64,000 nucleotides of DNA from Nitrospira sp. ND1. Its GTDB lineage: Bacteria; Nitrospirota; Nitrospiria; Nitrospirales; Nitrospiraceae. Below, piece after piece: positions 1 through 64,000 of this stretch. Location: assembly GCF_900170025.1 (NCBI RefSeq), contig NZ_FWEX01000005.1, positions 481,073-545,072 of the forward strand. The letters run 5' to 3'. Numbering within the stretch: the stretch's first letter is position 1; each line of letters opens with the position of its first letter. The translations under genes were made by a program, and so were the position numbers. The notes beneath the pieces are model-generated. The model worked only from the letters and a program-made list of their open reading frames with translations. It was not told the origin of the DNA and did no database searches.

Positions 1-100
1 CTAGTTAGAATCACATCATCAGTATTTTCGAGCCTTTGACCTGCATTGAATCACTCAGCTAAGGCTTCTCTTACAGACCCCATCACCATAAGGAGGCGGG

Positions 101-2530
101 ATGTTCGAACGGTTCACGGACAAGGGTCGCAAGATCATCATCCTGGCACGTGAAGAAGCCGAGCGCCATCAGAACGATTACCTGGGCACCGAGCACCTGG
201 TGTTGGCCATCCTTCGCGAGACGGATGGGATTGCGCTGATGATCCTCAAGAAAATGGGGCTCTCCACCGAGCAGATTCGACTCGAAATCGAGCGGAATCT
301 CCCGGGCGGGGGCACAACGATGACCTTCGGGGAAATTCCTTTCAGCCCGCGGGTCAAGAAAGTCATCGAGTACGGGGTTGAAGAAGCCCGGTTGCTCGGT
401 CATAACCACATCGGCAGCGAACATCTGTTGCTCGGTCTCCTTCGTGAGGAAGAAGGCATCGGCGGGAAGATTCTCCGGAGTCTTGGCGCCAACCTCCTGA
501 CCGCCCGGCAACTCACCGTCACCTTCCTGCGTAAGTCTGCGCCGCGTGAGCGGGACCGCAAGAGCAATACGCCGGCCCTCGACGAATTCGGACGCGACCT
601 GACCCAGCTGGCCCAGGAGGGGCAGCTGGATCCCGTCATCGGCCGCGCGGACGAAATCGAGCGTGTCCTGCAGATTCTCAGCCGACGGTCGAAAAACAAT
701 CCCGTACTCATCGGTGAATCGGGGGTGGGGAAAACAGCCATCGTCGAGGGACTCGCCCAGCGTATCATCGCGTCGGAAGTCCCGGACAATCTGCTGTCCC
801 GTCGCGTCATCGCGCTCGACCTGGGCTCACTGGTGGCCGGCACGAAATACCGCGGCCAGTTTGAAGAGCGCCTCAAGGTCGTGATGAAGGAGATTGTGCA
901 GGCCGGGAATATCATTATCTTCATCGACGAGTTGCACACGTTGGTTGGGGCAGGGGCGGCAGAAGGATCCATCGATGCCTCCAACATGCTCAAGCCGGCG
1001 TTGTCCCGCGGCGAGATTCAATGCATCGGCGCCACGACGCTCGACGAATATCGTAAACACATCGAGAAGGACGGCGCGCTCAAACGTCGGTTCCAACCCA
1101 TCCACGTACAGCCCCCCAGCACGGATGAAACGGTGCGGATCATCCAGGGCTTGCGGGACCGGTACGAGGAACACCATGGGGTGGAAATTACGGAAGACGC
1201 CATCGTGGAAGCCGTCAAGTTGGCGGATCGCTATATTACCGACCGGTTCCTGCCGGACAAGGCGATCGATCTGATCGACGAAACCGGCTCGCGGGCGAAG
1301 TTGCAAACGTACGCGCTCCCGACTGAACTCAAAGCGCTGGAGCAGGAGCTCAAGAAAATTTCTCGCGATAAAGAGCTGGCGATCTCGATGCAAAACTTCG
1401 AGGAAGCCGTCCGCCATCGCGAAGAAGAGGAGCGCCTGCGAAAGCTCCTCGATGAATCCAAGCGGGAGTGGAAGAAGAACCAGGAGAAACACAAGCCGAC
1501 CATCGGCAAGGAAGAGGTCGCGTATGTCGTGTCGAAGATGACCGGCATTCCGCTCTTCAAGTTGGAAGAAGAAGAATCCAATAAACTGCTCCGCATGGAA
1601 GAATTCCTCCACAAGCGGGTCATCGGACAGAACGAGGCTATTTCGGCAGTGGCGCGTGCCATTCGTCGATCCAGAGCGGGTCTCAAGGAAGCGAAGAAAC
1701 CCATCGGGTCCTTCATTTTCCTCGGCCCGACCGGTGTCGGAAAGACGGAATTGGCGAGGACGCTGGCGGAGTTCCTCTTCAACAGCGAAGACGCGCTCAT
1801 CCGAATCGATATGTCCGAGTATCAGGAAAAGTTCACGAGTTCACGCCTCTTCGGAGCCCCTCCAGGATACGTAGGTTACGAGGAAGGCGGACAGCTCACG
1901 GAAAAGGTTCGACGTCGTCCCTATTCGGTCGTGCTGTTCGACGAAATCGAGAAAGCGCATCCGGACGTGTTTAACGTCCTGCTGCAGGTGCTCGACGACG
2001 GTGTCCTCACGGACAGCCTGGGTCGAAAAGTCGATTTCAAGAACACGGTCGTCATCATGACCTCGAACATCGGCACGAAGATGATCCAAAAAGGCGTGTC
2101 GCTCGGATTCCAGAATGATGAAAAGGGCGGACAGGCCTTGCGCCGAAAAGAAGACGTGATGGGAGAACTCAAGCGTTCGTTCAGCCCGGAGTTTTTGAAC
2201 CGGATCGACGAAATCGTGATCTTCCATTCCCTGGAGAAGGAGCACTTGATCCACATCCTGGATATCCTGCTGCACGAACTGAATCTCCGCCTGATCGACA
2301 AGAGCGTCAGCATCGAGGTGGACGACGAGGTGAAGCAGTGGCTCATCAAGGAAGGATACGAGCCGCTCTACGGTGCGCGCCCGATGCGCCGCATCATCCA
2401 GCGGGCGATCGGTGATCCCCTGTCTGAAGAACTCATCAAGGGTCGCTTCAAGGAAAACAGGAAGATCAAAGTCGTGCTGCGCGACGGTGCGCCGGCCTTC
2501 ATCGAACAAGAGGCGATGGCAGGCGTCTAG
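101..2530 (+). CDS. clpC: ATP-dependent Clp protease ATPase subunit ClpC
   Basis: Hsp100/AAA+ unfoldase that feeds substrates to ClpP in the cytoplasm. The 809-aa product has the ClpC layout. An N-terminal double Clp-N repeat covers about residues 1-145. The first AAA+ module has Walker A GESGVGKT near residue 205 and a Walker B DELH. A charged, UVR-like helical middle segment lies around 415-460. The second AAA+ module has GPTGVGKT near residue 542, and the C-terminal D2-small domain carries the LYGARPMRR motif. Start ATG 101 has a strong AAGGAGG eleven bases upstream. The gene stands alone with a terminator behind it, so it is probably monocistronic. No ClpP or McsAB partner lies in the window. 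Confidence 0.97.
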
Positions 2531-2587
2531 CGCGAGCGAAGACCATTACGAGAGGATCGACTCGTCGTTGAGATCCTAGAGACCACC

Positions 2588-2634
2588 CGGCAACCCCCGC
2601 GGTCCACAACCGGATCCGGGGGTTGTCGCATTTT
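2588..2634 (+). terminator. Rho-independent terminator after clpC
   Basis: The arms CGGCAACCCCCG (2588-2599) and CGGGGGTTGTCG (2617-2628) pair over 12 bp with one G-T wobble around a 17-nt loop, followed by CATTTT. It lies 58 bp after the clpC stop and separates it from tsaD. The T-run is short, so termination may be partial. Confidence 0.75.
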
Positions 2635-2778
2635 ACGGCAGGATCAGTTGTTGTCCGGATTTCCTTACGAACAGCACCAGTCACAGTGTGCGCCCACTAC
2701 GACTGATCTCGCCCCTTGGAATGGCGCGCGCATGCATAACCAGGTTCACATGCCGTCACCCTATCGGCAGTTTTCTCT

Positions 2779-3837
2779 ATGAAGCCTCCTGCATCCACGA
2801 CGATTCTCGGCATCGAAACTTCCTGCGACGAGACTGCCGCAGCGGTGCTCGACGGTGAAGGGCATGTCCTGGCCAACGTGATTTCTTCCCAGCAAACCGT
2901 CCACGAACGGTTCGGCGGGGTGGTGCCGGAATTGGCCTCACGTGCTCATATTCAGAATGTGGATCACGTCACACGTCAGGCTCTGGACGCAGCAGGTCTC
3001 ACCTGGCAGGATCTCGGCGCCATCGCCGTCACCCAGGGACCCGGCTTGGCCGGCGCCCTGCTGGTGGGTATCAGTTATGCCAAGTCCTTAGCCTACGCGC
3101 TTGGCATTCCACTGGTCGGCGTGAGTCACCTCGAAGGCCACATCGCCTCAGCCTGGATCGACCGCCCGTCATTCCCGAGAACCTGCGTGGTGTTGATCGC
3201 CTCAGGCGGGCACACGCATCTCTTCCACGCAACGGAACATGGCGGCTTCCACCTGATGGGACGAACGATCGACGATGCTGCAGGCGAAGCATTCGACAAG
3301 GGCGCACAAATGCTCGGGCTCGGATACCCGGGTGGACCGCTCATCGACGCCGCGGCCAGAAAAGGCAGTCCGGCAGCCGTGCGATTTCCTCGATCGCGCG
3401 TGAGAACCGGACAACTGGATTTCAGTTTCAGCGGTCTCAAGACGGCCCTGCTCTATCACCTCCAGCGCATGGATCAGGAAGCCATCGTCCGACAACAGGC
3501 CGACCTGGCCGCCGGGTACCAGGAAGCGATCGTGGACGTGTTGGTCCGTCAGACATTCGCGGCCGTGCGACAGGCAGGCGTCTCAGCCCTCGCCGTCGTC
3601 GGCGGCGTCTCGGCCAATTCCAGGCTGCGAGCACGATTGACGGAGCGGGCAGCTGGGGAGGGGATTCAATTGGGACTCCCGGCCCTCTCATACTGCACAG
3701 ACAATGCGGCCATGATTGCGGCGGCAGGCCAGCGGGCTCTGGAGCAGGGCAGGCTGGCATCCTTCGAGTGCGAAGCGATGCCGAATTATGCGTTGCCGGC
3801 ATCGTCGGGCGGCGAAACGGTGCGTCGCAGATCCTAA
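2779..3837 (+). CDS. tsaD: tRNA N6-adenosine threonylcarbamoyltransferase TsaD
   Basis: Transfers the threonylcarbamoyl group to A37 of ANN-decoding tRNAs to make t6A, working with TsaB and TsaE, which are not in the window. The product is 352 aa, normal for the family. It begins with the ASKHA strand GIETSCDET and has the metal-binding HxxxH in SHLEGH (residues ~116-121), the glycine-rich IASGGHTH and the C-terminal SYCTDNAAMIA motif. It begins a plus-strand run through nth and yicC. The next gene, hflX, starts about 25 bp downstream. Confidence 0.96.
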   Translation: MKPPASTTILGIETSCDETAAAVLDGEGHVLANVISSQQTVHERFGGVVPELASRAHIQNVDHVTRQALDAAGLTWQDLGAIAVTQGPGLAGALLVGISYAKSLAYALGIPLVGVSHLEGHIASAWIDRPSFPRTCVVLIASGGHTHLFHATEHGGFHLMGRTIDDAAGEAFDKGAQMLGLGYPGGPLIDAAARKGSPAAVRFPRSRVRTGQLDFSFSGLKTALLYHLQRMDQEAIVRQQADLAAGYQEAIVDVLVRQTFAAVRQAGVSALAVVGGVSANSRLRARLTERAAGEGIQLGLPALSYCTDNAAMIAAAGQRALEQGRLASFECEAMPNYALPASSGGETVRRRS

Positions 3838-3862
3838 CGTTCGAGTACCAAGGAGCATCACC

Positions 3863-5557
3863 ATCCCCGCGATTCACGGACACGTCACCGGGCTGAAAGC
3901 CAGTCACCTCGCGGCATTGGAGCGATTGTATCGACGCCGTGTGCCGTCCTCAGCCGTCCTCACGACCGAACTGGCGCGCACGACCAGCCAGTTGACACGT
4001 GAGATCCGCCGTCCCATCGGTCTCCTGATCACTCGCCGCGGGGTCATCGAACAGGTCCTCGTGGGAACCGGCTGCGCACCCACCTTCGAGTCGCTGGCGA
4101 AGTTCAGAGTCGGATCACATTCCCTCCGCGGTCTCCGGCTGATTCGCACGCATCTCCACGATGACCCGTTGAGCCAGGACGATTTGACCCACCTGGCGCT
4201 CCTGCGATTGGATCTGATCGGGATCCTGGGCGTAGACGAAAAAGGCGAGCCCAGCCTGCTGCATCTGGCGCATCTGCTCCCACCCAACCAACAGGGAGAA
4301 GTCTGCCGCATCCTGAAACCGGTCCCGTTCCACGATCTGGACCTTCAACTGGACACGTTCCTCCATGCGCTCGAAAGCGATTTGCAGCGATCGGATACCA
4401 AGCACGACGTCGCCGCCGGCACCGAATCGGCCATTCTTGTCAGCGCGGCACCCAAGAGTCACGCGGAACAAGAAGAGCATCTAGAGGAGCTGAATGAATT
4501 GGCTGAGTCCGCCGGGGTCCGCGTGTTGGATCGAATCGCCCAGCGCACTCACGAAGGGTACGAGCGATACTTGCTCGGGAAGGGCAAACTGAAAGAGGTT
4601 GTGATGCGCGCGCTCCAGAAGGGAGCCGACCTCGTCATCTTCGACCAGGATCTCGCCCCGGCGCAAGCCCGCGCCATTTCCGAGGTGACGGACCTGAAAG
4701 TGATCGATCGCACGCAGCTCATTCTGGATATTTTCGCCGGGCGCGCCCATACCCGTGAAGGCAAAGTTCAAGTGGAGCTGGCTCAGCTTCGGTATCTTCT
4801 GCCGCGACTGTCCGGGCATGGCACCTCGTTGTCGCGCCTTGGAGGCGGAATCGGTTCTCGCGGCCCCGGTGAGACCAAACTGGAAACCGATCGCCGCCGC
4901 ATCCGTGATCGCATCGCGCACCTGGAGCGGGAGATCGACGACGTGGCCCGCCATCAAGATCAGCGCCGATCCCGACGTGTGCGCCAGGGGCTTCCGATCC
5001 TCTCCATCGTCGGCTACACCAATGCAGGCAAATCGACGCTGCTCAACACCCTGACCCACAGTCAGATCCCGGCCCAGGATCGTCTCTTTGAAACCCTCGA
5101 CACGACGAGCCGCCGCCTTCGTTTTCCTCATGACCGCGAAGTCATCGTGACCGATACGGTGGGGTTCATCCGGGATCTCCCCAAAGATCTGGTGGGAGCC
5201 TTTCGCACCACGCTGGACGAATTGCGGGATGCCGACATACTCCTGCATGTGGTCGATGCGTCGGCACCCAACGTCGATCAACAGATCACCGCCGTCGAAA
5301 CCGTCTTGCAATCGCTCAACCTCGACACGATTCCCCGCGTCATGGTCCTGAACAAGTGTGATCGCCTCTCGGCACATGAGGCCGGCGTCCTCTGCCAGCG
5401 GTATCACGCGATCGGTATCTCGGCGCCGAACCGTGAGACGCTGCGCCCGTTGATCGCCCACCTTGAATCCCTCTTGCCCGCCATTCCGACACCCCCGGGA
5501 TACGAGGAAGATCCTGACCAGCCGCCTCAGGACCTGGCGCTTGCATCTCACTCCTGA
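3863..5557 (+). CDS. hflX: Ribosome-associated GTPase HflX (probable ATC start)
   Basis: GTPase that splits stalled or heat-damaged 70S ribosomes. An HflX substrate-binding domain is followed by the G domain with GYTNAGKST (P-loop, near residue 384), DTVGFIRDLP (G3) and NKCD (G4). The product would be about 564 aa, longer than the ~430 aa of E. coli HflX, because about 190 residues precede the conserved part. The start is odd. A good AAGGAG (3850-3855) sits 7 bases before an in-frame ATC at 3863, and no ATG, GTG or TTG lies between the tsaD stop and that point. Alternatives are TTG 3917, GTG 3941, or an ATG inside tsaD. The GTPase assignment is firm; the start is inference. Confidence 0.92.
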   Translation: MPAIHGHVTGLKASHLAALERLYRRRVPSSAVLTTELARTTSQLTREIRRPIGLLITRRGVIEQVLVGTGCAPTFESLAKFRVGSHSLRGLRLIRTHLHDDPLSQDDLTHLALLRLDLIGILGVDEKGEPSLLHLAHLLPPNQQGEVCRILKPVPFHDLDLQLDTFLHALESDLQRSDTKHDVAAGTESAILVSAAPKSHAEQEEHLEELNELAESAGVRVLDRIAQRTHEGYERYLLGKGKLKEVVMRALQKGADLVIFDQDLAPAQARAISEVTDLKVIDRTQLILDIFAGRAHTREGKVQVELAQLRYLLPRLSGHGTSLSRLGGGIGSRGPGETKLETDRRRIRDRIAHLEREIDDVARHQDQRRSRRVRQGLPILSIVGYTNAGKSTLLNTLTHSQIPAQDRLFETLDTTSRRLRFPHDREVIVTDTVGFIRDLPKDLVGAFRTTLDELRDADILLHVVDASAPNVDQQITAVETVLQSLNLDTIPRVMVLNKCDRLSAHEAGVLCQRYHAIGISAPNRETLRPLIAHLESLLPAIPTPPGYEEDPDQPPQDLALASHS

Positions 5558-5590
5558 CCTCTGCACAATTGGCCGCCACCACACCGCATC

Positions 5591-6262
5591 ATGAAAGTCG
5601 CCACAACAGATCAACCGGCCGGCGTGACAACCAAACGCCGCCTCGCCCGGATGTTGACCGCATTACGCGCGACCTCACCGGCGATGAAAGTCGAGCTCGA
5701 CCATCGCACGCCCTGGGAGTTACTGGTCGCCACGATCCTGTCGGCGCAATGCACCGATCAGCGGGTGAATCAGGTCACCCCGAATCTGTTCCGTCGCTAT
5801 CAGCAGCCTCGCGATTACGCTTCGGCCGATCCCACGGAATTGGAAGCCCTCATCCGGCCGACCGGCTTCTTCAAAACAAAAGCCAGGAACCTCATCCACT
5901 GTGCGAAGGCCGTGGCCGGGCAGTTCCAGGGAGAGGTTCCCGATACGATGGAAGCACTCACCACGCTACCGGGAGTCGGGCGAAAGACGGCGAATGTCCT
6001 TCTTGGCAACGCATTCGAGAAGCCGGCCATCGTGGTCGACACACATGTGAAACGAGTGGCCGGACGGCTCGACCTGACCCGCCATACGGATCCCGAAAAG
6101 ATTGAGCTGGACCTGCAACGCTTACTGCCGGCAGACCAGTGGACGGAAGGATCCCAACGGCTCCTTCTGCATGGCCGATACATCTGCCTCGCGCGCACAC
6201 CGAAATGTCAGCATTGTCCGATCTATGCCGATTGCCATTGGAAGGGGAAAACCGCACGATGA
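5591..6262 (+). CDS. nth: Endonuclease III (DNA glycosylase/AP lyase)
   Basis: Base-excision repair enzyme for oxidised pyrimidines. The 223-aa protein has the helix-hairpin-helix LPGVGRKTA carrying the Schiff-base lysine and the catalytic Asp in VVDTHVKR. It ends in the 4Fe-4S pattern C-x6-C-x2-C-x5-C (CLARTPKCQHCPIYADC). Length and motifs match family norms. The start ATG lies 33 bp after the hflX stop. The stop overlaps the next start as ATGA, so nth and yicC are translationally coupled. Confidence 0.95.
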   Translation: MKVATTDQPAGVTTKRRLARMLTALRATSPAMKVELDHRTPWELLVATILSAQCTDQRVNQVTPNLFRRYQQPRDYASADPTELEALIRPTGFFKTKARNLIHCAKAVAGQFQGEVPDTMEALTTLPGVGRKTANVLLGNAFEKPAIVVDTHVKRVAGRLDLTRHTDPEKIELDLQRLLPADQWTEGSQRLLLHGRYICLARTPKCQHCPIYADCHWKGKTAR

Positions 6263-7137
6263 TTCGAAGCATGACGGGGTATGGGAAAAAGGACGGCACG
6301 TCACAGAAAGCCGGCGTCACCGTGGAGATCCGTTCGGTCAATCACCGCTTTCTCGAAGTGGCAGTCAGACTGCCCCGGTCGTTGGCGCAACTGGAGGACC
6401 AGGTTCGAAAAACCGTCCAGCAACGCTGCCTCCGCGGACGAGTCGACGTGTCGGTCTCGGTCCATTCCGCCGGCGGCAGCCTGAAGACGGTCCAGATCGA
6501 TCAGGCGTTGGCCAAACAGTATCATACGGCCCTCAAGAAGCTGCAGAAAACACTGGGGCTGCGGGGAGCGGTGGATGTTTCCACGCTCGCGGGATTCCGG
6601 GACATCCTGTCTATTTCCGATGAGCCGGTCGATGCCGGGCAACTGACGAAAACCGTGCTGCGGGTACTGGGAGGCGCGCTCACAGACCTTGAGAAGATGC
6701 GCCGACGGGAAGGGGAGGCACTCGCCAAAGACCTGGCTCTCCATCTGGATGCGATCCGTGAGGCCAAGTCCCTCGTGGCGGAAAAGGCCCCGGTACTGGC
6801 CAAGCATGCATTTGAGCGCATGAAAGGCCGGATTGAGACCCTGCTGCAGGCCGAATTGCCGGATCCGGCCCGGCTCCAACAGGAATTAGCGGTGTTTGCC
6901 GACCGTTCGGACATCTCAGAAGAATTGGTCAGACTTGAGTCACATATGCTACAGTTCGACCAGCAGCTCCACAGTAAGGAGTCGGTGGGGAAGACCTTAG
7001 AGTTCCTGCTCCAGGAAATGGGGCGGGAAGTGAACACCATCGGCTCAAAGGCCAACGACGCCGACATCGCCGCGTTGGTGGTCCGAATGAAAGCCGAACT
7101 GGAAAAATTGCGCGAACAAGTTCAGAATGTCGAATAG
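6259..7137 (+). CDS. yicC: YicC/YloC family endoribonuclease
   Basis: Member of the YicC family; E. coli YicC has been reported as an endoribonuclease. The 292-aa product starts with the diagnostic MIRSMTGYG and contains EIRSVNHRFLE. It ends with the conserved region FLLQEMGREVNTIGSKAND. The start ATG overlaps the nth stop (ATGA). The order yicC-gmk-rpoZ-coaBC is a widely conserved arrangement, which supports the assignment. Confidence 0.93.
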   Translation: MIRSMTGYGKKDGTSQKAGVTVEIRSVNHRFLEVAVRLPRSLAQLEDQVRKTVQQRCLRGRVDVSVSVHSAGGSLKTVQIDQALAKQYHTALKKLQKTLGLRGAVDVSTLAGFRDILSISDEPVDAGQLTKTVLRVLGGALTDLEKMRRREGEALAKDLALHLDAIREAKSLVAEKAPVLAKHAFERMKGRIETLLQAELPDPARLQQELAVFADRSDISEELVRLESHMLQFDQQLHSKESVGKTLEFLLQEMGREVNTIGSKANDADIAALVVRMKAELEKLREQVQNVE

Positions 7138-7167
7138 TGTCGGCCCTGCGCCGGCATCGAACACCCT

Positions 7168-7884
7168 ATGAATACCGCGCCCGTTTCATCCAACGATAAA
7201 CCGCCCCAAGTACGGCGAGGCATTTTGTTTATCATTTCGGCTCCGTCGGGGAGCGGGAAGACGACATTGTGCAAACAGATCACGGCCAATGTCCCTGGAT
7301 TGTGGCATTCGATCTCGTACACCACACGCAAACCGCGCCCGGGCGAGGTGGATGGGCAGGATTACCATTTTCTCGATGAGCCGGCCTTCCGCCAGATGAT
7401 CGATCGGAATGAATTCGTCGAATGGGCCCATGTCTACGGAAATTTGTACGGCACACCGCGCAAGATGCTGACCGAGAAAATGGAACAGGGCATCGACGTG
7501 CTGCTCGAAATCGATGTGCAGGGCGCGCGCTCAGTGAAAAAAAAGTTTGAAGACGGCGTGTATATCTTCATTCTGCCGCCGTCGTTCGACACGCTGCGGA
7601 CAAGGCTTCAAAACCGGGCTGGGGACTCGCCGGACGAAATTCAACGCCGCCTGCAGAAAGCCAAAGAAGAGGTCTGGAGCTACCGGGAGTACTACTACAT
7701 CGTCCGGAACGACGACCTGAAGCAATCCTTGAAAGAGCTCGAAAGCATTTTCCTGGCGGAACGGATCAAAACCAAACGCCTGAACATGACGTGGTTGGAA
7801 GAAAAATTCATTCTCGACAAAGAGGGCAAGCAGGGGAATTCCTCCTCCGCCCCCGCATCAAAGGAGCACTTGCATCATGGGTGA
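7168..7884 (+). CDS. gmk: Guanylate kinase
   Basis: Phosphorylates GMP to GDP. The 238-aa protein has P-loop APSGSGKTT, the GMP-binding YTTRKPRPGE and DYHFL, and EIDVQGARSV. About 25 C-terminal residues (Ser/Ala/His rich) extend past the usual domain. The last eight bases overlap the rpoZ start. Confidence 0.96.
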   Translation: MNTAPVSSNDKPPQVRRGILFIISAPSGSGKTTLCKQITANVPGLWHSISYTTRKPRPGEVDGQDYHFLDEPAFRQMIDRNEFVEWAHVYGNLYGTPRKMLTEKMEQGIDVLLEIDVQGARSVKKKFEDGVYIFILPPSFDTLRTRLQNRAGDSPDEIQRRLQKAKEEVWSYREYYYIVRNDDLKQSLKELESIFLAERIKTKRLNMTWLEEKFILDKEGKQGNSSSAPASKEHLHHG

Positions 7885-8239
7885 AATGTTAAGTTTGTTA
7901 CCGGAATACGCCACCGGGGAGTTTGATTCACGCCACCGGCTGGTGATTATCGCCGCGCAGCGGGCGAAACAACTCGTGCAGGGCGCGCGCATGTCCGGCC
8001 CGTCCAAATTCACCAAAGAAACGAGCATCGCGCTCGACGAAGTCCTTCGGCACAAGGTCAAATTCCTGATCGGACAGGAAGCCCGCGAGGCCATTAAAGA
8101 ATCCAAACGGGTCAAGGAAGGTGAGACGGAACGCCTGGCCATGATGACCGGAGAGGACGCCAAGGAAATCAAGAAAGAGCTGAGCGTCTACGTCGACGAT
8201 ACCGTCAAGCCGGCCCCTGCTCCGGAGGGCGAGGAGTAG
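7877..8239 (+). CDS. rpoZ: DNA-directed RNA polymerase omega subunit
   Basis: Small RNAP assembly subunit. The 120-aa product has the RpoZ pattern: LVIIAAQRAKQL, followed by a basic region and then the conserved ALDEVLRHKV segment. Its position between gmk and coaBC is the classical rpoZ context. It overlaps gmk by 8 bp, which suggests coupled translation. The C-terminal Pro/Ala/Glu tail is species specific. Confidence 0.9.
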   Translation: MGEMLSLLPEYATGEFDSRHRLVIIAAQRAKQLVQGARMSGPSKFTKETSIALDEVLRHKVKFLIGQEAREAIKESKRVKEGETERLAMMTGEDAKEIKKELSVYVDDTVKPAPAPEGEE

Positions 8240-8248
8240 TCCCGCTTC

Positions 8249-9508
8249 GTGCAGACCACCGGCCCCTCACTCACCGGTGTCCACCTTGTGCTCGCCGTCA
8301 CGGGGAGTATAGCCGCCTATAAGGCAGTCGGGCTCTTGCGCCTGCTCCGTCGCGAAGGCGCGACGGTGAACGTCGTCATGACGGCAGGGGCCTGCCGGTT
8401 CGTGACCCCGCTGACCTTCGAAGTGTTGTCCGGTTCCCACGTGGCCACCGACCTCTTCGAAGCCCACCAGGAAATGCTGCACCTCTCCCTGCCGGAGCAG
8501 GCGAAGGCTATCCTGATTGCCCCGGCTACAGCCAATTGTCTGGCCAAAGCCGCGCTCGGGCTTGCCGACGATCTCCTCTCGACCATGCTCCTCACTACAC
8601 AATGTCCCGTGATTTTCGCGCCGGCCATGGACGGGGATATGTGGCAACACCCGACCGTCGTGGAGCACGTGGCAACGCTGCGAACACGCGGCGCAGTCAT
8701 CGTCGAACCAGAAGAGGGCCCGCTGGCCTCAGGCCGTTCAGGGCAGGGACGGCTGGCCGATGAAGCACGAATCCTTTCGGTACTCCAGGCCACGCTCCAC
8801 CCGCGTCGGGATTGGTCCGGTCGCCGTCTGCTCATTTCCGCCGGCCCTACGCAGGAAGCCATCGACCCCGTGCGGTTCATTTCCAACCGGTCCTCTGGAA
8901 AGATGGGATATGCGCTCGCCGAAGCCGCGCAGGCACGCGGCGCGGAGGTCCTACTGGTCTCAGGCCCCACGGCCCTGACCCCGCCGGCCGGCGTGGAGTT
9001 GTGTCCAGTGACAACGGCTGAGGAGATGCGCAAGGCTGTCATCAGCCGGTTTTCCTGGAGCGATACCGTCATCATGGCTGCCGCCGTGGCGGACTTTCGC
9101 CCGACACAACCCGCTGCACAGAAACTCAAAAAGCGACGGAGTCCCGTCACCAGCCTGGAGTTGTCGCCGACCGACGATATTCTCAGGGAATTGGGCGAGC
9201 GCCGGACGACACAGGTGCTCGTGGGGTTTGCGGCGGAAACTGAGGATCTGCTTGCTCATGCGCGGGAAAAGCTGCAAGCTAAGGACGTCGACCTGCTGGT
9301 CGCCAATGACGTGACGGCAGCAGGATCGGGATTCGGGTCGGACACGAATCGCGTGTTCATCCTGGATCGTGACGGCCGCGCGGAGGAACTCCCCCTGTTA
9401 CCCAAGCGTGAGGTCGCAGACCGCATTTTGGACCGGGTCCTGACCCTACCGACCGGCCGAAGGTCGACGAAGCCAGCCGCAGGAACAGGGACACATCGCA
9501 AGGAGTAG
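8249..9508 (+). CDS. coaBC: Bifunctional phosphopantothenoylcysteine decarboxylase / phosphopantothenate-cysteine ligase
   Basis: Catalyses two coenzyme A steps: CTP-dependent ligation of cysteine to phosphopantothenate and FMN-dependent decarboxylation. The 419-aa product has an N-terminal flavoprotein domain (VTGSIAAYKAV; PAMDGDMW near residue 130) and a C-terminal CoaB domain starting near 190 (ISAGPTQEAIDPVRFISN). KLKKRRSP near residue 290 fits the family's CTP/lysine region. The likely start is GTG 8249, 10 bp after rpoZ. Confidence 0.94.
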   Translation: MQTTGPSLTGVHLVLAVTGSIAAYKAVGLLRLLRREGATVNVVMTAGACRFVTPLTFEVLSGSHVATDLFEAHQEMLHLSLPEQAKAILIAPATANCLAKAALGLADDLLSTMLLTTQCPVIFAPAMDGDMWQHPTVVEHVATLRTRGAVIVEPEEGPLASGRSGQGRLADEARILSVLQATLHPRRDWSGRRLLISAGPTQEAIDPVRFISNRSSGKMGYALAEAAQARGAEVLLVSGPTALTPPAGVELCPVTTAEEMRKAVISRFSWSDTVIMAAAVADFRPTQPAAQKLKKRRSPVTSLELSPTDDILRELGERRTTQVLVGFAAETEDLLAHAREKLQAKDVDLLVANDVTAAGSGFGSDTNRVFILDRDGRAEELPLLPKREVADRILDRVLTLPTGRRSTKPAAGTGTHRKE

Positions 9509-9511
9509 GGC

Positions 9512-10189
9512 GTGGCTTCTTCATCGCGTATCGATCCATCGACCGCCGCCGAAATCGACCGCCTGGCCACCGCCGTCGCAAAAGACCCGCGCTCGAAAGA
9601 ATTCCTCCCCCTCGCAGACGAATACATCAAGGTCGGCATGTGGCAGGAAGCAGCGGGCGTACTTGAAGACGGCCTCAAGGTGTATCCCGGCTTTGTCACC
9701 GCCATGGCGGCATTGGGCCGGGTGTACGATCAATTAGGGCAGGCGGTGAAAGCGAAGGCCATTCTTGAAGACGTCGTCAGACAGCGCCCGGACAATCTTC
9801 GCGCGCATCGTATTCTCGCCAAGCTCTATCACGCCGAAGGGAACGCCGACTTAGCGTTGCTGTCCTGCACAGCCATCCTGAACGCCAACCCGTTCGATGA
9901 AGAGGCGGCCTCAGTCAAACGCAGCATCACCGGAGCACCTGACAATCCTCCGGCCGCCAAACGCGAGAAGAAACGAATCGTCACGGAGCCTAGACCCGAC
10001 GGCACAAAAGCTGGGGCTCACATCACGCCCGCTCCCGAGCCAACCGTATCCACGTCATCTATGGCATCTGAGCCGGTCACTGAAACACCGGGCCGGCCGA
10101 CCCCGGATCTGCCTGTCGTGAAACATGCGGCCGCGATCGCGCGACTGGAAGCCTGGCTGCGAACCATTCAAGCCCAACGCGTTCATTGA
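9512..10189 (+). CDS. TPR-repeat protein, function unknown
   Basis: 225 aa, starting at GTG 9512 with AAGGAG (9499-9504) overlapping the end of coaBC. Residues 15-125 form three or four TPR-like helix pairs (LADEYIKVGMWQEA, LGRVYDQLGQAVKA, LAKLYHAEGNADLA). A low-complexity Pro/Thr/Ala linker follows, then a helical tail ending in LEAWLRTIQ. No signal peptide is visible, so it is probably a cytoplasmic scaffold. The tight spacing suggests co-transcription with coaBC. No specific partner can be named. Confidence 0.75.
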   Translation: MASSSRIDPSTAAEIDRLATAVAKDPRSKEFLPLADEYIKVGMWQEAAGVLEDGLKVYPGFVTAMAALGRVYDQLGQAVKAKAILEDVVRQRPDNLRAHRILAKLYHAEGNADLALLSCTAILNANPFDEEAASVKRSITGAPDNPPAAKREKKRIVTEPRPDGTKAGAHITPAPEPTVSTSSMASEPVTETPGRPTPDLPVVKHAAAIARLEAWLRTIQAQRVH

Positions 10190-10329
10190 CTGCCCCCCCC
10201 AGGCGGACCCACGCTCGTCCCGCCCTCTGAACAACGTTTGACCCACTCCTGACACCCTGTTAGAATGCCGCCGCTGCTGGCATCTCTATCCATTGCAGCC
10301 TACTGATAACGGGGGCGCGCGACAGACAC

Positions 10330-10827
10330 ATGCTGCGGCTGCTAGTGCTTCATGGTCCCAATCTCAATCTCCTGGGAACGCGAGAGCCATCCGTCTACGG
10401 ACAGGCGTCCTTGCCCGACATCGACAAGTCGATTGTCCGTCGCGCAGGCGAGCGGGGGATTGCGGTGCAGACCAAACAGACGAATGTAGAAGGGGAACTG
10501 GTCACCTGGATTCAGAACGCCAGGGGCCATTTCGACGGCATCATCATCAATCCGGCCGCGTATACCCATACCAGCATCGCGATTCGCGATGCGATCGCCG
10601 CCGTCGCCCTACCGACGGTCGAGGTGCATTTGTCGAACATCCATCAGCGGGAGGAGTTTCGCCATCACTCCTTCATCGCCGGCGTCGCCCTGGGACAGAT
10701 TTCCGGATTCGGTCCCACCGGCTATCTGCTGGCGCTGGACGCATTGGCCGCGCACCTCGAGGCCGTCAGCAAGGCATCACGCCCTCGGACGGCCCCGAAG
10801 AATAAACCCACGGCTTCGCGCCGTTGA
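10330..10827 (+). CDS. aroQ: 3-dehydroquinate dehydratase, type II
   Basis: Converts 3-dehydroquinate to 3-dehydroshikimate in the shikimate pathway. The 165-aa protein begins with [16 protein letters not shown]. It has [15 protein letters not shown], which contains an active-site Asn, and the catalytic His in [11 protein letters not shown]. The last ~15 residues are a basic tail. It leads aroQ-efp-accB, a neighbourhood common in bacteria. Confidence 0.95.
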
Positions 10828-10852
10828 ACTTGTTGTACCAAGGAGAGTTGTT

Positions 10853-11413
10853 GTGATTTCGACCGCAGAGTTTCGGAACGGCAGCCCGTTAATGGTAGAA
10901 GGTCAACCCTTTTATATCGTGGAATTTCAGCACGTCAAACCCGGCAAGGGCGGGGCATTCGTCCGGACGAAGCTGAAGAGTTATCTCTCAGGCAACGTCC
11001 TCGACAGGACCTTTCGTTCCGGAGAAAAATTCGACACACCCCAGATCGAAGAATGCGACATGCAATTCCTGTATGCCACGAACGATTCCTACACGTTCAT
11101 GGATACGGAGACGTATGAGCAGTCGACCTATGAGAAGAGCCAGTTGGGAAGCAACGCCGATCTGCTCAAAGAAAACATGATCGCCAAGATCCTGATCTAC
11201 GAGCACCGGCCGATTACGGTCCTGCTGCCGAACTTCATCGAACTCAAAGTGGTCGACGGTGAACCGGGCGTGCGCGGCGATACGGCCTCGGGCGGCAATA
11301 AGCCGGTGATCGTCGAGACCGGTGCCACGATCAAGGTGCCGCTCTACCTGGAAATCGGAGAAACGATCCGCATCGATACGAGAACCCGTGAATTTGTGGA
11401 GCGCGTGCGTTGA
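10853..11413 (+). CDS. efp: Translation elongation factor P
   Basis: Relieves ribosome stalling at polyproline. It is 186 aa from GTG 10853, preceded by AAGGAG at 10841-10846. The three beta-barrel domains are recognisable: KOW-like N domain, OB domain and C-terminal OB with [10 protein letters not shown]. The tip loop reads KPGKGGAF, so the modifiable position is lysine (EpmA or hypusine-like/YmfI classes rather than the EarP arginine class). The stop overlaps the presumed accB TTG start. Confidence 0.95.
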
Positions 11414-11985
11414 GCTCATCAGGTAAAAAGACAGGAAAAGGCCGGGGGGCCGGGAAGCCGATCGTCCTGCCGAGCGCCTTTGCGCCTCGATCAACGGCCG
11501 CTGAGACACTGCTCTCTCCGGACCAGGCCGCGCAGATTCAACAGTTGGCCGACCTGCTCAAGCGCAACCATCTGACCGAGTTGGAAATCGAGCGCAGCGG
11601 AGTCCGTATCCGCATCAGACATGAGCCGGTAATCCGGACCACGACGGCCCAGACGGTGGAGACCGCCACGAACCAGTCGACCTCCACCGGAGCGACGCCG
11701 GCGGCGCAGACCCGTCCACCCGCAGAAACGGATGGCCAGGTCACGATTACGTCTCCTATCGTCGGCACCTTCTATCGCTCGCCCTCACCGGATGCAGACC
11801 CATATGTGGAAGAGGGGGATTACGTGAGGAAGGGCCAAGTGCTCTGTATCGTCGAAGCCATGAAGCTTATGAACGAAATCGAGTCCGAGGCCGACGGACG
11901 GATCACGAAAATACTGGCGGAGAGTACCAAGCCTGTCGAGTACGGACAACCTCTCTTCTTGATAGACCCCAACGCCACGCCCTAG
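11410..11985 (+). CDS. accB: Biotin carboxyl carrier protein of acetyl-CoA carboxylase
   Basis: Carries biotin between the AccC and AccAD half-reactions. The 191-aa protein has a variable N-terminus, a Thr/Ala/Pro linker (~75-105) and a lipoyl/biotinyl domain with the biotinylation site EAMKLMNE and the preceding [10 protein letters not shown]. The start is uncertain: TTG 11410 overlaps the efp stop by three bases with a weak GGAG upstream. Co-operonic with efp and accC. Confidence 0.93.
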
Positions 11986-12167
11986 CCGACGAGATCATGC
12001 GGGTTCATGGCGAGACGATCCGGGGATACGTTCCTCAAGCATGTGGGTCCGACGGCAGACGGCACATGCCGGGATCCTGCAACAGAACCGGATCAGGTCT
12101 CATCCGTGGCAGAGCAAACCGTTTAGAACCAGGCGGACACAGAGAGTGACCCGCGCCGGAGTATCCT

Positions 12168-13517
12168 GTGTTTAAGAAAGTGTTGGTTGCCAATCGTGGA
12201 GAAATCGCCCTTCGGGTGATCCGCGCCTGCAAAGAGCTCGGCATCAAAACCGTTGCGATCCACTCCGAAGCCGATGCCGCAAGCTTGCACGTGCGGGCTG
12301 CGGACGAGCACGTCTGCGTCGGACCGCCGGAAGCCGCCCTCAGTTACCGCAATATCCCCAACGTGCTGAGCGCAGCCGAAGTCACCGGGGCCGATGCCAT
12401 TCACCCCGGCTATGGATTCCTCTCAGAGAACGCGCACTTCGCGGAAGTCTGCGAATCGATCGGCGTCAAATTCATCGGCCCGACATCCGAAAACATCGCG
12501 CTGATGGGCGACAAATCAAAGGCACGGGAAGTGGTCGCCAAGAAAGGCCTCCCGGTCACCCCCGGCAGCCCCGGCGAACTCCGGAGCGAACAGGATGCGC
12601 AAGAGGCCGCCAAGACCATCGGCTTCCCCGTGATCATCAAGGCCTCGGCCGGAGGCGGCGGACGGGGCATGCGCGTGGTGAACAAACCGGAGGAGCTCGC
12701 GCGAGCGTTTCAAGCGGCGCAAGCCGAGGCGAAATCCACCTTCGGCCACGACGGCGTCTATCTCGAGCGCTACTTCCTCGAACCGCGCCACATTGAAGTA
12801 CAAATCGTGGCCGACAATCGGGGCCATGTGGTCCACCTCGGCGAGCGTGATTGCTCCATTCAACGACGTCACCAAAAGTTGGTGGAAGAAACCCCGTCGC
12901 CTGCCATCGATGAAGGATTACGGCGCGAAATCGGCCGGGTGGCCGTCCAGGCCGTGAAAGCCATTCGCTATTGCAACGTCGGCACAGTGGAGTTTCTCCT
13001 CGACAAGGATCGCAACTTCTTTTTCATGGAAGTGAACACCCGCATCCAGGTCGAACACCCCATCACGGAAATGGTGACCGGGATCGACCTCGTGAAAGAA
13101 CAGATCCGGATTGCCTCGGGCATGCCCCTCTCGTTCAAGCAGCCGGACATCAAGTTGAACGGTCACAGCTTCGAGTGCCGGATCAATGCCGAAGACCCGG
13201 AAAAGTTCACGCCCTGTCCAGGGCAGATCACCAAATATTCCGCCCCTGGCGGCTTTGGCGTGCGCGTCGATTCCGCGATGGAACCGAATGCCGTGGTCGT
13301 CCCGTACTACGACAGCCTGATCGCCAAATTGATCACGCACGGACGTGATCGCCAGGAAGCCATGGCCCGCATGCGCCGCGCACTCGATGAATTTGTCATC
13401 GAAGGCATCAAGACGACGATCCCGCTCCATCGGAAAATTTTCAACGATCCCGATTTCCAGAAGGGACACGTCTCCACGACGTTCCTCGACCGCTTTCTTG
13501 CCGGCCAGTCCTCGTAA
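12168..13517 (+). CDS. accC: Biotin carboxylase subunit of acetyl-CoA carboxylase
   Basis: ATP-dependent carboxylation of the AccB biotin. The 449-aa product has the N-terminal [16 protein letters not shown], the ATP-grasp glycine loop [10 protein letters not shown] and the active-site stretch [14 protein letters not shown]. The start is GTG 12168 with GGAG 9 bases upstream. The 182-bp gap after accB holds no evident gene or hairpin. An inverted-repeat element begins 44 bp after the stop. Confidence 0.96.
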
Positions 13518-13560
13518 CAGTTTGCTGACAAACAGATCTCATATATCCATGGGGATCACC

Positions 13561-13687
13561 AGCAGGCCGTTCAAAATGGCCGTCCGGCAAGGCCGCAGCA
13601 AGCGACGTGGCGAATCGTACCCCTGTCGTACGGTGAGGCATGGAGCGACGCGAGAACGCCGCTGGCGGACTTTTTCAACGGCCTGCT
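13561..13687 (+). repeat. Inverted-repeat element, copy 1
   Basis: 127-bp element whose ends AGCAGGCCGTT and (reverse complement) AGCAGGCCGTT pair, continuing with a few mismatches to about 27 bp. The interior has the AAGGCCGCAG box and a small GTAC/GTACG hairpin. It is one of eight relatives in the window (15125, 26588, 32848, 33060, 33353, 35040, 59910). It lies between accC and thiE, about 60 bp before the presumed thiE start. Confidence 0.85.
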
Positions 13688-13748
13688 AAACAGGGAGCCC
13701 GCCACGTCTCAGCCCACCCGACAACCGTTCCTCAAGGGCTTATACCTC

Positions 13749-14363
13749 GTGCTCGACCCCACGGTCCGGCCGGACCGCCCGCTGCCCGATCTCCTGCGCG
13801 AAGCAGCCGCGCACGGTGTCCGGCTCTTTCAATATCGAGACAAGCAGGTCACGATGAGAGACGCCTATGCGAAGGCGCTCGCGCTGCGTCAGGCCGCAAC
13901 CGACGCCGGCGCCCTCTTGATCGTCAACGATCGTTGCGATTTGGCGATGGCCGTGAACGCGGACGGGGTGCACCTGGGGCAGGACGACCTTCCCATCTCC
14001 TACGCCAGACGCCTCATGGGGCCGGGAAAAATCATCGGACTCTCGACGCACAATGCAGCTCAGGTGCGCGAAGCCGTCACCGCACAACCCGACTACGTGG
14101 GGTTCGGCCCGATCTTCAGTACGTCCACAAAAGCGGATCACGACCCGGTGGTCGGTCTGGAAGGATTACGCGCGGCGCGCGCGTTGACCACGCTGCCGAT
14201 GTTTGCGATCGGCGGCATTACGGCTGAGTCGGTTGGTGAAATTATGGCGGCAGGGGCGGATGGCGTGGCGGTGATCTCTGCGATCCTCAAGGCTCCGGAC
14301 CTCGGCGCGGCGATCCGGACATTCCAACAGCATTTGCCCACACCAGATTCGCAAGCGCCCTGA
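13749..14363 (+). CDS. thiE: Thiamine-phosphate synthase
   Basis: Joins hydroxymethylpyrimidine diphosphate and thiazole phosphate to thiamine phosphate. TIM-barrel motifs are FQYRDK, NDRCDLAMAVNADGVHLGQ, GPIFSTSTK and the phosphate-binding IGGI. The GTG start at 13749 gives 204 aa but would cut into the first strand (GLYLVLDP). The reading frame stays open upstream through the inserted repeat without a good start, so the true 5' end may have been altered. The 3' end overlaps bioD, which converges from the other strand. Confidence 0.9.
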   Translation: MLDPTVRPDRPLPDLLREAAAHGVRLFQYRDKQVTMRDAYAKALALRQAATDAGALLIVNDRCDLAMAVNADGVHLGQDDLPISYARRLMGPGKIIGLSTHNAAQVREAVTAQPDYVGFGPIFSTSTKADHDPVVGLEGLRAARALTTLPMFAIGGITAESVGEIMAAGADGVAVISAILKAPDLGAAIRTFQQHLPTPDSQAP

Positions 14364-15051
14364 TCAGGCTGCTCTGTGCCAGCGCCTCGACGGCGCCGGA
14401 CCAATCAGCGCCAAGTTGTGGCTGATAGGGCAGCGGACCCAACACCGGAACACCGGCTCGCTCCCGCAACAGCGCGACCGTAGACGCAGACTGCTCCTGC
14501 TGCGCGGGGGTGGTGGACAACGCCGTCTCGTTCAACACGACAGCCATCACCGCACAGTGACGTTGCCGAAGGCCCTCCAGCGTCAGCAGCGCATGATTGA
14601 TCCCACCTAACCCGGCCCGCCCCACAAGTACGACGGGCAGCCCGATCCGGCCGATCAAGTCGCGCATATCCCAATCCTTCCCCATCGGCACGAGCAGACC
14701 ACCGGCGCCTTCAACCACAACACAAGAGTCCCGGGCCGCAAGCCGTTCGTAGCGTCTCATGATCTCCTGCATCTCGATTACACTTCCTTGCGCGGATGCG
14801 GCGGCAAAGGGGGCGAGCGGCGCGGGGAACCGGTAGGGAGACACCTCATCGATCCCATCGGATACTCCCGCCGCAGCCATGAGTCGCCCCGCGTCGCTCT
14901 CACTCAGTTGCTCGGGAAGCACCCCGGTTTCGACCGGCTTCATCACCCCGACAGAGCGGCCAGTCTGGACCAGCCTCCGGACCAATGCGGAGGACACGAG
15001 GGTCTTTCCAACGCCGGTATCCGTACCGGTGACAAATATCCCGTTACCCAT
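14287..15051 (-). CDS. bioD: Dethiobiotin synthetase
   Basis: ATP-dependent ring closure of 7,8-diaminopelargonate to dethiobiotin. The 254-aa product starts at ATG 15051 with MGNGIFVTGTDTGVGKT (P-loop). It has KPVETG, which carries the carbamate-forming Lys, and VVEGAGGLLVP. The last ~20 residues are a tail over the thiE 3' end, giving a 77-bp convergent overlap. bioA, bioF and bioB are not in the window. The neighbouring SDR on the same strand could be co-transcribed, but a 200-bp repeat lies between them. Confidence 0.94.
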   Translation of the reverse strand: MGNGIFVTGTDTGVGKTLVSSALVRRLVQTGRSVGVMKPVETGVLPEQLSESDAGRLMAAAGVSDGIDEVSPYRFPAPLAPFAAASAQGSVIEMQEIMRRYERLAARDSCVVVEGAGGLLVPMGKDWDMRDLIGRIGLPVVLVGRAGLGGINHALLTLEGLRQRHCAVMAVVLNETALSTTPAQQEQSASTVALLRERAGVPVLGPLPYQPQLGADWSGAVEALAQSSLIRALANLVWANAVGMSGSPRRGPEP

Positions 15052-15124
15052 TCTCTGTTCTTCCCATTTACCACCCGTGAAACACACTGTTTCGTGCTGT
15101 GAAATCGACGACTCAATTTCCCAA

Positions 15125-15324
15125 CAGGATGCTCAAAACGGCGTCCAGCAAGGCCGCAGGGAGTACGACGACTGAGGAGGTACACACCAAACTTTGTCGA
15201 CCCGTTCACCAATCAGATACTCTTGGTGAACGGATAGACCCCTTCAGTACTCCCTCTTATACTTCCAATGTCGCAAGGAGACGTACGACCGAGAACGAAG
15301 CTGGGGGCCGTTTTCAGCATCCTG
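15125..15324 (+). repeat. Inverted-repeat element, copy 2 (long form)
   Basis: 200-bp element. The left end CAGGATGCTCAAAACGGC pairs with the right end GCCGTTTTCAGCATCCTG, with one mismatch. The interior contains a second hairpin CCGTTCACC (15202-15210) / GGTGAACGG (15225-15233). The right end abuts the stop codon of the SDR gene (15325-15327). It separates bioD from the SDR. Confidence 0.87.
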
Positions 15325-16083
15325 CTAGAGAATGCGACTGTCCAGGTTCCACACTTGCCCCGACATATCGGAGAGCTGCGCAAGTTGGCAAATCGTCCTG
15401 CTTACATCAGCCAGATTCGAGACACGTCCCAGCACATGGTCGTCGAGCCGATCACCGGTAGGAAGCGAGTCACCGGCCATGCGCGTTTGCTGCCAGCCGG
15501 GACAGACCAGATTCACGCGAATATTAAGCGGTCCCCATTCCCGCGCCGCGGTCTTCACCAAGCCGATCAGCCCCGCCTTCGACGCCGCATAGGCGGCTTG
15601 GCCGTTCGTTCCCTGCAATCCGGCAAAGGACCCGATGACGACGATGGACCCACCGCCCTGCGGCATCATGTCGTTCACCGCGGCGGTCATGCAGCGATAG
15701 GTGCCTGTCAGATTCGTGTCGATGATCTGTTGCCATGCTTCTTCCGGACAGGTCACCACCAGATGCTTCGACGCGATGCCGGCATTACAGAGCAGGGTGT
15801 CGAGCCGGCCGCGCTGCGCCCGGATCGCATCCAGCATCGCCTGGACCTCAAGGCTCGACCGTACATCCGCCTGGTAGAGGGCACCCTGACCACCGGCCTG
15901 CGAAAGCAGCGCGAGGGTTTGTTCGGCTGCCGGCCGTTGGCGGAAGTAATGCACCCCCACCCAATACCCGGCATGGGCGAAGGCCAGACAGAGCGCACGA
16001 CCGATTCCGCCGGACCCACCGGTCACCAGTACCGTCCGGCGTTCACGAACATCTTGAGCTGCGGGAGGGAATGCGGACATCAC
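15325..16083 (-). CDS. Short-chain dehydrogenase/reductase (FabG-like)
   Basis: 252-aa classical SDR. It has the NAD(P)-binding TGGSGGIGRAL near residue 20, NAG in LLCNAGIAS, a catalytic Ser in VVIGSFAG, and the YAASK Tyr/Lys pair. PGWQQT follows the usual PG position. The substrate is unknown; 3-oxoacyl-ACP reductase-like activity is plausible from similarity and from the adjacent biotin gene. Met 1 and Met 2 are both possible starts. Confidence 0.85.
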   Translation of the reverse strand: MMSAFPPAAQDVRERRTVLVTGGSGGIGRALCLAFAHAGYWVGVHYFRQRPAAEQTLALLSQAGGQGALYQADVRSSLEVQAMLDAIRAQRGRLDTLLCNAGIASKHLVVTCPEEAWQQIIDTNLTGTYRCMTAAVNDMMPQGGGSIVVIGSFAGLQGTNGQAAYAASKAGLIGLVKTAAREWGPLNIRVNLVCPGWQQTRMAGDSLPTGDRLDDHVLGRVSNLADVSRTICQLAQLSDMSGQVWNLDSRIL

Positions 16084-16189
16084 GGCGTGCGATTATGAGA
16101 GGAGGCACAGGAGAAGGCAAGGCTGGACCTGCCGGCTTGCTGCGGAGAATCGGGTATGGTACCGTGATTTTTTATACTGGAGGACAGCC

Positions 16190-17095
16190 GTGATCGTTCA
16201 GACCTTGGTGCGCTCGACCGTGATGGCAGTGGGCATGTGCGGGTTCCTGGGCATCCCGTCGGCTCCTGGGCAGGCCCGGGCAACGGAGGCAGGACAAACC
16301 ATCGCCCAGTCTGCCGACTATTTCCCCGACACCGTCGGCACACGCTGGCAGTACCGCGGACAGATCTCGGAAGGGCCTCTCCAAACGATCGAGAACAAAT
16401 ACTTCTTCAACGTGTCGTCGGTGACCGGAACCCGCACTCTCAAGGGCGGCGTGGTCGTCAACGTGTTTCATGACACCAACCCAGGCAACCATGGCGCATC
16501 CGACAGCTTTTACCGCCGCGATGCGGCAGGCGTGGTCTACTACGGCTCCGAGCCGGGCACGCCGTTAGAGAAGCAGCTCGTGCCGTATCAGATCATCCGG
16601 TTCCCGATGAAAGTGGCCCAATCCTTCCAACAGTTCAATCGCATGGACATCGATTTCGGCAGTGACATCGATGGGGACGGCACCAACGAACATGTGGACG
16701 TCGAAGGAGTTTCGACGGTGATCGGCCAGGAATCGATCACGGTGCCAGCCGGCACGTATCCCGACGCCGTGCGTGTGGAAGCGCGGATGACCCTCAAGAT
16801 TCATCTCTCTTCGGCTGATCGGACAGCGGTCGGTACCGACGTGATGACGGCCTGGTTCGCCAAGGGAGTGGGGCTGGTCAAGTATATCGAACGGCAGGAA
16901 TTGGCCGCACTCAAGGAAGACCGGGGCAACACCACCGATATCACGGAAGAACTGGAAGAGGTCACCGTAAAATCAGCGCCCGCACTACAGGGTCGGAGCG
17001 AATCCTCGCCGGAGCGTCTGCTCGCTGACGACACGCGCGACCATGAATTGTTTCAGGTACTCTTCGCCCCCGGCCTTCGCCCCTATACCCGATAG
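16190..17095 (+). CDS. Secreted/periplasmic protein of unknown function
   Basis: 301 aa from GTG 16190 with GGAGGA 9 bases upstream. The N-terminus is a signal peptide (hydrophobic VMAVGMCGFLGIP, then a probable cut near AQARA). The mature part is beta-rich with an Asp/Gly-rich DIDGDGTNEHVDVEG stretch resembling a calcium-binding loop. It also contains SITVPAGTYPDAVRVEA, a pattern often seen in beta-sheet outer-surface proteins. No family name is assigned. The last 111 bp overlap the 3' end of the proline gene on the opposite strand. Confidence 0.72.
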   Translation: MIVQTLVRSTVMAVGMCGFLGIPSAPGQARATEAGQTIAQSADYFPDTVGTRWQYRGQISEGPLQTIENKYFFNVSSVTGTRTLKGGVVVNVFHDTNPGNHGASDSFYRRDAAGVVYYGSEPGTPLEKQLVPYQIIRFPMKVAQSFQQFNRMDIDFGSDIDGDGTNEHVDVEGVSTVIGQESITVPAGTYPDAVRVEARMTLKIHLSSADRTAVGTDVMTAWFAKGVGLVKYIERQELAALKEDRGNTTDITEELEEVTVKSAPALQGRSESSPERLLADDTRDHELFQVLFAPGLRPYTR

Positions 17096-19966
17096 CCGGT
17101 GGCCGCCGAACGGTTGCCGACCGACCAGGGCGCCGGTAATCGAACGGTTGATGTAGAGGTTGCCGACATCGAACGCCTGACGCGCCAGTTCGATATGCCG
17201 GGGACTGCGCGAGTAGAGTCCCCCGGTCAAGGCGTAGGCGGTGCCGTTGGCGAGCTGGAGCGCCTGTTCGAACGATAAAGCCCGCATCACGGCCAGCACG
17301 GGGCCGAAAATTTCTTCCTGTGCCAGCCGGTGAGTCGGCTCGATCCCTGCGATGACCACCGGTCCCACGGCATGACCGGGGCCCTCCATCGACCGATCGA
17401 CCACCACCCGGCCTTCGCGTCGCCCGATCTCCAGATAGTCCCGAATCCGTTTCTGAGCCCGTCCGTCGATCACCGGACCGAGCTGGGTCGCCGGATCCTC
17501 AGCCGCGCCGATGCGCAGACTCATCACCGCATCGGCCAGTCGTTGGATGAACGCATCGTGAATCGAATCTAAGAGGATCACACGTGAACAGGCGGAACAT
17601 TTCTGTCCCGCATAACCGGTACACGATTGCACCACACCGGTCACGGCTTCATCGAGATCCGCCGTGTCATCGACGATGATGGCATTTTTGCCGCCCATCT
17701 CCGCGATGACGCGTTTGACGAACTTCTGTCCCGGTTGTTGAACCGCAGCGGCCTGCACCATGCCCAATCCCACATCCTTCGATCCGGTAAAGGCAATCGT
17801 CGCGACAGACGCCTGAGTCACCAGTTCACGCCCCACGTCGGGACCACCCGGCACGTACTGCAGGACGCCCGCCGGGACCCCGGCCTGCCTCAGAATCGTG
17901 GCGAGCCGATAGCCCATGATCGACGCGCGCTCAGACGGTTTGAACAAGACCGGATTTCCGGAGACCAGAGCCGCCGCGACCATACCGGCAGGAATGGCGA
18001 GCGGAAAATTCCAGGGCGCGATGACAACCGTGACTCCGCGCGGACTCCAGAACAACTCGTTCAACTCACCGGGATACCGGCCCAAGCGGGGCGGCGGATC
18101 AAGCTGTTCCATTTCTCCGGCGTAGTACTCCAGAAAATCGACCGCCTCGGCCACATCGGCATCGGCCTCTCGCCAGGGCTTGGCCTCCTCGAACACTTCC
18201 CAGGCCGCCAACTCCCAACGTTGCTCACGCATCAACGAAGCGGCCTTCCGCATCACGGCGACCCGTTCCGCAACCGCACGATGTTTCCATTCATCGGCAT
18301 GAGACTCAGCGACCTTCACGAGACCAGCCACGTCGGCAGGCAGATAACTCTGCACGATGCCGACCAGTTGTTCCGGCTGACTGGGATTGAAGGAACGTAG
18401 ATCCGCTCCCGTCGGGAGAGGCGTATTCAGCTTCGAGACCTCAAGCCGCTGCCCCAATTGTTTGCGCACGTGATCGATGGCCTCGGCCATGGCGACCCGG
18501 ACTTCGGCTCGTGAAAAATCCGCCGCCGGTTCGTTCACAAAGTGAGCGCTCCCCACGGTGGAAGAAGCGCCGGCCTCAGGCGCCCTCGGGGAAGGAGGCG
18601 AGGGGAGGGTCGCATCGGGCGGAGACAGCAACAAAGACAGAGGCTGCGACTCCACATATTCCTTCCGCAGGAACGATTCGTTCGACGTGTTCTCCAACAA
18701 CCGCCGCACCAGATAGGCCATGCCGGGAAGGAGTTCTCCGACCGGAGCATAGAGCCGGAGCCGCCGGCCACGATCACTCATCGCATGCTGAAACGGCTCG
18801 GCCATGCCGTAGATCATCTGATATTCCCAGGCCTGAGACTGTAGCTTCAGCGCCTCGGCCACCGCCTCGACCACAGCCAGACTTCGAAGGTTGTGCGTGC
18901 CGAACGCCGGCCGGATCACATGGCTCTGCTCCAGCAGCAATCGAACGAGCCTCTCATAGTTCACATCCGTCTGTGTCTTGCGTTCGAACAGCGGCATCGG
19001 CCAGCCACGTTGCCGATAACGAATCGCGTCGGAGTCCCAATAAGCGCCCTTCACGAGCCTGATCGTGACGGGTACCAGCCGCTCCCTGCTCCAAGTCAAC
19101 AGCCGCTGGACATCGTCATACGTATCGGTGCGATAGGCCTGCAGCGCAATCCCTGCATGGGGAAACGTTCGGTAGGGTTCTTCCATAAACAGGCGCATGA
19201 AAATCGAAAGAATCAGCTCCTTGGTGTCCGCCTGTTCCATATCGAAAATGACCGAGGCGGGGAGTGTGCCGGCAAGATTCAACAACGGCCGCAGGCGGGC
19301 AGCGACTGCGCGATAGCTGGATTCGGGATCGATGGGATCGAGCTGTGAATAGAGGGCCGAAATCTTGATCGACAATTGCACGCGGGGCAGGGGACCAAGA
19401 TGATCCCGTTCGAGTAACGGCGCAGGGGACCAACCGGGACAGGCCTCACCGAGGGCCTGCAAAGCCGCGAGGCAACGATCACGATAGGCATCCGCCTCTC
19501 GCTCGCTGACACTGGCTTCACCCAGTAGATCCACCGAAAAAGCCCGCCCGTCCTCCCATAACTTACGGAGCGTCGGAACGGCCTGCTCGATGGACGCACC
19601 GGCGATGAAACTGGTGGCCATCTGCTCCACCTGATGCCGGATGGCCTTTCCACTGAGCGATGCGCCGAGCTTGGTGGAGGCAAGCGCCTTGAGTCCCCAT
19701 TGGGCACCGAAGAGGTGTGCGCTCATCACGCCGAAATATTCCTCGGCCAACTGCACGACCCGTGCATCGTCGTGCAACGAGGGCAGGACATCGATAAACC
19801 GGAACAGTTGCGCCTTGAACGCGGGATCTTTCATCGCCAGGTTGATGGCCGCCTGCGACCACCAGCGCGAATCGAACAGGCCGGGCGCCCGCCCGCCGGA
19901 ACGCCGGGCCAAGTCTTCACCAATCGCGCGGATACGGGGTTCGAGCGGGGCAGGGTCGAGAGGCAT
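16985..19966 (-). CDS. putA: Bifunctional proline dehydrogenase / 1-pyrroline-5-carboxylate dehydrogenase
   Basis: Oxidises proline to glutamate in two steps. It is 993 aa from ATG 19966, chosen because AGGAGG sits 6 bases upstream; the frame is open further upstream without a Shine-Dalgarno sequence. The N-terminal ~480 residues are the FAD-dependent PRODH barrel (RLVKGAYWDSD, FGTHNLRSLA). The C-terminal half is an aldehyde dehydrogenase with APWNFPLAIP, EMGGKNAIIVDD and the catalytic Cys in GYAGQKCSACSR. It lacks the RHH DNA-binding domain of enterobacterial PutA, so it is purely enzymatic. No proline transporter is adjacent. Confidence 0.94.
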   Translation of the reverse strand: MPLDPAPLEPRIRAIGEDLARRSGGRAPGLFDSRWWSQAAINLAMKDPAFKAQLFRFIDVLPSLHDDARVVQLAEEYFGVMSAHLFGAQWGLKALASTKLGASLSGKAIRHQVEQMATSFIAGASIEQAVPTLRKLWEDGRAFSVDLLGEASVSEREADAYRDRCLAALQALGEACPGWSPAPLLERDHLGPLPRVQLSIKISALYSQLDPIDPESSYRAVAARLRPLLNLAGTLPASVIFDMEQADTKELILSIFMRLFMEEPYRTFPHAGIALQAYRTDTYDDVQRLLTWSRERLVPVTIRLVKGAYWDSDAIRYRQRGWPMPLFERKTQTDVNYERLVRLLLEQSHVIRPAFGTHNLRSLAVVEAVAEALKLQSQAWEYQMIYGMAEPFQHAMSDRGRRLRLYAPVGELLPGMAYLVRRLLENTSNESFLRKEYVESQPLSLLLSPPDATLPSPPSPRAPEAGASSTVGSAHFVNEPAADFSRAEVRVAMAEAIDHVRKQLGQRLEVSKLNTPLPTGADLRSFNPSQPEQLVGIVQSYLPADVAGLVKVAESHADEWKHRAVAERVAVMRKAASLMREQRWELAAWEVFEEAKPWREADADVAEAVDFLEYYAGEMEQLDPPPRLGRYPGELNELFWSPRGVTVVIAPWNFPLAIPAGMVAAALVSGNPVLFKPSERASIMGYRLATILRQAGVPAGVLQYVPGGPDVGRELVTQASVATIAFTGSKDVGLGMVQAAAVQQPGQKFVKRVIAEMGGKNAIIVDDTADLDEAVTGVVQSCTGYAGQKCSACSRVILLDSIHDAFIQRLADAVMSLRIGAAEDPATQLGPVIDGRAQKRIRDYLEIGRREGRVVVDRSMEGPGHAVGPVVIAGIEPTHRLAQEEIFGPVLAVMRALSFEQALQLANGTAYALTGGLYSRSPRHIELARQAFDVGNLYINRSITGALVGRQPFGGHRLSGIGAKAGGEEYLKQFMVARVVSEQTLRRGFAPTL

Positions 19967-20352
19967 CGGTTCCTCCTGAACCAAAATGAGAGGCTCTCTG
20001 CAGTATACACCGCAGTGCGCGACTTGAATATTTGAGGACGAATAGGCCGCGGTCCATCTTACGCAGGATGGATTTCGCATCGTTGCCAGGAACAGCGGGA
20101 TACGGATTTGGCTCAACCACAGGCACGCGGAGTCGAGTGTACGTAACTAGCGGAACCGGCATATGCGTATCGCCCCGGCGAACGATTTCTTCAGGACGTC
20201 CCAGCTAATCGGCCGTTGTGTCATCTCGCGACACTTCTGTGCTTGAAAATCCGCCTGCCGCTCCGGTAGCATGCGCCGTTTGCCTTGACCTACACCATTT
20301 ACATGGCGGTGCACTGTGGCGATGAGTTGCGCACAGGTTCCGAAGGAGTACG
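19967..20352. other. Intergenic region between putA and the desaturase gene
   Basis: 386 bp between two divergent genes, so it must hold both promoters. AGGAGG for putA is at its left edge and AAGGAG for the desaturase at its right edge. TTGACC at 20285 could be a -35 box but no convincing -10 follows. No gene, RNA or hairpin could be supported. Confidence 0.6.
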
Positions 20353-21186
20353 ATGGCCGACTCGACCACACAATCCGTCTGCTGGGGCACCGTGGCCCTG
20401 TTCACTGCAATCACGCTGCTGACCTTCGTCGGCGTCCCGCTCTTCGCGTACTTCTATGACTACACCCTGCTCGATTGGGTCCTGCTCGCCGTCCTCTATA
20501 TCGTGACCGGCATGGGGATCACGGTCGGCTATCACCGCATGATCACCCATCGCAGCTTCGAGAGTCATCCCTGGGTGAAAGCCTGCCTCCTGGTGATGGG
20601 AGGCTGGGCCGTGCAGAACTCCGCCCTCATGTGGTGCGCCGATCACATCCGCCACCATGCGCACACGGACGAAGAGGCCGATCCCTACAATGCGTCGAAG
20701 GGATTCTGGCACAGTCACGTCGGCTGGTTGTTTTTCGATACCCCGTATCGTGAGGACCGGTTTGCAGCGAAACTACGTACCGACCCGATGATCATGTGGC
20801 AACACCGGTATTACTGGGTGATCGTGGCCTCCGGCTTCCTGCTACCATTTGCGCTGGGATACCTGAACGGTGGCTTCACCAGCGGGCTGGGCTGTTTCCT
20901 CCTCGCCGGCGTCCTGCGAACCGTGCTGGTCCTGAACTCCACGTTTACGATCAACTCCCTCTGCCATATGGTCGGCACCCAACCCCACGGCACGCAGGAC
21001 AGCAGCCGCGATAGTTGGTTGATCTCATTCGTCAGCTTCGGCGAGGGCTATCACAACTATCACCACACCTATTCGCACGACTATCGAAACGGATCGAAGT
21101 GGTACAACTTCGACCCCTCGAAATGGTTGATCTATTCGTTGTCGTTGTTTGGCCTGACGTATAACCTGCACAGGGAACGCACCTAG
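20353..21186 (+). CDS. Acyl-CoA/acyl-lipid delta-9-type fatty acid desaturase
   Basis: Membrane di-iron desaturase that introduces a cis double bond into saturated acyl chains. The 277-aa protein shows three histidine boxes in order: HRMITH, HIRHH and HNYHH. Four hydrophobic helices (~13-33, 38-58, ~155-175, ~178-200) surround them. The start ATG 20353 has AAGGAG 7 bases upstream. The electron donor is unknown; the nearby Rieske ferredoxin is 1.2 kb away and a link is only speculative. Confidence 0.92.
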   Translation: MADSTTQSVCWGTVALFTAITLLTFVGVPLFAYFYDYTLLDWVLLAVLYIVTGMGITVGYHRMITHRSFESHPWVKACLLVMGGWAVQNSALMWCADHIRHHAHTDEEADPYNASKGFWHSHVGWLFFDTPYREDRFAAKLRTDPMIMWQHRYYWVIVASGFLLPFALGYLNGGFTSGLGCFLLAGVLRTVLVLNSTFTINSLCHMVGTQPHGTQDSSRDSWLISFVSFGEGYHNYHHTYSHDYRNGSKWYNFDPSKWLIYSLSLFGLTYNLHRERT

Positions 21187-21449
21187 CAGGCGTGAGACGT
21201 GAAAGGTGAAACATCCCCTCGCGTCGTTCAGGTATGCTCGATTCTCGTTCTTACCTGCTCCATTCAACCGTGAGCACTGATCACTGAACGTTCCCGAGAC
21301 GTTTCGTCCCTCCCTTTCATCTCGCCCTCTTCTACCCAGCTGCGCACTGCGTCTACTGGCCCATTTCTTTTCCCCGGGGCGATAGCTTAATATGCAATGA
21401 AACCCGCGAATTCCATCCCGACCCGCGAGGTGGTAGGAGGCAGATCTAT

Positions 21450-22335
21450 GGCAGAGCAACAAGGTGGCGCACCGCATCAAGAAGAGGCGGCCGCCAAGCC
21501 CAATATCATTCCCGGAGTCAAACACGTCGTCGCCATCAGCAGCGGCAAAGGCGGCGTCGGCAAATCCACGGTGTCGGTGAATCTGGCCGTGGCCCTCGCC
21601 CTCACCGGAGCCAAGGTCGGATTGCTGGATGCCGATATTTACGGCCCCAACATCCCGATGATGATGGGCGTCGAAAAAACACCCGAACAGAAAGACGGCA
21701 AGATCGCCCCGGCGGAGAGCCACGGCGTCAAACTGATCTCCATGGGATTTTTTGTGCCGGAAGATACCGCTGTCGTGTGGCGCGGACCGATGGTCCACAC
21801 GGCCATTCAACAGCTCTTCCGGGATGTCCTGTGGGGCGAGTTGGATTATCTGCTGATCGACCTGCCGCCTGGAACCGGCGACGCGCAACTGACCCTGACC
21901 CAGTTGGTGTCCCTGTCGGGCGCCGTCACGGTGACGACCCCGCAGGAAGTGGCGCTGCACGATGTGCGCAAAGGCATGATGATGTTCCAGAAGGTCAACG
22001 TGCCCCTGCTCGGCATCGTCGAGAACATGAGCTTTTTCCTCTGCGGCCATTGCGGCGAACGCACCGAGATTTTCTCTCACGGCGGTGGAGAACGGGCTGC
22101 GGAGAAACTGGGCATTCCGTTTCTCGGACGGGTGCCCATCGATCCGGCCATTCGCGCCGGCGGCGATACCGGGAACCCGATCGTGGTCGCCAAGCCGGAT
22201 TCACCGCAAGCTCAGGCGTTTCGCGAGATCGCCGCGAAACTTGCGGCAGCATTACAAACGGGCGAGGCAGGGGCGGCAAAGAGCCGGATCGCCAGTCTGT
22301 TAGACAAAATCAAACGGCCGGCGACGGGCAATTAA
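21450..22335 (+). CDS. mrp: Mrp/NBP35-family Fe-S cluster carrier ATPase (ApbC)
   Basis: P-loop scaffold thought to load 4Fe-4S clusters onto targets. The start ATG 21450 (AGGAGG 10 bases upstream) is preferred over ATG 21397. The ~294-aa product has [37 protein letters not shown], and near residue 210 the CxxC pair CGHCGE typical of cluster-carrying Mrp proteins. It lacks the N-terminal DUF59 domain found in longer family members. Confidence 0.94.
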
Positions 22336-22379
22336 CCGGACGCCCGATCAAGGAAGATGGACGTAGTCAGGGAGGATGT

Positions 22380-22685
22380 ATGGGCGAGCTGATTAGAATC
22401 GCAGGAACCGCCGACGTGAAGCCGGGAGCCGGCATGGTGGCGGAAGTAAACGGTAAGGCCATCGCGGTGTTCAATGTGGACGGCGCCTTTTATGCCATCG
22501 ACAATACCTGTGTCCACCGGGGCGGCCCGCTGGGCGAAGGGGATGTGGAAGGGGATGTGGTGTCCTGCCCCTGGCACAACTGGCAGTTCAACGTGAAAAC
22601 CGGCACCTGCGTCAACAACCCCTCGGCGAAAGTGACCGCGTACGAAGTCACGGTCGAAGGCACCGACATTAAAGTCCGGCTGTGA
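22380..22685 (+). CDS. Rieske-type 2Fe-2S ferredoxin (NirD-like)
   Basis: 101-aa soluble electron-transfer protein. Cluster ligands are CVH (residues ~41-43) and CPWH (~61-64), the CxH...CxxH Rieske signature. The start ATG 22380 follows GGGAGG. It lies 44 bp after mrp, so it is probably in the same operon, which fits cluster delivery by Mrp, though that link is inference. It is too small to be a bc1 Rieske and has no membrane anchor. Confidence 0.9.
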   Translation: MGELIRIAGTADVKPGAGMVAEVNGKAIAVFNVDGAFYAIDNTCVHRGGPLGEGDVEGDVVSCPWHNWQFNVKTGTCVNNPSAKVTAYEVTVEGTDIKVRL

Positions 22686-22763
22686 CGCAAGACCGGCCCG
22701 CGCCGGTCACCAGGTCACGGCAGCGAATGAATGTTTCCGGCACCACAGTGAATGGAGGCTCCG

Positions 22764-23132
22764 ATGGCAGACAATACGCTGACCCCGAAACACATTGAGA
22801 TCGCCGAAACCTTCGTGCGGCTCTACGTCTTTCTGACGCAGTACATCGACCGTTGCGAAGATGAAGCCGCGCGCAAGGAATACCCGGAAGCAGAACTCCA
22901 AAAACACCTCGGCGAAACCCGCGCCAAGATGATGGAGATCCTGAAGGTCAACCCCGTCGTCAAGGGCAAGGTGGAAAAAGAGTGTGAACGTGTCCTGGCA
23001 TTGGGCAGCAAGTGTCTGATGGGCGGAACCGAAAAGGTGGCCGCGCTGGATGTGCTGGGAGCTGAGCGGGTCATTCTCAAGAACAAGACCATCGCCTTGA
23101 GCGATCTGTTAGCCGTGTATCGCGCGCTTTAA
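22764..23132 (+). CDS. Small helical protein of unknown function
   Basis: 122 aa from ATG 22764 (GGAGG upstream); ATG 22752 would add four residues. It is predicted to be almost entirely alpha-helical and charged, with two cysteines (RCED and KCLMG). No recognised domain. The short spacing on both sides suggests it belongs to the mrp-Rieske transcription unit. Confidence 0.65.
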   Translation: MADNTLTPKHIEIAETFVRLYVFLTQYIDRCEDEAARKEYPEAELQKHLGETRAKMMEILKVNPVVKGKVEKECERVLALGSKCLMGGTEKVAALDVLGAERVILKNKTIALSDLLAVYRAL

Positions 23133-23139
23133 TCGTTCG

Positions 23140-23493
23140 ATGTCCACCCCGGCTGGAGAGAAACACCAACTCGCCGGTTTCGACGCCAGGGAACGAGGGT
23201 TCAATCGTCCCGTGGAATTCGTGCGGACAGCCTCGGGGTACCAGGCGACGTTGCGGTATGAAACGACGCACATCGTCACCCCGGAAGCGCCGAGCGCAGG
23301 CGAGGCCCTGCAACAATTGATCACGACCCTCCAGCAAGAGGGCTACACCCAGCTGCGCAGCCAGCAGAGCTACCGCGACGGCTTGTACCTCGGATCGCAG
23401 GAGCTGTGGGTGGAATATCCGGACCGGCAGGCAGCCCCGCAGGTCGGACTCCTGGGCCTGCTGAAGAAGTGGATCGGCCGCTCACCGGGCTGA
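23140..23493 (+). CDS. Small hypothetical protein
   Basis: 117 aa starting 7 bp after the previous stop, so likely co-transcribed with it. A mixed alpha/beta middle (EALQQLITTLQQEGYTQLRS, then GLYLGSQELWVEYPD) ends in a hydrophobic-basic helix LLGLLKKWIGR that could touch a membrane. Unrecognised. Confidence 0.6.
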   Translation: MSTPAGEKHQLAGFDARERGFNRPVEFVRTASGYQATLRYETTHIVTPEAPSAGEALQQLITTLQQEGYTQLRSQQSYRDGLYLGSQELWVEYPDRQAAPQVGLLGLLKKWIGRSPG

Positions 23494-23630
23494 GGGTCGC
23501 CACAAACCCCTCGCCGCACCGCGGCGAGATTGACTCTCCTCCGTCTCACGCCTATAGTCCATCCAGGTCAGCGACTGATCGTTCGTCCGTCAGCCTTCAC
23601 CAGACAGGATCCGGCACCGGAGAATTGACG

Positions 23631-24077
23631 ATGCGCTGGGTTCACGTCCTGCTTCTCACCATCATCGTGCTGCTCCCGGCGGGTAAGGCGACCGCGAAGG
23701 TCTACCGTTGCCAAGGCGCCAGTGGCAGCACAGTCCTGACAGACCAGCCGAAGGGCAAGACGGGTTGCGTCGCCATCGACACCGCCACCCCCCCGCTCCC
23801 GGGAGGATTCACCCCACCGGTCGAGCCGAGCGTACCGGCACAGGTGGAACTGCCGGCGAATGCGATCCCGCCGTCCATTTCGGCCGCACCGATGGTTCCT
23901 CGCCAACCCGGTCCCGGTGATCCTGCGTTATCGCCGGCCGTTGCGAAGGATGCCCCCGAGAAGGCCCCACCAGAAGCGCAACGTTGCTCACCACGCGTCA
24001 ACCCGCTGAATCCCTTCGCCGGAATGAATTGCTCACCGGCATCCGGCGAACCCCCGGCAGAGAACAAGAACCAGTAG
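23631..24077 (+). CDS. Secreted Pro-rich protein with a DUF4124-like N-terminus
   Basis: 148 aa from ATG 23631 with GGAG 9 bases upstream. The signal peptide (VLLLTIIVLLPAG) ends near ATAKV. The mature N-terminus KVYRCQGASGSTVLTDQP resembles the short DUF4124 motif of periplasmic proteins. The remaining ~90 residues are low-complexity Pro/Ala/Val with two late cysteines. The frame is open upstream, but the signal peptide marks the likely start. Confidence 0.62.
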   Translation: MRWVHVLLLTIIVLLPAGKATAKVYRCQGASGSTVLTDQPKGKTGCVAIDTATPPLPGGFTPPVEPSVPAQVELPANAIPPSISAAPMVPRQPGPGDPALSPAVAKDAPEKAPPEAQRCSPRVNPLNPFAGMNCSPASGEPPAENKNQ

Positions 24078-24175
24078 CCCCTCGTCGCGCGCCTCACCAC
24101 CGGCTCGATTGACTCTCCCGATGCCCCTTCATATAATGCCGAAACGAACCGTTTAAGCTGATCTCCCAAGCACTT

Positions 24176-24550
24176 ATGTCTGCCTTCTCCGCTGGTTTTT
24201 TATCCCGTCGCGCACAGGATTTTCGAGCCGGTCTCCGGCACGCATTTGCCGTGCGTCCTGAACAAGCAGCCTTCACGATCGAAGACCTGGCCCTGCTCGA
24301 ACGGGTCGCCGACGCCGTCGTTTCGCGCGGCATGGCCGCACCGGCCACGTTGTTTCTCGAGTCGATGGGACCCATGAACTTTCTCGGCAGCCAGGCACTG
24401 CACTTTCTGGCTCCCGTCGTGGAATGCGTGCTGACCGGTACGGAGATCGCGCAGGTCGCGCGCCTGCTGGAACGGCGCGATTCCATTCACCGCCTGACCG
24501 CCCTCATCGAAGCCAAGGCCGCGGCTCCCAAAGGAGCGCCCGCTCGATGA
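24176..24550 (+). CDS. Small helical protein leading the GlmL-like cluster
   Basis: 124 aa, no signal peptide, largely helical (LARRAQ-like start, then LALLERVADAVVSRG and a long helix EIAQVARLLERR). Its stop overlaps the start of the GlmL-like gene as ATGA, so the two are coupled and may form a complex. I do not recognise the family. Confidence 0.7.
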   Translation: MSAFSAGFLSRRAQDFRAGLRHAFAVRPEQAAFTIEDLALLERVADAVVSRGMAAPATLFLESMGPMNFLGSQALHFLAPVVECVLTGTEIAQVARLLERRDSIHRLTALIEAKAAAPKGAPAR

Positions 24551-26397
24551 CGGCACAGCCTCACTCGCCGGCGGCACCAGCAGTGACTCATCCCTTGAAT
24601 GTCATCGTCGCAACCGATTGCGGCAGCACCACCACCAAAGCCATTTTGATCGAAAAGGTCGGGGAGGAGTATCGCCAGACCTACCGTGGTGAAGCGCCGA
24701 CGACTGTCGAAGCCCCGTTCGAAGACGTGACCCGCGGCGTGTTAAACGCCATCGCGGAAATCGAAGAACTCTCCGGGCGCACGATTCTGGACGGCGACCG
24801 CATCATCACACCCAACCAGGCGGCGCAGGGCGATCCCAAGCGAGGCGTGGACATTTACGTGTCCACCAGCAGCGCCGGCGGCGGACTGCAGATGATGGTC
24901 ACCGGCGTGGTGCAGAACATGACCGGCGAGAGCGCGCAACGCGCCGCCCTGGGCGCCGGCGCCATCGTCATCGACGTCTTGGCCTCGAACGACGGACGGC
25001 TGCCCTACGAAAAGATCGAGCGGATTCGAACCATGCGCCCGGACATGATCCTGATGTCCGGCGGCACCGACGGCGGCGCCGTGACCCATGTGGTGGAAAT
25101 GGCGGAGTATATCGCCGCCGCCGATCCGCGTCCGCGCTTCGGCAGCACCTACCGGCTGCCGCTCGTGTACGCAGGCAACACAGACGCCCGGCCGCAAATC
25201 AAAACCATTTTAGGCGAAAAGACCGCCTTGGATTTTGCCGACAATATCCGTCCGGTCCTTGAGCGCGAAAACCTTGCGCCGGCCCGCAACAAAATCCACG
25301 ACCTGTTTCTCGAACATGTCATGCAGCAGGCTCCCGGCTACAAGAAACTCATCGAGATGGCGGGCGCGCCCATCATGCCGACCCCGGCGGCGGTCGGCGT
25401 CATCATGGAGACCATCGCCAAACGTGAAGGCATCAACCTGATCGGCGTCGATATCGGCGGCGCCACCACCGACGTCTTCTCGGTGTTCAACGGACTCTTC
25501 AACCGCACGGTCAGCGCCAACCTCGGCATGTCCTACAGCATTTCGAATGTGCTGGCGGAGGCGGGGCTCGACAACATCATGCGCTGGGTGCCGTTTACCA
25601 TCGACGAACAGACCCTGCGCAACCGCATCAAGAACAAGATGGTGCGGCCCACGACGATTCCGCAATCGCTCGACGAACTGCAGATCGAACATGCCATCGC
25701 GCGCGAGGCCCTGCGGCTGGCGCTGATCCACCACAAATCGCTTGCGACGGGACTCAAAGGCATCCAGCAGGAGCGCACCATTTCCGATGTGTTCGAGCAA
25801 CGGACTTCCGGCAAGACCCTGATCGATCTGTTGAAACTGGACTTGATCGTCGGCAGCGGCGGCATCCTGTCCCATGCGCCGCGCCGTATTCAGTCCATGC
25901 TGATGATGGTCGATGCCTACGAACCGCTCGGTGTCACGACGCTGTCGGTCGACAGCATCTTCATGATGCCGCATCTCGGCGTCCTCTCCACCGTGAACGA
26001 GCAGGCCGCCACCGATGTCTTTGTCCGTGATTGCATGGTCTATCTCGGCACCTGCATCGCCCCGATCGGACAGGGGAAAGACGGGGAGCGCTGCGCCGAC
26101 TATGAAATCGCGCTACCTGATGGACGAATCGAGAAGGGTCAGCTGGCGTTCGGAGATCTCAAACTCTTCGCCTTGACGCGGGAGCAGCAGGCCACGGTGA
26201 CGATGCAACCGGCCAAACAGATCGATCTCGGGAACGGACCGGGACAGTCGTTCACAAAAACGGTGAAGGGCGGCGTGGTCGGGCTCATGCTCGATGGACG
26301 CGGTCGTCCGTTGCAGTTGCCGGGCGAGCAGGCAGCCCGCGTCGCCATGCTGACCAGATGGTACCGGGCAGTAGGGCTATACCCGGTGGGGAGCTGA
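24547..26397 (+). CDS. GlmL/MutL-family ASKHA ATPase (glutamate mutase L-like)
   Basis: 616 aa. The first phosphate loop is ATDCGSTTTKA (near residue 20) and the second is IGVDIGGATTDVFS (near 300), the two halves of an actin/Hsp70-like nucleotide site. The rest matches the GlmL/MutL family, named for proteins beside adenosylcobalamin glutamate mutase. No mutase subunits (GlmS/GlmE) or B12 genes are in the window, and the gene instead heads a membrane-protein cluster. A role as an ATP-driven reactivase or assembly factor for that cluster is inference. The start overlaps the preceding stop. Confidence 0.82.
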   Translation: MTAQPHSPAAPAVTHPLNVIVATDCGSTTTKAILIEKVGEEYRQTYRGEAPTTVEAPFEDVTRGVLNAIAEIEELSGRTILDGDRIITPNQAAQGDPKRGVDIYVSTSSAGGGLQMMVTGVVQNMTGESAQRAALGAGAIVIDVLASNDGRLPYEKIERIRTMRPDMILMSGGTDGGAVTHVVEMAEYIAAADPRPRFGSTYRLPLVYAGNTDARPQIKTILGEKTALDFADNIRPVLERENLAPARNKIHDLFLEHVMQQAPGYKKLIEMAGAPIMPTPAAVGVIMETIAKREGINLIGVDIGGATTDVFSVFNGLFNRTVSANLGMSYSISNVLAEAGLDNIMRWVPFTIDEQTLRNRIKNKMVRPTTIPQSLDELQIEHAIAREALRLALIHHKSLATGLKGIQQERTISDVFEQRTSGKTLIDLLKLDLIVGSGGILSHAPRRIQSMLMMVDAYEPLGVTTLSVDSIFMMPHLGVLSTVNEQAATDVFVRDCMVYLGTCIAPIGQGKDGERCADYEIALPDGRIEKGQLAFGDLKLFALTREQQATVTMQPAKQIDLGNGPGQSFTKTVKGGVVGLMLDGRGRPLQLPGEQAARVAMLTRWYRAVGLYPVGS

Positions 26398-26587
26398 GAG
26401 TCGAATGCTGGGAGCGGATGGCGTAGAGCGTATGGTGAAGAGCGGGGAGCATATAACAGATGGCAAGGAGAAGAGAAGCCTCGCACCGCATGCTGGATGC
26501 AAACTGTTCACAGAAAGCATTTGCAGTTCGCTCGTGTATGAAGGCTAACTCCTCTCGGCTATTAACCATCAGCTTTTATCATGAAGA

Positions 26588-26707
26588 GGTTGCTCAAAAC
26601 GCCCTGCAGCGAGGCCGCAAGGCGCGAGAGCCCCGAGTCGTACCGGAAGTCGTACGGTGAGGGGAGCGAGCAACTGAGAACGAAGCGGTAGGGCGTTTTC
26701 AGCAACC
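26588..26707 (+). repeat. Inverted-repeat element, copy 3
   Basis: 120 bp. The left end GGTTGCTCAAAACGCCCT and the right end AGGGCGTTTTCAGCAACC pair with one mismatch. The interior has a GTCGTACC / GTCGTACGG hairpin and the GAGGCCGCA box. The right end is 4 bp from the start codon of the next gene. The 190 bp between the GlmL-like stop and this element hold no gene; they include an AGCGTATGG-type low-complexity stretch. Confidence 0.87.
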
Positions 26708-26711
26708 GACA

Positions 26712-27839
26712 ATGGCGCACAGTTACACACCAGGCCTGACTGTCACCGAACAGACCACCGTTCGCCGGAGGCGTATCCTGCCGCTGCCGGGAACCGTCCT
26801 GGTGAGGGTAGGAGACGTCGTGCACGCCGATACGGCGGTCGCCCGTGCCGAGTTGCCGGGCAAGGTCGTTCCGCTCAATTTGGCCAACCAGCTGGGTATT
26901 GCGCCGGATGAGATCAACGACTATTTGATCAAGAAGGAAAAAGACTCGGTCCAGAAAGACGACGTGCTGGCCGAGAACAAACCCTTCATCAAATGGTTTA
27001 AGACCGAAATTCGCTCGCCCATCACCGGCAAGGTGGAGTCCGTCTCCACCATCACCGGACAGATTCTGTTGCGGGAACCGCCGCGCATCCTCGAATTGCG
27101 CGGCTATATCGACGGCTCGATCGTCGAAGTGCATCCCGAACAGGGGGTGACGGTCGAAACCTCCTGCAGTCTGGTGCAGGGCATCTTCGGCATCGGCGGG
27201 GAGACCAGCGGTGAATTGGTCATGGGTGTCACGGCGCCGGATCAACCGCTGACGCCTGAGCTGTTGACGCCGGCCATGAAGGGCAAGATCGTGATCGGAG
27301 GCGCATTCCTCTCCGCCGCCACCATGACTCGCGCGAAGGAACTCGGCGTCATCGGTCTCGTCGTGGGCGGGATTCACGACAAAGATCTGCGCGCGCTCCT
27401 CGGGTATGATCTGGGCGTAGCCATTACCGGCACCGAGCAGGTGGGCTTCACCCTGATCCTGACGGAAGGCTTCGGCACGATCCCGATGGCGCCCAAGACG
27501 TTCGCGTTGCTGTCCGCCCACGCAGGGCACAAAGCCTCTGTTTCGGGTGCGACGCAAATTCGCGCCGGCGTGATTCGTCCGGAAATCATCATTCCACAGA
27601 CTTCACGCACCGGAGCCGCCCGGCCGGACCGGGTCGAACGCGAAGGGATTCAACTCGGCGATCCCGTGCGAGTGATCCGCGATCCGTTGTTCGGCAAGAT
27701 CGGGGCGGTGTCCGGGTTGCCCTCGGAGCTCAGAGCGATCCCGACGGAGAGTGAAGTCCGCGTGCTCGAAGTCCGGTTTCCCGACGGCACGACCACCGTG
27801 GTGCCTCGCGCCAATATCGAAGTGATAGAGGGAGCATGA
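26712..27839 (+). CDS. Conserved-looking beta-rich protein of the GlmL-like/DUF6754 cluster
   Basis: 375 aa, soluble, no signal peptide. The N-terminal part (residues ~20-130) looks like a biotinyl/lipoyl-type barrel-sandwich fold: LPLPGTVLVRVGDVVHAD, then RSPITGKVESVST. A Gly-rich alpha/beta middle follows (IGGAFLSAATMTRAKELG, LVVGGIHDKDLRALLG). The C-terminal ~60 residues resemble a KOW/SH3-like strand set (GDPVRVIRDPLFGKIGAV). The start ATG 26712 has no Shine-Dalgarno sequence because a repeat ends just upstream. The stop overlaps the next start (ATGA). Function unknown. Confidence 0.72.
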   Translation: MAHSYTPGLTVTEQTTVRRRRILPLPGTVLVRVGDVVHADTAVARAELPGKVVPLNLANQLGIAPDEINDYLIKKEKDSVQKDDVLAENKPFIKWFKTEIRSPITGKVESVSTITGQILLREPPRILELRGYIDGSIVEVHPEQGVTVETSCSLVQGIFGIGGETSGELVMGVTAPDQPLTPELLTPAMKGKIVIGGAFLSAATMTRAKELGVIGLVVGGIHDKDLRALLGYDLGVAITGTEQVGFTLILTEGFGTIPMAPKTFALLSAHAGHKASVSGATQIRAGVIRPEIIIPQTSRTGAARPDRVEREGIQLGDPVRVIRDPLFGKIGAVSGLPSELRAIPTESEVRVLEVRFPDGTTTVVPRANIEVIEGA

Positions 27840-29083
27840 GCCGCATACAGCCTCGCCTTCGCATTCTGTCCCTCGCCATCGCGATGCTCGCGTGCCTGCC
27901 GTCGCTCCTCTTGGCACAGACCCTCCCGCAGCAGCTTCGGGTCATCGACACACCCAGCGATGGGGGAGGCAGCCTCACGGTCCTCTGGGCTCCCTCGGCA
28001 AGCGACAGCGCCGCGTGGAAGTATCAAATCCTGTTGCATGAAGGTAGCGTGCCTTCAGACCCGTCCGCATGGAAAGTCGTCGCGGAATTTCCGGCCAACA
28101 CCCGGTATGTTCGCGAGGGTAAGACCGCCTGGTGGACGAGATCAGGCGAACCTGGCGACCATATCTTCCTGCTCAAGAACGGGAAAGGCATCGAGCTCAA
28201 AGCGAACCAGTCCTATGCCGTCACGGTGGCCGCCGCGAATGGACAAGAACGGGTGATCGCACTGCCGATCGTCGCCTCGCCTGAACCGAACTGGATGAAC
28301 TGGAACCAACTGAACAACCTGGTGCTGGCCTTGATGTTCGGCGGGGTCGTGTTTTACGCCATCAACCTGGCCAAGCGGAAAGAGATCTTCTTGCGGCGTA
28401 TTCCCGGGCTGGATGCCGTCGATGAAGCCATCGGGCGCGCCACGGAATTGGGCAAGCCGATCCTCTACATGACCGGGGCGCACGATATGAACGACCCTTC
28501 GACCATTGCCGCCGCCGTCATCCTGGGGCGCGTGGCCAAGAAAGCCGCCGCGTATGAGACCGAGTTGCTGGTCCCGCACCGCGAGCCGATCACCATGGCC
28601 GTCTGCCAGGAAATTACCAAACAAGCGTATATGGAAGCCGGAAAACCGGACCTCTTCAAGGACGACGCGAACTTTTTCATTACGAGCGATCAGTTCAGTT
28701 ACACGGCGGCGGTGGACGGCATCATGCTGCGCCGAAAACCGGCGGCCAACTTTTTCATGGGCTCATACTTTGCAGAATCGCTGCTCCTCACGGAAACCGG
28801 CGCCAGCACCGGAGCCATTCAAATCGCCGGGACCGATTCGGATCACCAGCTGCCGTTCTTCGTCACGACCTGCGACTACACCCTGATCGGCGAAGAACTT
28901 TACGCCGCCAGCGCCTACCTGTCGAAAGAGCCGATCCAGATCGGCACCCTGCGCGGCCAGGACCTTGGCAAGGCGTTCGTATTGGGCGTGATCGGAGTCG
29001 GAACGTTGTTGGCCACGCTCGCCGTCATCACCGGCAACAACTGGGCGCAGCCGCTGCTCGACCTCTTCAAGGATCTCAAATGA
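27836..29083 (+). CDS. DUF6754 domain membrane protein
   Basis: 415 aa. The signal sequence (ILSLAIAMLACLPSLLLA) is followed by a fibronectin-III-like extracytoplasmic domain (~35-140). A transmembrane helix near 160-182 (LVLALMFGGVVFYAINLA) leads to a cytoplasmic DUF6754 domain with the family pattern AIGRATELGKPILYMTGA and KPAANFFMGSYFAESLLL. A last helix lies near 380-400. The gene overlaps both neighbours by ATGA. The molecular role of DUF6754 is unknown to me. Confidence 0.8.
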   Translation: MSRIQPRLRILSLAIAMLACLPSLLLAQTLPQQLRVIDTPSDGGGSLTVLWAPSASDSAAWKYQILLHEGSVPSDPSAWKVVAEFPANTRYVREGKTAWWTRSGEPGDHIFLLKNGKGIELKANQSYAVTVAAANGQERVIALPIVASPEPNWMNWNQLNNLVLALMFGGVVFYAINLAKRKEIFLRRIPGLDAVDEAIGRATELGKPILYMTGAHDMNDPSTIAAAVILGRVAKKAAAYETELLVPHREPITMAVCQEITKQAYMEAGKPDLFKDDANFFITSDQFSYTAAVDGIMLRRKPAANFFMGSYFAESLLLTETGASTGAIQIAGTDSDHQLPFFVTTCDYTLIGEELYAASAYLSKEPIQIGTLRGQDLGKAFVLGVIGVGTLLATLAVITGNNWAQPLLDLFKDLK

Positions 29084-29730
29084 TGTTCCTTCGCCGACAA
29101 CTGCCGCTGCTCATCACGATGATCACCGGCCTCGTCATGGCCGCGCAGTACTATGTGCCGCATCCGGCATCGGAGCAATTGCTGACCACGGTCACCAAGT
29201 GGCTGCAAATCATCGGCGGCTTCGCGCTCGTGCTGGGTATTACCAGCCTCTTCCACGTGCATGCGTCCAAAATCCGGCGGAAGGAAGCCGGATGGGCCTA
29301 CAGCCTAGTCCTCTACGTCGGGATGCTGGGCACGATCATCGTGGGGCTCTGGAACGGCGGCAAAGAAAGTATCGACGGGGCGCTGACGTCGTTTGGATGG
29401 GTCTACTCCTACACCCTCGTGCCGCTGCAGGGCACCATGTTCGCGATCCTGGCCTTCTTCATCGCCTCCGCCGCCTACCGGTCGTTCCGGGCACGCAGCC
29501 GTGAAGCGGCGGTGTTGTTGGTAGCGGCCGTCATCGTCATGATGGGGCGGGTGCCGCTGGGCGAATATATGTTGCCGATCAGCGGGGATCTCTCGAGCTG
29601 GATTCTGAATGTCTTGAACGCGTCTGTGCGGCGCGCCATTTTGATCGGCGTCAGCCTCGGTGCCGTGGCCCTCTCATTCAAGATCATCTTCGGCGTCGAA
29701 CGCTCGTATCTGGGCGGAGGCAAAGAATAA
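29080..29730 (+). CDS. Integral membrane protein of the DUF6754 cluster
   Basis: 216 aa with about six transmembrane helices (residues ~9-26, 45-64, 75-95, 112-132, 140-155, 185-205) joined by short basic loops (HASKIRRKEAG, SFRARSREA). Coupled to the DUF6754 gene (ATGA). No known family recognised. The tight coupling suggests a stable complex with DUF6754. Confidence 0.72.
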   Translation: MMFLRRQLPLLITMITGLVMAAQYYVPHPASEQLLTTVTKWLQIIGGFALVLGITSLFHVHASKIRRKEAGWAYSLVLYVGMLGTIIVGLWNGGKESIDGALTSFGWVYSYTLVPLQGTMFAILAFFIASAAYRSFRARSREAAVLLVAAVIVMMGRVPLGEYMLPISGDLSSWILNVLNASVRRAILIGVSLGAVALSFKIIFGVERSYLGGGKE

Positions 29731-29735
29731 CGCGT

Positions 29736-29822
29736 GAGACGTGAAAGGTTAAACGTGAAACGTAAGTGCCCTCGTCTCGACTCTCTACCGTCTGACGTTT
29801 TACGTTTGACGTTTCACGTCCG
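29736..29822. repeat. ACGTGAAACGT-type inverted repeat in an operon spacer
   Basis: GACGTGAAAGGTTAAACGTG on the left is matched imperfectly by the reverse complement of ACGTTTTACGTTTGACGTTTCACGTC on the right, which would give a long imperfect hairpin. The same ACGTTTCACGT-like words occur at about 21190, 31500, 33315, 53625 and 58420. It occupies the only sizeable gap in this part of the cluster. Confidence 0.6.
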
Positions 29823-29831
29823 GGAGCAAGC

Positions 29832-30677
29832 GTGACCTTCGCTGAACGCATGTTGCGGATCGACCGGCGGATCATCTTTCTGGTGATCGGCCTCTGCACG
29901 CTCCTGCCGCTGCTCTTTCCCGTGGGACTGCCCATCAAGATCTCCTCGGAAGTGCGGGGCGTCTACGATTACATCGAGGCTTTACCCGAGGGGTCGGTCT
30001 TCCTGTTGTCGCTGGATTTCGATCCTGCATCCAAACCCGAGCTCTATCCGCAGGCCATCGCAATTTTGCGCCATGCCTTCAAGAAAAATTTGCGCGTAGT
30101 CGGCATGACCCTCTGGGTGTCCGGCACCGGGTTGGCCGATCAAATCCTGTCGCAAACCGCGAAGGAAGCGGGCAAGGAAAACGGGAAGGACTATGTCTTC
30201 CTGGGATGGAGTCCCGGCGGCAGCGCCGTCATCCTGAACATGGGACAGGACCTCTACAACGCCTTCCCGGCGGACTATGGCGGCAAGGCAACCAAGGGCC
30301 TGCCGGTGCTGGCCGGAGTGCAGAACCTGCGCGATGTGACCTATGCAGTGAGTTTGGGCGCAGGCAACCCCGGGGTCGAAGCCTGGTACGTCTTCGGCAA
30401 AGACAAGTACAAGTTCGAACTCGGCGGCGGCTGTACCGGCGTCATCGCGCCCGGCCTCTATCCGCTGCTCAGAAGCGGCCAGATCAACGGGTTGATCGGC
30501 GGGTTGCGCGGAGCGGCGGAATACGAAACCTTGATCGGGCAGAAGGGGAAAGCGGTCGCCGGCATGGATGCGCAATCGGCCACGCACCTCGCCATCATCG
30601 TGCTCGTCGCCATCTGTAACATCTTCTACTTTACGTTGCGGCGGCAGCAGCGCCGGCACGACGGGTTAGGGTCGTAG
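29832..30677 (+). CDS. Membrane-anchored protein of the DUF6754 cluster
   Basis: 281 aa. One N-terminal transmembrane helix (~15-33) and one C-terminal helix (~252-268) flank a ~210-residue soluble alpha/beta domain. That domain has Gly-rich loops (GWSPGGSAVILNMG, GGGCTGVIAPGLYPLL). The topology places the soluble part on one face of the membrane, probably the cytoplasm if the basic C-tail (RRQQRRHD) is inside. Unrecognised. Confidence 0.7.
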   Translation: MTFAERMLRIDRRIIFLVIGLCTLLPLLFPVGLPIKISSEVRGVYDYIEALPEGSVFLLSLDFDPASKPELYPQAIAILRHAFKKNLRVVGMTLWVSGTGLADQILSQTAKEAGKENGKDYVFLGWSPGGSAVILNMGQDLYNAFPADYGGKATKGLPVLAGVQNLRDVTYAVSLGAGNPGVEAWYVFGKDKYKFELGGGCTGVIAPGLYPLLRSGQINGLIGGLRGAAEYETLIGQKGKAVAGMDAQSATHLAIIVLVAICNIFYFTLRRQQRRHDGLGS

Positions 30678-30681
30678 CCGC

Positions 30682-31437
30682 ATGGATCTTTCCTTCGACG
30701 TCATACTCGGCGCCTGGATCGCCACAGGGTTGACCCTCTTCATCCTGTCGTTCCTGTACGAGGACAATCCGCTGTTCAAGCTGGCTGAGCACCTGTACGT
30801 CGGCGTGTCGCTCGGCTATACGATTGTCAAAACCTACGACACAGTGGTCATGACCCTCATCCTGCGCCCGATCCTCGACAAGGGCGAATGGTCGCTGCTG
30901 ATCCCGGTCGCCATCGGCATGCTCATGCTGACCCGGTATGTGCCCAAAGCCGCCTGGCTCTCGCGCTATGCCTTCGCCTTTATCGTGGGCATCGGCGCCG
31001 GTCTCGCCATCCCCCGCACCATTTCGTCGTTTATTCTGAAGCAGATCGAAGACACGGTTCGCCCGCTCCTGGCTATGGCCCCGGGCGGCGGCATCACGTT
31101 CGACTATTCGCTGTTGAATCCCGCGAGCCATGTGAACGCCATCATCATTTTGATCGGAGTGGTGTCCGTCCTGTTCTATTTTTTCTTCTCGGTAGAACAT
31201 TCCGGACCGGGCAAGGCTGTCGCGCGCGCCGGCATCCTCTTTCTGATGATCTCCTTCGGCGCAGCCTTCGGGTATACCGTTATGGCCCGCATGTCGCTCC
31301 TGATCGGCCGCCTGACGGACCTGATCGAATTCTCCGACGCCTCCTACGGACGCCCCACACTCTGGCTCGTCCTCTTGACCGTCGCCACCCTCATCGTGCT
31401 GAGCCGGCGCGGCAGCGCCCATCCGCCGAAACAGTAG
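30682..31437 (+). CDS. Multi-spanning membrane protein of the DUF6754 cluster
   Basis: 251 aa with about seven hydrophobic helices (residues ~7-25, 34-52, 73-90, 96-113, 152-170, 182-202, 225-243). It starts 4 bp after the previous stop. A conserved-looking polar patch GITFDYSLLNPASHVNAIIIL lies in the middle. No family recognised. Confidence 0.7.
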   Translation: MDLSFDVILGAWIATGLTLFILSFLYEDNPLFKLAEHLYVGVSLGYTIVKTYDTVVMTLILRPILDKGEWSLLIPVAIGMLMLTRYVPKAAWLSRYAFAFIVGIGAGLAIPRTISSFILKQIEDTVRPLLAMAPGGGITFDYSLLNPASHVNAIIILIGVVSVLFYFFFSVEHSGPGKAVARAGILFLMISFGAAFGYTVMARMSLLIGRLTDLIEFSDASYGRPTLWLVLLTVATLIVLSRRGSAHPPKQ

Positions 31438-31582
31438 GCACCTGGCTGACACCCGGTGCCGTCGTTCGCGATTCGTGCCAAGACACGCATCTTCTTTCCT
31501 CACGAGAGACGTTTCACCTTTCACGTTTTACCTTTCACGACGGGCTTGCCCACCTTGCGCCTGAGAAGTTGCCTCCGCTACA

Positions 31583-32845
31583 ATGCCGCTCATTATGGAA
31601 TCAACGCCGACCATCGCCGCCAAAGATCCCGCACAATACCCGCTGTTGCGTAACCTACAATTCTCGCCCATCAAGGAAGGGGAGGAGCAGTACATCGTCC
31701 TCTGGGACCCGACCGGGTTGAGCAAGGAACGACTGGTCCTGCCGTTGAATTATTTCTTCATCGTCCAGCATCTCGACGGGGAGCACAGCGTCCAGGACAT
31801 CGGCGCGATCTACCTGAAGCGGTTCGGCGAGTTCCTGATGCCGAATAAGGTCGAGCAGCTACTGGCCGATCTGGATACGAAGTTATTCCTGGAAGGGACG
31901 CGCACCGAACAGGCCAAGCAACAGGCGTTGACCGCCTATCGCCAAGCGCCCGCCCGATTGCCGCAGTTTTCAGGCCGCAGTTACGAAGCCGACGCCGCCA
32001 AACTGCGCGCCCAGATCAACGGCTTCTTCACCTCCAAGGAAGGACCGGAGGTCAAGGCATCCGAACATGCAGGCAAGCTCATCAAGGGGCTCGTCGCACC
32101 GACCTACGAACTGAAGCACGCCGGACCGATCTATGCCTGGGCCTATAAGGAATTGCAGGAAGCCCAGCAACCGGACCTGTACGTGCTCATCGGCACCGCC
32201 TACTCGGGGCTCGAACAACCAGTGGCGATGACGGACAAGGATTTCGAGACACCATTGGGGCTCGTGAAGGTCGAACGCGCGGTCACCGATCGCCTACGCG
32301 AGCAGATTCCTTCAGCCTTTACCGACGAATTGGCACATCACAATGAACATGCATTGGAATTTCAGCTGCCGTTCCTGCAAGAGAGTCTCGGCAAGGACCG
32401 GCCGTTTACGATTGTTCCGATCCTCACGTCGTTTTCGGCGGACAGCCTGCGCGATCCGCAAATACGGGAGCAGGTCGAGACGTTTCTTCAGGCCTTGAAG
32501 GACGCCCTCGTGGCCACCGGCAAGACTTACTGTGTGGTCGTGGGCGCGGAACTGGCCCACATCGGCATGCGATACGGCGACTCGGCGCCGCCGACGGATT
32601 TCTCCTTCCACCGCTGCATGCAGATCGATCTCGAGATGCTCAAGCATGTCGAGAACCGTGACCCGGAAGAGTTCGCGAAGTTCATCCAGAAAGAAAACGA
32701 TCAACGCCGCATCTCCGGCTTCTCGCCGATCTACTCGCTGCTGCGTTTGATTCAAGCGGAGACGGGGCAGGTGTTACGGTACGATCGTGGCATCACGGAT
32801 CAGTATAATTCGACGGTGACGTATGCCAGCATGGCCTTCTTCTAG
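31583..32845 (+). CDS. Memo-like (AmmeMemoRadiSam system protein B) with an N-terminal PqqD-like domain
   Basis: 420 aa. The first ~100 residues look like a PqqD/RRE-type winged helix (PLNYFFIVQHLDGEHSVQDI). Residues ~170-420 match the Memo family: KHAGPIYAWAYKEL, ALEFQLPFLQ and VVVGAELAHIGMRYGD. The usual second ligand motif (GxxHxG) reads GTAYSG, so one metal ligand appears lost. AmmeMemoRadiSam A and the radical-SAM partner are absent here. It lies 145 bp after the membrane genes and may belong to that cluster. ATG 31595 is an alternative start. Confidence 0.75.
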   Translation: MPLIMESTPTIAAKDPAQYPLLRNLQFSPIKEGEEQYIVLWDPTGLSKERLVLPLNYFFIVQHLDGEHSVQDIGAIYLKRFGEFLMPNKVEQLLADLDTKLFLEGTRTEQAKQQALTAYRQAPARLPQFSGRSYEADAAKLRAQINGFFTSKEGPEVKASEHAGKLIKGLVAPTYELKHAGPIYAWAYKELQEAQQPDLYVLIGTAYSGLEQPVAMTDKDFETPLGLVKVERAVTDRLREQIPSAFTDELAHHNEHALEFQLPFLQESLGKDRPFTIVPILTSFSADSLRDPQIREQVETFLQALKDALVATGKTYCVVVGAELAHIGMRYGDSAPPTDFSFHRCMQIDLEMLKHVENRDPEEFAKFIQKENDQRRISGFSPIYSLLRLIQAETGQVLRYDRGITDQYNSTVTYASMAFF

Positions 32846-32847
32846 GT

Positions 32848-32971
32848 CAGGCTGCTGAAAAAGCCCGTCACCTGCGTTCTCAGCTCGACAAAATCCTCAA
32901 CGTAGCCAGAGGCTACGCCTCCGGTTTTCTCTCGCCTGCGGCCTTGTTGGACGGACTTTTTGAGCAGTCTG
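32848..32971 (-). repeat. Inverted-repeat element, copy 4 (reverse orientation)
   Basis: 124 bp. The left end CAGGCTGCTGAAAAAGCCCGTC pairs with the reverse complement of the right end (CAGACTGCTCAAAAAGTCCGTC), three mismatches in 22. The TGCGGCCTTG box is near the right end, so the element is inverted relative to copies 1-3. It starts 2 bp after the Memo-like stop and could act as its terminator. Confidence 0.85.
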
Positions 32972-33059
32972 CGCCGGAAGTCACGCCGTCATCCTAGGTA
33001 CGCCTCGCTCCTTCGCTAGCTGCGGCCTAGCGGGACAATCGTTTTGACCGTTCTGCGGG

Positions 33060-33229
33060 CAGGCTGCTGAAAAATCCCCCTACCTTCGCTCTCGGCTCAC
33101 CAAAATCCTCAACGTACCCCCATGGGAAAAGAGCCTGTCCCGGCAGGCGAAGGGTGGGCGGGTAAGAATGTCACGCCTCCGGTTTTGCCTTACTTGCGGC
33201 CTCGGTAGACGGCTTTGTTGAGCAGCCTG
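33060..33229 (-). repeat. Inverted-repeat element, copy 5 (reverse orientation)
   Basis: 170 bp between CAGGCTGCTGAAAAA and TTGTTGAGCAGCCTG. It contains AAAATCCTCAACGTA, as copy 4 does. The 22 bp after both copies are identical (GCGCCGGAAGTCACGCCGTC...), so copies 4 and 5 look like a duplicated block. Confidence 0.82.
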
Positions 33230-33352
33230 CGCCGGAAGTCACGCCGTCATTCTCGAATCGCCTCGCTCCATGAATGGAGCCCGAAGCTACGCTTCAGTCT
33301 TCCTGCCTCGACGAGTCACGTTTTACGTCTGATGTTTGACGACACTCGGCTG

Positions 33353-33557
33353 CAGGCTGTTCAGAAAGGCCGTCCAGCAAGGCCGCAGGAAGCACGGCGA
33401 CTGAGGAGGTACATACCAAACTTCGTTTGACCCGTTCGCCGTGACAGATACTCTTGGCGAACGGATATACTCCACCAGTAGTCCCGTTTTATCTCCCATA
33501 CGTCGCAGGGAGACGTGCGACCGAGAACGCCGCTGGGCGGTCTTTCTGAGCAGCCTG
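33353..33557 (+). repeat. Inverted-repeat element, copy 6 (long form)
   Basis: 205 bp. CAGGCTGTTCAGAAAGGCCG pairs with CGGTCTTTCTGAGCAGCCTG (two mismatches). The inner hairpin CCGTTCGCC (33432-33440) / GGCGAACGG (33455-33463) is the counterpart of that in copy 2 with one compensating base-pair change. It is directly followed by a different palindromic element at 33558. Confidence 0.87.
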
Positions 33558-33754
33558 CTAGCCCGCATGATTCATGACGGTTCGTCGCGAAATTGCGGAG
33601 TCACAAAGCGAGACGGACGCGCGGAGCCGTGAGGGAGGAAGGCATCCTTGAACAGGATGTCGACCGACCGAGCGGCGAGCCCGCCCGCCGACAGGCTAGT
33701 CGCAGCTGCGAATCCGCGATTGCAGCAGAAGCGCTCATGAATCATGCGGGCTAG
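33558..33754. repeat. Second inverted-repeat element with perfect 20-bp ends
   Basis: 197-bp unit with ends CTAGCCCGCATGATTCATGA (33558-33577) and its exact reverse complement (33735-33754). There is no coding capacity and no similarity to the eight-copy family. Its outer CTAG supplies the stop codon of the lipoprotein gene on the minus strand. MITE-like by structure. Confidence 0.82.
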
Positions 33755-34143
33755 TAAGCGGGCATGCCGCCGGCCGGATCGGTATATCTGGTGGGTGTGG
33801 TGAAGCGATCCCAGGTGGTGACGACGCCTTCCTCGAAGTACACACGAAACGCGCTGGTCACGCAGGCATCCCGGCCGATGGGCGGGTAGAGCCAGACTGT
33901 GACCATCCGGCCTTCGTCCTCCACGTCTTTTTTACACACCGGCGACCCGCGCGCGAGATAGACCTGATCCTGGTTCATGCCGCGCAGGATCTTCCCGCGA
34001 TCGATGGCCCAGCGCATGCCTTCAGGATAGGACGGATAGTGGTCGGTCATCAGTCGATGACGTTCCGTGTCGCATCCGGACAGCGCTACGGCCAGCAGGA
34101 GAATGCTGTTGCGAAGGATCGCACGCAACGGAGACATCAGCAT
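33751..34143 (-). CDS. BamE/SmpA-like outer membrane lipoprotein
   Basis: 130 aa with a lipoprotein signal (ILLLAVALSGC, Cys near residue 24). The mature part has the BamE-type pattern ILRGMNQDQVYLARGSP followed by VTVWLYPP. BamE supports the BAM complex, but other small lipoproteins share this fold, so the role is open. The stop codon lies inside the terminal repeat of the 33558 element, so the original C-terminus may have been changed. Confidence 0.72.
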   Translation of the reverse strand: MLMSPLRAILRNSILLLAVALSGCDTERHRLMTDHYPSYPEGMRWAIDRGKILRGMNQDQVYLARGSPVCKKDVEDEGRMVTVWLYPPIGRDACVTSAFRVYFEEGVVTTWDRFTTPTRYTDPAGGMPAY

Positions 34144-34302
34144 GCACTCCGAGTCACATGAGGCATCAGGCAGCCGGCATATTGGAGGAAGGTTCGAGAG
34201 AGCACAAGACGATATAGGGGAACATGAGGCCCCGGAGGCCGGATGAGACGTTCAGCGGTGATGGGAAGCAAACTGTAGGGCCTTTAGCCATGCTCGCTGC
34301 CG

Positions 34303-34824
34303 CTACTCCTTCACCGTCACTTTCATGCGAATCGCTTCGAGCGGGTTGTCGCGCTCGTCGCAGGGCAGCTTCGCAATCATGTCGATGATTTCGATGCCCC
34401 GGATGATTTCGCCGAAGATCGAATAGCGACGATCCAATCCGCCGTTATCCTGCAGCGAGATAAAGAACTGCGACCCGTTGTCGTTGAAATCGCGGGTGCT
34501 GTTGCCGTCGCGCGGCATTTTCGCCATGGAGATGGCCCCGCGTTTGTGCGGCCGGTCGTTCGGCTCGGGATTCAAGAAGTAGCCTGGTCCGCCGGTGCCG
34601 TGCAGCATCCGGTCGGGTGTCTTGCTCAGCGGATCGCCGCCCTGGATGATGAAGCCCGGCACCACGCGATGAAACGTGGTGTCGTCGTAGAAGCCCATCT
34701 TGGCCAGGTTGATGAAATTTTCGACATGGCGTGGCGCATCGTCCGGGTAGAACTTAATCCTGATCTCCCCGAACTTCGTAATGATCGTGGCACGAGGATC
34801 TTTTTTCTGAAATTGCATAATCAT
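34303..34824 (-). CDS. Cyclophilin-type peptidyl-prolyl cis-trans isomerase
   Basis: 173 aa from ATG 34824; ATG 34818 is also possible. Cyclophilin motifs in order: FHRVVPGFIIQGGDP with the catalytic Arg, NGSQFFISL, and YSIFGEIIRG. No signal peptide, so cytoplasmic. Monocistronic by appearance. Confidence 0.93.
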   Translation of the reverse strand: MIMQFQKKDPRATIITKFGEIRIKFYPDDAPRHVENFINLAKMGFYDDTTFHRVVPGFIIQGGDPLSKTPDRMLHGTGGPGYFLNPEPNDRPHKRGAISMAKMPRDGNSTRDFNDNGSQFFISLQDNGGLDRRYSIFGEIIRGIEIIDMIAKLPCDERDNPLEAIRMKVTVKE

Positions 34825-35039
34825 GGGACCAAATCTAACAGGGCGGGGATTCCAACGGCAAGAGGGGCGGATCCCGCATGCACCGGACGGCGAGTCACGA
34901 ACCACAACCTCCGTTTTGACAGGCGTGATTTCTCACAGTGAACGGCGTATTCTCTGCCGAAACCATCGAGCCGCCGATGACCGGGCTTAGCGGAGGGTTA
35001 CGCCCAATGGAAACACAGGCGGGAACTCACCTGCACCCG

Positions 35040-35230
35040 CAGGCTGCTCAACAAAGCCGTCCAGCAAGGCTGCAGCGTGAGACCAGGGACACTACAATTG
35101 TTCGCAGGCTGTTCAGAACGGCTGTCCGGCAAGGCCGCAGGAAGCACGGCGACTGAGGCGTACCCTTGCGGTACGTCGCAGGGAGACGTGCGACCGGGAA
35201 CGCCGCCGGCAGTCTTTATCGACAGCATGC
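35040..35230 (+). repeat. Inverted-repeat element, copy 7, with a second nested left end
   Basis: A left end CAGGCTGCTCAACAAAGCC at 35040 is followed 65 bp later by a second left end CAGGCTGTTCAGAACGGC at 35105. A GTACCCTTGCGGTAC hairpin and the right end near 35230 follow. One copy appears to have inserted into, or recombined with, another. The element ends 12 bp before the MBL hydrolase start. The 200 bp to its left hold nothing else I can support. Confidence 0.78.
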
Positions 35231-35242
35231 GAGGGAGGGCCT

Positions 35243-36772
35243 ATGCCTGACACAATGGTGCTGAATGTCGATCTGGCGGATGTGTGGGAGGAACGGGGAC
35301 GGAAGAAGCTCATCCGGACCATTGCCTGGGGCGACGAAGTCACGGTCCTCAAAGTAGCCGCGACTCACCTGGAGGTCGGCATTACCGTCTTTCGCGAGAA
35401 ACCGGACGGCAGCATCCTACCCGAATCCATCACCGGCTATATCGAACCGACAAAATCGTCCGGCCTCAAAATCGCCACTCTCACCAAACCCCTCGCAGAC
35501 AATCAGGTCCTGAAGGTCAATTTCGTCGATGTCCAGCAGGGCGACGGCTCGGTGATCGAATCGCCGGACGGGAAGATCATCCTGGTCGATGGGGGAGACA
35601 ACCAGATGTTCGCGCGGTACCTGGCCGGACGATTTCGAGGGACCACGGCAGAGAACCCACAACCCATCGACTGCATCCTCGTCACTCATGGAGATGCGGA
35701 CCATTTCGCCGGCCTTCCCGAGATTCTCAAGTCGGAAACGAACAAGGTGAAGCGCAAACGCCTCTTCATGCAGCCGAAGCGGGTCTATCACAACGGCATC
35801 GTGAAGCGCCCGAGCAAGATGAACAACAAGGCCGTTCCTGACACCAAGCTGCTGGGCCCGACCAAAACGATCAACGGACAACTCTATCTCACGGGGCTGG
35901 AAGACAATCTGCTCGACGTGGCCGATGCGGAGATGAACGAGCCGTTTCGAGAATGGAAAAACACCTTGGCCACCTACAACAGCCGGAGTGAAGTAGCGTT
36001 CCGGCGTCTCCAGTTCGGAGACAACCAGGCCTTTGAGTTTTTCAATCGGGGCGATCTGCGCATCGAGACCTTGGGGCCGATGACCGCCACCGTGGGCGGA
36101 CAACCGGCGCTGAAGTTTCTCGGGGAACCCCCGAAAGGACCGAGGATCGGGCATGACTCGCTGAGCGACAGCGACGAAGGCTTCACCGGCCACTCTGCCT
36201 CCCACACCATCAACGGCCATTCGATCGTGTTGCGTCTGAGTTACGGCGGGTTCAGCTTTCTGTTTTCAGGCGATCTCAACGATGAAGCCAGCCGGACTCT
36301 GGCGCGGGAACACAACCGGGGCAACCTCAACTTACGATCGGAAGTGTTCAAGGTGCCGCATCATGGGTCGGCCGATTTTTCCGGCGCCTTCATTCAAGCC
36401 GTCTCGCCGATCGTGAGCGTCGTGTCGAGTGGGGACGAGAGCGCGCGCAAAGAATACATCCATCCGCGAGCTACCCTCATGGGAGCGTTGGGCAAATGGT
36501 CGCGAGTGCCCGAACCGCTCATCTTTGTGACCGAGTTGGTCGCGTTCTTTGAGGAGGAAGGCCCGTCCCGTCTGCAGGACGAGAAGAAGGCCAAGAAACG
36601 GGGACCATTCTACGGATTCAGCCGCACCGCCTACGGCCTCGTGAAAACACGCACAGACGGCACACGCCTGTTCGTCTATACCGACAGCGGAAACGTCCAG
36701 ATGAAGGAGGCCTACGCCTATGCCCTGGATACCTCCGGGGTACCGCAGCCCTCTGAGGTTACTCGCGCCTGA
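35243..36772 (+). CDS. ComEC-like MBL-fold metallohydrolase
   Basis: 509 aa, soluble. A ~75-residue N-terminal beta domain precedes a metallo-beta-lactamase fold of the ComEC/Rec2 hydrolase type: VNFVDVQQGDGSVIE, VDGGD, the metal motif THGDADHFAGL and FKVPHHGSADF. Long insertions separate the metal motifs. Stand-alone proteins of this kind are often hydrolases or nucleases of unknown substrate. GGGAGG precedes the ATG. It sits at the edge of the restriction-modification region, so a defence role is possible but unproven. Confidence 0.82.
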   Translation: MPDTMVLNVDLADVWEERGRKKLIRTIAWGDEVTVLKVAATHLEVGITVFREKPDGSILPESITGYIEPTKSSGLKIATLTKPLADNQVLKVNFVDVQQGDGSVIESPDGKIILVDGGDNQMFARYLAGRFRGTTAENPQPIDCILVTHGDADHFAGLPEILKSETNKVKRKRLFMQPKRVYHNGIVKRPSKMNNKAVPDTKLLGPTKTINGQLYLTGLEDNLLDVADAEMNEPFREWKNTLATYNSRSEVAFRRLQFGDNQAFEFFNRGDLRIETLGPMTATVGGQPALKFLGEPPKGPRIGHDSLSDSDEGFTGHSASHTINGHSIVLRLSYGGFSFLFSGDLNDEASRTLAREHNRGNLNLRSEVFKVPHHGSADFSGAFIQAVSPIVSVVSSGDESARKEYIHPRATLMGALGKWSRVPEPLIFVTELVAFFEEEGPSRLQDEKKAKKRGPFYGFSRTAYGLVKTRTDGTRLFVYTDSGNVQMKEAYAYALDTSGVPQPSEVTRA

Positions 36773-36933
36773 TCGGCAGGTGTTGCTCAAGGCCCTCCGG
36801 ACGAGCCGCTACTCTTCCCCCCACGAGATACGCTTCACGAACAACGATAGACGATAATTTTTGTCTCCTGTGACCCCGGATGTCACGGTCATCGAGTACA
36901 GTAGCCGGTGAACGACAGAAGGGGAGGGCGGCG

Positions 36934-37185
36934 ATGCGATCTACAAGGCTTCCGGCGATATTTATGCTTCTGGCGTCGACCTCAACAGCCTGGGCAGAGC
37001 CGGGGTTCGATGAAAAGTACCAGCGGGACTTCAACATCTTCAATCCCATCAACCAATTCAATCCGAACAATCCGTTCAACCCCATCAATCGGTATCGCCC
37101 GGAGAATCCGCTGAACCCGATCAACAAGTACAACCCCAACACGCCCTTTGCGCCGTTGGATGGGGGAGGCGGGTGGAAGCGATGA
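36934..37185 (+). CDS. Small secreted Asn/Pro-repeat protein
   Basis: 83 aa from ATG 36934 (GGGGAGGG upstream). The signal peptide (IFMLLASTSTAWA) is cut before EPGFDE. The mature ~60 residues contain a degenerate tandem repeat NPINxF/Y-NPNNPF (NPINQFNPNNPFNPINRY and so on) and end in GGGGW. No cysteines. Unrecognised. Confidence 0.65.
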   Translation: MRSTRLPAIFMLLASTSTAWAEPGFDEKYQRDFNIFNPINQFNPNNPFNPINRYRPENPLNPINKYNPNTPFAPLDGGGGWKR

Positions 37186-37360
37186 GGCGACTCATGCCTT
37201 TCCCGATTCCAGCGAGAGACGCTTCACGTCCCTCGACACCTAGGCACCAACCAGTCGCTTTTGCCGGTAAAAACGCGGGTGATTAAAAGACACGAACAGG
37301 GTATTCTGCGGCCGCAATCAGGCAAGTATTGAGTTCCAATCGGAGAAGGATAAGTACGCA

Positions 37361-38920
37361 ATGGCGCCTAAAGGAAAGACGGCTGCGAAGGCGGAGACGG
37401 GTGCCAATCTCGGCTTTGAAGCGAAGCTGTGGGCCGCCGCCGATGCGCTGCGAAACAACATGGACGCGGCGGAGTACAAGCACGTGGTCCTCGGTTTGAT
37501 CTTCCTCAAGTACATCTCCGACGCCTTTGAAGCCAAGCACGCCGAGCTTGATGCACAACGGAAGCAAGGCGCCGATCCGGAAGACCCGGACGAATATCGG
37601 GCGGCCACCATCTTCTGGGTGCCCAAGGAAGCCCGGTGGTCCCATCTCAAAGCGAATGCGCCACAACCAACCATCGGCACGCTGGTCGATGATGCCATGT
37701 CGGCCATCGAGCGAGACAATGCCTCCCTCAAAGGCGTGCTGCCAAAAGACTTTGCCCGGCCGGGGCTCGACAAGGTGCGGCTCGGCCAGCTCATTAATCT
37801 CGTGAGCGATATCGCCCTCGGCAGCAGCAGCGACCGTGCCAAGGATACGCTGGGCCGTGTCTATGAATACTTCCTCTCCCGGTTCGCCAGCGCGGAAGGC
37901 AAAAGCGGCGGGCAATTCTACACACCCTCCAGTGTGGTGCGTGTCTTAGTCGAGATGCTCGCCCCCTACAAGGGCCGGGTCTATGACCCATGCTGCGGCT
38001 CCGGCGGTATGTTCGTCAGCAGTGAGAAGTTCATCGAGGCCCACAGCGGCAAGCTGGGCGATATTTCCATCTACGGTCAGGAGTCGAATTACACGACCTG
38101 GCGGCTGGCCAAGATGAACCTCGCCATTCGCGGCATTGATGCGCAGATCGCCCACGGCGACACCTTCCACAACGATCGCCACCCCGACCTCAAGGCCGAC
38201 TATGTGCTGGCCAACCCGCCCTTCAACGACAGCGACTGGCGCGGGGAGCTGTTGAAAGATGATATGCGCTGGGTTTATGGCACGCCGCCCGCGGGCAATG
38301 CCAACTATGCCTGGGTGCAGCACTTCATCCACCATCTGGCGCCCACCGGGCTTGCCGGATTCGTACTCGCCAATGGCTCCATGTCATCGAATCAATCGGG
38401 CGAGGGCGAGATTCGCAAGGCCATCATCGAGGCCGACCTCGTAGACTGTATGGTCGCGCTGCCGGGGCAGCTATTCTATTCGACGCAGATCCCGGTCTGC
38501 CTGTGGTTTGTCGCCCGCAACAAAAAGAACGGGAGGTTTAGAGACCGGCGGGGCGAAACGCTTTTCATCGATGCCCGCAAGATGGGCACGCTCGTAGATC
38601 GTGTGCATCGCGAACTCACCGAAAGCGACCTTACAAAAATCGCCGGCACCTACCACGCCTGGCGGGGCGATAAAGCCGCGGGCAAGTACGACGATATACC
38701 CGGCTTCTGCAAAGCGACCAAGCTTGACGACATCCGGAAACATGGCCACGTGCTCACGCCGGGCCGTTACGTCGGTGCTGAAGCGCAGGTGGAGGATGCC
38801 GAGCCATTCGGAGAAAAGATGAAGCGGCTTACTGCGACGCTGCGAGAGCAGCAGGCTGAGGCTGCGAAGCTGGATACCGCCATTGCCGCCAACCTGAAGG
38901 AGCTGGGGTATGGCTCCTAA
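37361..38920 (+). CDS. hsdM: Type I restriction-modification system methyltransferase subunit
   Basis: N6-adenine methylase subunit. The 519-aa product has an N-terminal HsdM helical domain ([20 protein letters not shown]), the SAM site [10 protein letters not shown] near residue 208 and the catalytic NPPF near 285. The end [11 protein letters not shown] is the tail that reappears after the next gene. The stop lies 11 bp inside the DUF1016 gene, so translation is coupled. First gene of the operon hsdM-DUF1016-hsdS-RT-hsdR. Confidence 0.96.
38813..38914 (+). repeat. hsdM-tail direct repeat, copy 1
   Basis: The last ~100 bp of hsdM, running to the ATG and first codons of the DUF1016 gene. By eye about 85% of the bases match the copy at 40049-40150, and the encoded tails differ at only a few residues ([11 protein letters not shown] against [11 protein letters not shown]). 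Confidence 0.9.
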
Positions 38921-40048
38921 GCGCCCGCGCAAAGAAGAGCCACGCTTGACTCGTGGGCGCGCAAGGCCCGAAGCGAGCTTCCCGGTTGCGCCGGCCAAGG
39001 CAACCGTTCCACAGGAGTATGCCGCGGCACTCGCCACGATCAAGACACGTATCCTGCAGGAACGATTGCGCGTCGTCCTGTCCGCCAATGCAGCTATGAT
39101 CCTTCTCTATTGGGACATCGGCAGCACGATCCTCGACCGTCAGAAACGCGCGGGCTGGGGCGCGAAGATCATCGATCGCCTGGCAGCCGACCTATACGAG
39201 GCGTTCCCCGATATGAAGGGGTTCTCGCCCCGCAACCTGAAATACATGCGCGCGTTTGCCTCAGCCTGGCCGGAGCGCGCAATTGTGCAAGCGTCTCTTG
39301 CACAAATCCCCTGGTACCACCACATCGCGCTGTTGGAGAAACTCGACAACCCCGTCGAGCGCCTGTGGTATGTGCGTCAAGTCATTGAACAGGGGTGGTC
39401 TCACAACATCCTCGCACTCCAAATCCAGGCCCGCGTCCATGCGCGGCAGGGCAAAGCGCTCACCAATTTCACCGCCACGTTGCCTCCGAGTGAGTCCGAT
39501 CTTGCAACCCAAGTCTTCAAAGACCCCTACCTGTTCGACTTCCTCGGCACGGCCGATCCCCGCCGTGAGCGAGAGGTCGAGCAGGCGCTGGTGGATCACA
39601 TCCAACGATTTTTGCTGGAACTCGGTGCCGGATTCGCATTCGTAGGCCGGCAGGTACCACTCGAAGTCGGGGATCAGGACTTCATCATCGACCTGCTGTT
39701 CTATCACCTGAAGCTGCGCTGCTATGTCGTGGTCGAACTCAAGGCCGTTGCCTTCGATCCTGCGTTCGTCGGTCAGTTGAATCTCTATCTTTCCGCCGCC
39801 GACGATCTGCTGCGGCATGCGGACGACCAGCCTACAATCGGGCTGCTCTTGTGTCGTGGTAAGAATAAGCTCGTGGTTGAGTATGCGTTGCGGCATCTGA
39901 AACGCCCGGTCGGCGTCGCGCAGTGGGAAACCCAGCTCGTCGAGAAGCTGCCGAAGGCCTTGAAGGGAAGCCTGCCCACGGTGGAAGAGATCGAGGCGGA
40001 ATTGGCCGGGCAGGAACCGCGACCGAGGAAATCGACTAGGCGGGCGAG

Positions 40049-40058
<10 letters not shown>
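38910..40058 (+). CDS. DUF1016 (YhcG-type) PD-(D/E)XK nuclease domain protein
   Basis: 382 aa. A basic N-terminal extension (~35 residues) precedes the DUF1016 N-terminal helical domain ([33 protein letters not shown]). The C-terminal PD-(D/E)XK nuclease core has IIDLLFYH and [11 protein letters not shown] near residues 255-290. Such genes recur beside type I hsd genes; their role is not settled. The ATG is inside the first hsdM-tail repeat and the stop is inside the second. The gene therefore looks like a cassette inserted at the hsdM end. Confidence 0.88.
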
Positions 40059-41308
<1,250 letters not shown>

Positions 41309-41312
<4 letters not shown>

Positions 41313-42094
41313 GCGGCAAAACAGTCAGACCCAAGCGAGGGCCGACCGATCGGTCTGTGCTTGATATGTCAGCGCGGCAGGCTCGTGCATTTTTTCTAAA
41401 GCCAGAAAGCTATTGCCGTCTCGACCTTCCACCATACTTTGATTTTGGACGGCTCTTGCGGCCGGTGGAGAAGTTTCTGACAATCAAACCGCTGGCCAGC
41501 CTGAAGCTCAAGCCGCGAGACTTTGAGGATGTTAATTACACAATCTACTCCAACAAGGACGGTCGCTATGCGTGGCGACCTTTCCAACTTATCCACCCCG
41601 TGCTCTATGTTGATCTTGCTCATTCAATGACCGAATCCATAGCGTGGGCTGCCATCCGGTCAAGATTCCAGGAGTTCTCGAAGGATCCCAAGATTCGATG
41701 TCTGAGCATCCCGCAAGAGTCCCTGACAAAGAAGAAAGATCAAGGCGCCCAGATTCTCCATTGGTGGCAAGGAATCGAGCAGGCTTCTATTGATTTGGCA
41801 TTGGACTTCGCCTATGTGCTCCACGGTGACATTACAGATTGCTACGCTTCTATATATACGCATTCAATTGCATGGGCCTTGCACGGGAAGTCGACTGCAA
41901 AGGCTAAGAGGCGAGATCTATCGCTCAGCGGCAACGCAATTGATTTTCGACTTCAAAATATGCAGCACGGACAAACCAATGGCATCCCCCAGGGTTCTGT
42001 ACTGGTAGACCTGATTGCTGAAATGGTTCTTGGCTATGCCGACCTAGAGCTAAGCCAGCGGTTGGCCGATACAAAAATCACCGACTTCCAGGTT
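41309..42094 (+). pseudogene. Defence-type reverse transcriptase, 5' part (interrupted by an IS)
   Basis: The first 262 codons of a reverse transcriptase starting at GTG 41309, which overlaps the hsdS stop. N-terminal YCRLDLPPYFDFGRLL leads to RT motif A GDITDCYASIYTHSI (catalytic Asp ~174) and motif B GQTNGIPQGS. The SIYTHS wording resembles UG/Abi/DRT-type antiviral RTs rather than retrons or group II introns; I cannot assign the subgroup. The frame runs into the insertion sequence and stops at 42127. Joining it to 43445-44173 across the 8-bp duplication restores one 504-codon frame. Confidence 0.88.
42087..42094. repeat. IS target-site duplication, left
   Basis: TCCAGGTT directly before the IS, repeated exactly after it at 43437-43444. 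Confidence 0.9.
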
Positions 42095-43436
42095 GGACTT
42101 GTCCGAAATTTTGTGTGTGAGGCATAGTGTGGCTGAAAGGAGCCTCGATGCCTCGCAAGACGAACACGACGAAGGACCTCGCCCCGGCGCTGCCGGTAAG
42201 CCAGGAATTGTTGGACCAGTTGGTGCCTGGGCCGCTGACGCCGGCACAATTTGAGACTCTGTTCCGGGGCCTGAAGAAGGCGGTGCTGGAGCGTGCCCTG
42301 GGGGCGGAGCTGACGCATCACCTGGGGACGGAGCAGGCCCCCGGCGCGCCCCGTGGCAACCACCGCAACGGCACGACGCCGAAGACCGTACTCACCGACG
42401 AGGGGGCAGTGCGGCTCGAGGTGCCGCGGGATCGGAGCGGGACCTTCGAGCCGCAGTTAATCGGCAAACACGAGCGGCGCTTCACGGGCTTTGATGACAA
42501 GATCATCGCCTTGTATGCTCGGGGGATGACCGTCCGGGAGATCCAGGGCTACCTGTCCGAGATGTATGCGGTGGAGGTCTCGCCCGACTTCATCAGCACC
42601 GTGAGCGAGGCCGTGCTGGCCGAGGTGACGGCCTGGCAGAGTCGGCCCCTGGAGCCGCTGTACCCCGTCGTGTTCTTCGATGCGTTGCGGGTGAAGATCC
42701 GTGAAGACGCGGTGGTGCGGAACAAGGCGGTGTATCTCGCGCTGGGCGTGCGCGCCGATGGGACGCGGGAGATCCTGGGGCTGTGGATCGAGCAGACCGA
42801 AGGGGCAAAGTTCTGGCTGAAGGTGTTCAACGAGCTGCGCACCCGTGGGGTCATGGACGTGCTCATCGCGGTGGTGGATGGTTTAAAGGGGCTCGCCGAG
42901 GCGATTGGCACGGTGTTTCCACAGACCACCGTGCAAACCTGCATCGTGCACCTGATCCGCAATTCACTGGACTACGTGAGCTGGAAGGACCGCCAGGCGG
43001 TGGCCGCCGCAATCCGGCCGATCTACACCGCGCCGACCGAGGCGGCGGCTCACGCCGCGCTGGACGCGTTCGAGGCCGGTCCGTGGGGGACCAAGTATGC
43101 GCCCATTCGCGGCCTGTGGCGACGGGCCTGGAACCACGTGACGCCCTTCTTTGCGTTCCCCCCGGAGGTGCGGCGGATCCTCTACACGACCAATGCCATT
43201 GAGTCGGTGCACATGCGGCTGCGCAAGATCATCAAGACGCGCGGTCACTTCCCGACCGACGAAGCGGCGACCAAATTGCTGTGGCTGGCGCTGCGCAATA
43301 TTACGGCCGGCTGGAGCCGGGCGACGCGGGACTGGAAGGCGGCGATGAATCAATTCGCCATCCTGTATGCAGAGCGGTTCAATCCGAGTGTGGCGTGAAA
43401 CTAACCCGCCTCACACACAGAAAATCTGACAGGCCC
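42095..43436 (+). mobile_element. IS256-family insertion sequence
   Basis: 1342-bp element bounded by imperfect terminal inverted repeats: left GGACTTGTCC...GTGTGTGAGGC, right (reverse complement) GGGCCTGTCA...GTGTGTGAGGC, 23 of 29 positions matching. It carries one transposase and generated an 8-bp target duplication, as expected for IS256 relatives. Both duplications are still identical, so the insertion is recent. Confidence 0.93.
42148..43398 (+). CDS. IS256-family (mutator-type) transposase
   Basis: 416 aa from ATG 42148 with AAAGGAG upstream; GTG 42127 would add seven residues. DDE transposase: PVVFFDALRVKI (first Asp), VVDGLKGLAEAI (second Asp), and the Glu in TNAIESVHMRLRK. It shows no frameshift or stop and could be active. 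Confidence 0.94.
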   Translation: MPRKTNTTKDLAPALPVSQELLDQLVPGPLTPAQFETLFRGLKKAVLERALGAELTHHLGTEQAPGAPRGNHRNGTTPKTVLTDEGAVRLEVPRDRSGTFEPQLIGKHERRFTGFDDKIIALYARGMTVREIQGYLSEMYAVEVSPDFISTVSEAVLAEVTAWQSRPLEPLYPVVFFDALRVKIREDAVVRNKAVYLALGVRADGTREILGLWIEQTEGAKFWLKVFNELRTRGVMDVLIAVVDGLKGLAEAIGTVFPQTTVQTCIVHLIRNSLDYVSWKDRQAVAAAIRPIYTAPTEAAAHAALDAFEAGPWGTKYAPIRGLWRRAWNHVTPFFAFPPEVRRILYTTNAIESVHMRLRKIIKTRGHFPTDEAATKLLWLALRNITAGWSRATRDWKAAMNQFAILYAERFNPSVA

Positions 43437-43444
43437 TCCAGGTT
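43437..43444. repeat. IS target-site duplication, right
   Basis: Second TCCAGGTT, identical to 42087-42094. Confidence 0.9.
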
Positions 43445-44173
43445 CTTCGGTATCGAGACGATTACCGTATCTTCGTGAATGACTCCCGCGCCGGAGAGTT
43501 AATTTTGAAGACGTTAACTGAGGTCTTGATTGCTCTCGGCCTCAAGCTTAATGCGTCTAAGACCACCACGGCGCAAGCAGTCATTGCAAGTTCTATCAAG
43601 ATGGATAAGCGCGAATGGATGCGACGCCGGCAGAGCGATAGAAACCTACAGAAACACCTACTGCTAATCCATGCTCATGGAACCGATTTTCCTAACGGTG
43701 GCAGTTTGCTCATCGCCCTCGACCAGTTCTACAGACGACTGGCTTCCAGAAAATCAGTACATAACCCGATGCAGCTCATTAGTATCGCAATTGATATCGG
43801 CTACAACAGTCCGCGATGTTTCCCTACCTGCGCCGCGATCGTCAGCAAGCTTTTAAGCAAGCTGCCAACAAAGAAAGAAAAGCTTGTTGCAGTCGATCGT
43901 ATCCGGAAAAGGCTCGACCAATTGCCGAATAACGGACACCTCGAGGTATGGCTTCAACGGATTAGCTATTGCTTCAGTCCAAAGCTAACCTACGGAGACA
44001 AGCTATGTGGTCTTGTCGAAGGTAAGAAGATGAATCTATGGAACGATTCTTGGATTTCTGACACTGGGCTTAAACGGACAGTTAGACCAAACATTATTGT
44101 AAACAAGAAACGCTTAAAGGTACTGCGATCAATCGTGTCCCGTGCTGAATACGCCTTACTTAGAACCTATTGA
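43445..44173 (+). pseudogene. Defence-type reverse transcriptase, 3' part (interrupted by an IS)
   Basis: Resumes the RT frame with LRYRDDYRIFVND, the YxDD catalytic motif C, then motif D LGLKLNASKTTT and a ~190-residue helical C-terminal domain. It has no own start or ribosome site. Base composition is lower in GC than hsdM or hsdR, consistent with separate acquisition. The open frame without stops indicates recent interruption. It ends 7 bp before the chosen hsdR start. Confidence 0.88.
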
Positions 44174-44180
44174 GTTGTTT

Positions 44181-47100
44181 ATGGAGCTGTTTGCCGAATC
44201 CATCGTCGAAGACGCCGCCCTCGCCTGGCTAGAAGCGCTTGGCTACGGCGTGCTGCACGGGCCGGACATCGCCAACGGCGAACCAGCCTCGGAGCGCGGC
44301 GATCCGAACTACCGAGACGTGGTGCTGGAACAGCGGCTACGCCAGGCGCTCGTGCGACTGAATCCAGAGCTTCCATCCGAAGCCCTCGAAGACGCCTTTC
44401 GCAAGCTCACCAGGACGGATGCCGCGATGTTGATAGAACGGAACCGTGCCATCCATCGGATGATTATCGATGGCGTAAACGTTGAGTATCGCCGGGAGGG
44501 CGGCTCGATTGCTGGCGCACAAGCAAAGGTGATCGACTTCGACAGGCCCGAGAACAACGATTGGCTTGCCGTCAATCAGTTCACGGTTTCAGAGGGGCAG
44601 CACCAGCGGCGACCTGATATCGTCCTGTTCGTGAATGGCCTTCCGTTCGCCGTGATCGAGCTGAAAAACCCTGCGGACGAAGAGGCCACCATCTGGACTG
44701 CCTACCGGCAACTTCAGACCTACCAGGCTCAAATTCCCTCGATCTTTGCTACCAATGTGGCGCTCATCATTTCTGACGGTGTCCAGGCTCGCATCGGGAC
44801 TCTTGGGGCCGGGAAGGAATGGTTTAAGCCCTGGCGAACCATTGCAGGGGTTCAGGACGCGGCCCCCACAATGTCCGAGCTGCAAGTGGTGCTGGAAGGA
44901 GTCTTTGAAAAACGGCGATTCCTGGATCTGGTGCGGCATTTCGTTGCCTTCGAAGACGAGGGACAGGGCAAGCTCATCAAGAAGATGGCGGGCTACCATC
45001 AGTTCCATGCGGTGAATGTAGCGGTTGAGGAAACCTTGCGGGCAGCCCGTCATGCGGCAGAACATCGAGCCGCCGAGGCCTGGGGTCATTATAAAGCGGG
45101 GCATCAACCAGGTGGCGAACCAGGCGATCGGCGGGTGGGTGTGGTGTGGCATACCCAGGGATCGGGTAAGAGTCTGACCATGGCCTTTTATGCGGGACGG
45201 GTCATCCTGCATCCGACGATGGCGAACCCCACCATCGTGGTGCTGACCGATCGCAACGATCTCGACGATCAGCTCTTTGGGACGTTCGCTCGTTGTCGCG
45301 ATCTGCTTCGACAGGACCCGGTTCAGGCGACCGACCGGACTGACTTGCGTGCAAAGTTGAGCGTGGCTTCCGGAGGGATAGTCTTTACGACGATTCAGAA
45401 GTTCTTTCCGGAAGAAAAAGGCGACCGGCATCCCGTACTGTCAGAACGCCGCAACATTGTCGTGATCGCGGACGAAGCCCACCGGAGCCAGTATGACTTC
45501 ATCGACGGCTTCGCCCGCCATATGCGTGACGCGTTGCCTCACGCCTCGTTCATCGGATTCACCGGCACACCCATCGAACAGACCGATGCCAATACACGAG
45601 CCGTCTTCGGCGACTACATCAGTATCTACGACATCCAACGGGCGGTCGTGGATAAAGCCACAGTTCCCATCTACTACGAGAGCCGGCTTGCCACGCTGGA
45701 GCTGAAGGCGTCCGAGCGGCCGAAGATCGACCCCAATTTTGAAGAGGCGACTGAAGGGGAAGAGGTCGAGCGGAAGGAAAAGCTCAAGACGAAGTGGGCG
45801 CAGCTTGAAGCGGTGGTGGGATCGGAGAATCGAATCAAGTTGATCGCGCGTGACCTCGTCGATCACTTTGAGAATCGCCTTGCGGCCATGGATGGAAAGG
45901 CGATGGTGGTCTGTATGAGCCGCCGGATCTGCGTGGAGCTGTATCGCGAGATTGCAGCCCTGCGTCCACAATGGCATGCCGATGGGGATGGTCAAGGCTC
46001 GATGAAGGTGATTATGACAGGCTCGGCGTCCGACCCGATCCAGTGGCAAAGCCATATCCGGAACAAGAAACGCCGCGAAGACATGGCCCTACGATTCCGT
46101 GCTCCCAAAGATCCCTTTCGACTCGTCATTGTTCGCGACATGTGGCTGACCGGTTTTGACGCGCCGAGTCTCCACACGATGTACATCGATAAGCCGATGC
46201 GCGGGCATGGGCTGATGCAAACCATTGCCAGAGTCAACCGCGTGTTCAAGGATAAGCCCGGTGGGCTGGTCGTGGACTACCTCGGCCTTGCCGACGAACT
46301 CAAGCAGGCTCTCGCGACCTACACGGAAAGCGGTGGGACGGGTAAGACGGCGATCAACCAGGCAGAGGCCGTCGCCGTGATGCAGGAGAAGTATGAAATC
46401 TGCCGAAGTCTCTTTGGTTCATACACCACACCTGCCGGCCTGGTGAGGGGCTTTGATTGGTCGCCATGGATGACCGGCAAGCCGCAAGAGCGGCTCTCTG
46501 TCTTGCCTGCTGCACAAGAGCATATCTTGAAGCAGCCAGACGGTAAGGCGCGTCTCCTGCGCGCCGTAACGGACCTGTCGCAAGCCTTTGCGTTGGCTGT
46601 CCCGCATGAGGAGACGTTCCGGATTCGGGATGATGTTGGTTTTTTCCAGGCCGTGCGTTCGGTGTTGGCCAAGAGCGTGCCGGCTGAACAGAAAACCGAC
46701 GAAGAGCTCGACCATGCCATTCGCCAGATCATTTCAAAGGCTGTGGTGTCCGATGAGATCCTGGACATCTTTGCCGCTGCGGGGCTGAAGAAGCCGGATC
46801 TCTCGATCCTCTCGGACGAGTTTCTAGCCGAAGTGCGGGGGATGCCACAGAAGAACCTGGCTGTCGAACTCTTGCGCAAGCTGCTGAGCGGGGAGATCAA
46901 GGTACGGTCTCGAAAGAATGTGGTGCAGGCCAAGTCCTTTGCAGAGATGTTGGAGCAGGCCGTGAGAAAGTACCAGAACCGGGCGATCGAAGCCGCACAG
47001 GTGATCGAGGAGATGATCGGATTAGCCAAAGACCTGCGCCGGGCGCACGAACGAGGGGAACGCCTTGGTCTGACCGAGGACGAAATGGCCTTCTACGATG

Positions 47101-47354
47101 CGCTCGAAACGAACGACAGCGCAGTGAAGGTATTGGGCGATGAGACGCTACGGACCATCGCGCGAGAAGTAGCGGACGCCGTCCGCAAGAATGTGACGAT
47201 CGATTGGACGGTGCGAGAGAACGTGCGTGCTCAACTTCGCGTCATCGTGAAGCGGATTCTTCGCAAACACGGCTATCCGCCGGACAAGCAGGAGAAGGCA
47301 ACCCAGACGGTGCTGGAGCAGGCGGAAGTGCTGTGCGCGGAAGCGGGCAGCTAA
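44181..47354 (+). CDS. hsdR: Type I restriction endonuclease subunit
   Basis: 1057 aa from ATG 44181; GTG 44142 would overlap the RT. The N-terminal PD-(D/E)XK domain has [20 protein letters not shown]. The SF2 translocase has Walker A HTQGSGKS, the DEAH box [10 protein letters not shown] and GFTGTP, and motif VI near [11 protein letters not shown]-terminal helical domain follows. All HsdR motifs are intact, so restriction should work with HsdM and HsdS despite the broken RT. Confidence 0.95.
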
Positions 47355-47382
47355 TCGAGCCTAATGTGAGACGGCTGAGAGA

Positions 47383-47402
47383 CAACACTAATATTGATGT
47401 TG
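47383..47402. promoter_or_regulatory. Palindrome at the toxin-antitoxin start, candidate operator
   Basis: CAACACTAATATTGATGTTG is a 20-bp imperfect palindrome (8 of 10 pairs) ending one base before the toxin ATG. XRE antitoxins commonly bind such sites to autoregulate. Its placement over the ribosome site would also block translation initiation. Inference only. Confidence 0.45.
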
Positions 47403-47403
47403 C

Positions 47404-47763
47404 ATGAGCATGGAGTTCGCGGTAGAGTTCTATGAAACGGTGGCAGGGCACTGTCCCCTTCGGGAGTTTCTCGATGAACTCAAAGCCAGCGATCCCGGCG
47501 ATTTTGCCGCAGTGCTGGCTGGGTTATCCAAGCTGCGCAACCGGCAGTATCACCGTGAGCCGCTGTCCAAGTCGCTTACGAATGGACTCTACGAACTCCG
47601 GCATGTCGGCAAACTGAATACGAGAGTGCTGTGGTTCTTTATGAGCGGCCGCCGCATCGTCGCTCTGCACGGCATCAGGAATAAAGGCCGCGCGATTCCT
47701 GCCCGCGATCTCGATACGGCCCGCGAACGGATGCGAGATTGGCAGAAGAGGATGAAGGGATGA
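47404..47763 (+). CDS. HigB/Gp49-like RelE-superfamily toxin
   Basis: 119 aa. The RelE/HigB pattern is clear: EFLDELKASDPGDFAAV, then LYELRHVGKLNTRVLWFF and RIVALHGIRNK. The family cleaves mRNA on the ribosome. The toxin precedes the antitoxin, as in HigBA, and its stop overlaps the antitoxin start (ATGA). It lies 49 bp after hsdR. Confidence 0.85.
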   Translation: MSMEFAVEFYETVAGHCPLREFLDELKASDPGDFAAVLAGLSKLRNRQYHREPLSKSLTNGLYELRHVGKLNTRVLWFFMSGRRIVALHGIRNKGRAIPARDLDTARERMRDWQKRMKG

Positions 47764-48152
47764 AACAGACGAACTTTGATCGCTACCTCAAAGAGCAGCT
47801 TGCGGATCCGACGTTTGCCAGGCGCTTCGAGCAGGCGGGCCAGGCCTGGGACGTGGCACTTCAGATTGCCACGCTGCGACGGCAGGCGGGCCTGTCGCAG
47901 AAGCAATTGGCTGAGCGGGTGAAGACCTCGCAACAGCAGATTTGTCGGCTTGAATCGCCAGGCTATGAAGGTCATTCGCTCAGTATGCTGCGCCGCGTCG
48001 CCCGGGAACTCCATGCGCATGTGCGGGTGGTGCTTGAACCGGAGGGTGGAGCCGATCAGGTGGCCGAAACCCCGGCCGCATATCGTGCGGAACGGCGCAA
48101 GACGTCGAACCGGGTCGCACGATCATGGCGCACCAAAAAGCCGAGGAACTGA
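47760..48152 (+). CDS. XRE-family antitoxin (HigA-like)
   Basis: 130 aa from ATG 47760. The helix-turn-helix covers residues ~38-92 (IATLRRQAGLSQKQLAERV, then QQQICRLE). The tail is basic. It is the expected partner of the HigB-like toxin and probable repressor of the pair. An MFS-tail remnant follows after about 35 bp. Confidence 0.85.
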   Translation: MKQTNFDRYLKEQLADPTFARRFEQAGQAWDVALQIATLRRQAGLSQKQLAERVKTSQQQICRLESPGYEGHSLSMLRRVARELHAHVRVVLEPEGGADQVAETPAAYRAERRKTSNRVARSWRTKKPRN

Positions 48153-48185
48153 CCTAGTTGGAGACAATGAGATTCTGACTTACTC

Positions 48186-48354
48186 CACCCACTTCTCTTC
48201 CGGTTCAATCGCTTCACCCACAATACCCCGCCGCAGAGGGCGATGAGCGCTACCATTAGCAACGAGGCCGCCCTCCCTCGGAGATCGTCTAGCCAGAGGG
48301 TGAGGCCCGGGGAGATGATCCCGCCTTGATTCGCGACATATTCATCACGCCGAC
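48186..48354 (-). pseudogene. MFS-gene 3'-end remnant, copy A
   Basis: Aligns with the 3' end of the intact MFS gene (52252-52431). Shared stretches include CCGCAGAGGGCGATGAGCGC and CATATTCATCACGCC, and the minus strand still reads VALIALCGGVLW. It is the longest and most diverged of the four partial copies and has no intact frame. The rest of the 48153-48654 gap holds only a candidate promoter. Confidence 0.75.
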
Positions 48355-48473
48355 AACCTATTCACCCGGCTCTTCGAGAATCCGGTCAACCGCGCAGCGT
48401 CTTTCCGTCACTCACGCCATCGCCGCCGCTTCGAAGACCGGCGTCGGTCGGTGAGCATCCCATGTGGGCCTGC

Positions 48474-48502
48474 TTGACAGTGTGAGGCAGACTGCCTAGC
48501 CT
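48474..48502 (+). promoter_or_regulatory. Candidate sigma-70 promoter for the NUDIX gene
   Basis: TTGACA (48474-48479), 17-bp spacer, TAGCCT (48497-48502). The -35 is perfect and the -10 weak. It would give a leader of about 145 nt. Confidence 0.35.
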
Positions 48503-48654
48503 GATTGCTGACCCTTGCACCTTGCGGCTGTCCAACTTCGATTCCCACCGGAAGAAGGGAGCTGCGTGCCCGACATGGATGCGACGTGGACGCAACCCGG
48601 TTACGGCATCCAGCCTCCGCGGCCTCATACACGTCGGATTGGAGGAATCCTCAC

Positions 48655-49134
48655 ATGAGTCACCATGGCAAGACGAAGGCGCAGAAAGGCTCGCTGCCGG
48701 CCATGACCGTCACGCCGGTTGCTGCGGCGATCGGCGTGGTGCTGCGAGACGACCAGGTTCTACTCGTCCGCCGCGCGAATCAGCCGGACGCGGGGAAGTG
48801 GGGCTTTCCCGGTGGCAAGATCGAGCCGGGTGAACCGGTCCAAGCTGCCGCGGCACGGGAGGTGGCGGAAGAGACCGGCCTCGTCGTGCGCCCGCTGCAC
48901 GTGTTCACGGCGGTCGACGCCTTCCATCGGAACGCGAGTGGACAGTTGGTCACCCACTATGTGTTGATCGCCGTATTATGCGAGTGGATTTCAGGCCTCC
49001 CGCAGGCGGCCGGTGATGCGTTGGAGGCGGAGTGGTTCCCGATCGAGACGTTAGACTCAGTCGACATCGTCATGAGTGTTGACGTCGCACGCGTCGCCTC
49101 GATGGCTGCGAAGGTCCGTGACGACGTTCAATGA
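48655..49134 (+). CDS. NUDIX hydrolase
   Basis: 159 aa from ATG 48655 with GGAGGA upstream; Met 17 is an alternative. The complete Nudix box GKIEPGEPVQAAAAREVAEE-TGL (G-x5-E-x7-REVxEExG) lies around residues 60-82. The fold start VAAAIGVVLRDDQVLLVRR fits ADP-ribose or (deoxy)nucleoside diphosphate-X hydrolases; the substrate is unknown. It forms one small module between MFS-tail copies A and B. Confidence 0.92.
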   Translation: MSHHGKTKAQKGSLPAMTVTPVAAAIGVVLRDDQVLLVRRANQPDAGKWGFPGGKIEPGEPVQAAAAREVAEETGLVVRPLHVFTAVDAFHRNASGQLVTHYVLIAVLCEWISGLPQAAGDALEAEWFPIETLDSVDIVMSVDVARVASMAAKVRDDVQ

Positions 49135-49339
49135 CCCGCTGTTGATGAAGGATCCTGAATCGGGCAGGCTTCACAGGCTTCTGTGGTTGCGCCGATTCCG
49201 CTAGCACCTCTGGATCGACCCTTTGTCCACGGAGTGACTTCCAAAACCAGTCAGCTGAACCGCTGGTCCCCGGCTTCGTCCAACTTCGAGCGTTCTCCTT
49301 CATGAGCCCGTCACTTCTACTTCTTCATCGCCTGGGGCG

Positions 49340-49440
49340 AATCAATCTTCACCCACATCACGTCGCCGCAGGTGGAGATGAGTGCGGCCACCAGCAACGA
49401 GGCGGTTCAACCCCAGCTATCGGCGAGCCAGGGCGTGAGT
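49340..49440 (-). pseudogene. MFS-gene 3'-end remnant, copy B
   Basis: Matches the MFS 3' end with several substitutions (for example CAACGAGGCGGTTCAACCCCAG and GAGCCAGGGCGTGAG). Its similarity ends at the same CCAGGGCGTGA edge as copies C and D. It fills most of the gap between the NUDIX and mazF genes; nothing else is visible there. Confidence 0.8.
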
Positions 49441-49466
49441 GTGGGACAAGTAGGACTGTCGAAGGA

Positions 49467-49796
49467 TTACGGGGCAAAGAGTTCGGCAAGCAGAGTGAGG
49501 ATCTGGGCGCGTGTCACGTCAGTGATCGTTCCTACACGCTTGACCAATCGGCTTTTGTCCACTGTCCGGATTTGATCCAGCACAACTTGCCCGGACTTAC
49601 CTTTGAATCGAAGCGGGACACGAGTCGGGTAGGGACGGCCTTTCGTCGTCATGGGAGCGATGATGACCGTGTCGATGTGCTGATTCATTTCATCCGGGGA
49701 AATGATGAGACAGGGGCGGGTCTTACGGATCTCACGTCCTTGTGTAGCATCGAGACGGACGAGAAAGACATCGAAGCGGGACACTACCATGTCCAT
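49467..49796 (-). CDS. MazF/PemK-type endoribonuclease toxin
   Basis: 109 aa from ATG 49796 (CGGAG upstream), overlapping the antitoxin end. PemK/MazF fold: RFDVFLVRLD, KTRPCLIISP, TVIIAPMTTKG, and QVVLDQIRTVDKSRL. The family cleaves single-stranded mRNA at short motifs. All conserved segments are intact, so this toxin is probably functional, unlike the second pair at 51562-52135. Confidence 0.9.
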   Translation of the reverse strand: MDMVVSRFDVFLVRLDATQGREIRKTRPCLIISPDEMNQHIDTVIIAPMTTKGRPYPTRVPLRFKGKSGQVVLDQIRTVDKSRLVKRVGTITDVTRAQILTLLAELFAP

Positions 49797-50038
49797 TCGC
49801 TCCGATCCCATGTAGACATCGCTGCAGATTCTTCATCCAGCAGGTGGTCATCCTCGTGTCGATGCATCTGCTCAAACGCTTGACGCCAGCCGGCGCGCGG
49901 TTTGGATGCCGCGCGAATAACCAATTGTCCGTGCTGAATCTCCAGATCGACGTCGCCGTGCAGGTGACACTGTTCAATGACAGATTTCGGAATCCGGATG
50001 CCCTGGGAATTGCCGATTCGCACAACACGAGCTTTCAT
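49784..50038 (-). CDS. MazE/AbrB-type antitoxin
   Basis: 84 aa. The SpoVT/AbrB swapped-hairpin DNA-binding domain is MKARVVRIGNSQGIRIPKSV in residues 1-48. The acidic C-terminus (RHEDDHLLDEE) should wrap the toxin. GGGAGG precedes the ATG. A strong promoter lies just upstream. Confidence 0.9.
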   Translation of the reverse strand: MKARVVRIGNSQGIRIPKSVIEQCHLHGDVDLEIQHGQLVIRAASKPRAGWRQAFEQMHRHEDDHLLDEESAAMSTWDRSEWTW

Positions 50039-50075
50039 TGCGATTTCCTCCCCTGCCTTGCTGAACTCTTGTGTA

Positions 50076-50103
50076 ATTACATTGGCACTACCCGCTCTGT
50101 CAA
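50076..50103 (-). promoter_or_regulatory. Promoter of the mazEF pair with a palindromic -10
   Basis: On the minus strand: TTGACA (50103-50098), 16-bp spacer, TGTAAT (50081-50076). The -10 lies within the perfect palindrome TGTAATTACA (50072-50081), a plausible site for AbrB-type autoregulation. The leader to the mazE ATG is about 30 nt. Confidence 0.6.
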
Positions 50104-50115
50104 GAATTCATACCA

Positions 50116-50221
50116 CCGCCTCACTCCCTCAACCCCTCGCTCGCATCGATCTTCATCCACATCACGCCGCCACCAGCAACGAGGCGGTCCAACCCCAGTG
50201 GTCGGCGAACCAGGGCGTGAG
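50116..50221 (-). pseudogene. MFS-gene 3'-end remnant, copy C
   Basis: Its first 58 bp (50116-50173) are identical to 52252-52309, which includes the MFS stop codon and 5 bp beyond. A 21-bp deletion relative to the MFS gene and a diverged remainder end at CCAGGGCGTGAGG. This is the least decayed copy. Confidence 0.9.
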
Positions 50222-50271
50222 GGGCAGGGAAAATGAGACGTAAAAATGTACAGGGAGTCTCCTAGGCCCCC

Positions 50272-50427
50272 CATGTGCTGCAACATCAGGAAATGGCTGG
50301 TATGGCGCAGGAGATAGAACGGGTGCTCCAGTCGCCGACAGAAGTGCGGCTTTCACGGTTCGACCGGGCGGTGCGGTTATTTTATGAGCGCTACGCCAAG
50401 ACGAAGGATGGTGGGAAGTGGCTCTGA
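50272..50427 (+). pseudogene. Fragment of a DUF4258-like/RelE-type small protein
   Basis: About 50 codons in frame: HVLQHQEMAGMAQEIERVLQ, then [17 protein letters not shown] followed by TGA. The pattern resembles toxins and DUF4258 proteins that continue KWLCVVVK. Here TGA stands where Cys would be expected and the next codons (VVV) still fit. No good start. Likely a decayed gene; moderate to low certainty. Confidence 0.4.
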
Positions 50428-50567
50428 GTCGTGGTAACCTGGAAAGCCTAGGCAAGGACAACGGCGAAGGGGAGACAGGAAGCCATACCTCCCGCTGCTG
50501 CCCGACGATGAGCCTACCCGCATTATTTCGCCTTCCATCCCGAGTGCATCGGGGCTATGATCGCCGC

Positions 50568-51296
50568 ATGCCTTCCATGGTCCCCCCATTTACCGCCACC
50601 CAGGCCGCCGTCCTGAAGAACTTTCTCGCATCGCCCCAGCGCCCGACCGGCACGCTAACGTATCCACAGCTGGCAGGATTTCTGTTCAGCCTCGCGAACG
50701 GTCCGGAATTAATCCCGCCATCGGAGTGGATACCGATGGTATTCGATGATCATGACGCCGGCTACGACACACAAGCTGAGGCAGAGCAGGTGCTTCAGGC
50801 CATGATGGCACTCTATAACGACTGTGCCCGGCAGTATTTTGCTGATCGTCCCACGCTTCCACCTGGCTGCGACATCAGACCGGCCCCCCTCGATAATCTG
50901 GAGCCCGACGCACCGCTGAGCCACTGGGCACAGGGGTTCGGCATGGGCCATGACTACCTGGTGGAATACTGGGACGAATTCACCCCGGAGGAACTCGATG
51001 AAGCGCTGGGAGCCGCGCTGATGACGTTGACCTTTTTTTCCTCTGCCAGCCTGGCCAGGGCCTACCATGAAGAAGGCAAGGCCGGCACAAGCCTCGCGCA
51101 GTTGGCCGGAACCGTCCTCGACATCTTTCACGATGCCCTGGGTGAGTACGCGCACCTCGGTCGCGCAATCTATCAGGGACGGCGCGAAGCGGGCGATCTC
51201 AGCCCTGCACCGACGACCGGCCGGAAAGTCGGGCGCAACGATCCCTGTCCATGCGGCAGCGGCAGCAAGTTCAAGAAATGCTGCGGGGCGACATGA
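50568..51296 (+). CDS. UPF0149/YecA-like protein with a SEC-C zinc motif
   Basis: 242 aa from ATG 50568. The N-terminal ~180 residues are a YecA-type helical domain ([33 protein letters not shown]). The C-terminus is the SEC-C motif [19 protein letters not shown], which binds zinc and is known from SecA. The biochemical role of stand-alone forms is unknown. It forms the module between MFS-tail copies C and D. Confidence 0.88.
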
Positions 51297-51406
51297 CTCA
51301 GTGCCGGGACGTATCCTCGGGTGCGGAAACACCACCGGGGCATCTCGTGGGCAGGTGCCTCTTCACGGCGATACTCCGCAAGCTTGCGACCGGTCTCGTC
51401 TCCTTT

Positions 51407-51488
51407 CACTCCCTCACCCCTCCGTCGGATCGACCTTCATCCACTAGCGACACCCTCCAACCCCAGTGATCGGCGAGCCAGGGCGTGA
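51407..51488 (-). pseudogene. MFS-gene 3'-end remnant, copy D
   Basis: CACTCCCTCACCCCTC..., CAACCCCAGTGATCGGCGAG and CCAGGGCGTGA match the MFS 3' end with an internal deletion. The right edge coincides with copies B and C. Confidence 0.8.
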
Positions 51489-51561
51489 AAGTATGAACAG
51501 TGGCGGCGCTTCACTTCACCACAGAGCACAGCCTAATGGTCGGGGAGAGCGAGCCGCGGAA

Positions 51562-51906
51562 CTAACCGAGATCCATCACTTCTTTGAGAGCGTGGGTTAT
51601 GGCCCTGAGTTGGATCGTGGTGAGACGGGTCAACGGACCTTCGATCAATCGTTGATTATCGATCGCGCGGAGTTGATCCAACAGCAGATCGGAGTCTCTC
51701 CGAAGTTTGCCCTGAGCGGCAATTCTGAGACGGAGCGGTTCCGCGTCGTCAATGAGCTGGGTGGCAAGGGGAATGATCAGGGTGGAGGGATGTCCGGCAT
51801 CGAGCAACGCTTGGGCTTGGACGATGAGCACGGGTCTGGTCTTTCCCGGTTCCGTCCCACGGCGAGGATTCAAGTCGGCAAGCTAAATCTCGCCGCGCTT
51901 ACGCAT
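51562..51906 (-). pseudogene. MazF/PemK-type toxin with an in-frame amber codon
   Basis: The frame opens at ATG 51906 (overlapping the antitoxin stop) as MRKRGEI, then TAG at 51885-51883, then LADLNPRRGTEPGKTRPVLI and the rest of a PemK-type toxin through to 51562. In the family this position is Trp (GEIWLADLNP), so one TGG-to-TAG change explains it. Unless suppressed, only a 7-residue peptide is made. A restart inside the fold is unlikely to give active toxin. Confidence 0.85.
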
Positions 51907-52135
51907 AAAGGTCTGTCTCAATGGCATCAAACTCCCCGTTGATGCGCATACTTTGGTCGCGCACCTTATACGAGGCCTTGGTGAGACGATCGACACGAAG
52001 CCTTCGCTCGGTTTCGAGGTTCATGCGTTCCAAGGATTGCCGGATATAAGCCGCCCTCGATATATGGAGGGCCTGGGCGTAACGCGTGCAACGCTTGAGC
52101 AATTCGTCCGGCAAGGTCACCGTAATGGTACTCAT
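51899..52135 (-). CDS. Ribbon-helix-helix antitoxin of the second MazEF-like pair
   Basis: 78 aa from ATG 52135 (TGGAGG upstream); ATG 52150 is an alternative. The N-terminal beta strand STITVTLPDELLKR and the helices AQALHISRAAYIRQSLERM are typical of RHH DNA-binding antitoxins. Its stop overlaps the toxin start. With the toxin dead it may persist as an orphan antitoxin. Confidence 0.85.
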   Translation of the reverse strand: MSTITVTLPDELLKRCTRYAQALHISRAAYIRQSLERMNLETERRLRVDRLTKASYKVRDQSMRINGEFDAIETDLYA

Positions 52136-52256
52136 CGATACCTCCAGCAACTATCGGAACCCGATATCATGTCATACTAAATCGAGGATGAGCGACGGCG
52201 CAAACAGTCCCGCATCCGCCTTCGTTATGCGCCAAGCCAATCCCTCGCCGTCCGCC

Positions 52257-53501
52257 TCACTCCCTCAACCCCTCGCTCGCATCGATCTTCATCCACATCA
52301 CGCCGCCACAGAGGGCGATGAGCGCGGCCACGAGTAACGAAGCCGTCCAACCCCAGTGGTCGGCGAGCCAGGGCGTAAGGCTCGGAGAAATGACGCCGCC
52401 TACGTTCGCGCCCATATTCATCACACCCGACAGGGTGCCTGCATGGGTCTTAGAGAGATCGGTCGTCACGCTCCAGTAGGCCCCGACGGTGAAATACAAC
52501 CAGCCGGCACCCAGCGAGAGAGAGGCGATGGCCACGGCCTGTGAGTCGGCCCAGGCGCCGACGGCGATCAGTCCACCGGCCAGCCCCATGCCGATCATGC
52601 CGACGATCATTCGAGCCTTCGTCAGACCGAGGGTCGAGACCAGGCGATCCGTGGTCCAGCCGCCGAGCGGGCAGAAGACGAGGATCGCCACGAAAGGTGC
52701 AGCCGCAAGCCAGCCGCCACGCAACAGATCGATGCCGCGGACGTTCACCAGGTAGAGATAAAACCAGGACATATAAATGTAGGCGACGTAACCCAGGCAG
52801 GCGTAACTCAACACCAGCCAGCGCAGGGATGACGAAGCGGCGAATTGCCGCCAGGGAACGACTACGCGCGGGTGTATGGACGCCACGCCATCCGCCGCTT
52901 TCTGCTCTCGGGAGCAGAGCACCCATAACAGGGCCACCACCAGACCGATCAACGCGGAGAGGTAGAAGACCGTCTGCCAGTGGTAATTCACCATGACCCA
53001 GGAGGCGAGGGGAGGGGTGATCGCGGCGCCGATGCCGATGCCGCCGATGGCAATGCCGATGCCGAGTCCACGTTGCGCAGGCGGAATCCAATCGGCCACG
53101 GCCCGATTGAAATTCGGCAGAGCCACCGCTTCTCCGACACCGAGGAGAAAGCGCACGACGATCAGCGCACCGACCGTCCCGACCATGGCGGCCAACGGCA
53201 GGGTTGCGGCCACCGCCGTCAAGGCCGTGAACAACGACCACCAGACCAGCGCACCCGCCAGCACCACCCGGGCTCCCCAGCGATCGCCCAGCCAGCCGCC
53301 TGGAATCTGGCAGAGCGCGTAACCGAACACAAAGGCGGAAAAGATATAGCCCATGTCCTGGTCGGTGAGGCCATAGGCGGGCATCATCTGTCTCGCGGTG
53401 ACGGAGATGTTGACCCGGTCCATGTAGGTCACGGCGCTGATCGCGAACAGGAGCCCGAGAATGCCCCATCGCGGTTGTGTCGTCGCTCTGCCTGCTCCCA
53501 C
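52257..53501 (-). CDS. MFS transporter (anion:cation symporter type)
   Basis: 414 aa from GTG 53501 with twelve predicted helices. The family motifs are ISAVTYMDRVNISVT in helix 1 and GWLGDRWGARVVL after helix 2. The substrate is probably an organic or inorganic anion, not determinable here. Its last ~36 codons are the sequence that recurs as partial copies A-D at 48186-51488. The gene itself is intact and marks the right edge of the accessory region. Confidence 0.9.
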   Translation of the reverse strand: MGAGRATTQPRWGILGLLFAISAVTYMDRVNISVTARQMMPAYGLTDQDMGYIFSAFVFGYALCQIPGGWLGDRWGARVVLAGALVWWSLFTALTAVAATLPLAAMVGTVGALIVVRFLLGVGEAVALPNFNRAVADWIPPAQRGLGIGIAIGGIGIGAAITPPLASWVMVNYHWQTVFYLSALIGLVVALLWVLCSREQKAADGVASIHPRVVVPWRQFAASSSLRWLVLSYACLGYVAYIYMSWFYLYLVNVRGIDLLRGGWLAAAPFVAILVFCPLGGWTTDRLVSTLGLTKARMIVGMIGMGLAGGLIAVGAWADSQAVAIASLSLGAGWLYFTVGAYWSVTTDLSKTHAGTLSGVMNMGANVGGVISPSLTPWLADHWGWTASLLVAALIALCGGVMWMKIDASEGLRE

Positions 53502-53619
53502 GCGTACCCCCGGTTTTTACTCACCCGTCAGAAAGCGAGGCATTATAGACCGGCACGCATCAACCGACGAAAGGTATTTGCGATCCCCAACGAGATACGG
53601 TCTCCTACCGTTTCACGTC

Positions 53620-53668
53620 ACACGTGTGACGCCTCACGTTTCACCTTTCTCGTTTCACGTTTCACGCC
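53620..53668. repeat. ACGTTTCACGT-type repeat cluster
   Basis: Several head-to-tail copies of TTTCACGT-like words with CACACGTGTGACG at the centre. They are related in wording to the spacer at 29736-29822. They lie between the MFS start and the AsmA-like gene, in a 187-bp divergent spacer with no other feature. Confidence 0.5.
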
Positions 53669-53688
53669 CGATAGCGCCTCTCTGCCGT

Positions 53689-56600
53689 ATGGATTTCCCT
53701 CTCATGCATCCAGTACACTCAGATTTTGACCTACCTGATGGAGGTGGAGTGAGGGTTCGTCCGCGCGTTGTCGTGTTATCGCTGCTCGGCCTGGTGGTCG
53801 TGGGTGCGCTCCTTCTCCTCTATTCGCGCGAGTTGTTCGGCGTCGACGTCATCAAGAATTTCTTCCTCCAGCAACTCGAAACCAGTCTGCGGCGCAAGAT
53901 CGAGGTCGATCGGATCAAGCTGGTCGTCCTGCCCAGCGTCCGGCTCGAACTCTCCAATGTGGGTGTCTATGGTCACGACGACCCGACCCACGTCGTCTTC
54001 CAGGCCAAAGAAATCGACATCGTCCTGCGCCTCTTGCCGCTGCTGAAGAAGCAGGTCGTGGCCAAACGAATCTTTCTCGACGAGCCGACCGTCACGCTGA
54101 TCCGCAATCGCTCCGGCCATTGGAATGTGCTCGCCGGGCTCCCCTCTGCGGCCAAAGACGAATCGGCCTATCAGATGTTCAGCCGTCTCCTGCAAATCCG
54201 TGAGGCCACGATTCAGCAGGGGCACATCACGATCACGGACGAGGCCCGTCCGGACGGCGTCCGCACCACGAAGCTGGAAGCGGTCGAAATGGCATTGAAG
54301 GTCTATCCTGGCAAGGCCCAGGGAGACTTGCACATCTCCGCCTCTTTGCCCGCAGAAGCGGCCCCTTCTTCATTTTCCTTAACCGGCACCATCGGCTTGA
54401 GCGAGTCCTCCTCGTCGCTGGCGGCGGAAGAACCCTATTCCGTCCATCCCGCGTTTCAGTTCGACGGCGAGATCGAAACCACCAACCTGCGCCTGCGCGA
54501 AGCGGCCGACTTCTTCGGCCCGCGCCCCGTGCCCGCTCAACTGCAGGGTGGCGCCAATCTGCAGAGCCGCATCCGCGTGGCGCCCGGCGTGGCCGGGTAT
54601 GACGTGGTGCTCACGGAGATCGCCGCCAATGTCGATCAACTGGCGATCACCGGCAAGGCGAACATGGCGGGACTCCTGACCTCGCAACCCACGTTCTCCA
54701 TCACCTTTGCGTCGCCCACCATCGATCTCAAGACGCTGTTCGCCCGCATGCCACCGCAATGGATTCATCCCCAATTGCCCGGCATCGTCGAACAGCGCCA
54801 ACTGGGCGGGACGGTCGAAATCGTCTCGGCCACGCTGACCGGCGCCACCGCGCCCAGCCCGCAACTGTCGCTCACAGGCGACTTCCGGATTGAGAAGGGC
54901 ACGGCGCTGATCGGAAACGACCGTGTGCCGACGCAGGATCTGTCCGCCACCATCTCCGTCGAGCCGGGACGTATCCGGGTCGGAAAGGTGACGGGGAGCT
55001 ACGGGTCCCTCCAGATGACCGACGGAAAAGCCGTGGTGTCGTTCTTGGATGAAGGGCCCTGGATGGAGCTGGACATCAGCGGCAACATGACGGCGGCGGA
55101 TCTGGTGAAATTTTTGACCAAGACGATCCGTGCGGACCGGTTGACCTCGCTGCTCGCGCAATCGCGTGAGATCGAAGGCCAAACGCATCCGACCTTCCGC
55201 CTCGTCGGTCCGCTGGACAAACCGGAAGGCATCACGTTCGCAGGCGGGGAAGTGCTGGCCGAACAAGTCAGCCTGGTGAATCCCTCCCTGCCGCAACGGC
55301 TCACGGCCATGCACGGGCGCATCCTGTTCTCGCAAACCGGCGGAGCCCAATTCGATCAAGTCACCGCCAACGTGGGCGAGACGCAACTGCAGTTCAACGG
55401 CATGATCAGCGGCGGCACGCCCAGCGTCTTTCAGGATTTTGTCATCCGCGCCAAGGGCAGCGCCGCCCAACTTCGCCAGATGGTCTCTGCCGGAACCTTC
55501 CCCGACGATCTCCTCTATGGCATGGTCAACGCGAAAGTCCAGTTATCCGGGGCCTCCGGTGCGCCGCACCTACGCGGGGAGATCGCCCTGAACGACGCCA
55601 AACTCGTACTGCCGATGGTCGGAGAAAAACCGTTCGGCTCACCGGCCTCCCTGGAGCTCGATGCCGATGTCACACGGGGAGTCGGCTTGGTGATTTCCCG
55701 CATGGAGCTCGTGGTACCGCCGTTGCGGTTGCCCTTGAAGGGACGCATCACCTTGGGCGATCAATTTTCGATCGACGCCTCACTCGCTTCCGGAACGGTC
55801 TCATTGTCGAGCCTTCCCGAATGGATCTACCGCAGCGGGTTCGAGGCGGGAAATCTCGAAGTTTCCATGGATGTGAAGGGCACGGATGCCGAATGGAGAA
55901 ACTGGCGCACGGGCGGATGGCTGGCGCTCACCAACGGCCTGATGTCAGTGAAGGGCGTGGACGGCCAGGTCGAGGATATTTACCTCCGGCTGAAATTCTC
56001 GAAGAACATCGCCGATATCAAACAGCTCTCCTTCCGCATCAAGGACAGCGATGTCAGCCTGTCGGGGGCGCTGAAGAACTGGACGACGAAACCGGTCATC
56101 GCGGTGAAGATCGAATCGTCCCAGATGGATCTCGACCTGCTCATCCCCAAAGGCCACCGCTCACCGATCCGGGAATTTCTTGAGACCCTGGCTTCGACCA
56201 GTCAGGTCAGCGCTACCGCCACGATTGAAAAGGGCCTCTACAAACACCTGCGATTCGGCGGCTTGTCCGGGCGCTTGACGATTCAAGACGGCATGCTGGA
56301 TCTCGACCGTGTCGTCGCTCAGTCTGGAACCGGCCATGCAGCCGGACGCATGGTCGTCCGGCTGCCCAAGGGACAACCGGCCGAAACCGAAACCTCAATC
56401 CGGATGACGGGCATCCCGGCCGAATCCCTGTTGCCGCTGCTCGGAGCCCATGATCAGCCGGTGACCGGCGAGATGAAGCTGACCGGTGTGATCCGCGGGC
56501 ATGGACGGAACCCCCATGGCCTCCTACCGACCCTCAACGGCAAAGTCGAGCTGGTGTTGCAGGATGGCCGCATTCTCAAGACGGAGAAACGCGCCATCTG

Positions 56601-57162
56601 GAAGATACTCTCCATTCTGAATCTCCCCGCGGTCCTGCAAGGCAAGGTGGATCTGGAGAAAGAGGGATTACAGTACAACCGGGCTAGCACCACCCTGACG
56701 ATTCAAAACGGATTGGTGAAGACCCAGAACATCGTCCTGGACAGTCCCGTGTTGAAAATTTCCGCCGTCGGTAATTACGACATGCCCACCGATCAGCTGG
56801 ACATGATCTGGGCGGTGAGTCCCTTCGGGTCCTACTCACAATTTTTGAAATCGATTCCGCTCTTCGGGCGGCTGATCGCCGGGGACCGCAAGGGCCTGGC
56901 GACGGCGCTGTTTCAAGTGAAGGGCTCCATCGACGATCCGGACGTGACTTACATGCCGATGAAATCCTTTACGACGGGATTGACCGGTGTCGCGCAGCTC
57001 GCGTTCGACCTGCTGAAAAATACGGTGATGCTCCCGATCGACATTTTGTCGCCGCAGGAGGAGAAGGATCCGATGTTCGATCCCTCGCTGGAAATTCAGA
57101 CGCCGCCGTCCACCGCGCCGCCGGTCGAGACGCCCACGACTCCGACACCGGCCACGCCTTGA
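53689..57162 (+). CDS. AsmA/YhdP-like large envelope protein
   Basis: About 1157 aa. The N-terminal transmembrane helix (VVVLSLLGLVVVGALLLLY) precedes an AsmA N-domain (IKNFFLQQLETSLRRKIEVD, VYGHDDPTHVVFQAKEIDI). A long beta-helical repeat region follows, and the C-terminal AsmA-2-type segment ends in a Pro/Thr tail. The family is linked to lipid transport between inner and outer membranes. The start is uncertain: ATG 53689, ATG 53704 or GTG 53749 (GGAGG just upstream). Confidence 0.88.
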   Translation: MDFPLMHPVHSDFDLPDGGGVRVRPRVVVLSLLGLVVVGALLLLYSRELFGVDVIKNFFLQQLETSLRRKIEVDRIKLVVLPSVRLELSNVGVYGHDDPTHVVFQAKEIDIVLRLLPLLKKQVVAKRIFLDEPTVTLIRNRSGHWNVLAGLPSAAKDESAYQMFSRLLQIREATIQQGHITITDEARPDGVRTTKLEAVEMALKVYPGKAQGDLHISASLPAEAAPSSFSLTGTIGLSESSSSLAAEEPYSVHPAFQFDGEIETTNLRLREAADFFGPRPVPAQLQGGANLQSRIRVAPGVAGYDVVLTEIAANVDQLAITGKANMAGLLTSQPTFSITFASPTIDLKTLFARMPPQWIHPQLPGIVEQRQLGGTVEIVSATLTGATAPSPQLSLTGDFRIEKGTALIGNDRVPTQDLSATISVEPGRIRVGKVTGSYGSLQMTDGKAVVSFLDEGPWMELDISGNMTAADLVKFLTKTIRADRLTSLLAQSREIEGQTHPTFRLVGPLDKPEGITFAGGEVLAEQVSLVNPSLPQRLTAMHGRILFSQTGGAQFDQVTANVGETQLQFNGMISGGTPSVFQDFVIRAKGSAAQLRQMVSAGTFPDDLLYGMVNAKVQLSGASGAPHLRGEIALNDAKLVLPMVGEKPFGSPASLELDADVTRGVGLVISRMELVVPPLRLPLKGRITLGDQFSIDASLASGTVSLSSLPEWIYRSGFEAGNLEVSMDVKGTDAEWRNWRTGGWLALTNGLMSVKGVDGQVEDIYLRLKFSKNIADIKQLSFRIKDSDVSLSGALKNWTTKPVIAVKIESSQMDLDLLIPKGHRSPIREFLETLASTSQVSATATIEKGLYKHLRFGGLSGRLTIQDGMLDLDRVVAQSGTGHAAGRMVVRLPKGQPAETETSIRMTGIPAESLLPLLGAHDQPVTGEMKLTGVIRGHGRNPHGLLPTLNGKVELVLQDGRILKTEKRAIWKILSILNLPAVLQGKVDLEKEGLQYNRASTTLTIQNGLVKTQNIVLDSPVLKISAVGNYDMPTDQLDMIWAVSPFGSYSQFLKSIPLFGRLIAGDRKGLATALFQVKGSIDDPDVTYMPMKSFTTGLTGVAQLAFDLLKNTVMLPIDILSPQEEKDPMFDPSLEIQTPPSTAPPVETPTTPTPATP

Positions 57163-57213
57163 CCACCTCAGGACCGCGTGATAGCATCCGAATGACGTGA
57201 ACGCACCCATCTC

Positions 57214-58371
57214 ATGAGCCACTCGACCGAACACAACAGCCGCCCCGAACAGAGCGCGACGCTCTTCATCGCCGCCAGCGAAACCGATTCCAATCTCTAT
57301 TACGCCACCCGCTTCATCGCGCCGGATCCCTTCATTTATCTTGAAGTGAAGGGTGAACGGCTCATGGTCATGAGCGATCTGGAAGTGGACCGGGCGCGTA
57401 ACCAGGCGACGGTCGATCGCGTATTGTCCTATTCCGAGTTGGAGCGGCGGGCCAAATCGCAGGGCGTGAAAGATCCCGGCACGATCGATGTGATTCATCT
57501 GGTCTTGCAGGATGCCGGCCTGAAAGACATTCTGGTACCTCCGACGTTTCCCTTTCTCCATGCGAGCCGCCTCCAGGAACTCGGCTATCGGCTGCGCACC
57601 AAACGCGAACCGTTCTACGAACAGCGGGTGATGAAATCGGACGACGAAGTTCGGCACATCGAAGCCGCCCAGCGAGCAACGGAAACAGCCGTGGCCGCCG
57701 CGCACCAGACCCTTCGACGCGCCGAGATTCGCGACAACGTCCTCTGGCTGGACGGCGAGATGCTGACCTCCGAGCGGGTCAAAAAATTGATCAACGTCGC
57801 CCTGATGGAATGTGACTGCGTCGCGCAACATACCATCGTGGCGGGCGGGGAGCAGGCCTGCGATCCCCATGATGAGGGCAGCGGCCCGCTGCCGGCTCAT
57901 CGCAGCATTATTTTCGATGTTTTTCCGCGCTCGGCCGGCACCCGTTACTTCGCCGACATGTCCCGCACGGTCGTCCGCGGCACACCCTCGCCGGAATTGA
58001 CGCGCCTCTATCACGCCGTCAAAGACGCGCAGGAAGAAGCCATTACCAAGATTCGCGACGGCGCCGACGGGGCTGCCATCCATCAGGGCATCTGCGATCG
58101 GTTCGAGAAGGCGGGCTACAAGACCGGCCTGGTCAACGGCCGCATGCAGGGGTATTTTCACGGCACCGGCCATGGCGTCGGCTTGGATATTCACGAAGCG
58201 CCCCGTATCAGCCGGACCGGTTCGCTGCTGCAGGAAGGACATGTCGTCACCGTCGAGCCGGGACTCTACTACCCGGGCCTCGGCGCGGTGCGTATCGAAG
58301 ACATGGTCCTCGTGACGAAAGACGGCTGCCGGAATTTGACGAATTACCCGAAAGTCTTCGAACTCGGCTGA
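57214..58371 (+). CDS. M24-family aminopeptidase (Xaa-Pro peptidase type)
   Basis: 385 aa. The N-terminal creatinase-like domain (~1-150) precedes the pita-bread fold. Metal ligands are visible in order: Asp in IIFDVFPR, Asp in FADMSRT, His in GHGVGLDIHE, Glu in TVEPGLYYP and Glu in VRIEDM. Cytoplasmic; prolidase or aminopeptidase P activity is likely, substrate unproven. Confidence 0.9.
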   Translation: MSHSTEHNSRPEQSATLFIAASETDSNLYYATRFIAPDPFIYLEVKGERLMVMSDLEVDRARNQATVDRVLSYSELERRAKSQGVKDPGTIDVIHLVLQDAGLKDILVPPTFPFLHASRLQELGYRLRTKREPFYEQRVMKSDDEVRHIEAAQRATETAVAAAHQTLRRAEIRDNVLWLDGEMLTSERVKKLINVALMECDCVAQHTIVAGGEQACDPHDEGSGPLPAHRSIIFDVFPRSAGTRYFADMSRTVVRGTPSPELTRLYHAVKDAQEEAITKIRDGADGAAIHQGICDRFEKAGYKTGLVNGRMQGYFHGTGHGVGLDIHEAPRISRTGSLLQEGHVVTVEPGLYYPGLGAVRIEDMVLVTKDGCRNLTNYPKVFELG

Positions 58372-58450
58372 CCCATGGTACGCGCTCCCTCAACCTAGGG
58401 GCGGCTCTCTTTTCCGGTTTCACGTTTTAGGTCTCACGCCTCACGATTCT

Positions 58451-59425
58451 ATGCGCCTGACCTTTACCATCCAGCGTTTTAATCCCGAAACCGATCAACA
58501 GCCTCACCGGGAAGACTATCGTCTCGACATCGGGCGGGGCATGACCGTGCTCGAGGCTTTGATCCGGATCAAGAATGAACTCGACGGCCGGTTGGCGTTG
58601 CGTTATTCCTGTCGATCCGCCATTTGCGGCTCCTGTGCCATGCATATCAACGGCACGGAAAAGCTGGCCTGCCGGACGTCCATCCGCAAAGAACTCGAAC
58701 GCCACGGCAGAATCTCGATCGAGCCCTTGCCCAACCTCCCGGTCATCAAAGACCTGGTGGTCGATATGTCGCCGTTCTGGGAGAAGATCCGGGCCGTCAC
58801 GCCCTGGCTGACGCCCGAAACCCATCCCACCAAACGATACGGGTCATCCGGACAACTTCGCCTGTTGCCGGAGTCGTACCAGTTTCATAACGTAGACGCC
58901 TGTATCATGTGCGGGGCCTGTGTGGCCGCCTGCACCTCCCATGAAATCTCACGAGGTTTTCTCGGCCCGGCGGCGCTCGCGAAGTCTGCGCGATTCGTCG
59001 CCGACCCGCGCGAACCGGCAGGGGCGAAACAGGCCAGACTCACCGCGCTCCAGGAGGCCGATGGCATCTGGGACTGCACCCGCTGCAACATGTGCGTGCA
59101 AGTCTGCCCGAAGGATGTGCAGCCGATGGAGGCGATCATTCGTTTGCGTCGCTCGTCCCTCCGGCATGGATTGACCTCAGCCGAAGGCGCTCGTCACATC
59201 ACCGGCTTCGTCGACCTGGTCCGCCACGAGGGACGTTTGAATGAAGCATTGATGCCGTTGAAGGTCCTCGGGTTCAATCTCCGACGGGTGCTGGATGTCA
59301 TGCCGCTCGGCGTGCGTATGTGGCTCAAAGGAAAGGTACCGTTGCCGTTCGGCCACACCATTCCGGGCATCGAACAGGTCCGGGCCATCTTTGCCGCTGC
59401 GCGCCGTCGGGCTCCGCGCGCCTGA
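58451..59425 (+). CDS. Succinate dehydrogenase/fumarate reductase-type iron-sulfur subunit
   Basis: 324 aa. The N-terminal 2Fe-2S domain has CRSAICGSCAM and a later LAC. The C-terminal ferredoxin domain has CIMCGACVAAC and CTRCNMCVQVCP for the 4Fe-4S and 3Fe-4S clusters. It is ~80 residues longer than typical SdhB because of a C-terminal helical extension. No SdhA, SdhC or SdhD is adjacent, so it is either an unlinked SDH subunit or part of another oxidoreductase. The spacer before it has ACGTTTTAGG-type repeat words. Confidence 0.87.
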   Translation: MRLTFTIQRFNPETDQQPHREDYRLDIGRGMTVLEALIRIKNELDGRLALRYSCRSAICGSCAMHINGTEKLACRTSIRKELERHGRISIEPLPNLPVIKDLVVDMSPFWEKIRAVTPWLTPETHPTKRYGSSGQLRLLPESYQFHNVDACIMCGACVAACTSHEISRGFLGPAALAKSARFVADPREPAGAKQARLTALQEADGIWDCTRCNMCVQVCPKDVQPMEAIIRLRRSSLRHGLTSAEGARHITGFVDLVRHEGRLNEALMPLKVLGFNLRRVLDVMPLGVRMWLKGKVPLPFGHTIPGIEQVRAIFAAARRRAPRA

Positions 59426-59430
59426 CGCCC

Positions 59431-59871
59431 ATGCCGGGCTCTTTCCGATTCCTCGACGACATCGCGCTGGCCGATATGGCATTCGATGCCGAGGGAGAGT
59501 CTTTGCCGGCCCTCTTCGAGGCCGCGACGCAAGCTCTCATCGAAAGCCTGGCCGATCCTGTCACCATCGCCGAAACGTGGCGGCACAGCGTGGACATGGA
59601 AGAAGCGGACATCGAGACGCTCCTGTTCGAATGGCTGGGACGGCTCGTCTATTTGAAAGATGCGCAGGGCGTGGTCTTCCATCGGGCGACATTGTCGCTG
59701 AATCAGAATGAGGCCCACACAGCCTGGCACCTCCATGCCGAACTGACCGGTGCACCGGTCGATCCCGCGACACAGGACCTGCGCTCAGACGTCAAAGGCG
59801 TCACCAAACATCTGTATGCGGTCACACTAGAGGGGATAAGCTGGAAGGCCAGGGTGGTGCTGGACGTATGA
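59431..59871 (+). CDS. Archease (RtcB cofactor protein)
   Basis: 146 aa. Archease stimulates guanylylation and turnover of the RNA ligase RtcB. The pattern is FRFLDDIALADMAFDAEGES at the N-terminus and VKGVTKHLYAVTLEG... ending in VVLDV. The usual DHTAD metal segment reads DDIALAD here. The start ATG lies 5 bp after the Fe-S gene. rtcB follows, now separated by a repeat element; before that insertion the stop and the rtcB start probably overlapped as ATGA. Confidence 0.88.
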   Translation: MPGSFRFLDDIALADMAFDAEGESLPALFEAATQALIESLADPVTIAETWRHSVDMEEADIETLLFEWLGRLVYLKDAQGVVFHRATLSLNQNEAHTAWHLHAELTGAPVDPATQDLRSDVKGVTKHLYAVTLEGISWKARVVLDV

Positions 59872-59909
59872 AGCACCCCTTCGCGCAGAATCACCTTCAT
59901 TCAATACAA

Positions 59910-60027
59910 GGATGCTCAAAAAGGATCGCCAACTAGGCCGCAGGACGCGAAGGCCCCGAGGCGTACTCAGCGTACGTCGAGGGGATTAAGTGCCCGAGCA
60001 CGACGTTGGAGGCCTTTTTCAGCATCC
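59910..60027 (+). repeat. Inverted-repeat element, copy 8, inside the archease-rtcB operon
   Basis: 118 bp. GGATGCTCAAAAAGG pairs with CCTTTTTCAGCATCC with one mismatch. The interior has the TAGGCCGCAG box and a GCGTACTCAGCGTACG hairpin. The 14-bp direct repeat GCTGGACGTATGAA lies on both sides (59859-59872 and 60029-60042), so the insertion seems to have duplicated the junction of the two genes. Confidence 0.9.
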
Positions 60028-60037
60028 GGCTGGACGT

Positions 60038-61489
60038 ATGAAACTGAACACCGATATGCAGGTCGTCAAGATCAACGACTACCTCTGGGAAATTCCGCCC
60101 TCTGAAAAGCCGGGCATGCTGGTCCCGGCTCGCATCTACGCCAGCGCGGCGATCCTCGGTGCGATGGATAGGGGCGTCTTCGATCAGGTCACCAACGTGG
60201 CCTGTCTCCCCGGTATCCATCGTTATGCCCTCTGTATGCCCGATGGACATTGGGGGTACGGCTTTCCCATCGGCGGTGTGGCCGCATTCAATCCTGAGGA
60301 TGGAGTCATCTCACCCGGCGGCGTCGGCTACGATATCAACTGCGGGATGCGGCTGATCCGTACCGACTTGTCGCTCTCCGAGGTGCAATCGAAACTGGAA
60401 CTGCTGATGACGGAACTCTTCCGGCGCGTCCCTGCCGGTGTCGGATCGCGCGGCTTCGTGAATCTTTCCCGGCATGACTTTCGCGACGTTATGCGGCAGG
60501 GAGCCGGCTGGTGCATCTCCAAAGGATATGGCTGGGAGGAGGACCTCGAACGCATCGAGGAACGCGGTTGTCTGGAGGGCGCAGACCCCACCCATGTGAC
60601 GGACTACGCCATCGAACGCGGCATCAACCAACTCGGCACCCTGGGATCCGGCAACCACTACCTGGAAATACAGGTGCTCTCCGACAAAGGGATCTACGAT
60701 CGTGCGACCGCCGCGGCCATGGGGTTGACCGGTCGCGATCAGGTTGTCGTGATGGTCCATTGCGGTTCGCGCGGATTCGGCCACCAAGTGGCGAGTGACT
60801 ACCTCAAGGTGTTCGAGAAAGCCATGCGCCGGTACGGGATCTCCGTCAAAGATCAGCAACTCGCCTGTGCGCCGTTTCGCTCACCGGAAGGACAGGACTA
60901 TTTCGGCGCGATGAACTGCGCGGCCAACACCGCGTTCGCCAACCGGCAAGTCATCACGCATCAGATTCGCGAGGCCTTCGAAGCGGTGTTCGGAGAAAGC
61001 GCCCGGCGCCTGGGCATGCAGCTGATCTACGATGTGGCGCATAACATCGCCAAGGTGGAACGCTACCGGGACGGGGAGTGGCTCGTGCACCGGAAAGGCG
61101 CCACGCGGGCATTCGGGCCCGGAAGCCCTGAACTCCCGGCCTGTTATCGAGGGATCGGCCAGCCGGTCATCTGCGGCGGCTCCATGGAGACCGGCTCGTA
61201 TCTTCTCGTCGGCACGGATCGGGCGATGCAGGAGACGTTCGGCTCGACCATGCACGGGTCCGGCCGGACCATGTCGCGCGCGCAGGCGAAACGCACGGTG
61301 CGCGGCGAGCAGCTCATGCGCGACATGAAACAGCACGGCATTCTGGTCAAAGCCGTATCCATGTCGGGTCTGGCTGAAGAAGCCGGGTTCGCGTACAAGA
61401 ACATTTCCGATGTCGTCGAGACGGTGGATCACGCGGGAATCACAAAAAAAGTAGCGGAACTCAAACCAATCGGCAATATAAAGGGCTAG
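60038..61489 (+). CDS. rtcB: RNA-splicing ligase RtcB
   Basis: GTP- and Mn-dependent ligase joining 2',3'-cyclic phosphate and 5'-OH RNA ends. It is 483 aa from ATG 60038. Metal and guanylylation motifs: MPDGHWGYGFPIGGV, GVGYDINCGMR with the Cys ligand, GSGNHYLEIQ, HCGSRGFGH, YDVAHNIAK and HGSGRTMSR. Partner of the adjacent archease. The start codon lies within the duplicated 14 bp left by the repeat insertion. Confidence 0.95.
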   Translation: MKLNTDMQVVKINDYLWEIPPSEKPGMLVPARIYASAAILGAMDRGVFDQVTNVACLPGIHRYALCMPDGHWGYGFPIGGVAAFNPEDGVISPGGVGYDINCGMRLIRTDLSLSEVQSKLELLMTELFRRVPAGVGSRGFVNLSRHDFRDVMRQGAGWCISKGYGWEEDLERIEERGCLEGADPTHVTDYAIERGINQLGTLGSGNHYLEIQVLSDKGIYDRATAAAMGLTGRDQVVVMVHCGSRGFGHQVASDYLKVFEKAMRRYGISVKDQQLACAPFRSPEGQDYFGAMNCAANTAFANRQVITHQIREAFEAVFGESARRLGMQLIYDVAHNIAKVERYRDGEWLVHRKGATRAFGPGSPELPACYRGIGQPVICGGSMETGSYLLVGTDRAMQETFGSTMHGSGRTMSRAQAKRTVRGEQLMRDMKQHGILVKAVSMSGLAEEAGFAYKNISDVVETVDHAGITKKVAELKPIGNIKG

Positions 61490-61512
61490 CCTTGTACCAG
61501 CGCTAGCCGATC

Positions 61513-61878
61513 ATGGACCAACGCCACCATCCTCGTTTTTCAGTTCACTTTCGCAGTTCCTTCAGTTCGGTCAACCGCGTCGGCGGGGAGGGCAATGTCG
61601 TCGATCTGTCCCTGCGCGGTTGCGGGATCCTGAGCGCGACAGCCGTGCATCCAGGCACCACTCTTGAACTTCGCATCCAGCCCGCCGGTGATGCCGCCGC
61701 TCTGACCATTCAGCAAGCCGTGGTACGCTGGTGCCGCGACGGCCGCATCGGCATCGAATTCGTGTCCCTGCAACCGGACGAATGGACTCGCCTCCAAGGC
61801 ATTGTCAAAGAACTCACGCGCCAACCCTATGAACGGGCCAACGACCGGCAAGACGGTCCCGGCACGTCACGACCCTGA
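61513..61878 (+). CDS. PilZ-domain protein
   Basis: 121 aa. The c-di-GMP-binding PilZ signature is present: HHPRFSV (from the RxxxR stretch) near residue 5 and DLSLRGCGI (the D/NxSxxG motif) near 33. No Shine-Dalgarno sequence is visible, but a GGCTAGC/GCTAGCC 7-bp inverted repeat lies just upstream. It probably binds the second messenger made by proteins like the GGDEF gene 1 kb downstream. Confidence 0.87.
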   Translation: MDQRHHPRFSVHFRSSFSSVNRVGGEGNVVDLSLRGCGILSATAVHPGTTLELRIQPAGDAAALTIQQAVVRWCRDGRIGIEFVSLQPDEWTRLQGIVKELTRQPYERANDRQDGPGTSRP

Positions 61879-61894
61879 CCGAGGAGGATACAGC

Positions 61895-62608
61895 ATGGCT
61901 CACGCGTCCCGATTGCCCCGCACCTGGCTTCCGGCGGTGTTCATCAGCGTGATCGTCTCCGCCTGCTGCGCGGCGGCGCTCTATGTGCTCCTGGCTCAGC
62001 ACGATCGTTCGCTCGTCTCACAGCGCAATGCGGCGGCCATCATGGCGGCCGAGCAGAGCGCACGCGCCATGGCGCGAACCGTGGCCTGGTTCAGTGAGTC
62101 GCTCCCCGGCGAGAGTCTGGGCACCGTTCAACAGACCCTGGAACAACATGCCAGACAGGCCAATCTGCTCGATGCCGCCGTCATCACAACGGACAACATG
62201 ATCGTGGCCGCCAGTAATCCGGCCATCATCGGCAGCCCGATGCAGGATGCCGCATGGCCGGCTGCACGCAACAGTCAGAGCAGTTCCATCACTCACGGGG
62301 TAGACAAGGGGAGGCCGGTCATGATCGTGATCGAGCCCTTCCGCCAGGACAACCGTATCGCAGGATGGATCAGACTGGTTGTCGCAACCCCGCCGGAGGC
62401 CGCAGCCCTTCGTTCGGAGGATGATCTGGGGCGGGACGTGGCCCTGGTCATCGGACCGCTGCTCCTGGTGATGGTCATCCTCTTGACCCTGACCATGCGA
62501 GGACTCATGAGCCGGGTTCGCACGCTCTTGGCCGGCATCCTCATGGAAGCCGGGGAACAGCGCTTCGTCCCGGCCGGGAATCCCGTCGAGACACCGGACA
62601 GGGGTTGA
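61895..62608 (+). CDS. Membrane protein with a periplasmic sensor-like domain
   Basis: 237 aa from ATG 61895 (GAGGAGG upstream). Transmembrane helices at ~13-35 and ~190-210 flank a ~150-residue periplasmic region (with VQQTLEQHARQANLLDAAVI), similar in layout to dCache or single-Cache sensors. Only ~25 residues follow the second helix, with no kinase, HAMP or cyclase domain. It would therefore have to signal through a partner such as the following regulator. Confidence 0.68.
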   Translation: MAHASRLPRTWLPAVFISVIVSACCAAALYVLLAQHDRSLVSQRNAAAIMAAEQSARAMARTVAWFSESLPGESLGTVQQTLEQHARQANLLDAAVITTDNMIVAASNPAIIGSPMQDAAWPAARNSQSSSITHGVDKGRPVMIVIEPFRQDNRIAGWIRLVVATPPEAAALRSEDDLGRDVALVIGPLLLVMVILLTLTMRGLMSRVRTLLAGILMEAGEQRFVPAGNPVETPDRG

Positions 62609-62837
62609 TTCACCGGCACGGACATTCCCGCCGTCGGCTTTGAGTCCACCAGATTTCCACTTAGGGATGGGAGCGGCCTACGCTGCTCAACAAGTGCTAA
62701 TTATGTAGCGCTTATTCAGAAGTTTGATACTCTCACACGAGAGCGAAACAGGCAGGCCTGTCAGAGGCACCCGAGGCATTCTCGCCCCGGGAACCCATGC
62801 GCCCGCGCTATAACCACCTGTGCCTGAAGACCATACG

Positions 62838-64000
62838 ATGACTCAAACCCGTCCCACGATCCTGATCGCCGACGACGACCCGCTCTCACGGCTCTTTGTT
62901 CGGAACGCATTGGAACCGGCCGGCATGACCGTGGCCGAGGCCACCGGAGGGCAGGATGCGCTGGTGAAATTCGAGGCACTGGCACCTGATCTGGTCGTCC
63001 TGGATATTATGATGCCGGACATGGACGGGTATCTGACCTGTTCCCGGCTTCGCACGCTTCCTCGCGGCAAACGCGTCCCGATTTTGATCCTCACGGGATT
63101 GGATGACGCACATTCCATCGCGCAGGCCTATCAGCACGGCGCTACGGATTTCATCACCAAACCGGTCAACGCCACGATTCTCTGCCACCATGTCCGGTAC
63201 ATGCTCAGAACCAACAACGTGCTGCACGCGCTCATCCGAAGCGAATCGCGGCTGGAATTGGCCCAGCGGATCGCCCGGATCGGCAACTGGGACTGGAATC
63301 CCAAGACGAATCGTTTGAGTATGTCCAATGAATTATGCCGCCTGCTGGGCGTGCGTCCCCAGGATTTCGGCGGCACCTTCGAGGCCTTCCTGAATCTGAT
63401 TCACCCAGACGACCGATCCGTTGTGACCAAGGCGCTGGAGCGATTAGTCTCGCAGCACACGCCCTGCGATATCGACCACCGCGTCGTGTTGCCGAACGGG
63501 ACCGACTTCATCATTCATCTCCAGGCCGAAGGGGTGCGCGAAGAAGAGACGGACGAGCTGACGGTCATCGGGACCGCCCAGGACATCACCGAACGCAAAC
63601 AGGCTGAACGGGCCATCCATCAACTTGCATACTACGACAGCCTGACGGGCCTGGCCAACCGTGTGTTGTTCAAAGATCGCCTCTCCAACGCCCTGTCCTA
63701 CGCCGAACGCTACCATCAGCATCTGGCCACCCTGTTTATCGACTTGGATCGGTTCAAGGTGATCAACGATACACTGGGGCACACGGTGGGAGACCGCTTG
63801 CTGACACATGTGGCCGAACGGTTGAGTGAGTCGGTTCGTCAGAGCGACTCGGTCGGCCGGCATGCCGACCACGAACCGACGCATGCCCTCGCGCGACTCG
63901 GCGGCGATGAGTTCACCATTTTGCTCACGGCCTTGCCGACGCCGGAAGACGCAGGCCGGGTGGCCCGTCGGATACTGGAGGCATTGGCGCACCCCCTCAG
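62838..64000 (+). CDS. Response regulator-PAS-GGDEF protein (partial, cut by window end)
   Basis: Open from ATG 62838 to the window edge (387 codons seen). The REC domain (residues ~5-125) has DDDPLSR, phospho-acceptor Asp in LVVLDIMMPDMDG, and Lys in FITKPVN. A PAS domain follows (~135-250, DITERKQAE). The diguanylate cyclase domain has YYDSLTGLANR, DRFKVINDTLGH and the active GGDEF in ARLGGDEFTILL. A ~12-residue insertion separates RQSD from ARLGGDEF. A downstream EAL domain may lie outside the window. The 229-bp upstream spacer shows no clear feature. Confidence 0.92.
   Translation, partial: MTQTRPTILIADDDPLSRLFVRNALEPAGMTVAEATGGQDALVKFEALAPDLVVLDIMMPDMDGYLTCSRLRTLPRGKRVPILILTGLDDAHSIAQAYQHGATDFITKPVNATILCHHVRYMLRTNNVLHALIRSESRLELAQRIARIGNWDWNPKTNRLSMSNELCRLLGVRPQDFGGTFEAFLNLIHPDDRSVVTKALERLVSQHTPCDIDHRVVLPNGTDFIIHLQAEGVREEETDELTVIGTAQDITERKQAERAIHQLAYYDSLTGLANRVLFKDRLSNALSYAERYHQHLATLFIDLDRFKVINDTLGHTVGDRLLTHVAERLSESVRQSDSVGRHADHEPTHALARLGGDEFTILLTALPTPEDAGRVARRILEALAHPL

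Follow-up and report, generated by a model that had tools for sequence, protein, structure and literature searches.

The window, a 64,000-nucleotide stretch of Nitrospira sp. ND1 DNA, contains a 197-bp span whose first 20 bases, CTAGCCCGCATGATTCATGA (33558-33577, plus strand), recur as an exact inverse at 33735-33754. At up to three mismatches the 20-mer has no further match in the window, and none of 100 shuffles gave any, so the pair is not due to chance. The original prediction of perfect 20-bp terminal repeats holds for the inversion and not for the length, because each 20-mer comprises a 16-bp repeat and a 4-bp target duplication of the YTAR class (Table 1). Inverted symmetry continues beyond the ends into the body of the element. 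No gene is evident inside, as had been predicted, when ORFs of at least 60 aa are examined; a 63-aa ORF (plus strand) and an 81-aa ORF (minus strand) extend only into its left part. The first three bases of the right CTAG read TAG on the minus strand and are the stop codon of an ORF at 33751-34143 (minus strand). The stop codon had been foreseen correctly, and the BamE-like label attached to the ORF was not borne out (no Pfam family at E ≤ 1e-3).

Table 1. Features of the 197-bp span, in window coordinates.
Feature	Position	Strand	Basis
Target-site duplication, left copy, CTAG (YTAR class)	33558..33561		Sequence, variant duplications elsewhere, single YTAR in relatives
Left terminal inverted repeat CCCGCATGATTCATGA, 16 bp	33562..33577	+	Sequence; IS1380 elements with comparable ends
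MITE proper, 189 bp, imperfect palindrome throughout, no gene of its own	33562..33750		Folding, 37-copy alignment, pair counts
Right terminal inverted repeat, 16 bp, perfect	33735..33750	-	Sequence
Target-site duplication, right copy, CTAG	33751..33754		Sequence; 13 of 15 element-free loci keep one YTAR

On its left the element begins directly after the end, at 33557, of a different repeat (copy 6 of the original prediction), so the abutment that had been described is exact to the base. This is accounted for by the habits of the neighbouring repeat, since repeats of the copy-6 type already end at this YTAR in the MITE-free loci L178, L180, L192 and L194. The second family, found in the window at 32847-33557 and 35039-35209, has the form CAGGCTGNTNANAAA ... 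CAGCCTG, is often about 124 or 205 bp long and, in several loci of Nitrospira, terminates at a stop codon. When its flanks were screened with a crude pattern for a 4-bp duplication, none of 16 pairs matched.

Assignment of the outer bases to the target rests on 29 end pairs in loci fetched from the window's genome. The flanking tetranucleotides are identical in 18 pairs, reading CTAG in 15 and CTAA, TTAG and TTAA in one each. The 11 remaining pairs comprise eight with a single-base difference, a spurious pair (L135:1738), a misregistered one (L163) and one with flanks CTCA/CCGA (L174) that does not fit a target duplication. Because the outer tetranucleotides match as direct repeats, they represent a target-site duplication and not part of the terminal repeat, leaving an element proper of 189 bp. 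The predominance of CTAG is to be read with the sampling in mind: loci L001-L117 were chosen by the exact CTAG-bearing 20-mer, which over-represents it, and the pattern applied to the window's genome also contains CTAG.

Relatives preserve uninterrupted versions of these sites. With the adjoining ORF as query, 27 of 29 genomes of the genus gave a match, and among the 20 returned loci that were compared the element is present in five (the window's genome, G020, G010, G013 and G011). In 13 of the 15 loci that lack it, a single YTAR stands directly before the end of the ORF; the remaining two, L181 (TCAG) and L188, have no YTAR at that position. The stop codon was therefore not supplied by the element, and these relatives indicate that it lay within a YTAR before insertion. 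At the CTAA copy, genome G012 (L289) reads GGGGCAA-CTAA-GACTGC where the occupied site reads GGGGCAA-[CTAA...CTAA]-GACCGC; it is the only one of five relatives of about 93% identity or more with CTAA there, the others showing ATAA, CCAA, CCAA and a diverged left flank. At the TTAG copy, the uninterrupted alleles are GACTC-CTAG-GGGCGG in G028 (L263) and CTC-TTAG in L272. Allele comparison at three loci thus supports the view that the element entered a YTAR already present and duplicated it. The TTAG locus (L260-L287) also looks like an insertion hot spot: one YTAR at the end of an ORF holds different insertions in different species, among them A-type MITE ends (L285), B-type ends (L279, L287) and the copy-6 repeat (for example L273, L274 and L278).

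Copies are numerous. The further copies that had been expected are found as 72 end matches at up to three mismatches in the window's own genome, where BLAST gives 27 matches, the query included, with 14 other near-full-length copies at 77-95% identity. The exact 20-mer occurs in at least 117 stretches of the genome_contigs collection, and pattern counts place the ends in 25 of the 29 genomes of the genus, most abundantly in G028 (117), G002 (72) and G000 (59). This abundance, together with the difference from the adjoining copy-6 repeat, bears out the proposal of a second mobile family. A tree of 37 copies, built without the partial copy of G020 and with named members mostly from Nitrospira, resolves two subfamilies at support 100/99: the window copy and those of G010 and G013 fall in A1, and that of G011 in A2. 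Seven of the 29 end pairs in the window's genome (for example L138:1344-1516 and L140:1505-1677) belong to a sister subfamily of 173-bp MITEs, whose ends read CCCGGACTATTCATGA / CCCGGATTATTCATGA. Six copies at contig ends, on contigs that match the positions of G002 hits, are identical where comparable save for one base in one copy; the near-identity of these G002-type copies suggests recent spread there. Plasmid, phage and viral collections gave no match, either by blastn or, in one search, by the exact 20-mer only. Matches confined to the ends also occur in metagenome-assembled genomes (MAGs) titled as other phyla; L006, L017, L042, L070 (an Acidobacteriota MAG), L084 and L108 (a Planctomycetota MAG) match over only 17-18 end bases. 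Such matches suggest either further MITE families of IS1380 type in those organisms or misbinning.

The search for a mobilising enzyme covered PF13701 (IS1380 transposase, DDE_Tnp_1_4) in 198 genomes of the phylum, of which 54 matched and 30 loci were returned. An end within two mismatches of YTARCCCGSATNATTCAYGA accompanies eight of these 30. At L198 both ends are exact around a PF13701 element spanning 1681 bp, and within the genus L227 (G002) is a 1711-bp element flanked by TTAG/TTAG that encodes a 470-aa transposase (PF13701 E 2.3e-126). L228 (G014) and L234 (G002) are IS1380 elements of the same genus with CTAG/CTAG flanks. A full-length transposon sharing the ends, for which a check had been suggested, is thereby found. 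At L199, L212 and L237 (the last in G002) the flanking tetranucleotides are unequal, which is evidence against interpreting these three elements in a simple way. When 27 PF13701 transposases, drawn from 37 loci matching the L227 protein (at least 300 aa, E < 1e-3), are placed in a tree, all nine with these ends fall in one clade at 100/100, and three of the nine belong to a congener in which MITE ends are abundant. The tree program flagged long branches, including at the point where the L227 group attaches, and the ten loci dropped include L205, L212, L219 and L229, which have such ends too. Within PF13701, the DDE family scanned for these ends, the end-flanked transposases thus form one group. 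PF13701 also stands beside an exact end in G221 and G216 (titled Myxococcota), which were reached through end loci not named as Nitrospira; among the 11 genomes behind such loci, nine gave no PF13701 match.

Partnership between element and transposase is confined to the ends. Against eight IS1380 elements, the body of the MITE gives matches below E 0.01 only to an end of L198, and against 13 further IS1380 loci it gives matches below E 0.1 only to ends and to one neighbouring MITE copy. Since no homology to the compared elements can be detected in the interior, that interior does not resemble a deletion derivative, and descent from a particular insertion sequence is not supported. The window's genome yields no intact PF13701 transposase, only one match below the family cut-off, and no end pair at up to two mismatches and 1.4-2.0 kb spacing in 400 kb of its other DNA. 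Transposase sequence adjoins such ends in G002 and G028, in the latter as an open frame of only 287 aa with an exact end nearby. In light of the missing intact transposase and the 77-95% identity of its 14 other near-full-length copies to this one, the most plausible status for the window copy is that of a relic, and the copies of this genome look like relics in general.

These observations define the locus. Short, multicopy and non-coding, with inverted ends held in common with autonomous IS1380 loci and a target-site duplication documented by identical flanks and uninterrupted sites, 33562-33750 is a MITE, a non-autonomous transposon whose ends are those of one IS1380-family clade. Mobilisation in trans by an IS1380-family (PF13701 DDE) transposase is very probable on the sequence comparisons above.

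The perfect ends had been taken to imply a recent origin, a view contradicted by similar copies, 90-98% identical, at the same site and in the same orientation in three other species. Element identity at this site is 95% in G013, 90% in G010, 98% over 99 bp in G020, where the copy lies at a contig start, and 78% in G011; the corresponding values for the adjoining ORF are 79%, 81%, 87% and 78%. Compensatory change keeps the two arms complementary, and perfect ends therefore give no date. The A1 copies may have been inherited together at this site; the element is more alike than the ORF, perhaps through exchange between copies. In the fourth species (G011), the same site, in the same orientation, is taken by a member of subfamily A2; with A1 and A2 at one site, the position was probably struck at least twice, or one copy was replaced. 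In keeping with joint inheritance of the A1 copies, G013 and G010 have the copy-6 repeat next to the element in its long form, though G008 (L196) has the long form without the MITE.

Folding of the element gives one long imperfect hairpin (z -5.3 as DNA, -8.7 as RNA). In a 37-copy alignment (36 distinct), pairing is found in 95.9% of cells and falls to 28-45% when partners are slid by one to three columns. Changes on both sides occur at 18 of 51 pairs, with 130 double-change cells vs a shuffled mean of 47, all scored on a structure derived from the same alignment. The tally of additional pair types stands out less (56 vs a shuffled 51.4; 10 of 500 shuffles reach 56). The consensus structure leaves seven columns unpaired inside each terminal repeat. 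Much of the covariation falls between the subfamilies, with double changes within them at eight pairs in A1 and ten in A2. Such constraint could act on RNA or on single-stranded DNA, or could arise from correction between the arms.

Most insertions fall in the gaps between predicted genes or coincide exactly with a stop codon. Among 28 reconstructed sites in the window's genome (the spurious L135:1738 removed, the misregistered L163 retained), 12 are at a stop codon, 11 intergenic and five inside predicted genes. Background sites in 464 kb, a set that may include MITE copies, number 35, 135 and 81 in the same classes for CTAG and 89, 470 and 447 for all YTAR. Other loci named as Nitrospirota, a set that includes L103, titled Nitrosospira, give 12 at stop codons, 35 intergenic and seven inside genes, and the remaining 24 copies give four, 16 and four; ten of the 88 copies at other loci were excluded for short flanks. 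Restricted to non-genic sites, Fisher tests of the stop-codon excess against CTAG give p = 0.003 for the window's genome, 0.55 for other Nitrospirota-named loci and 0.03 pooled, and against all YTAR 1e-4, 0.10 and 4e-4, in a comparison devised after the data had been seen and with gene calls from a home-made hexamer score. The excess is thus unproven. Gene-internal insertions show a deficit in the other loci (p = 0.0045) that is not significant in the window's genome (p = 0.14). CTAG targeting, together with the removal of deleterious insertions, may account for most of the stop-codon excess.

Other classes of repeat can resemble an element of this kind. In a REPIN, two inverted REPs are moved by a RAYT (Y1/HuH) transposase and not by a DDE enzyme; by inspection a single end here can form a small hairpin alone, and at locus L033, the case that prompted the idea, a RAYT-like ORF lies between end sequences with a Y1_Tnp score of 22.7 bits, just below the cut-off of 23. 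No linked RAYT flanked by the same REP is found in the window's genome, where the sole Y1_Tnp match, in a 3.3-kb locus, has no such end at up to five mismatches. The 4-bp target duplication also argues against a REPIN, as HuH enzymes of IS200/IS605 type are not known to produce one, and the same ends recur on IS1380 elements. A REPIN is accordingly very unlikely, and the idea was dropped on these three grounds. The Y1_Tnp match itself (L176, C5:725832-726155) has its own inverted repeat on both sides, ggggtcaggtcttgcaat / attgcaagacctgacccc, unrelated to the MITE. At L021:586-1951, an IS110-type transposase ORF lies between the ends of a 1366-bp MITE-like pair; IS110 was considered and rejected, the pair being tentatively read as an IS110 insertion into a MITE copy.

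Elements of the IS630/Tc1-mariner type duplicate TA, and as TA lies within CTAG, the commonest target, the sequence could be read as a TA-flanked MITE that prefers CTAG. If TA were the duplication, the bases on the inner side of each TA would be part of the element and would be expected to vary independently of the target; the flanks observed instead agree as direct repeats (CTAA/CTAA, TTAG/TTAG, TTAA/TTAA), and the partners found are IS1380, the family that was searched, which together make this reading extremely improbable. Just as improbable is a conserved structured RNA or terminator locus that is not mobile. Strong folding, compensatory changes and the position of many copies exactly at stop codons speak for it; against it stand copies at unrelated sites, target duplications and uninterrupted alleles in relatives. 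Rfam has no match in the element, its one hit (E 0.98) lying outside and below the gathering score, and promoter and terminator prediction gave nothing at the element, the sole terminator-like site falling outside. The uninterrupted sites refute structured RNA as the sole explanation and are compatible with it as a secondary role, added after insertion of the MITE.

The MITE reading finds parallels in known systems. Its terminal repeats and YTAR duplication match those of one IS1380 clade in the same phylum, from whose members it differs in lacking a transposase and in an interior without recognisable similarity to the elements compared. In PMC3281130, IS1247 of the IS1380 family is tabulated with 5-bp repeats. 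Bacterial MITEs described in PMC4133298 and PMC11578231 include the Tn3-derived TIMEs and MITEPye1, which has IS1182-like ends and is preferentially intergenic. According to those papers, they resemble the present element in being short and non-coding, with ends common to an autonomous element, direct repeats and predicted RNA hairpins; TIMEs are usually single-copy and MITEPye1 has one to three copies per chromosome, whereas the Nitrospira element has tens. The transposase family and target differ as well, and compensatory changes in the stem have been counted for the Nitrospira element. The eukaryotic piggyBac superfamily, for which IS1380 serves as prokaryotic outgroup, makes a 4-bp duplication of TTAA, with rare variants including CTAA and TTAG, and has 5' end motifs that mostly begin CCC (PMC10813416). 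On the account of this one paper, piggyBac appears similar to the Nitrospira element in its 4-bp duplication and 5' end motifs, and differs in being eukaryotic and in a target that is nearly always TTAA, compared with mostly CTAG here. A limited body of open-licence literature yielded neither an IS1380-derived MITE nor a Nitrospira MITE of the 189-bp type, an absence that is unproven. The element is of an ordinary kind: an IS1380-associated MITE family of Nitrospira with YTAR duplication and a conserved hairpin.

As a mechanism, we infer that the transposase would recognise the 16-bp ends common to the MITE and IS1380 elements, cut YTAR with a 4-nt stagger and insert the element there. Since the duplicated CTAG or other YTAR holds TAG or TAA, an insertion at a stop codon would restore the stop and leave the gene intact. 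In the window's genome the relic hairpin would then survive as a 3'-flanking structure of the adjoining ORF; its relic status and any effect on the neighbouring transcript are likewise what we infer. An extension by analogy, speculative and on balance improbable, is that the IS1380 clade specific for YTAR represents piggyBac's counterpart in bacteria, spreading portable 3'-end hairpins that might insert seamlessly at stops, their target containing TAG or TAA and being duplicated, and be kept as 3' untranslated regions.

A widespread repeat of Nitrospira, a genus of nitrifying bacteria, is hereby explained, with its likely transposase and target identified, and natural pairs of uninterrupted and occupied sites are now available. 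The combination of a stop-preserving target with a conserved hairpin offers a testable case in which transposon debris may become the 3' end of a transcript, and the 4-bp target makes it worthwhile to compare the mechanism directly with that of piggyBac.
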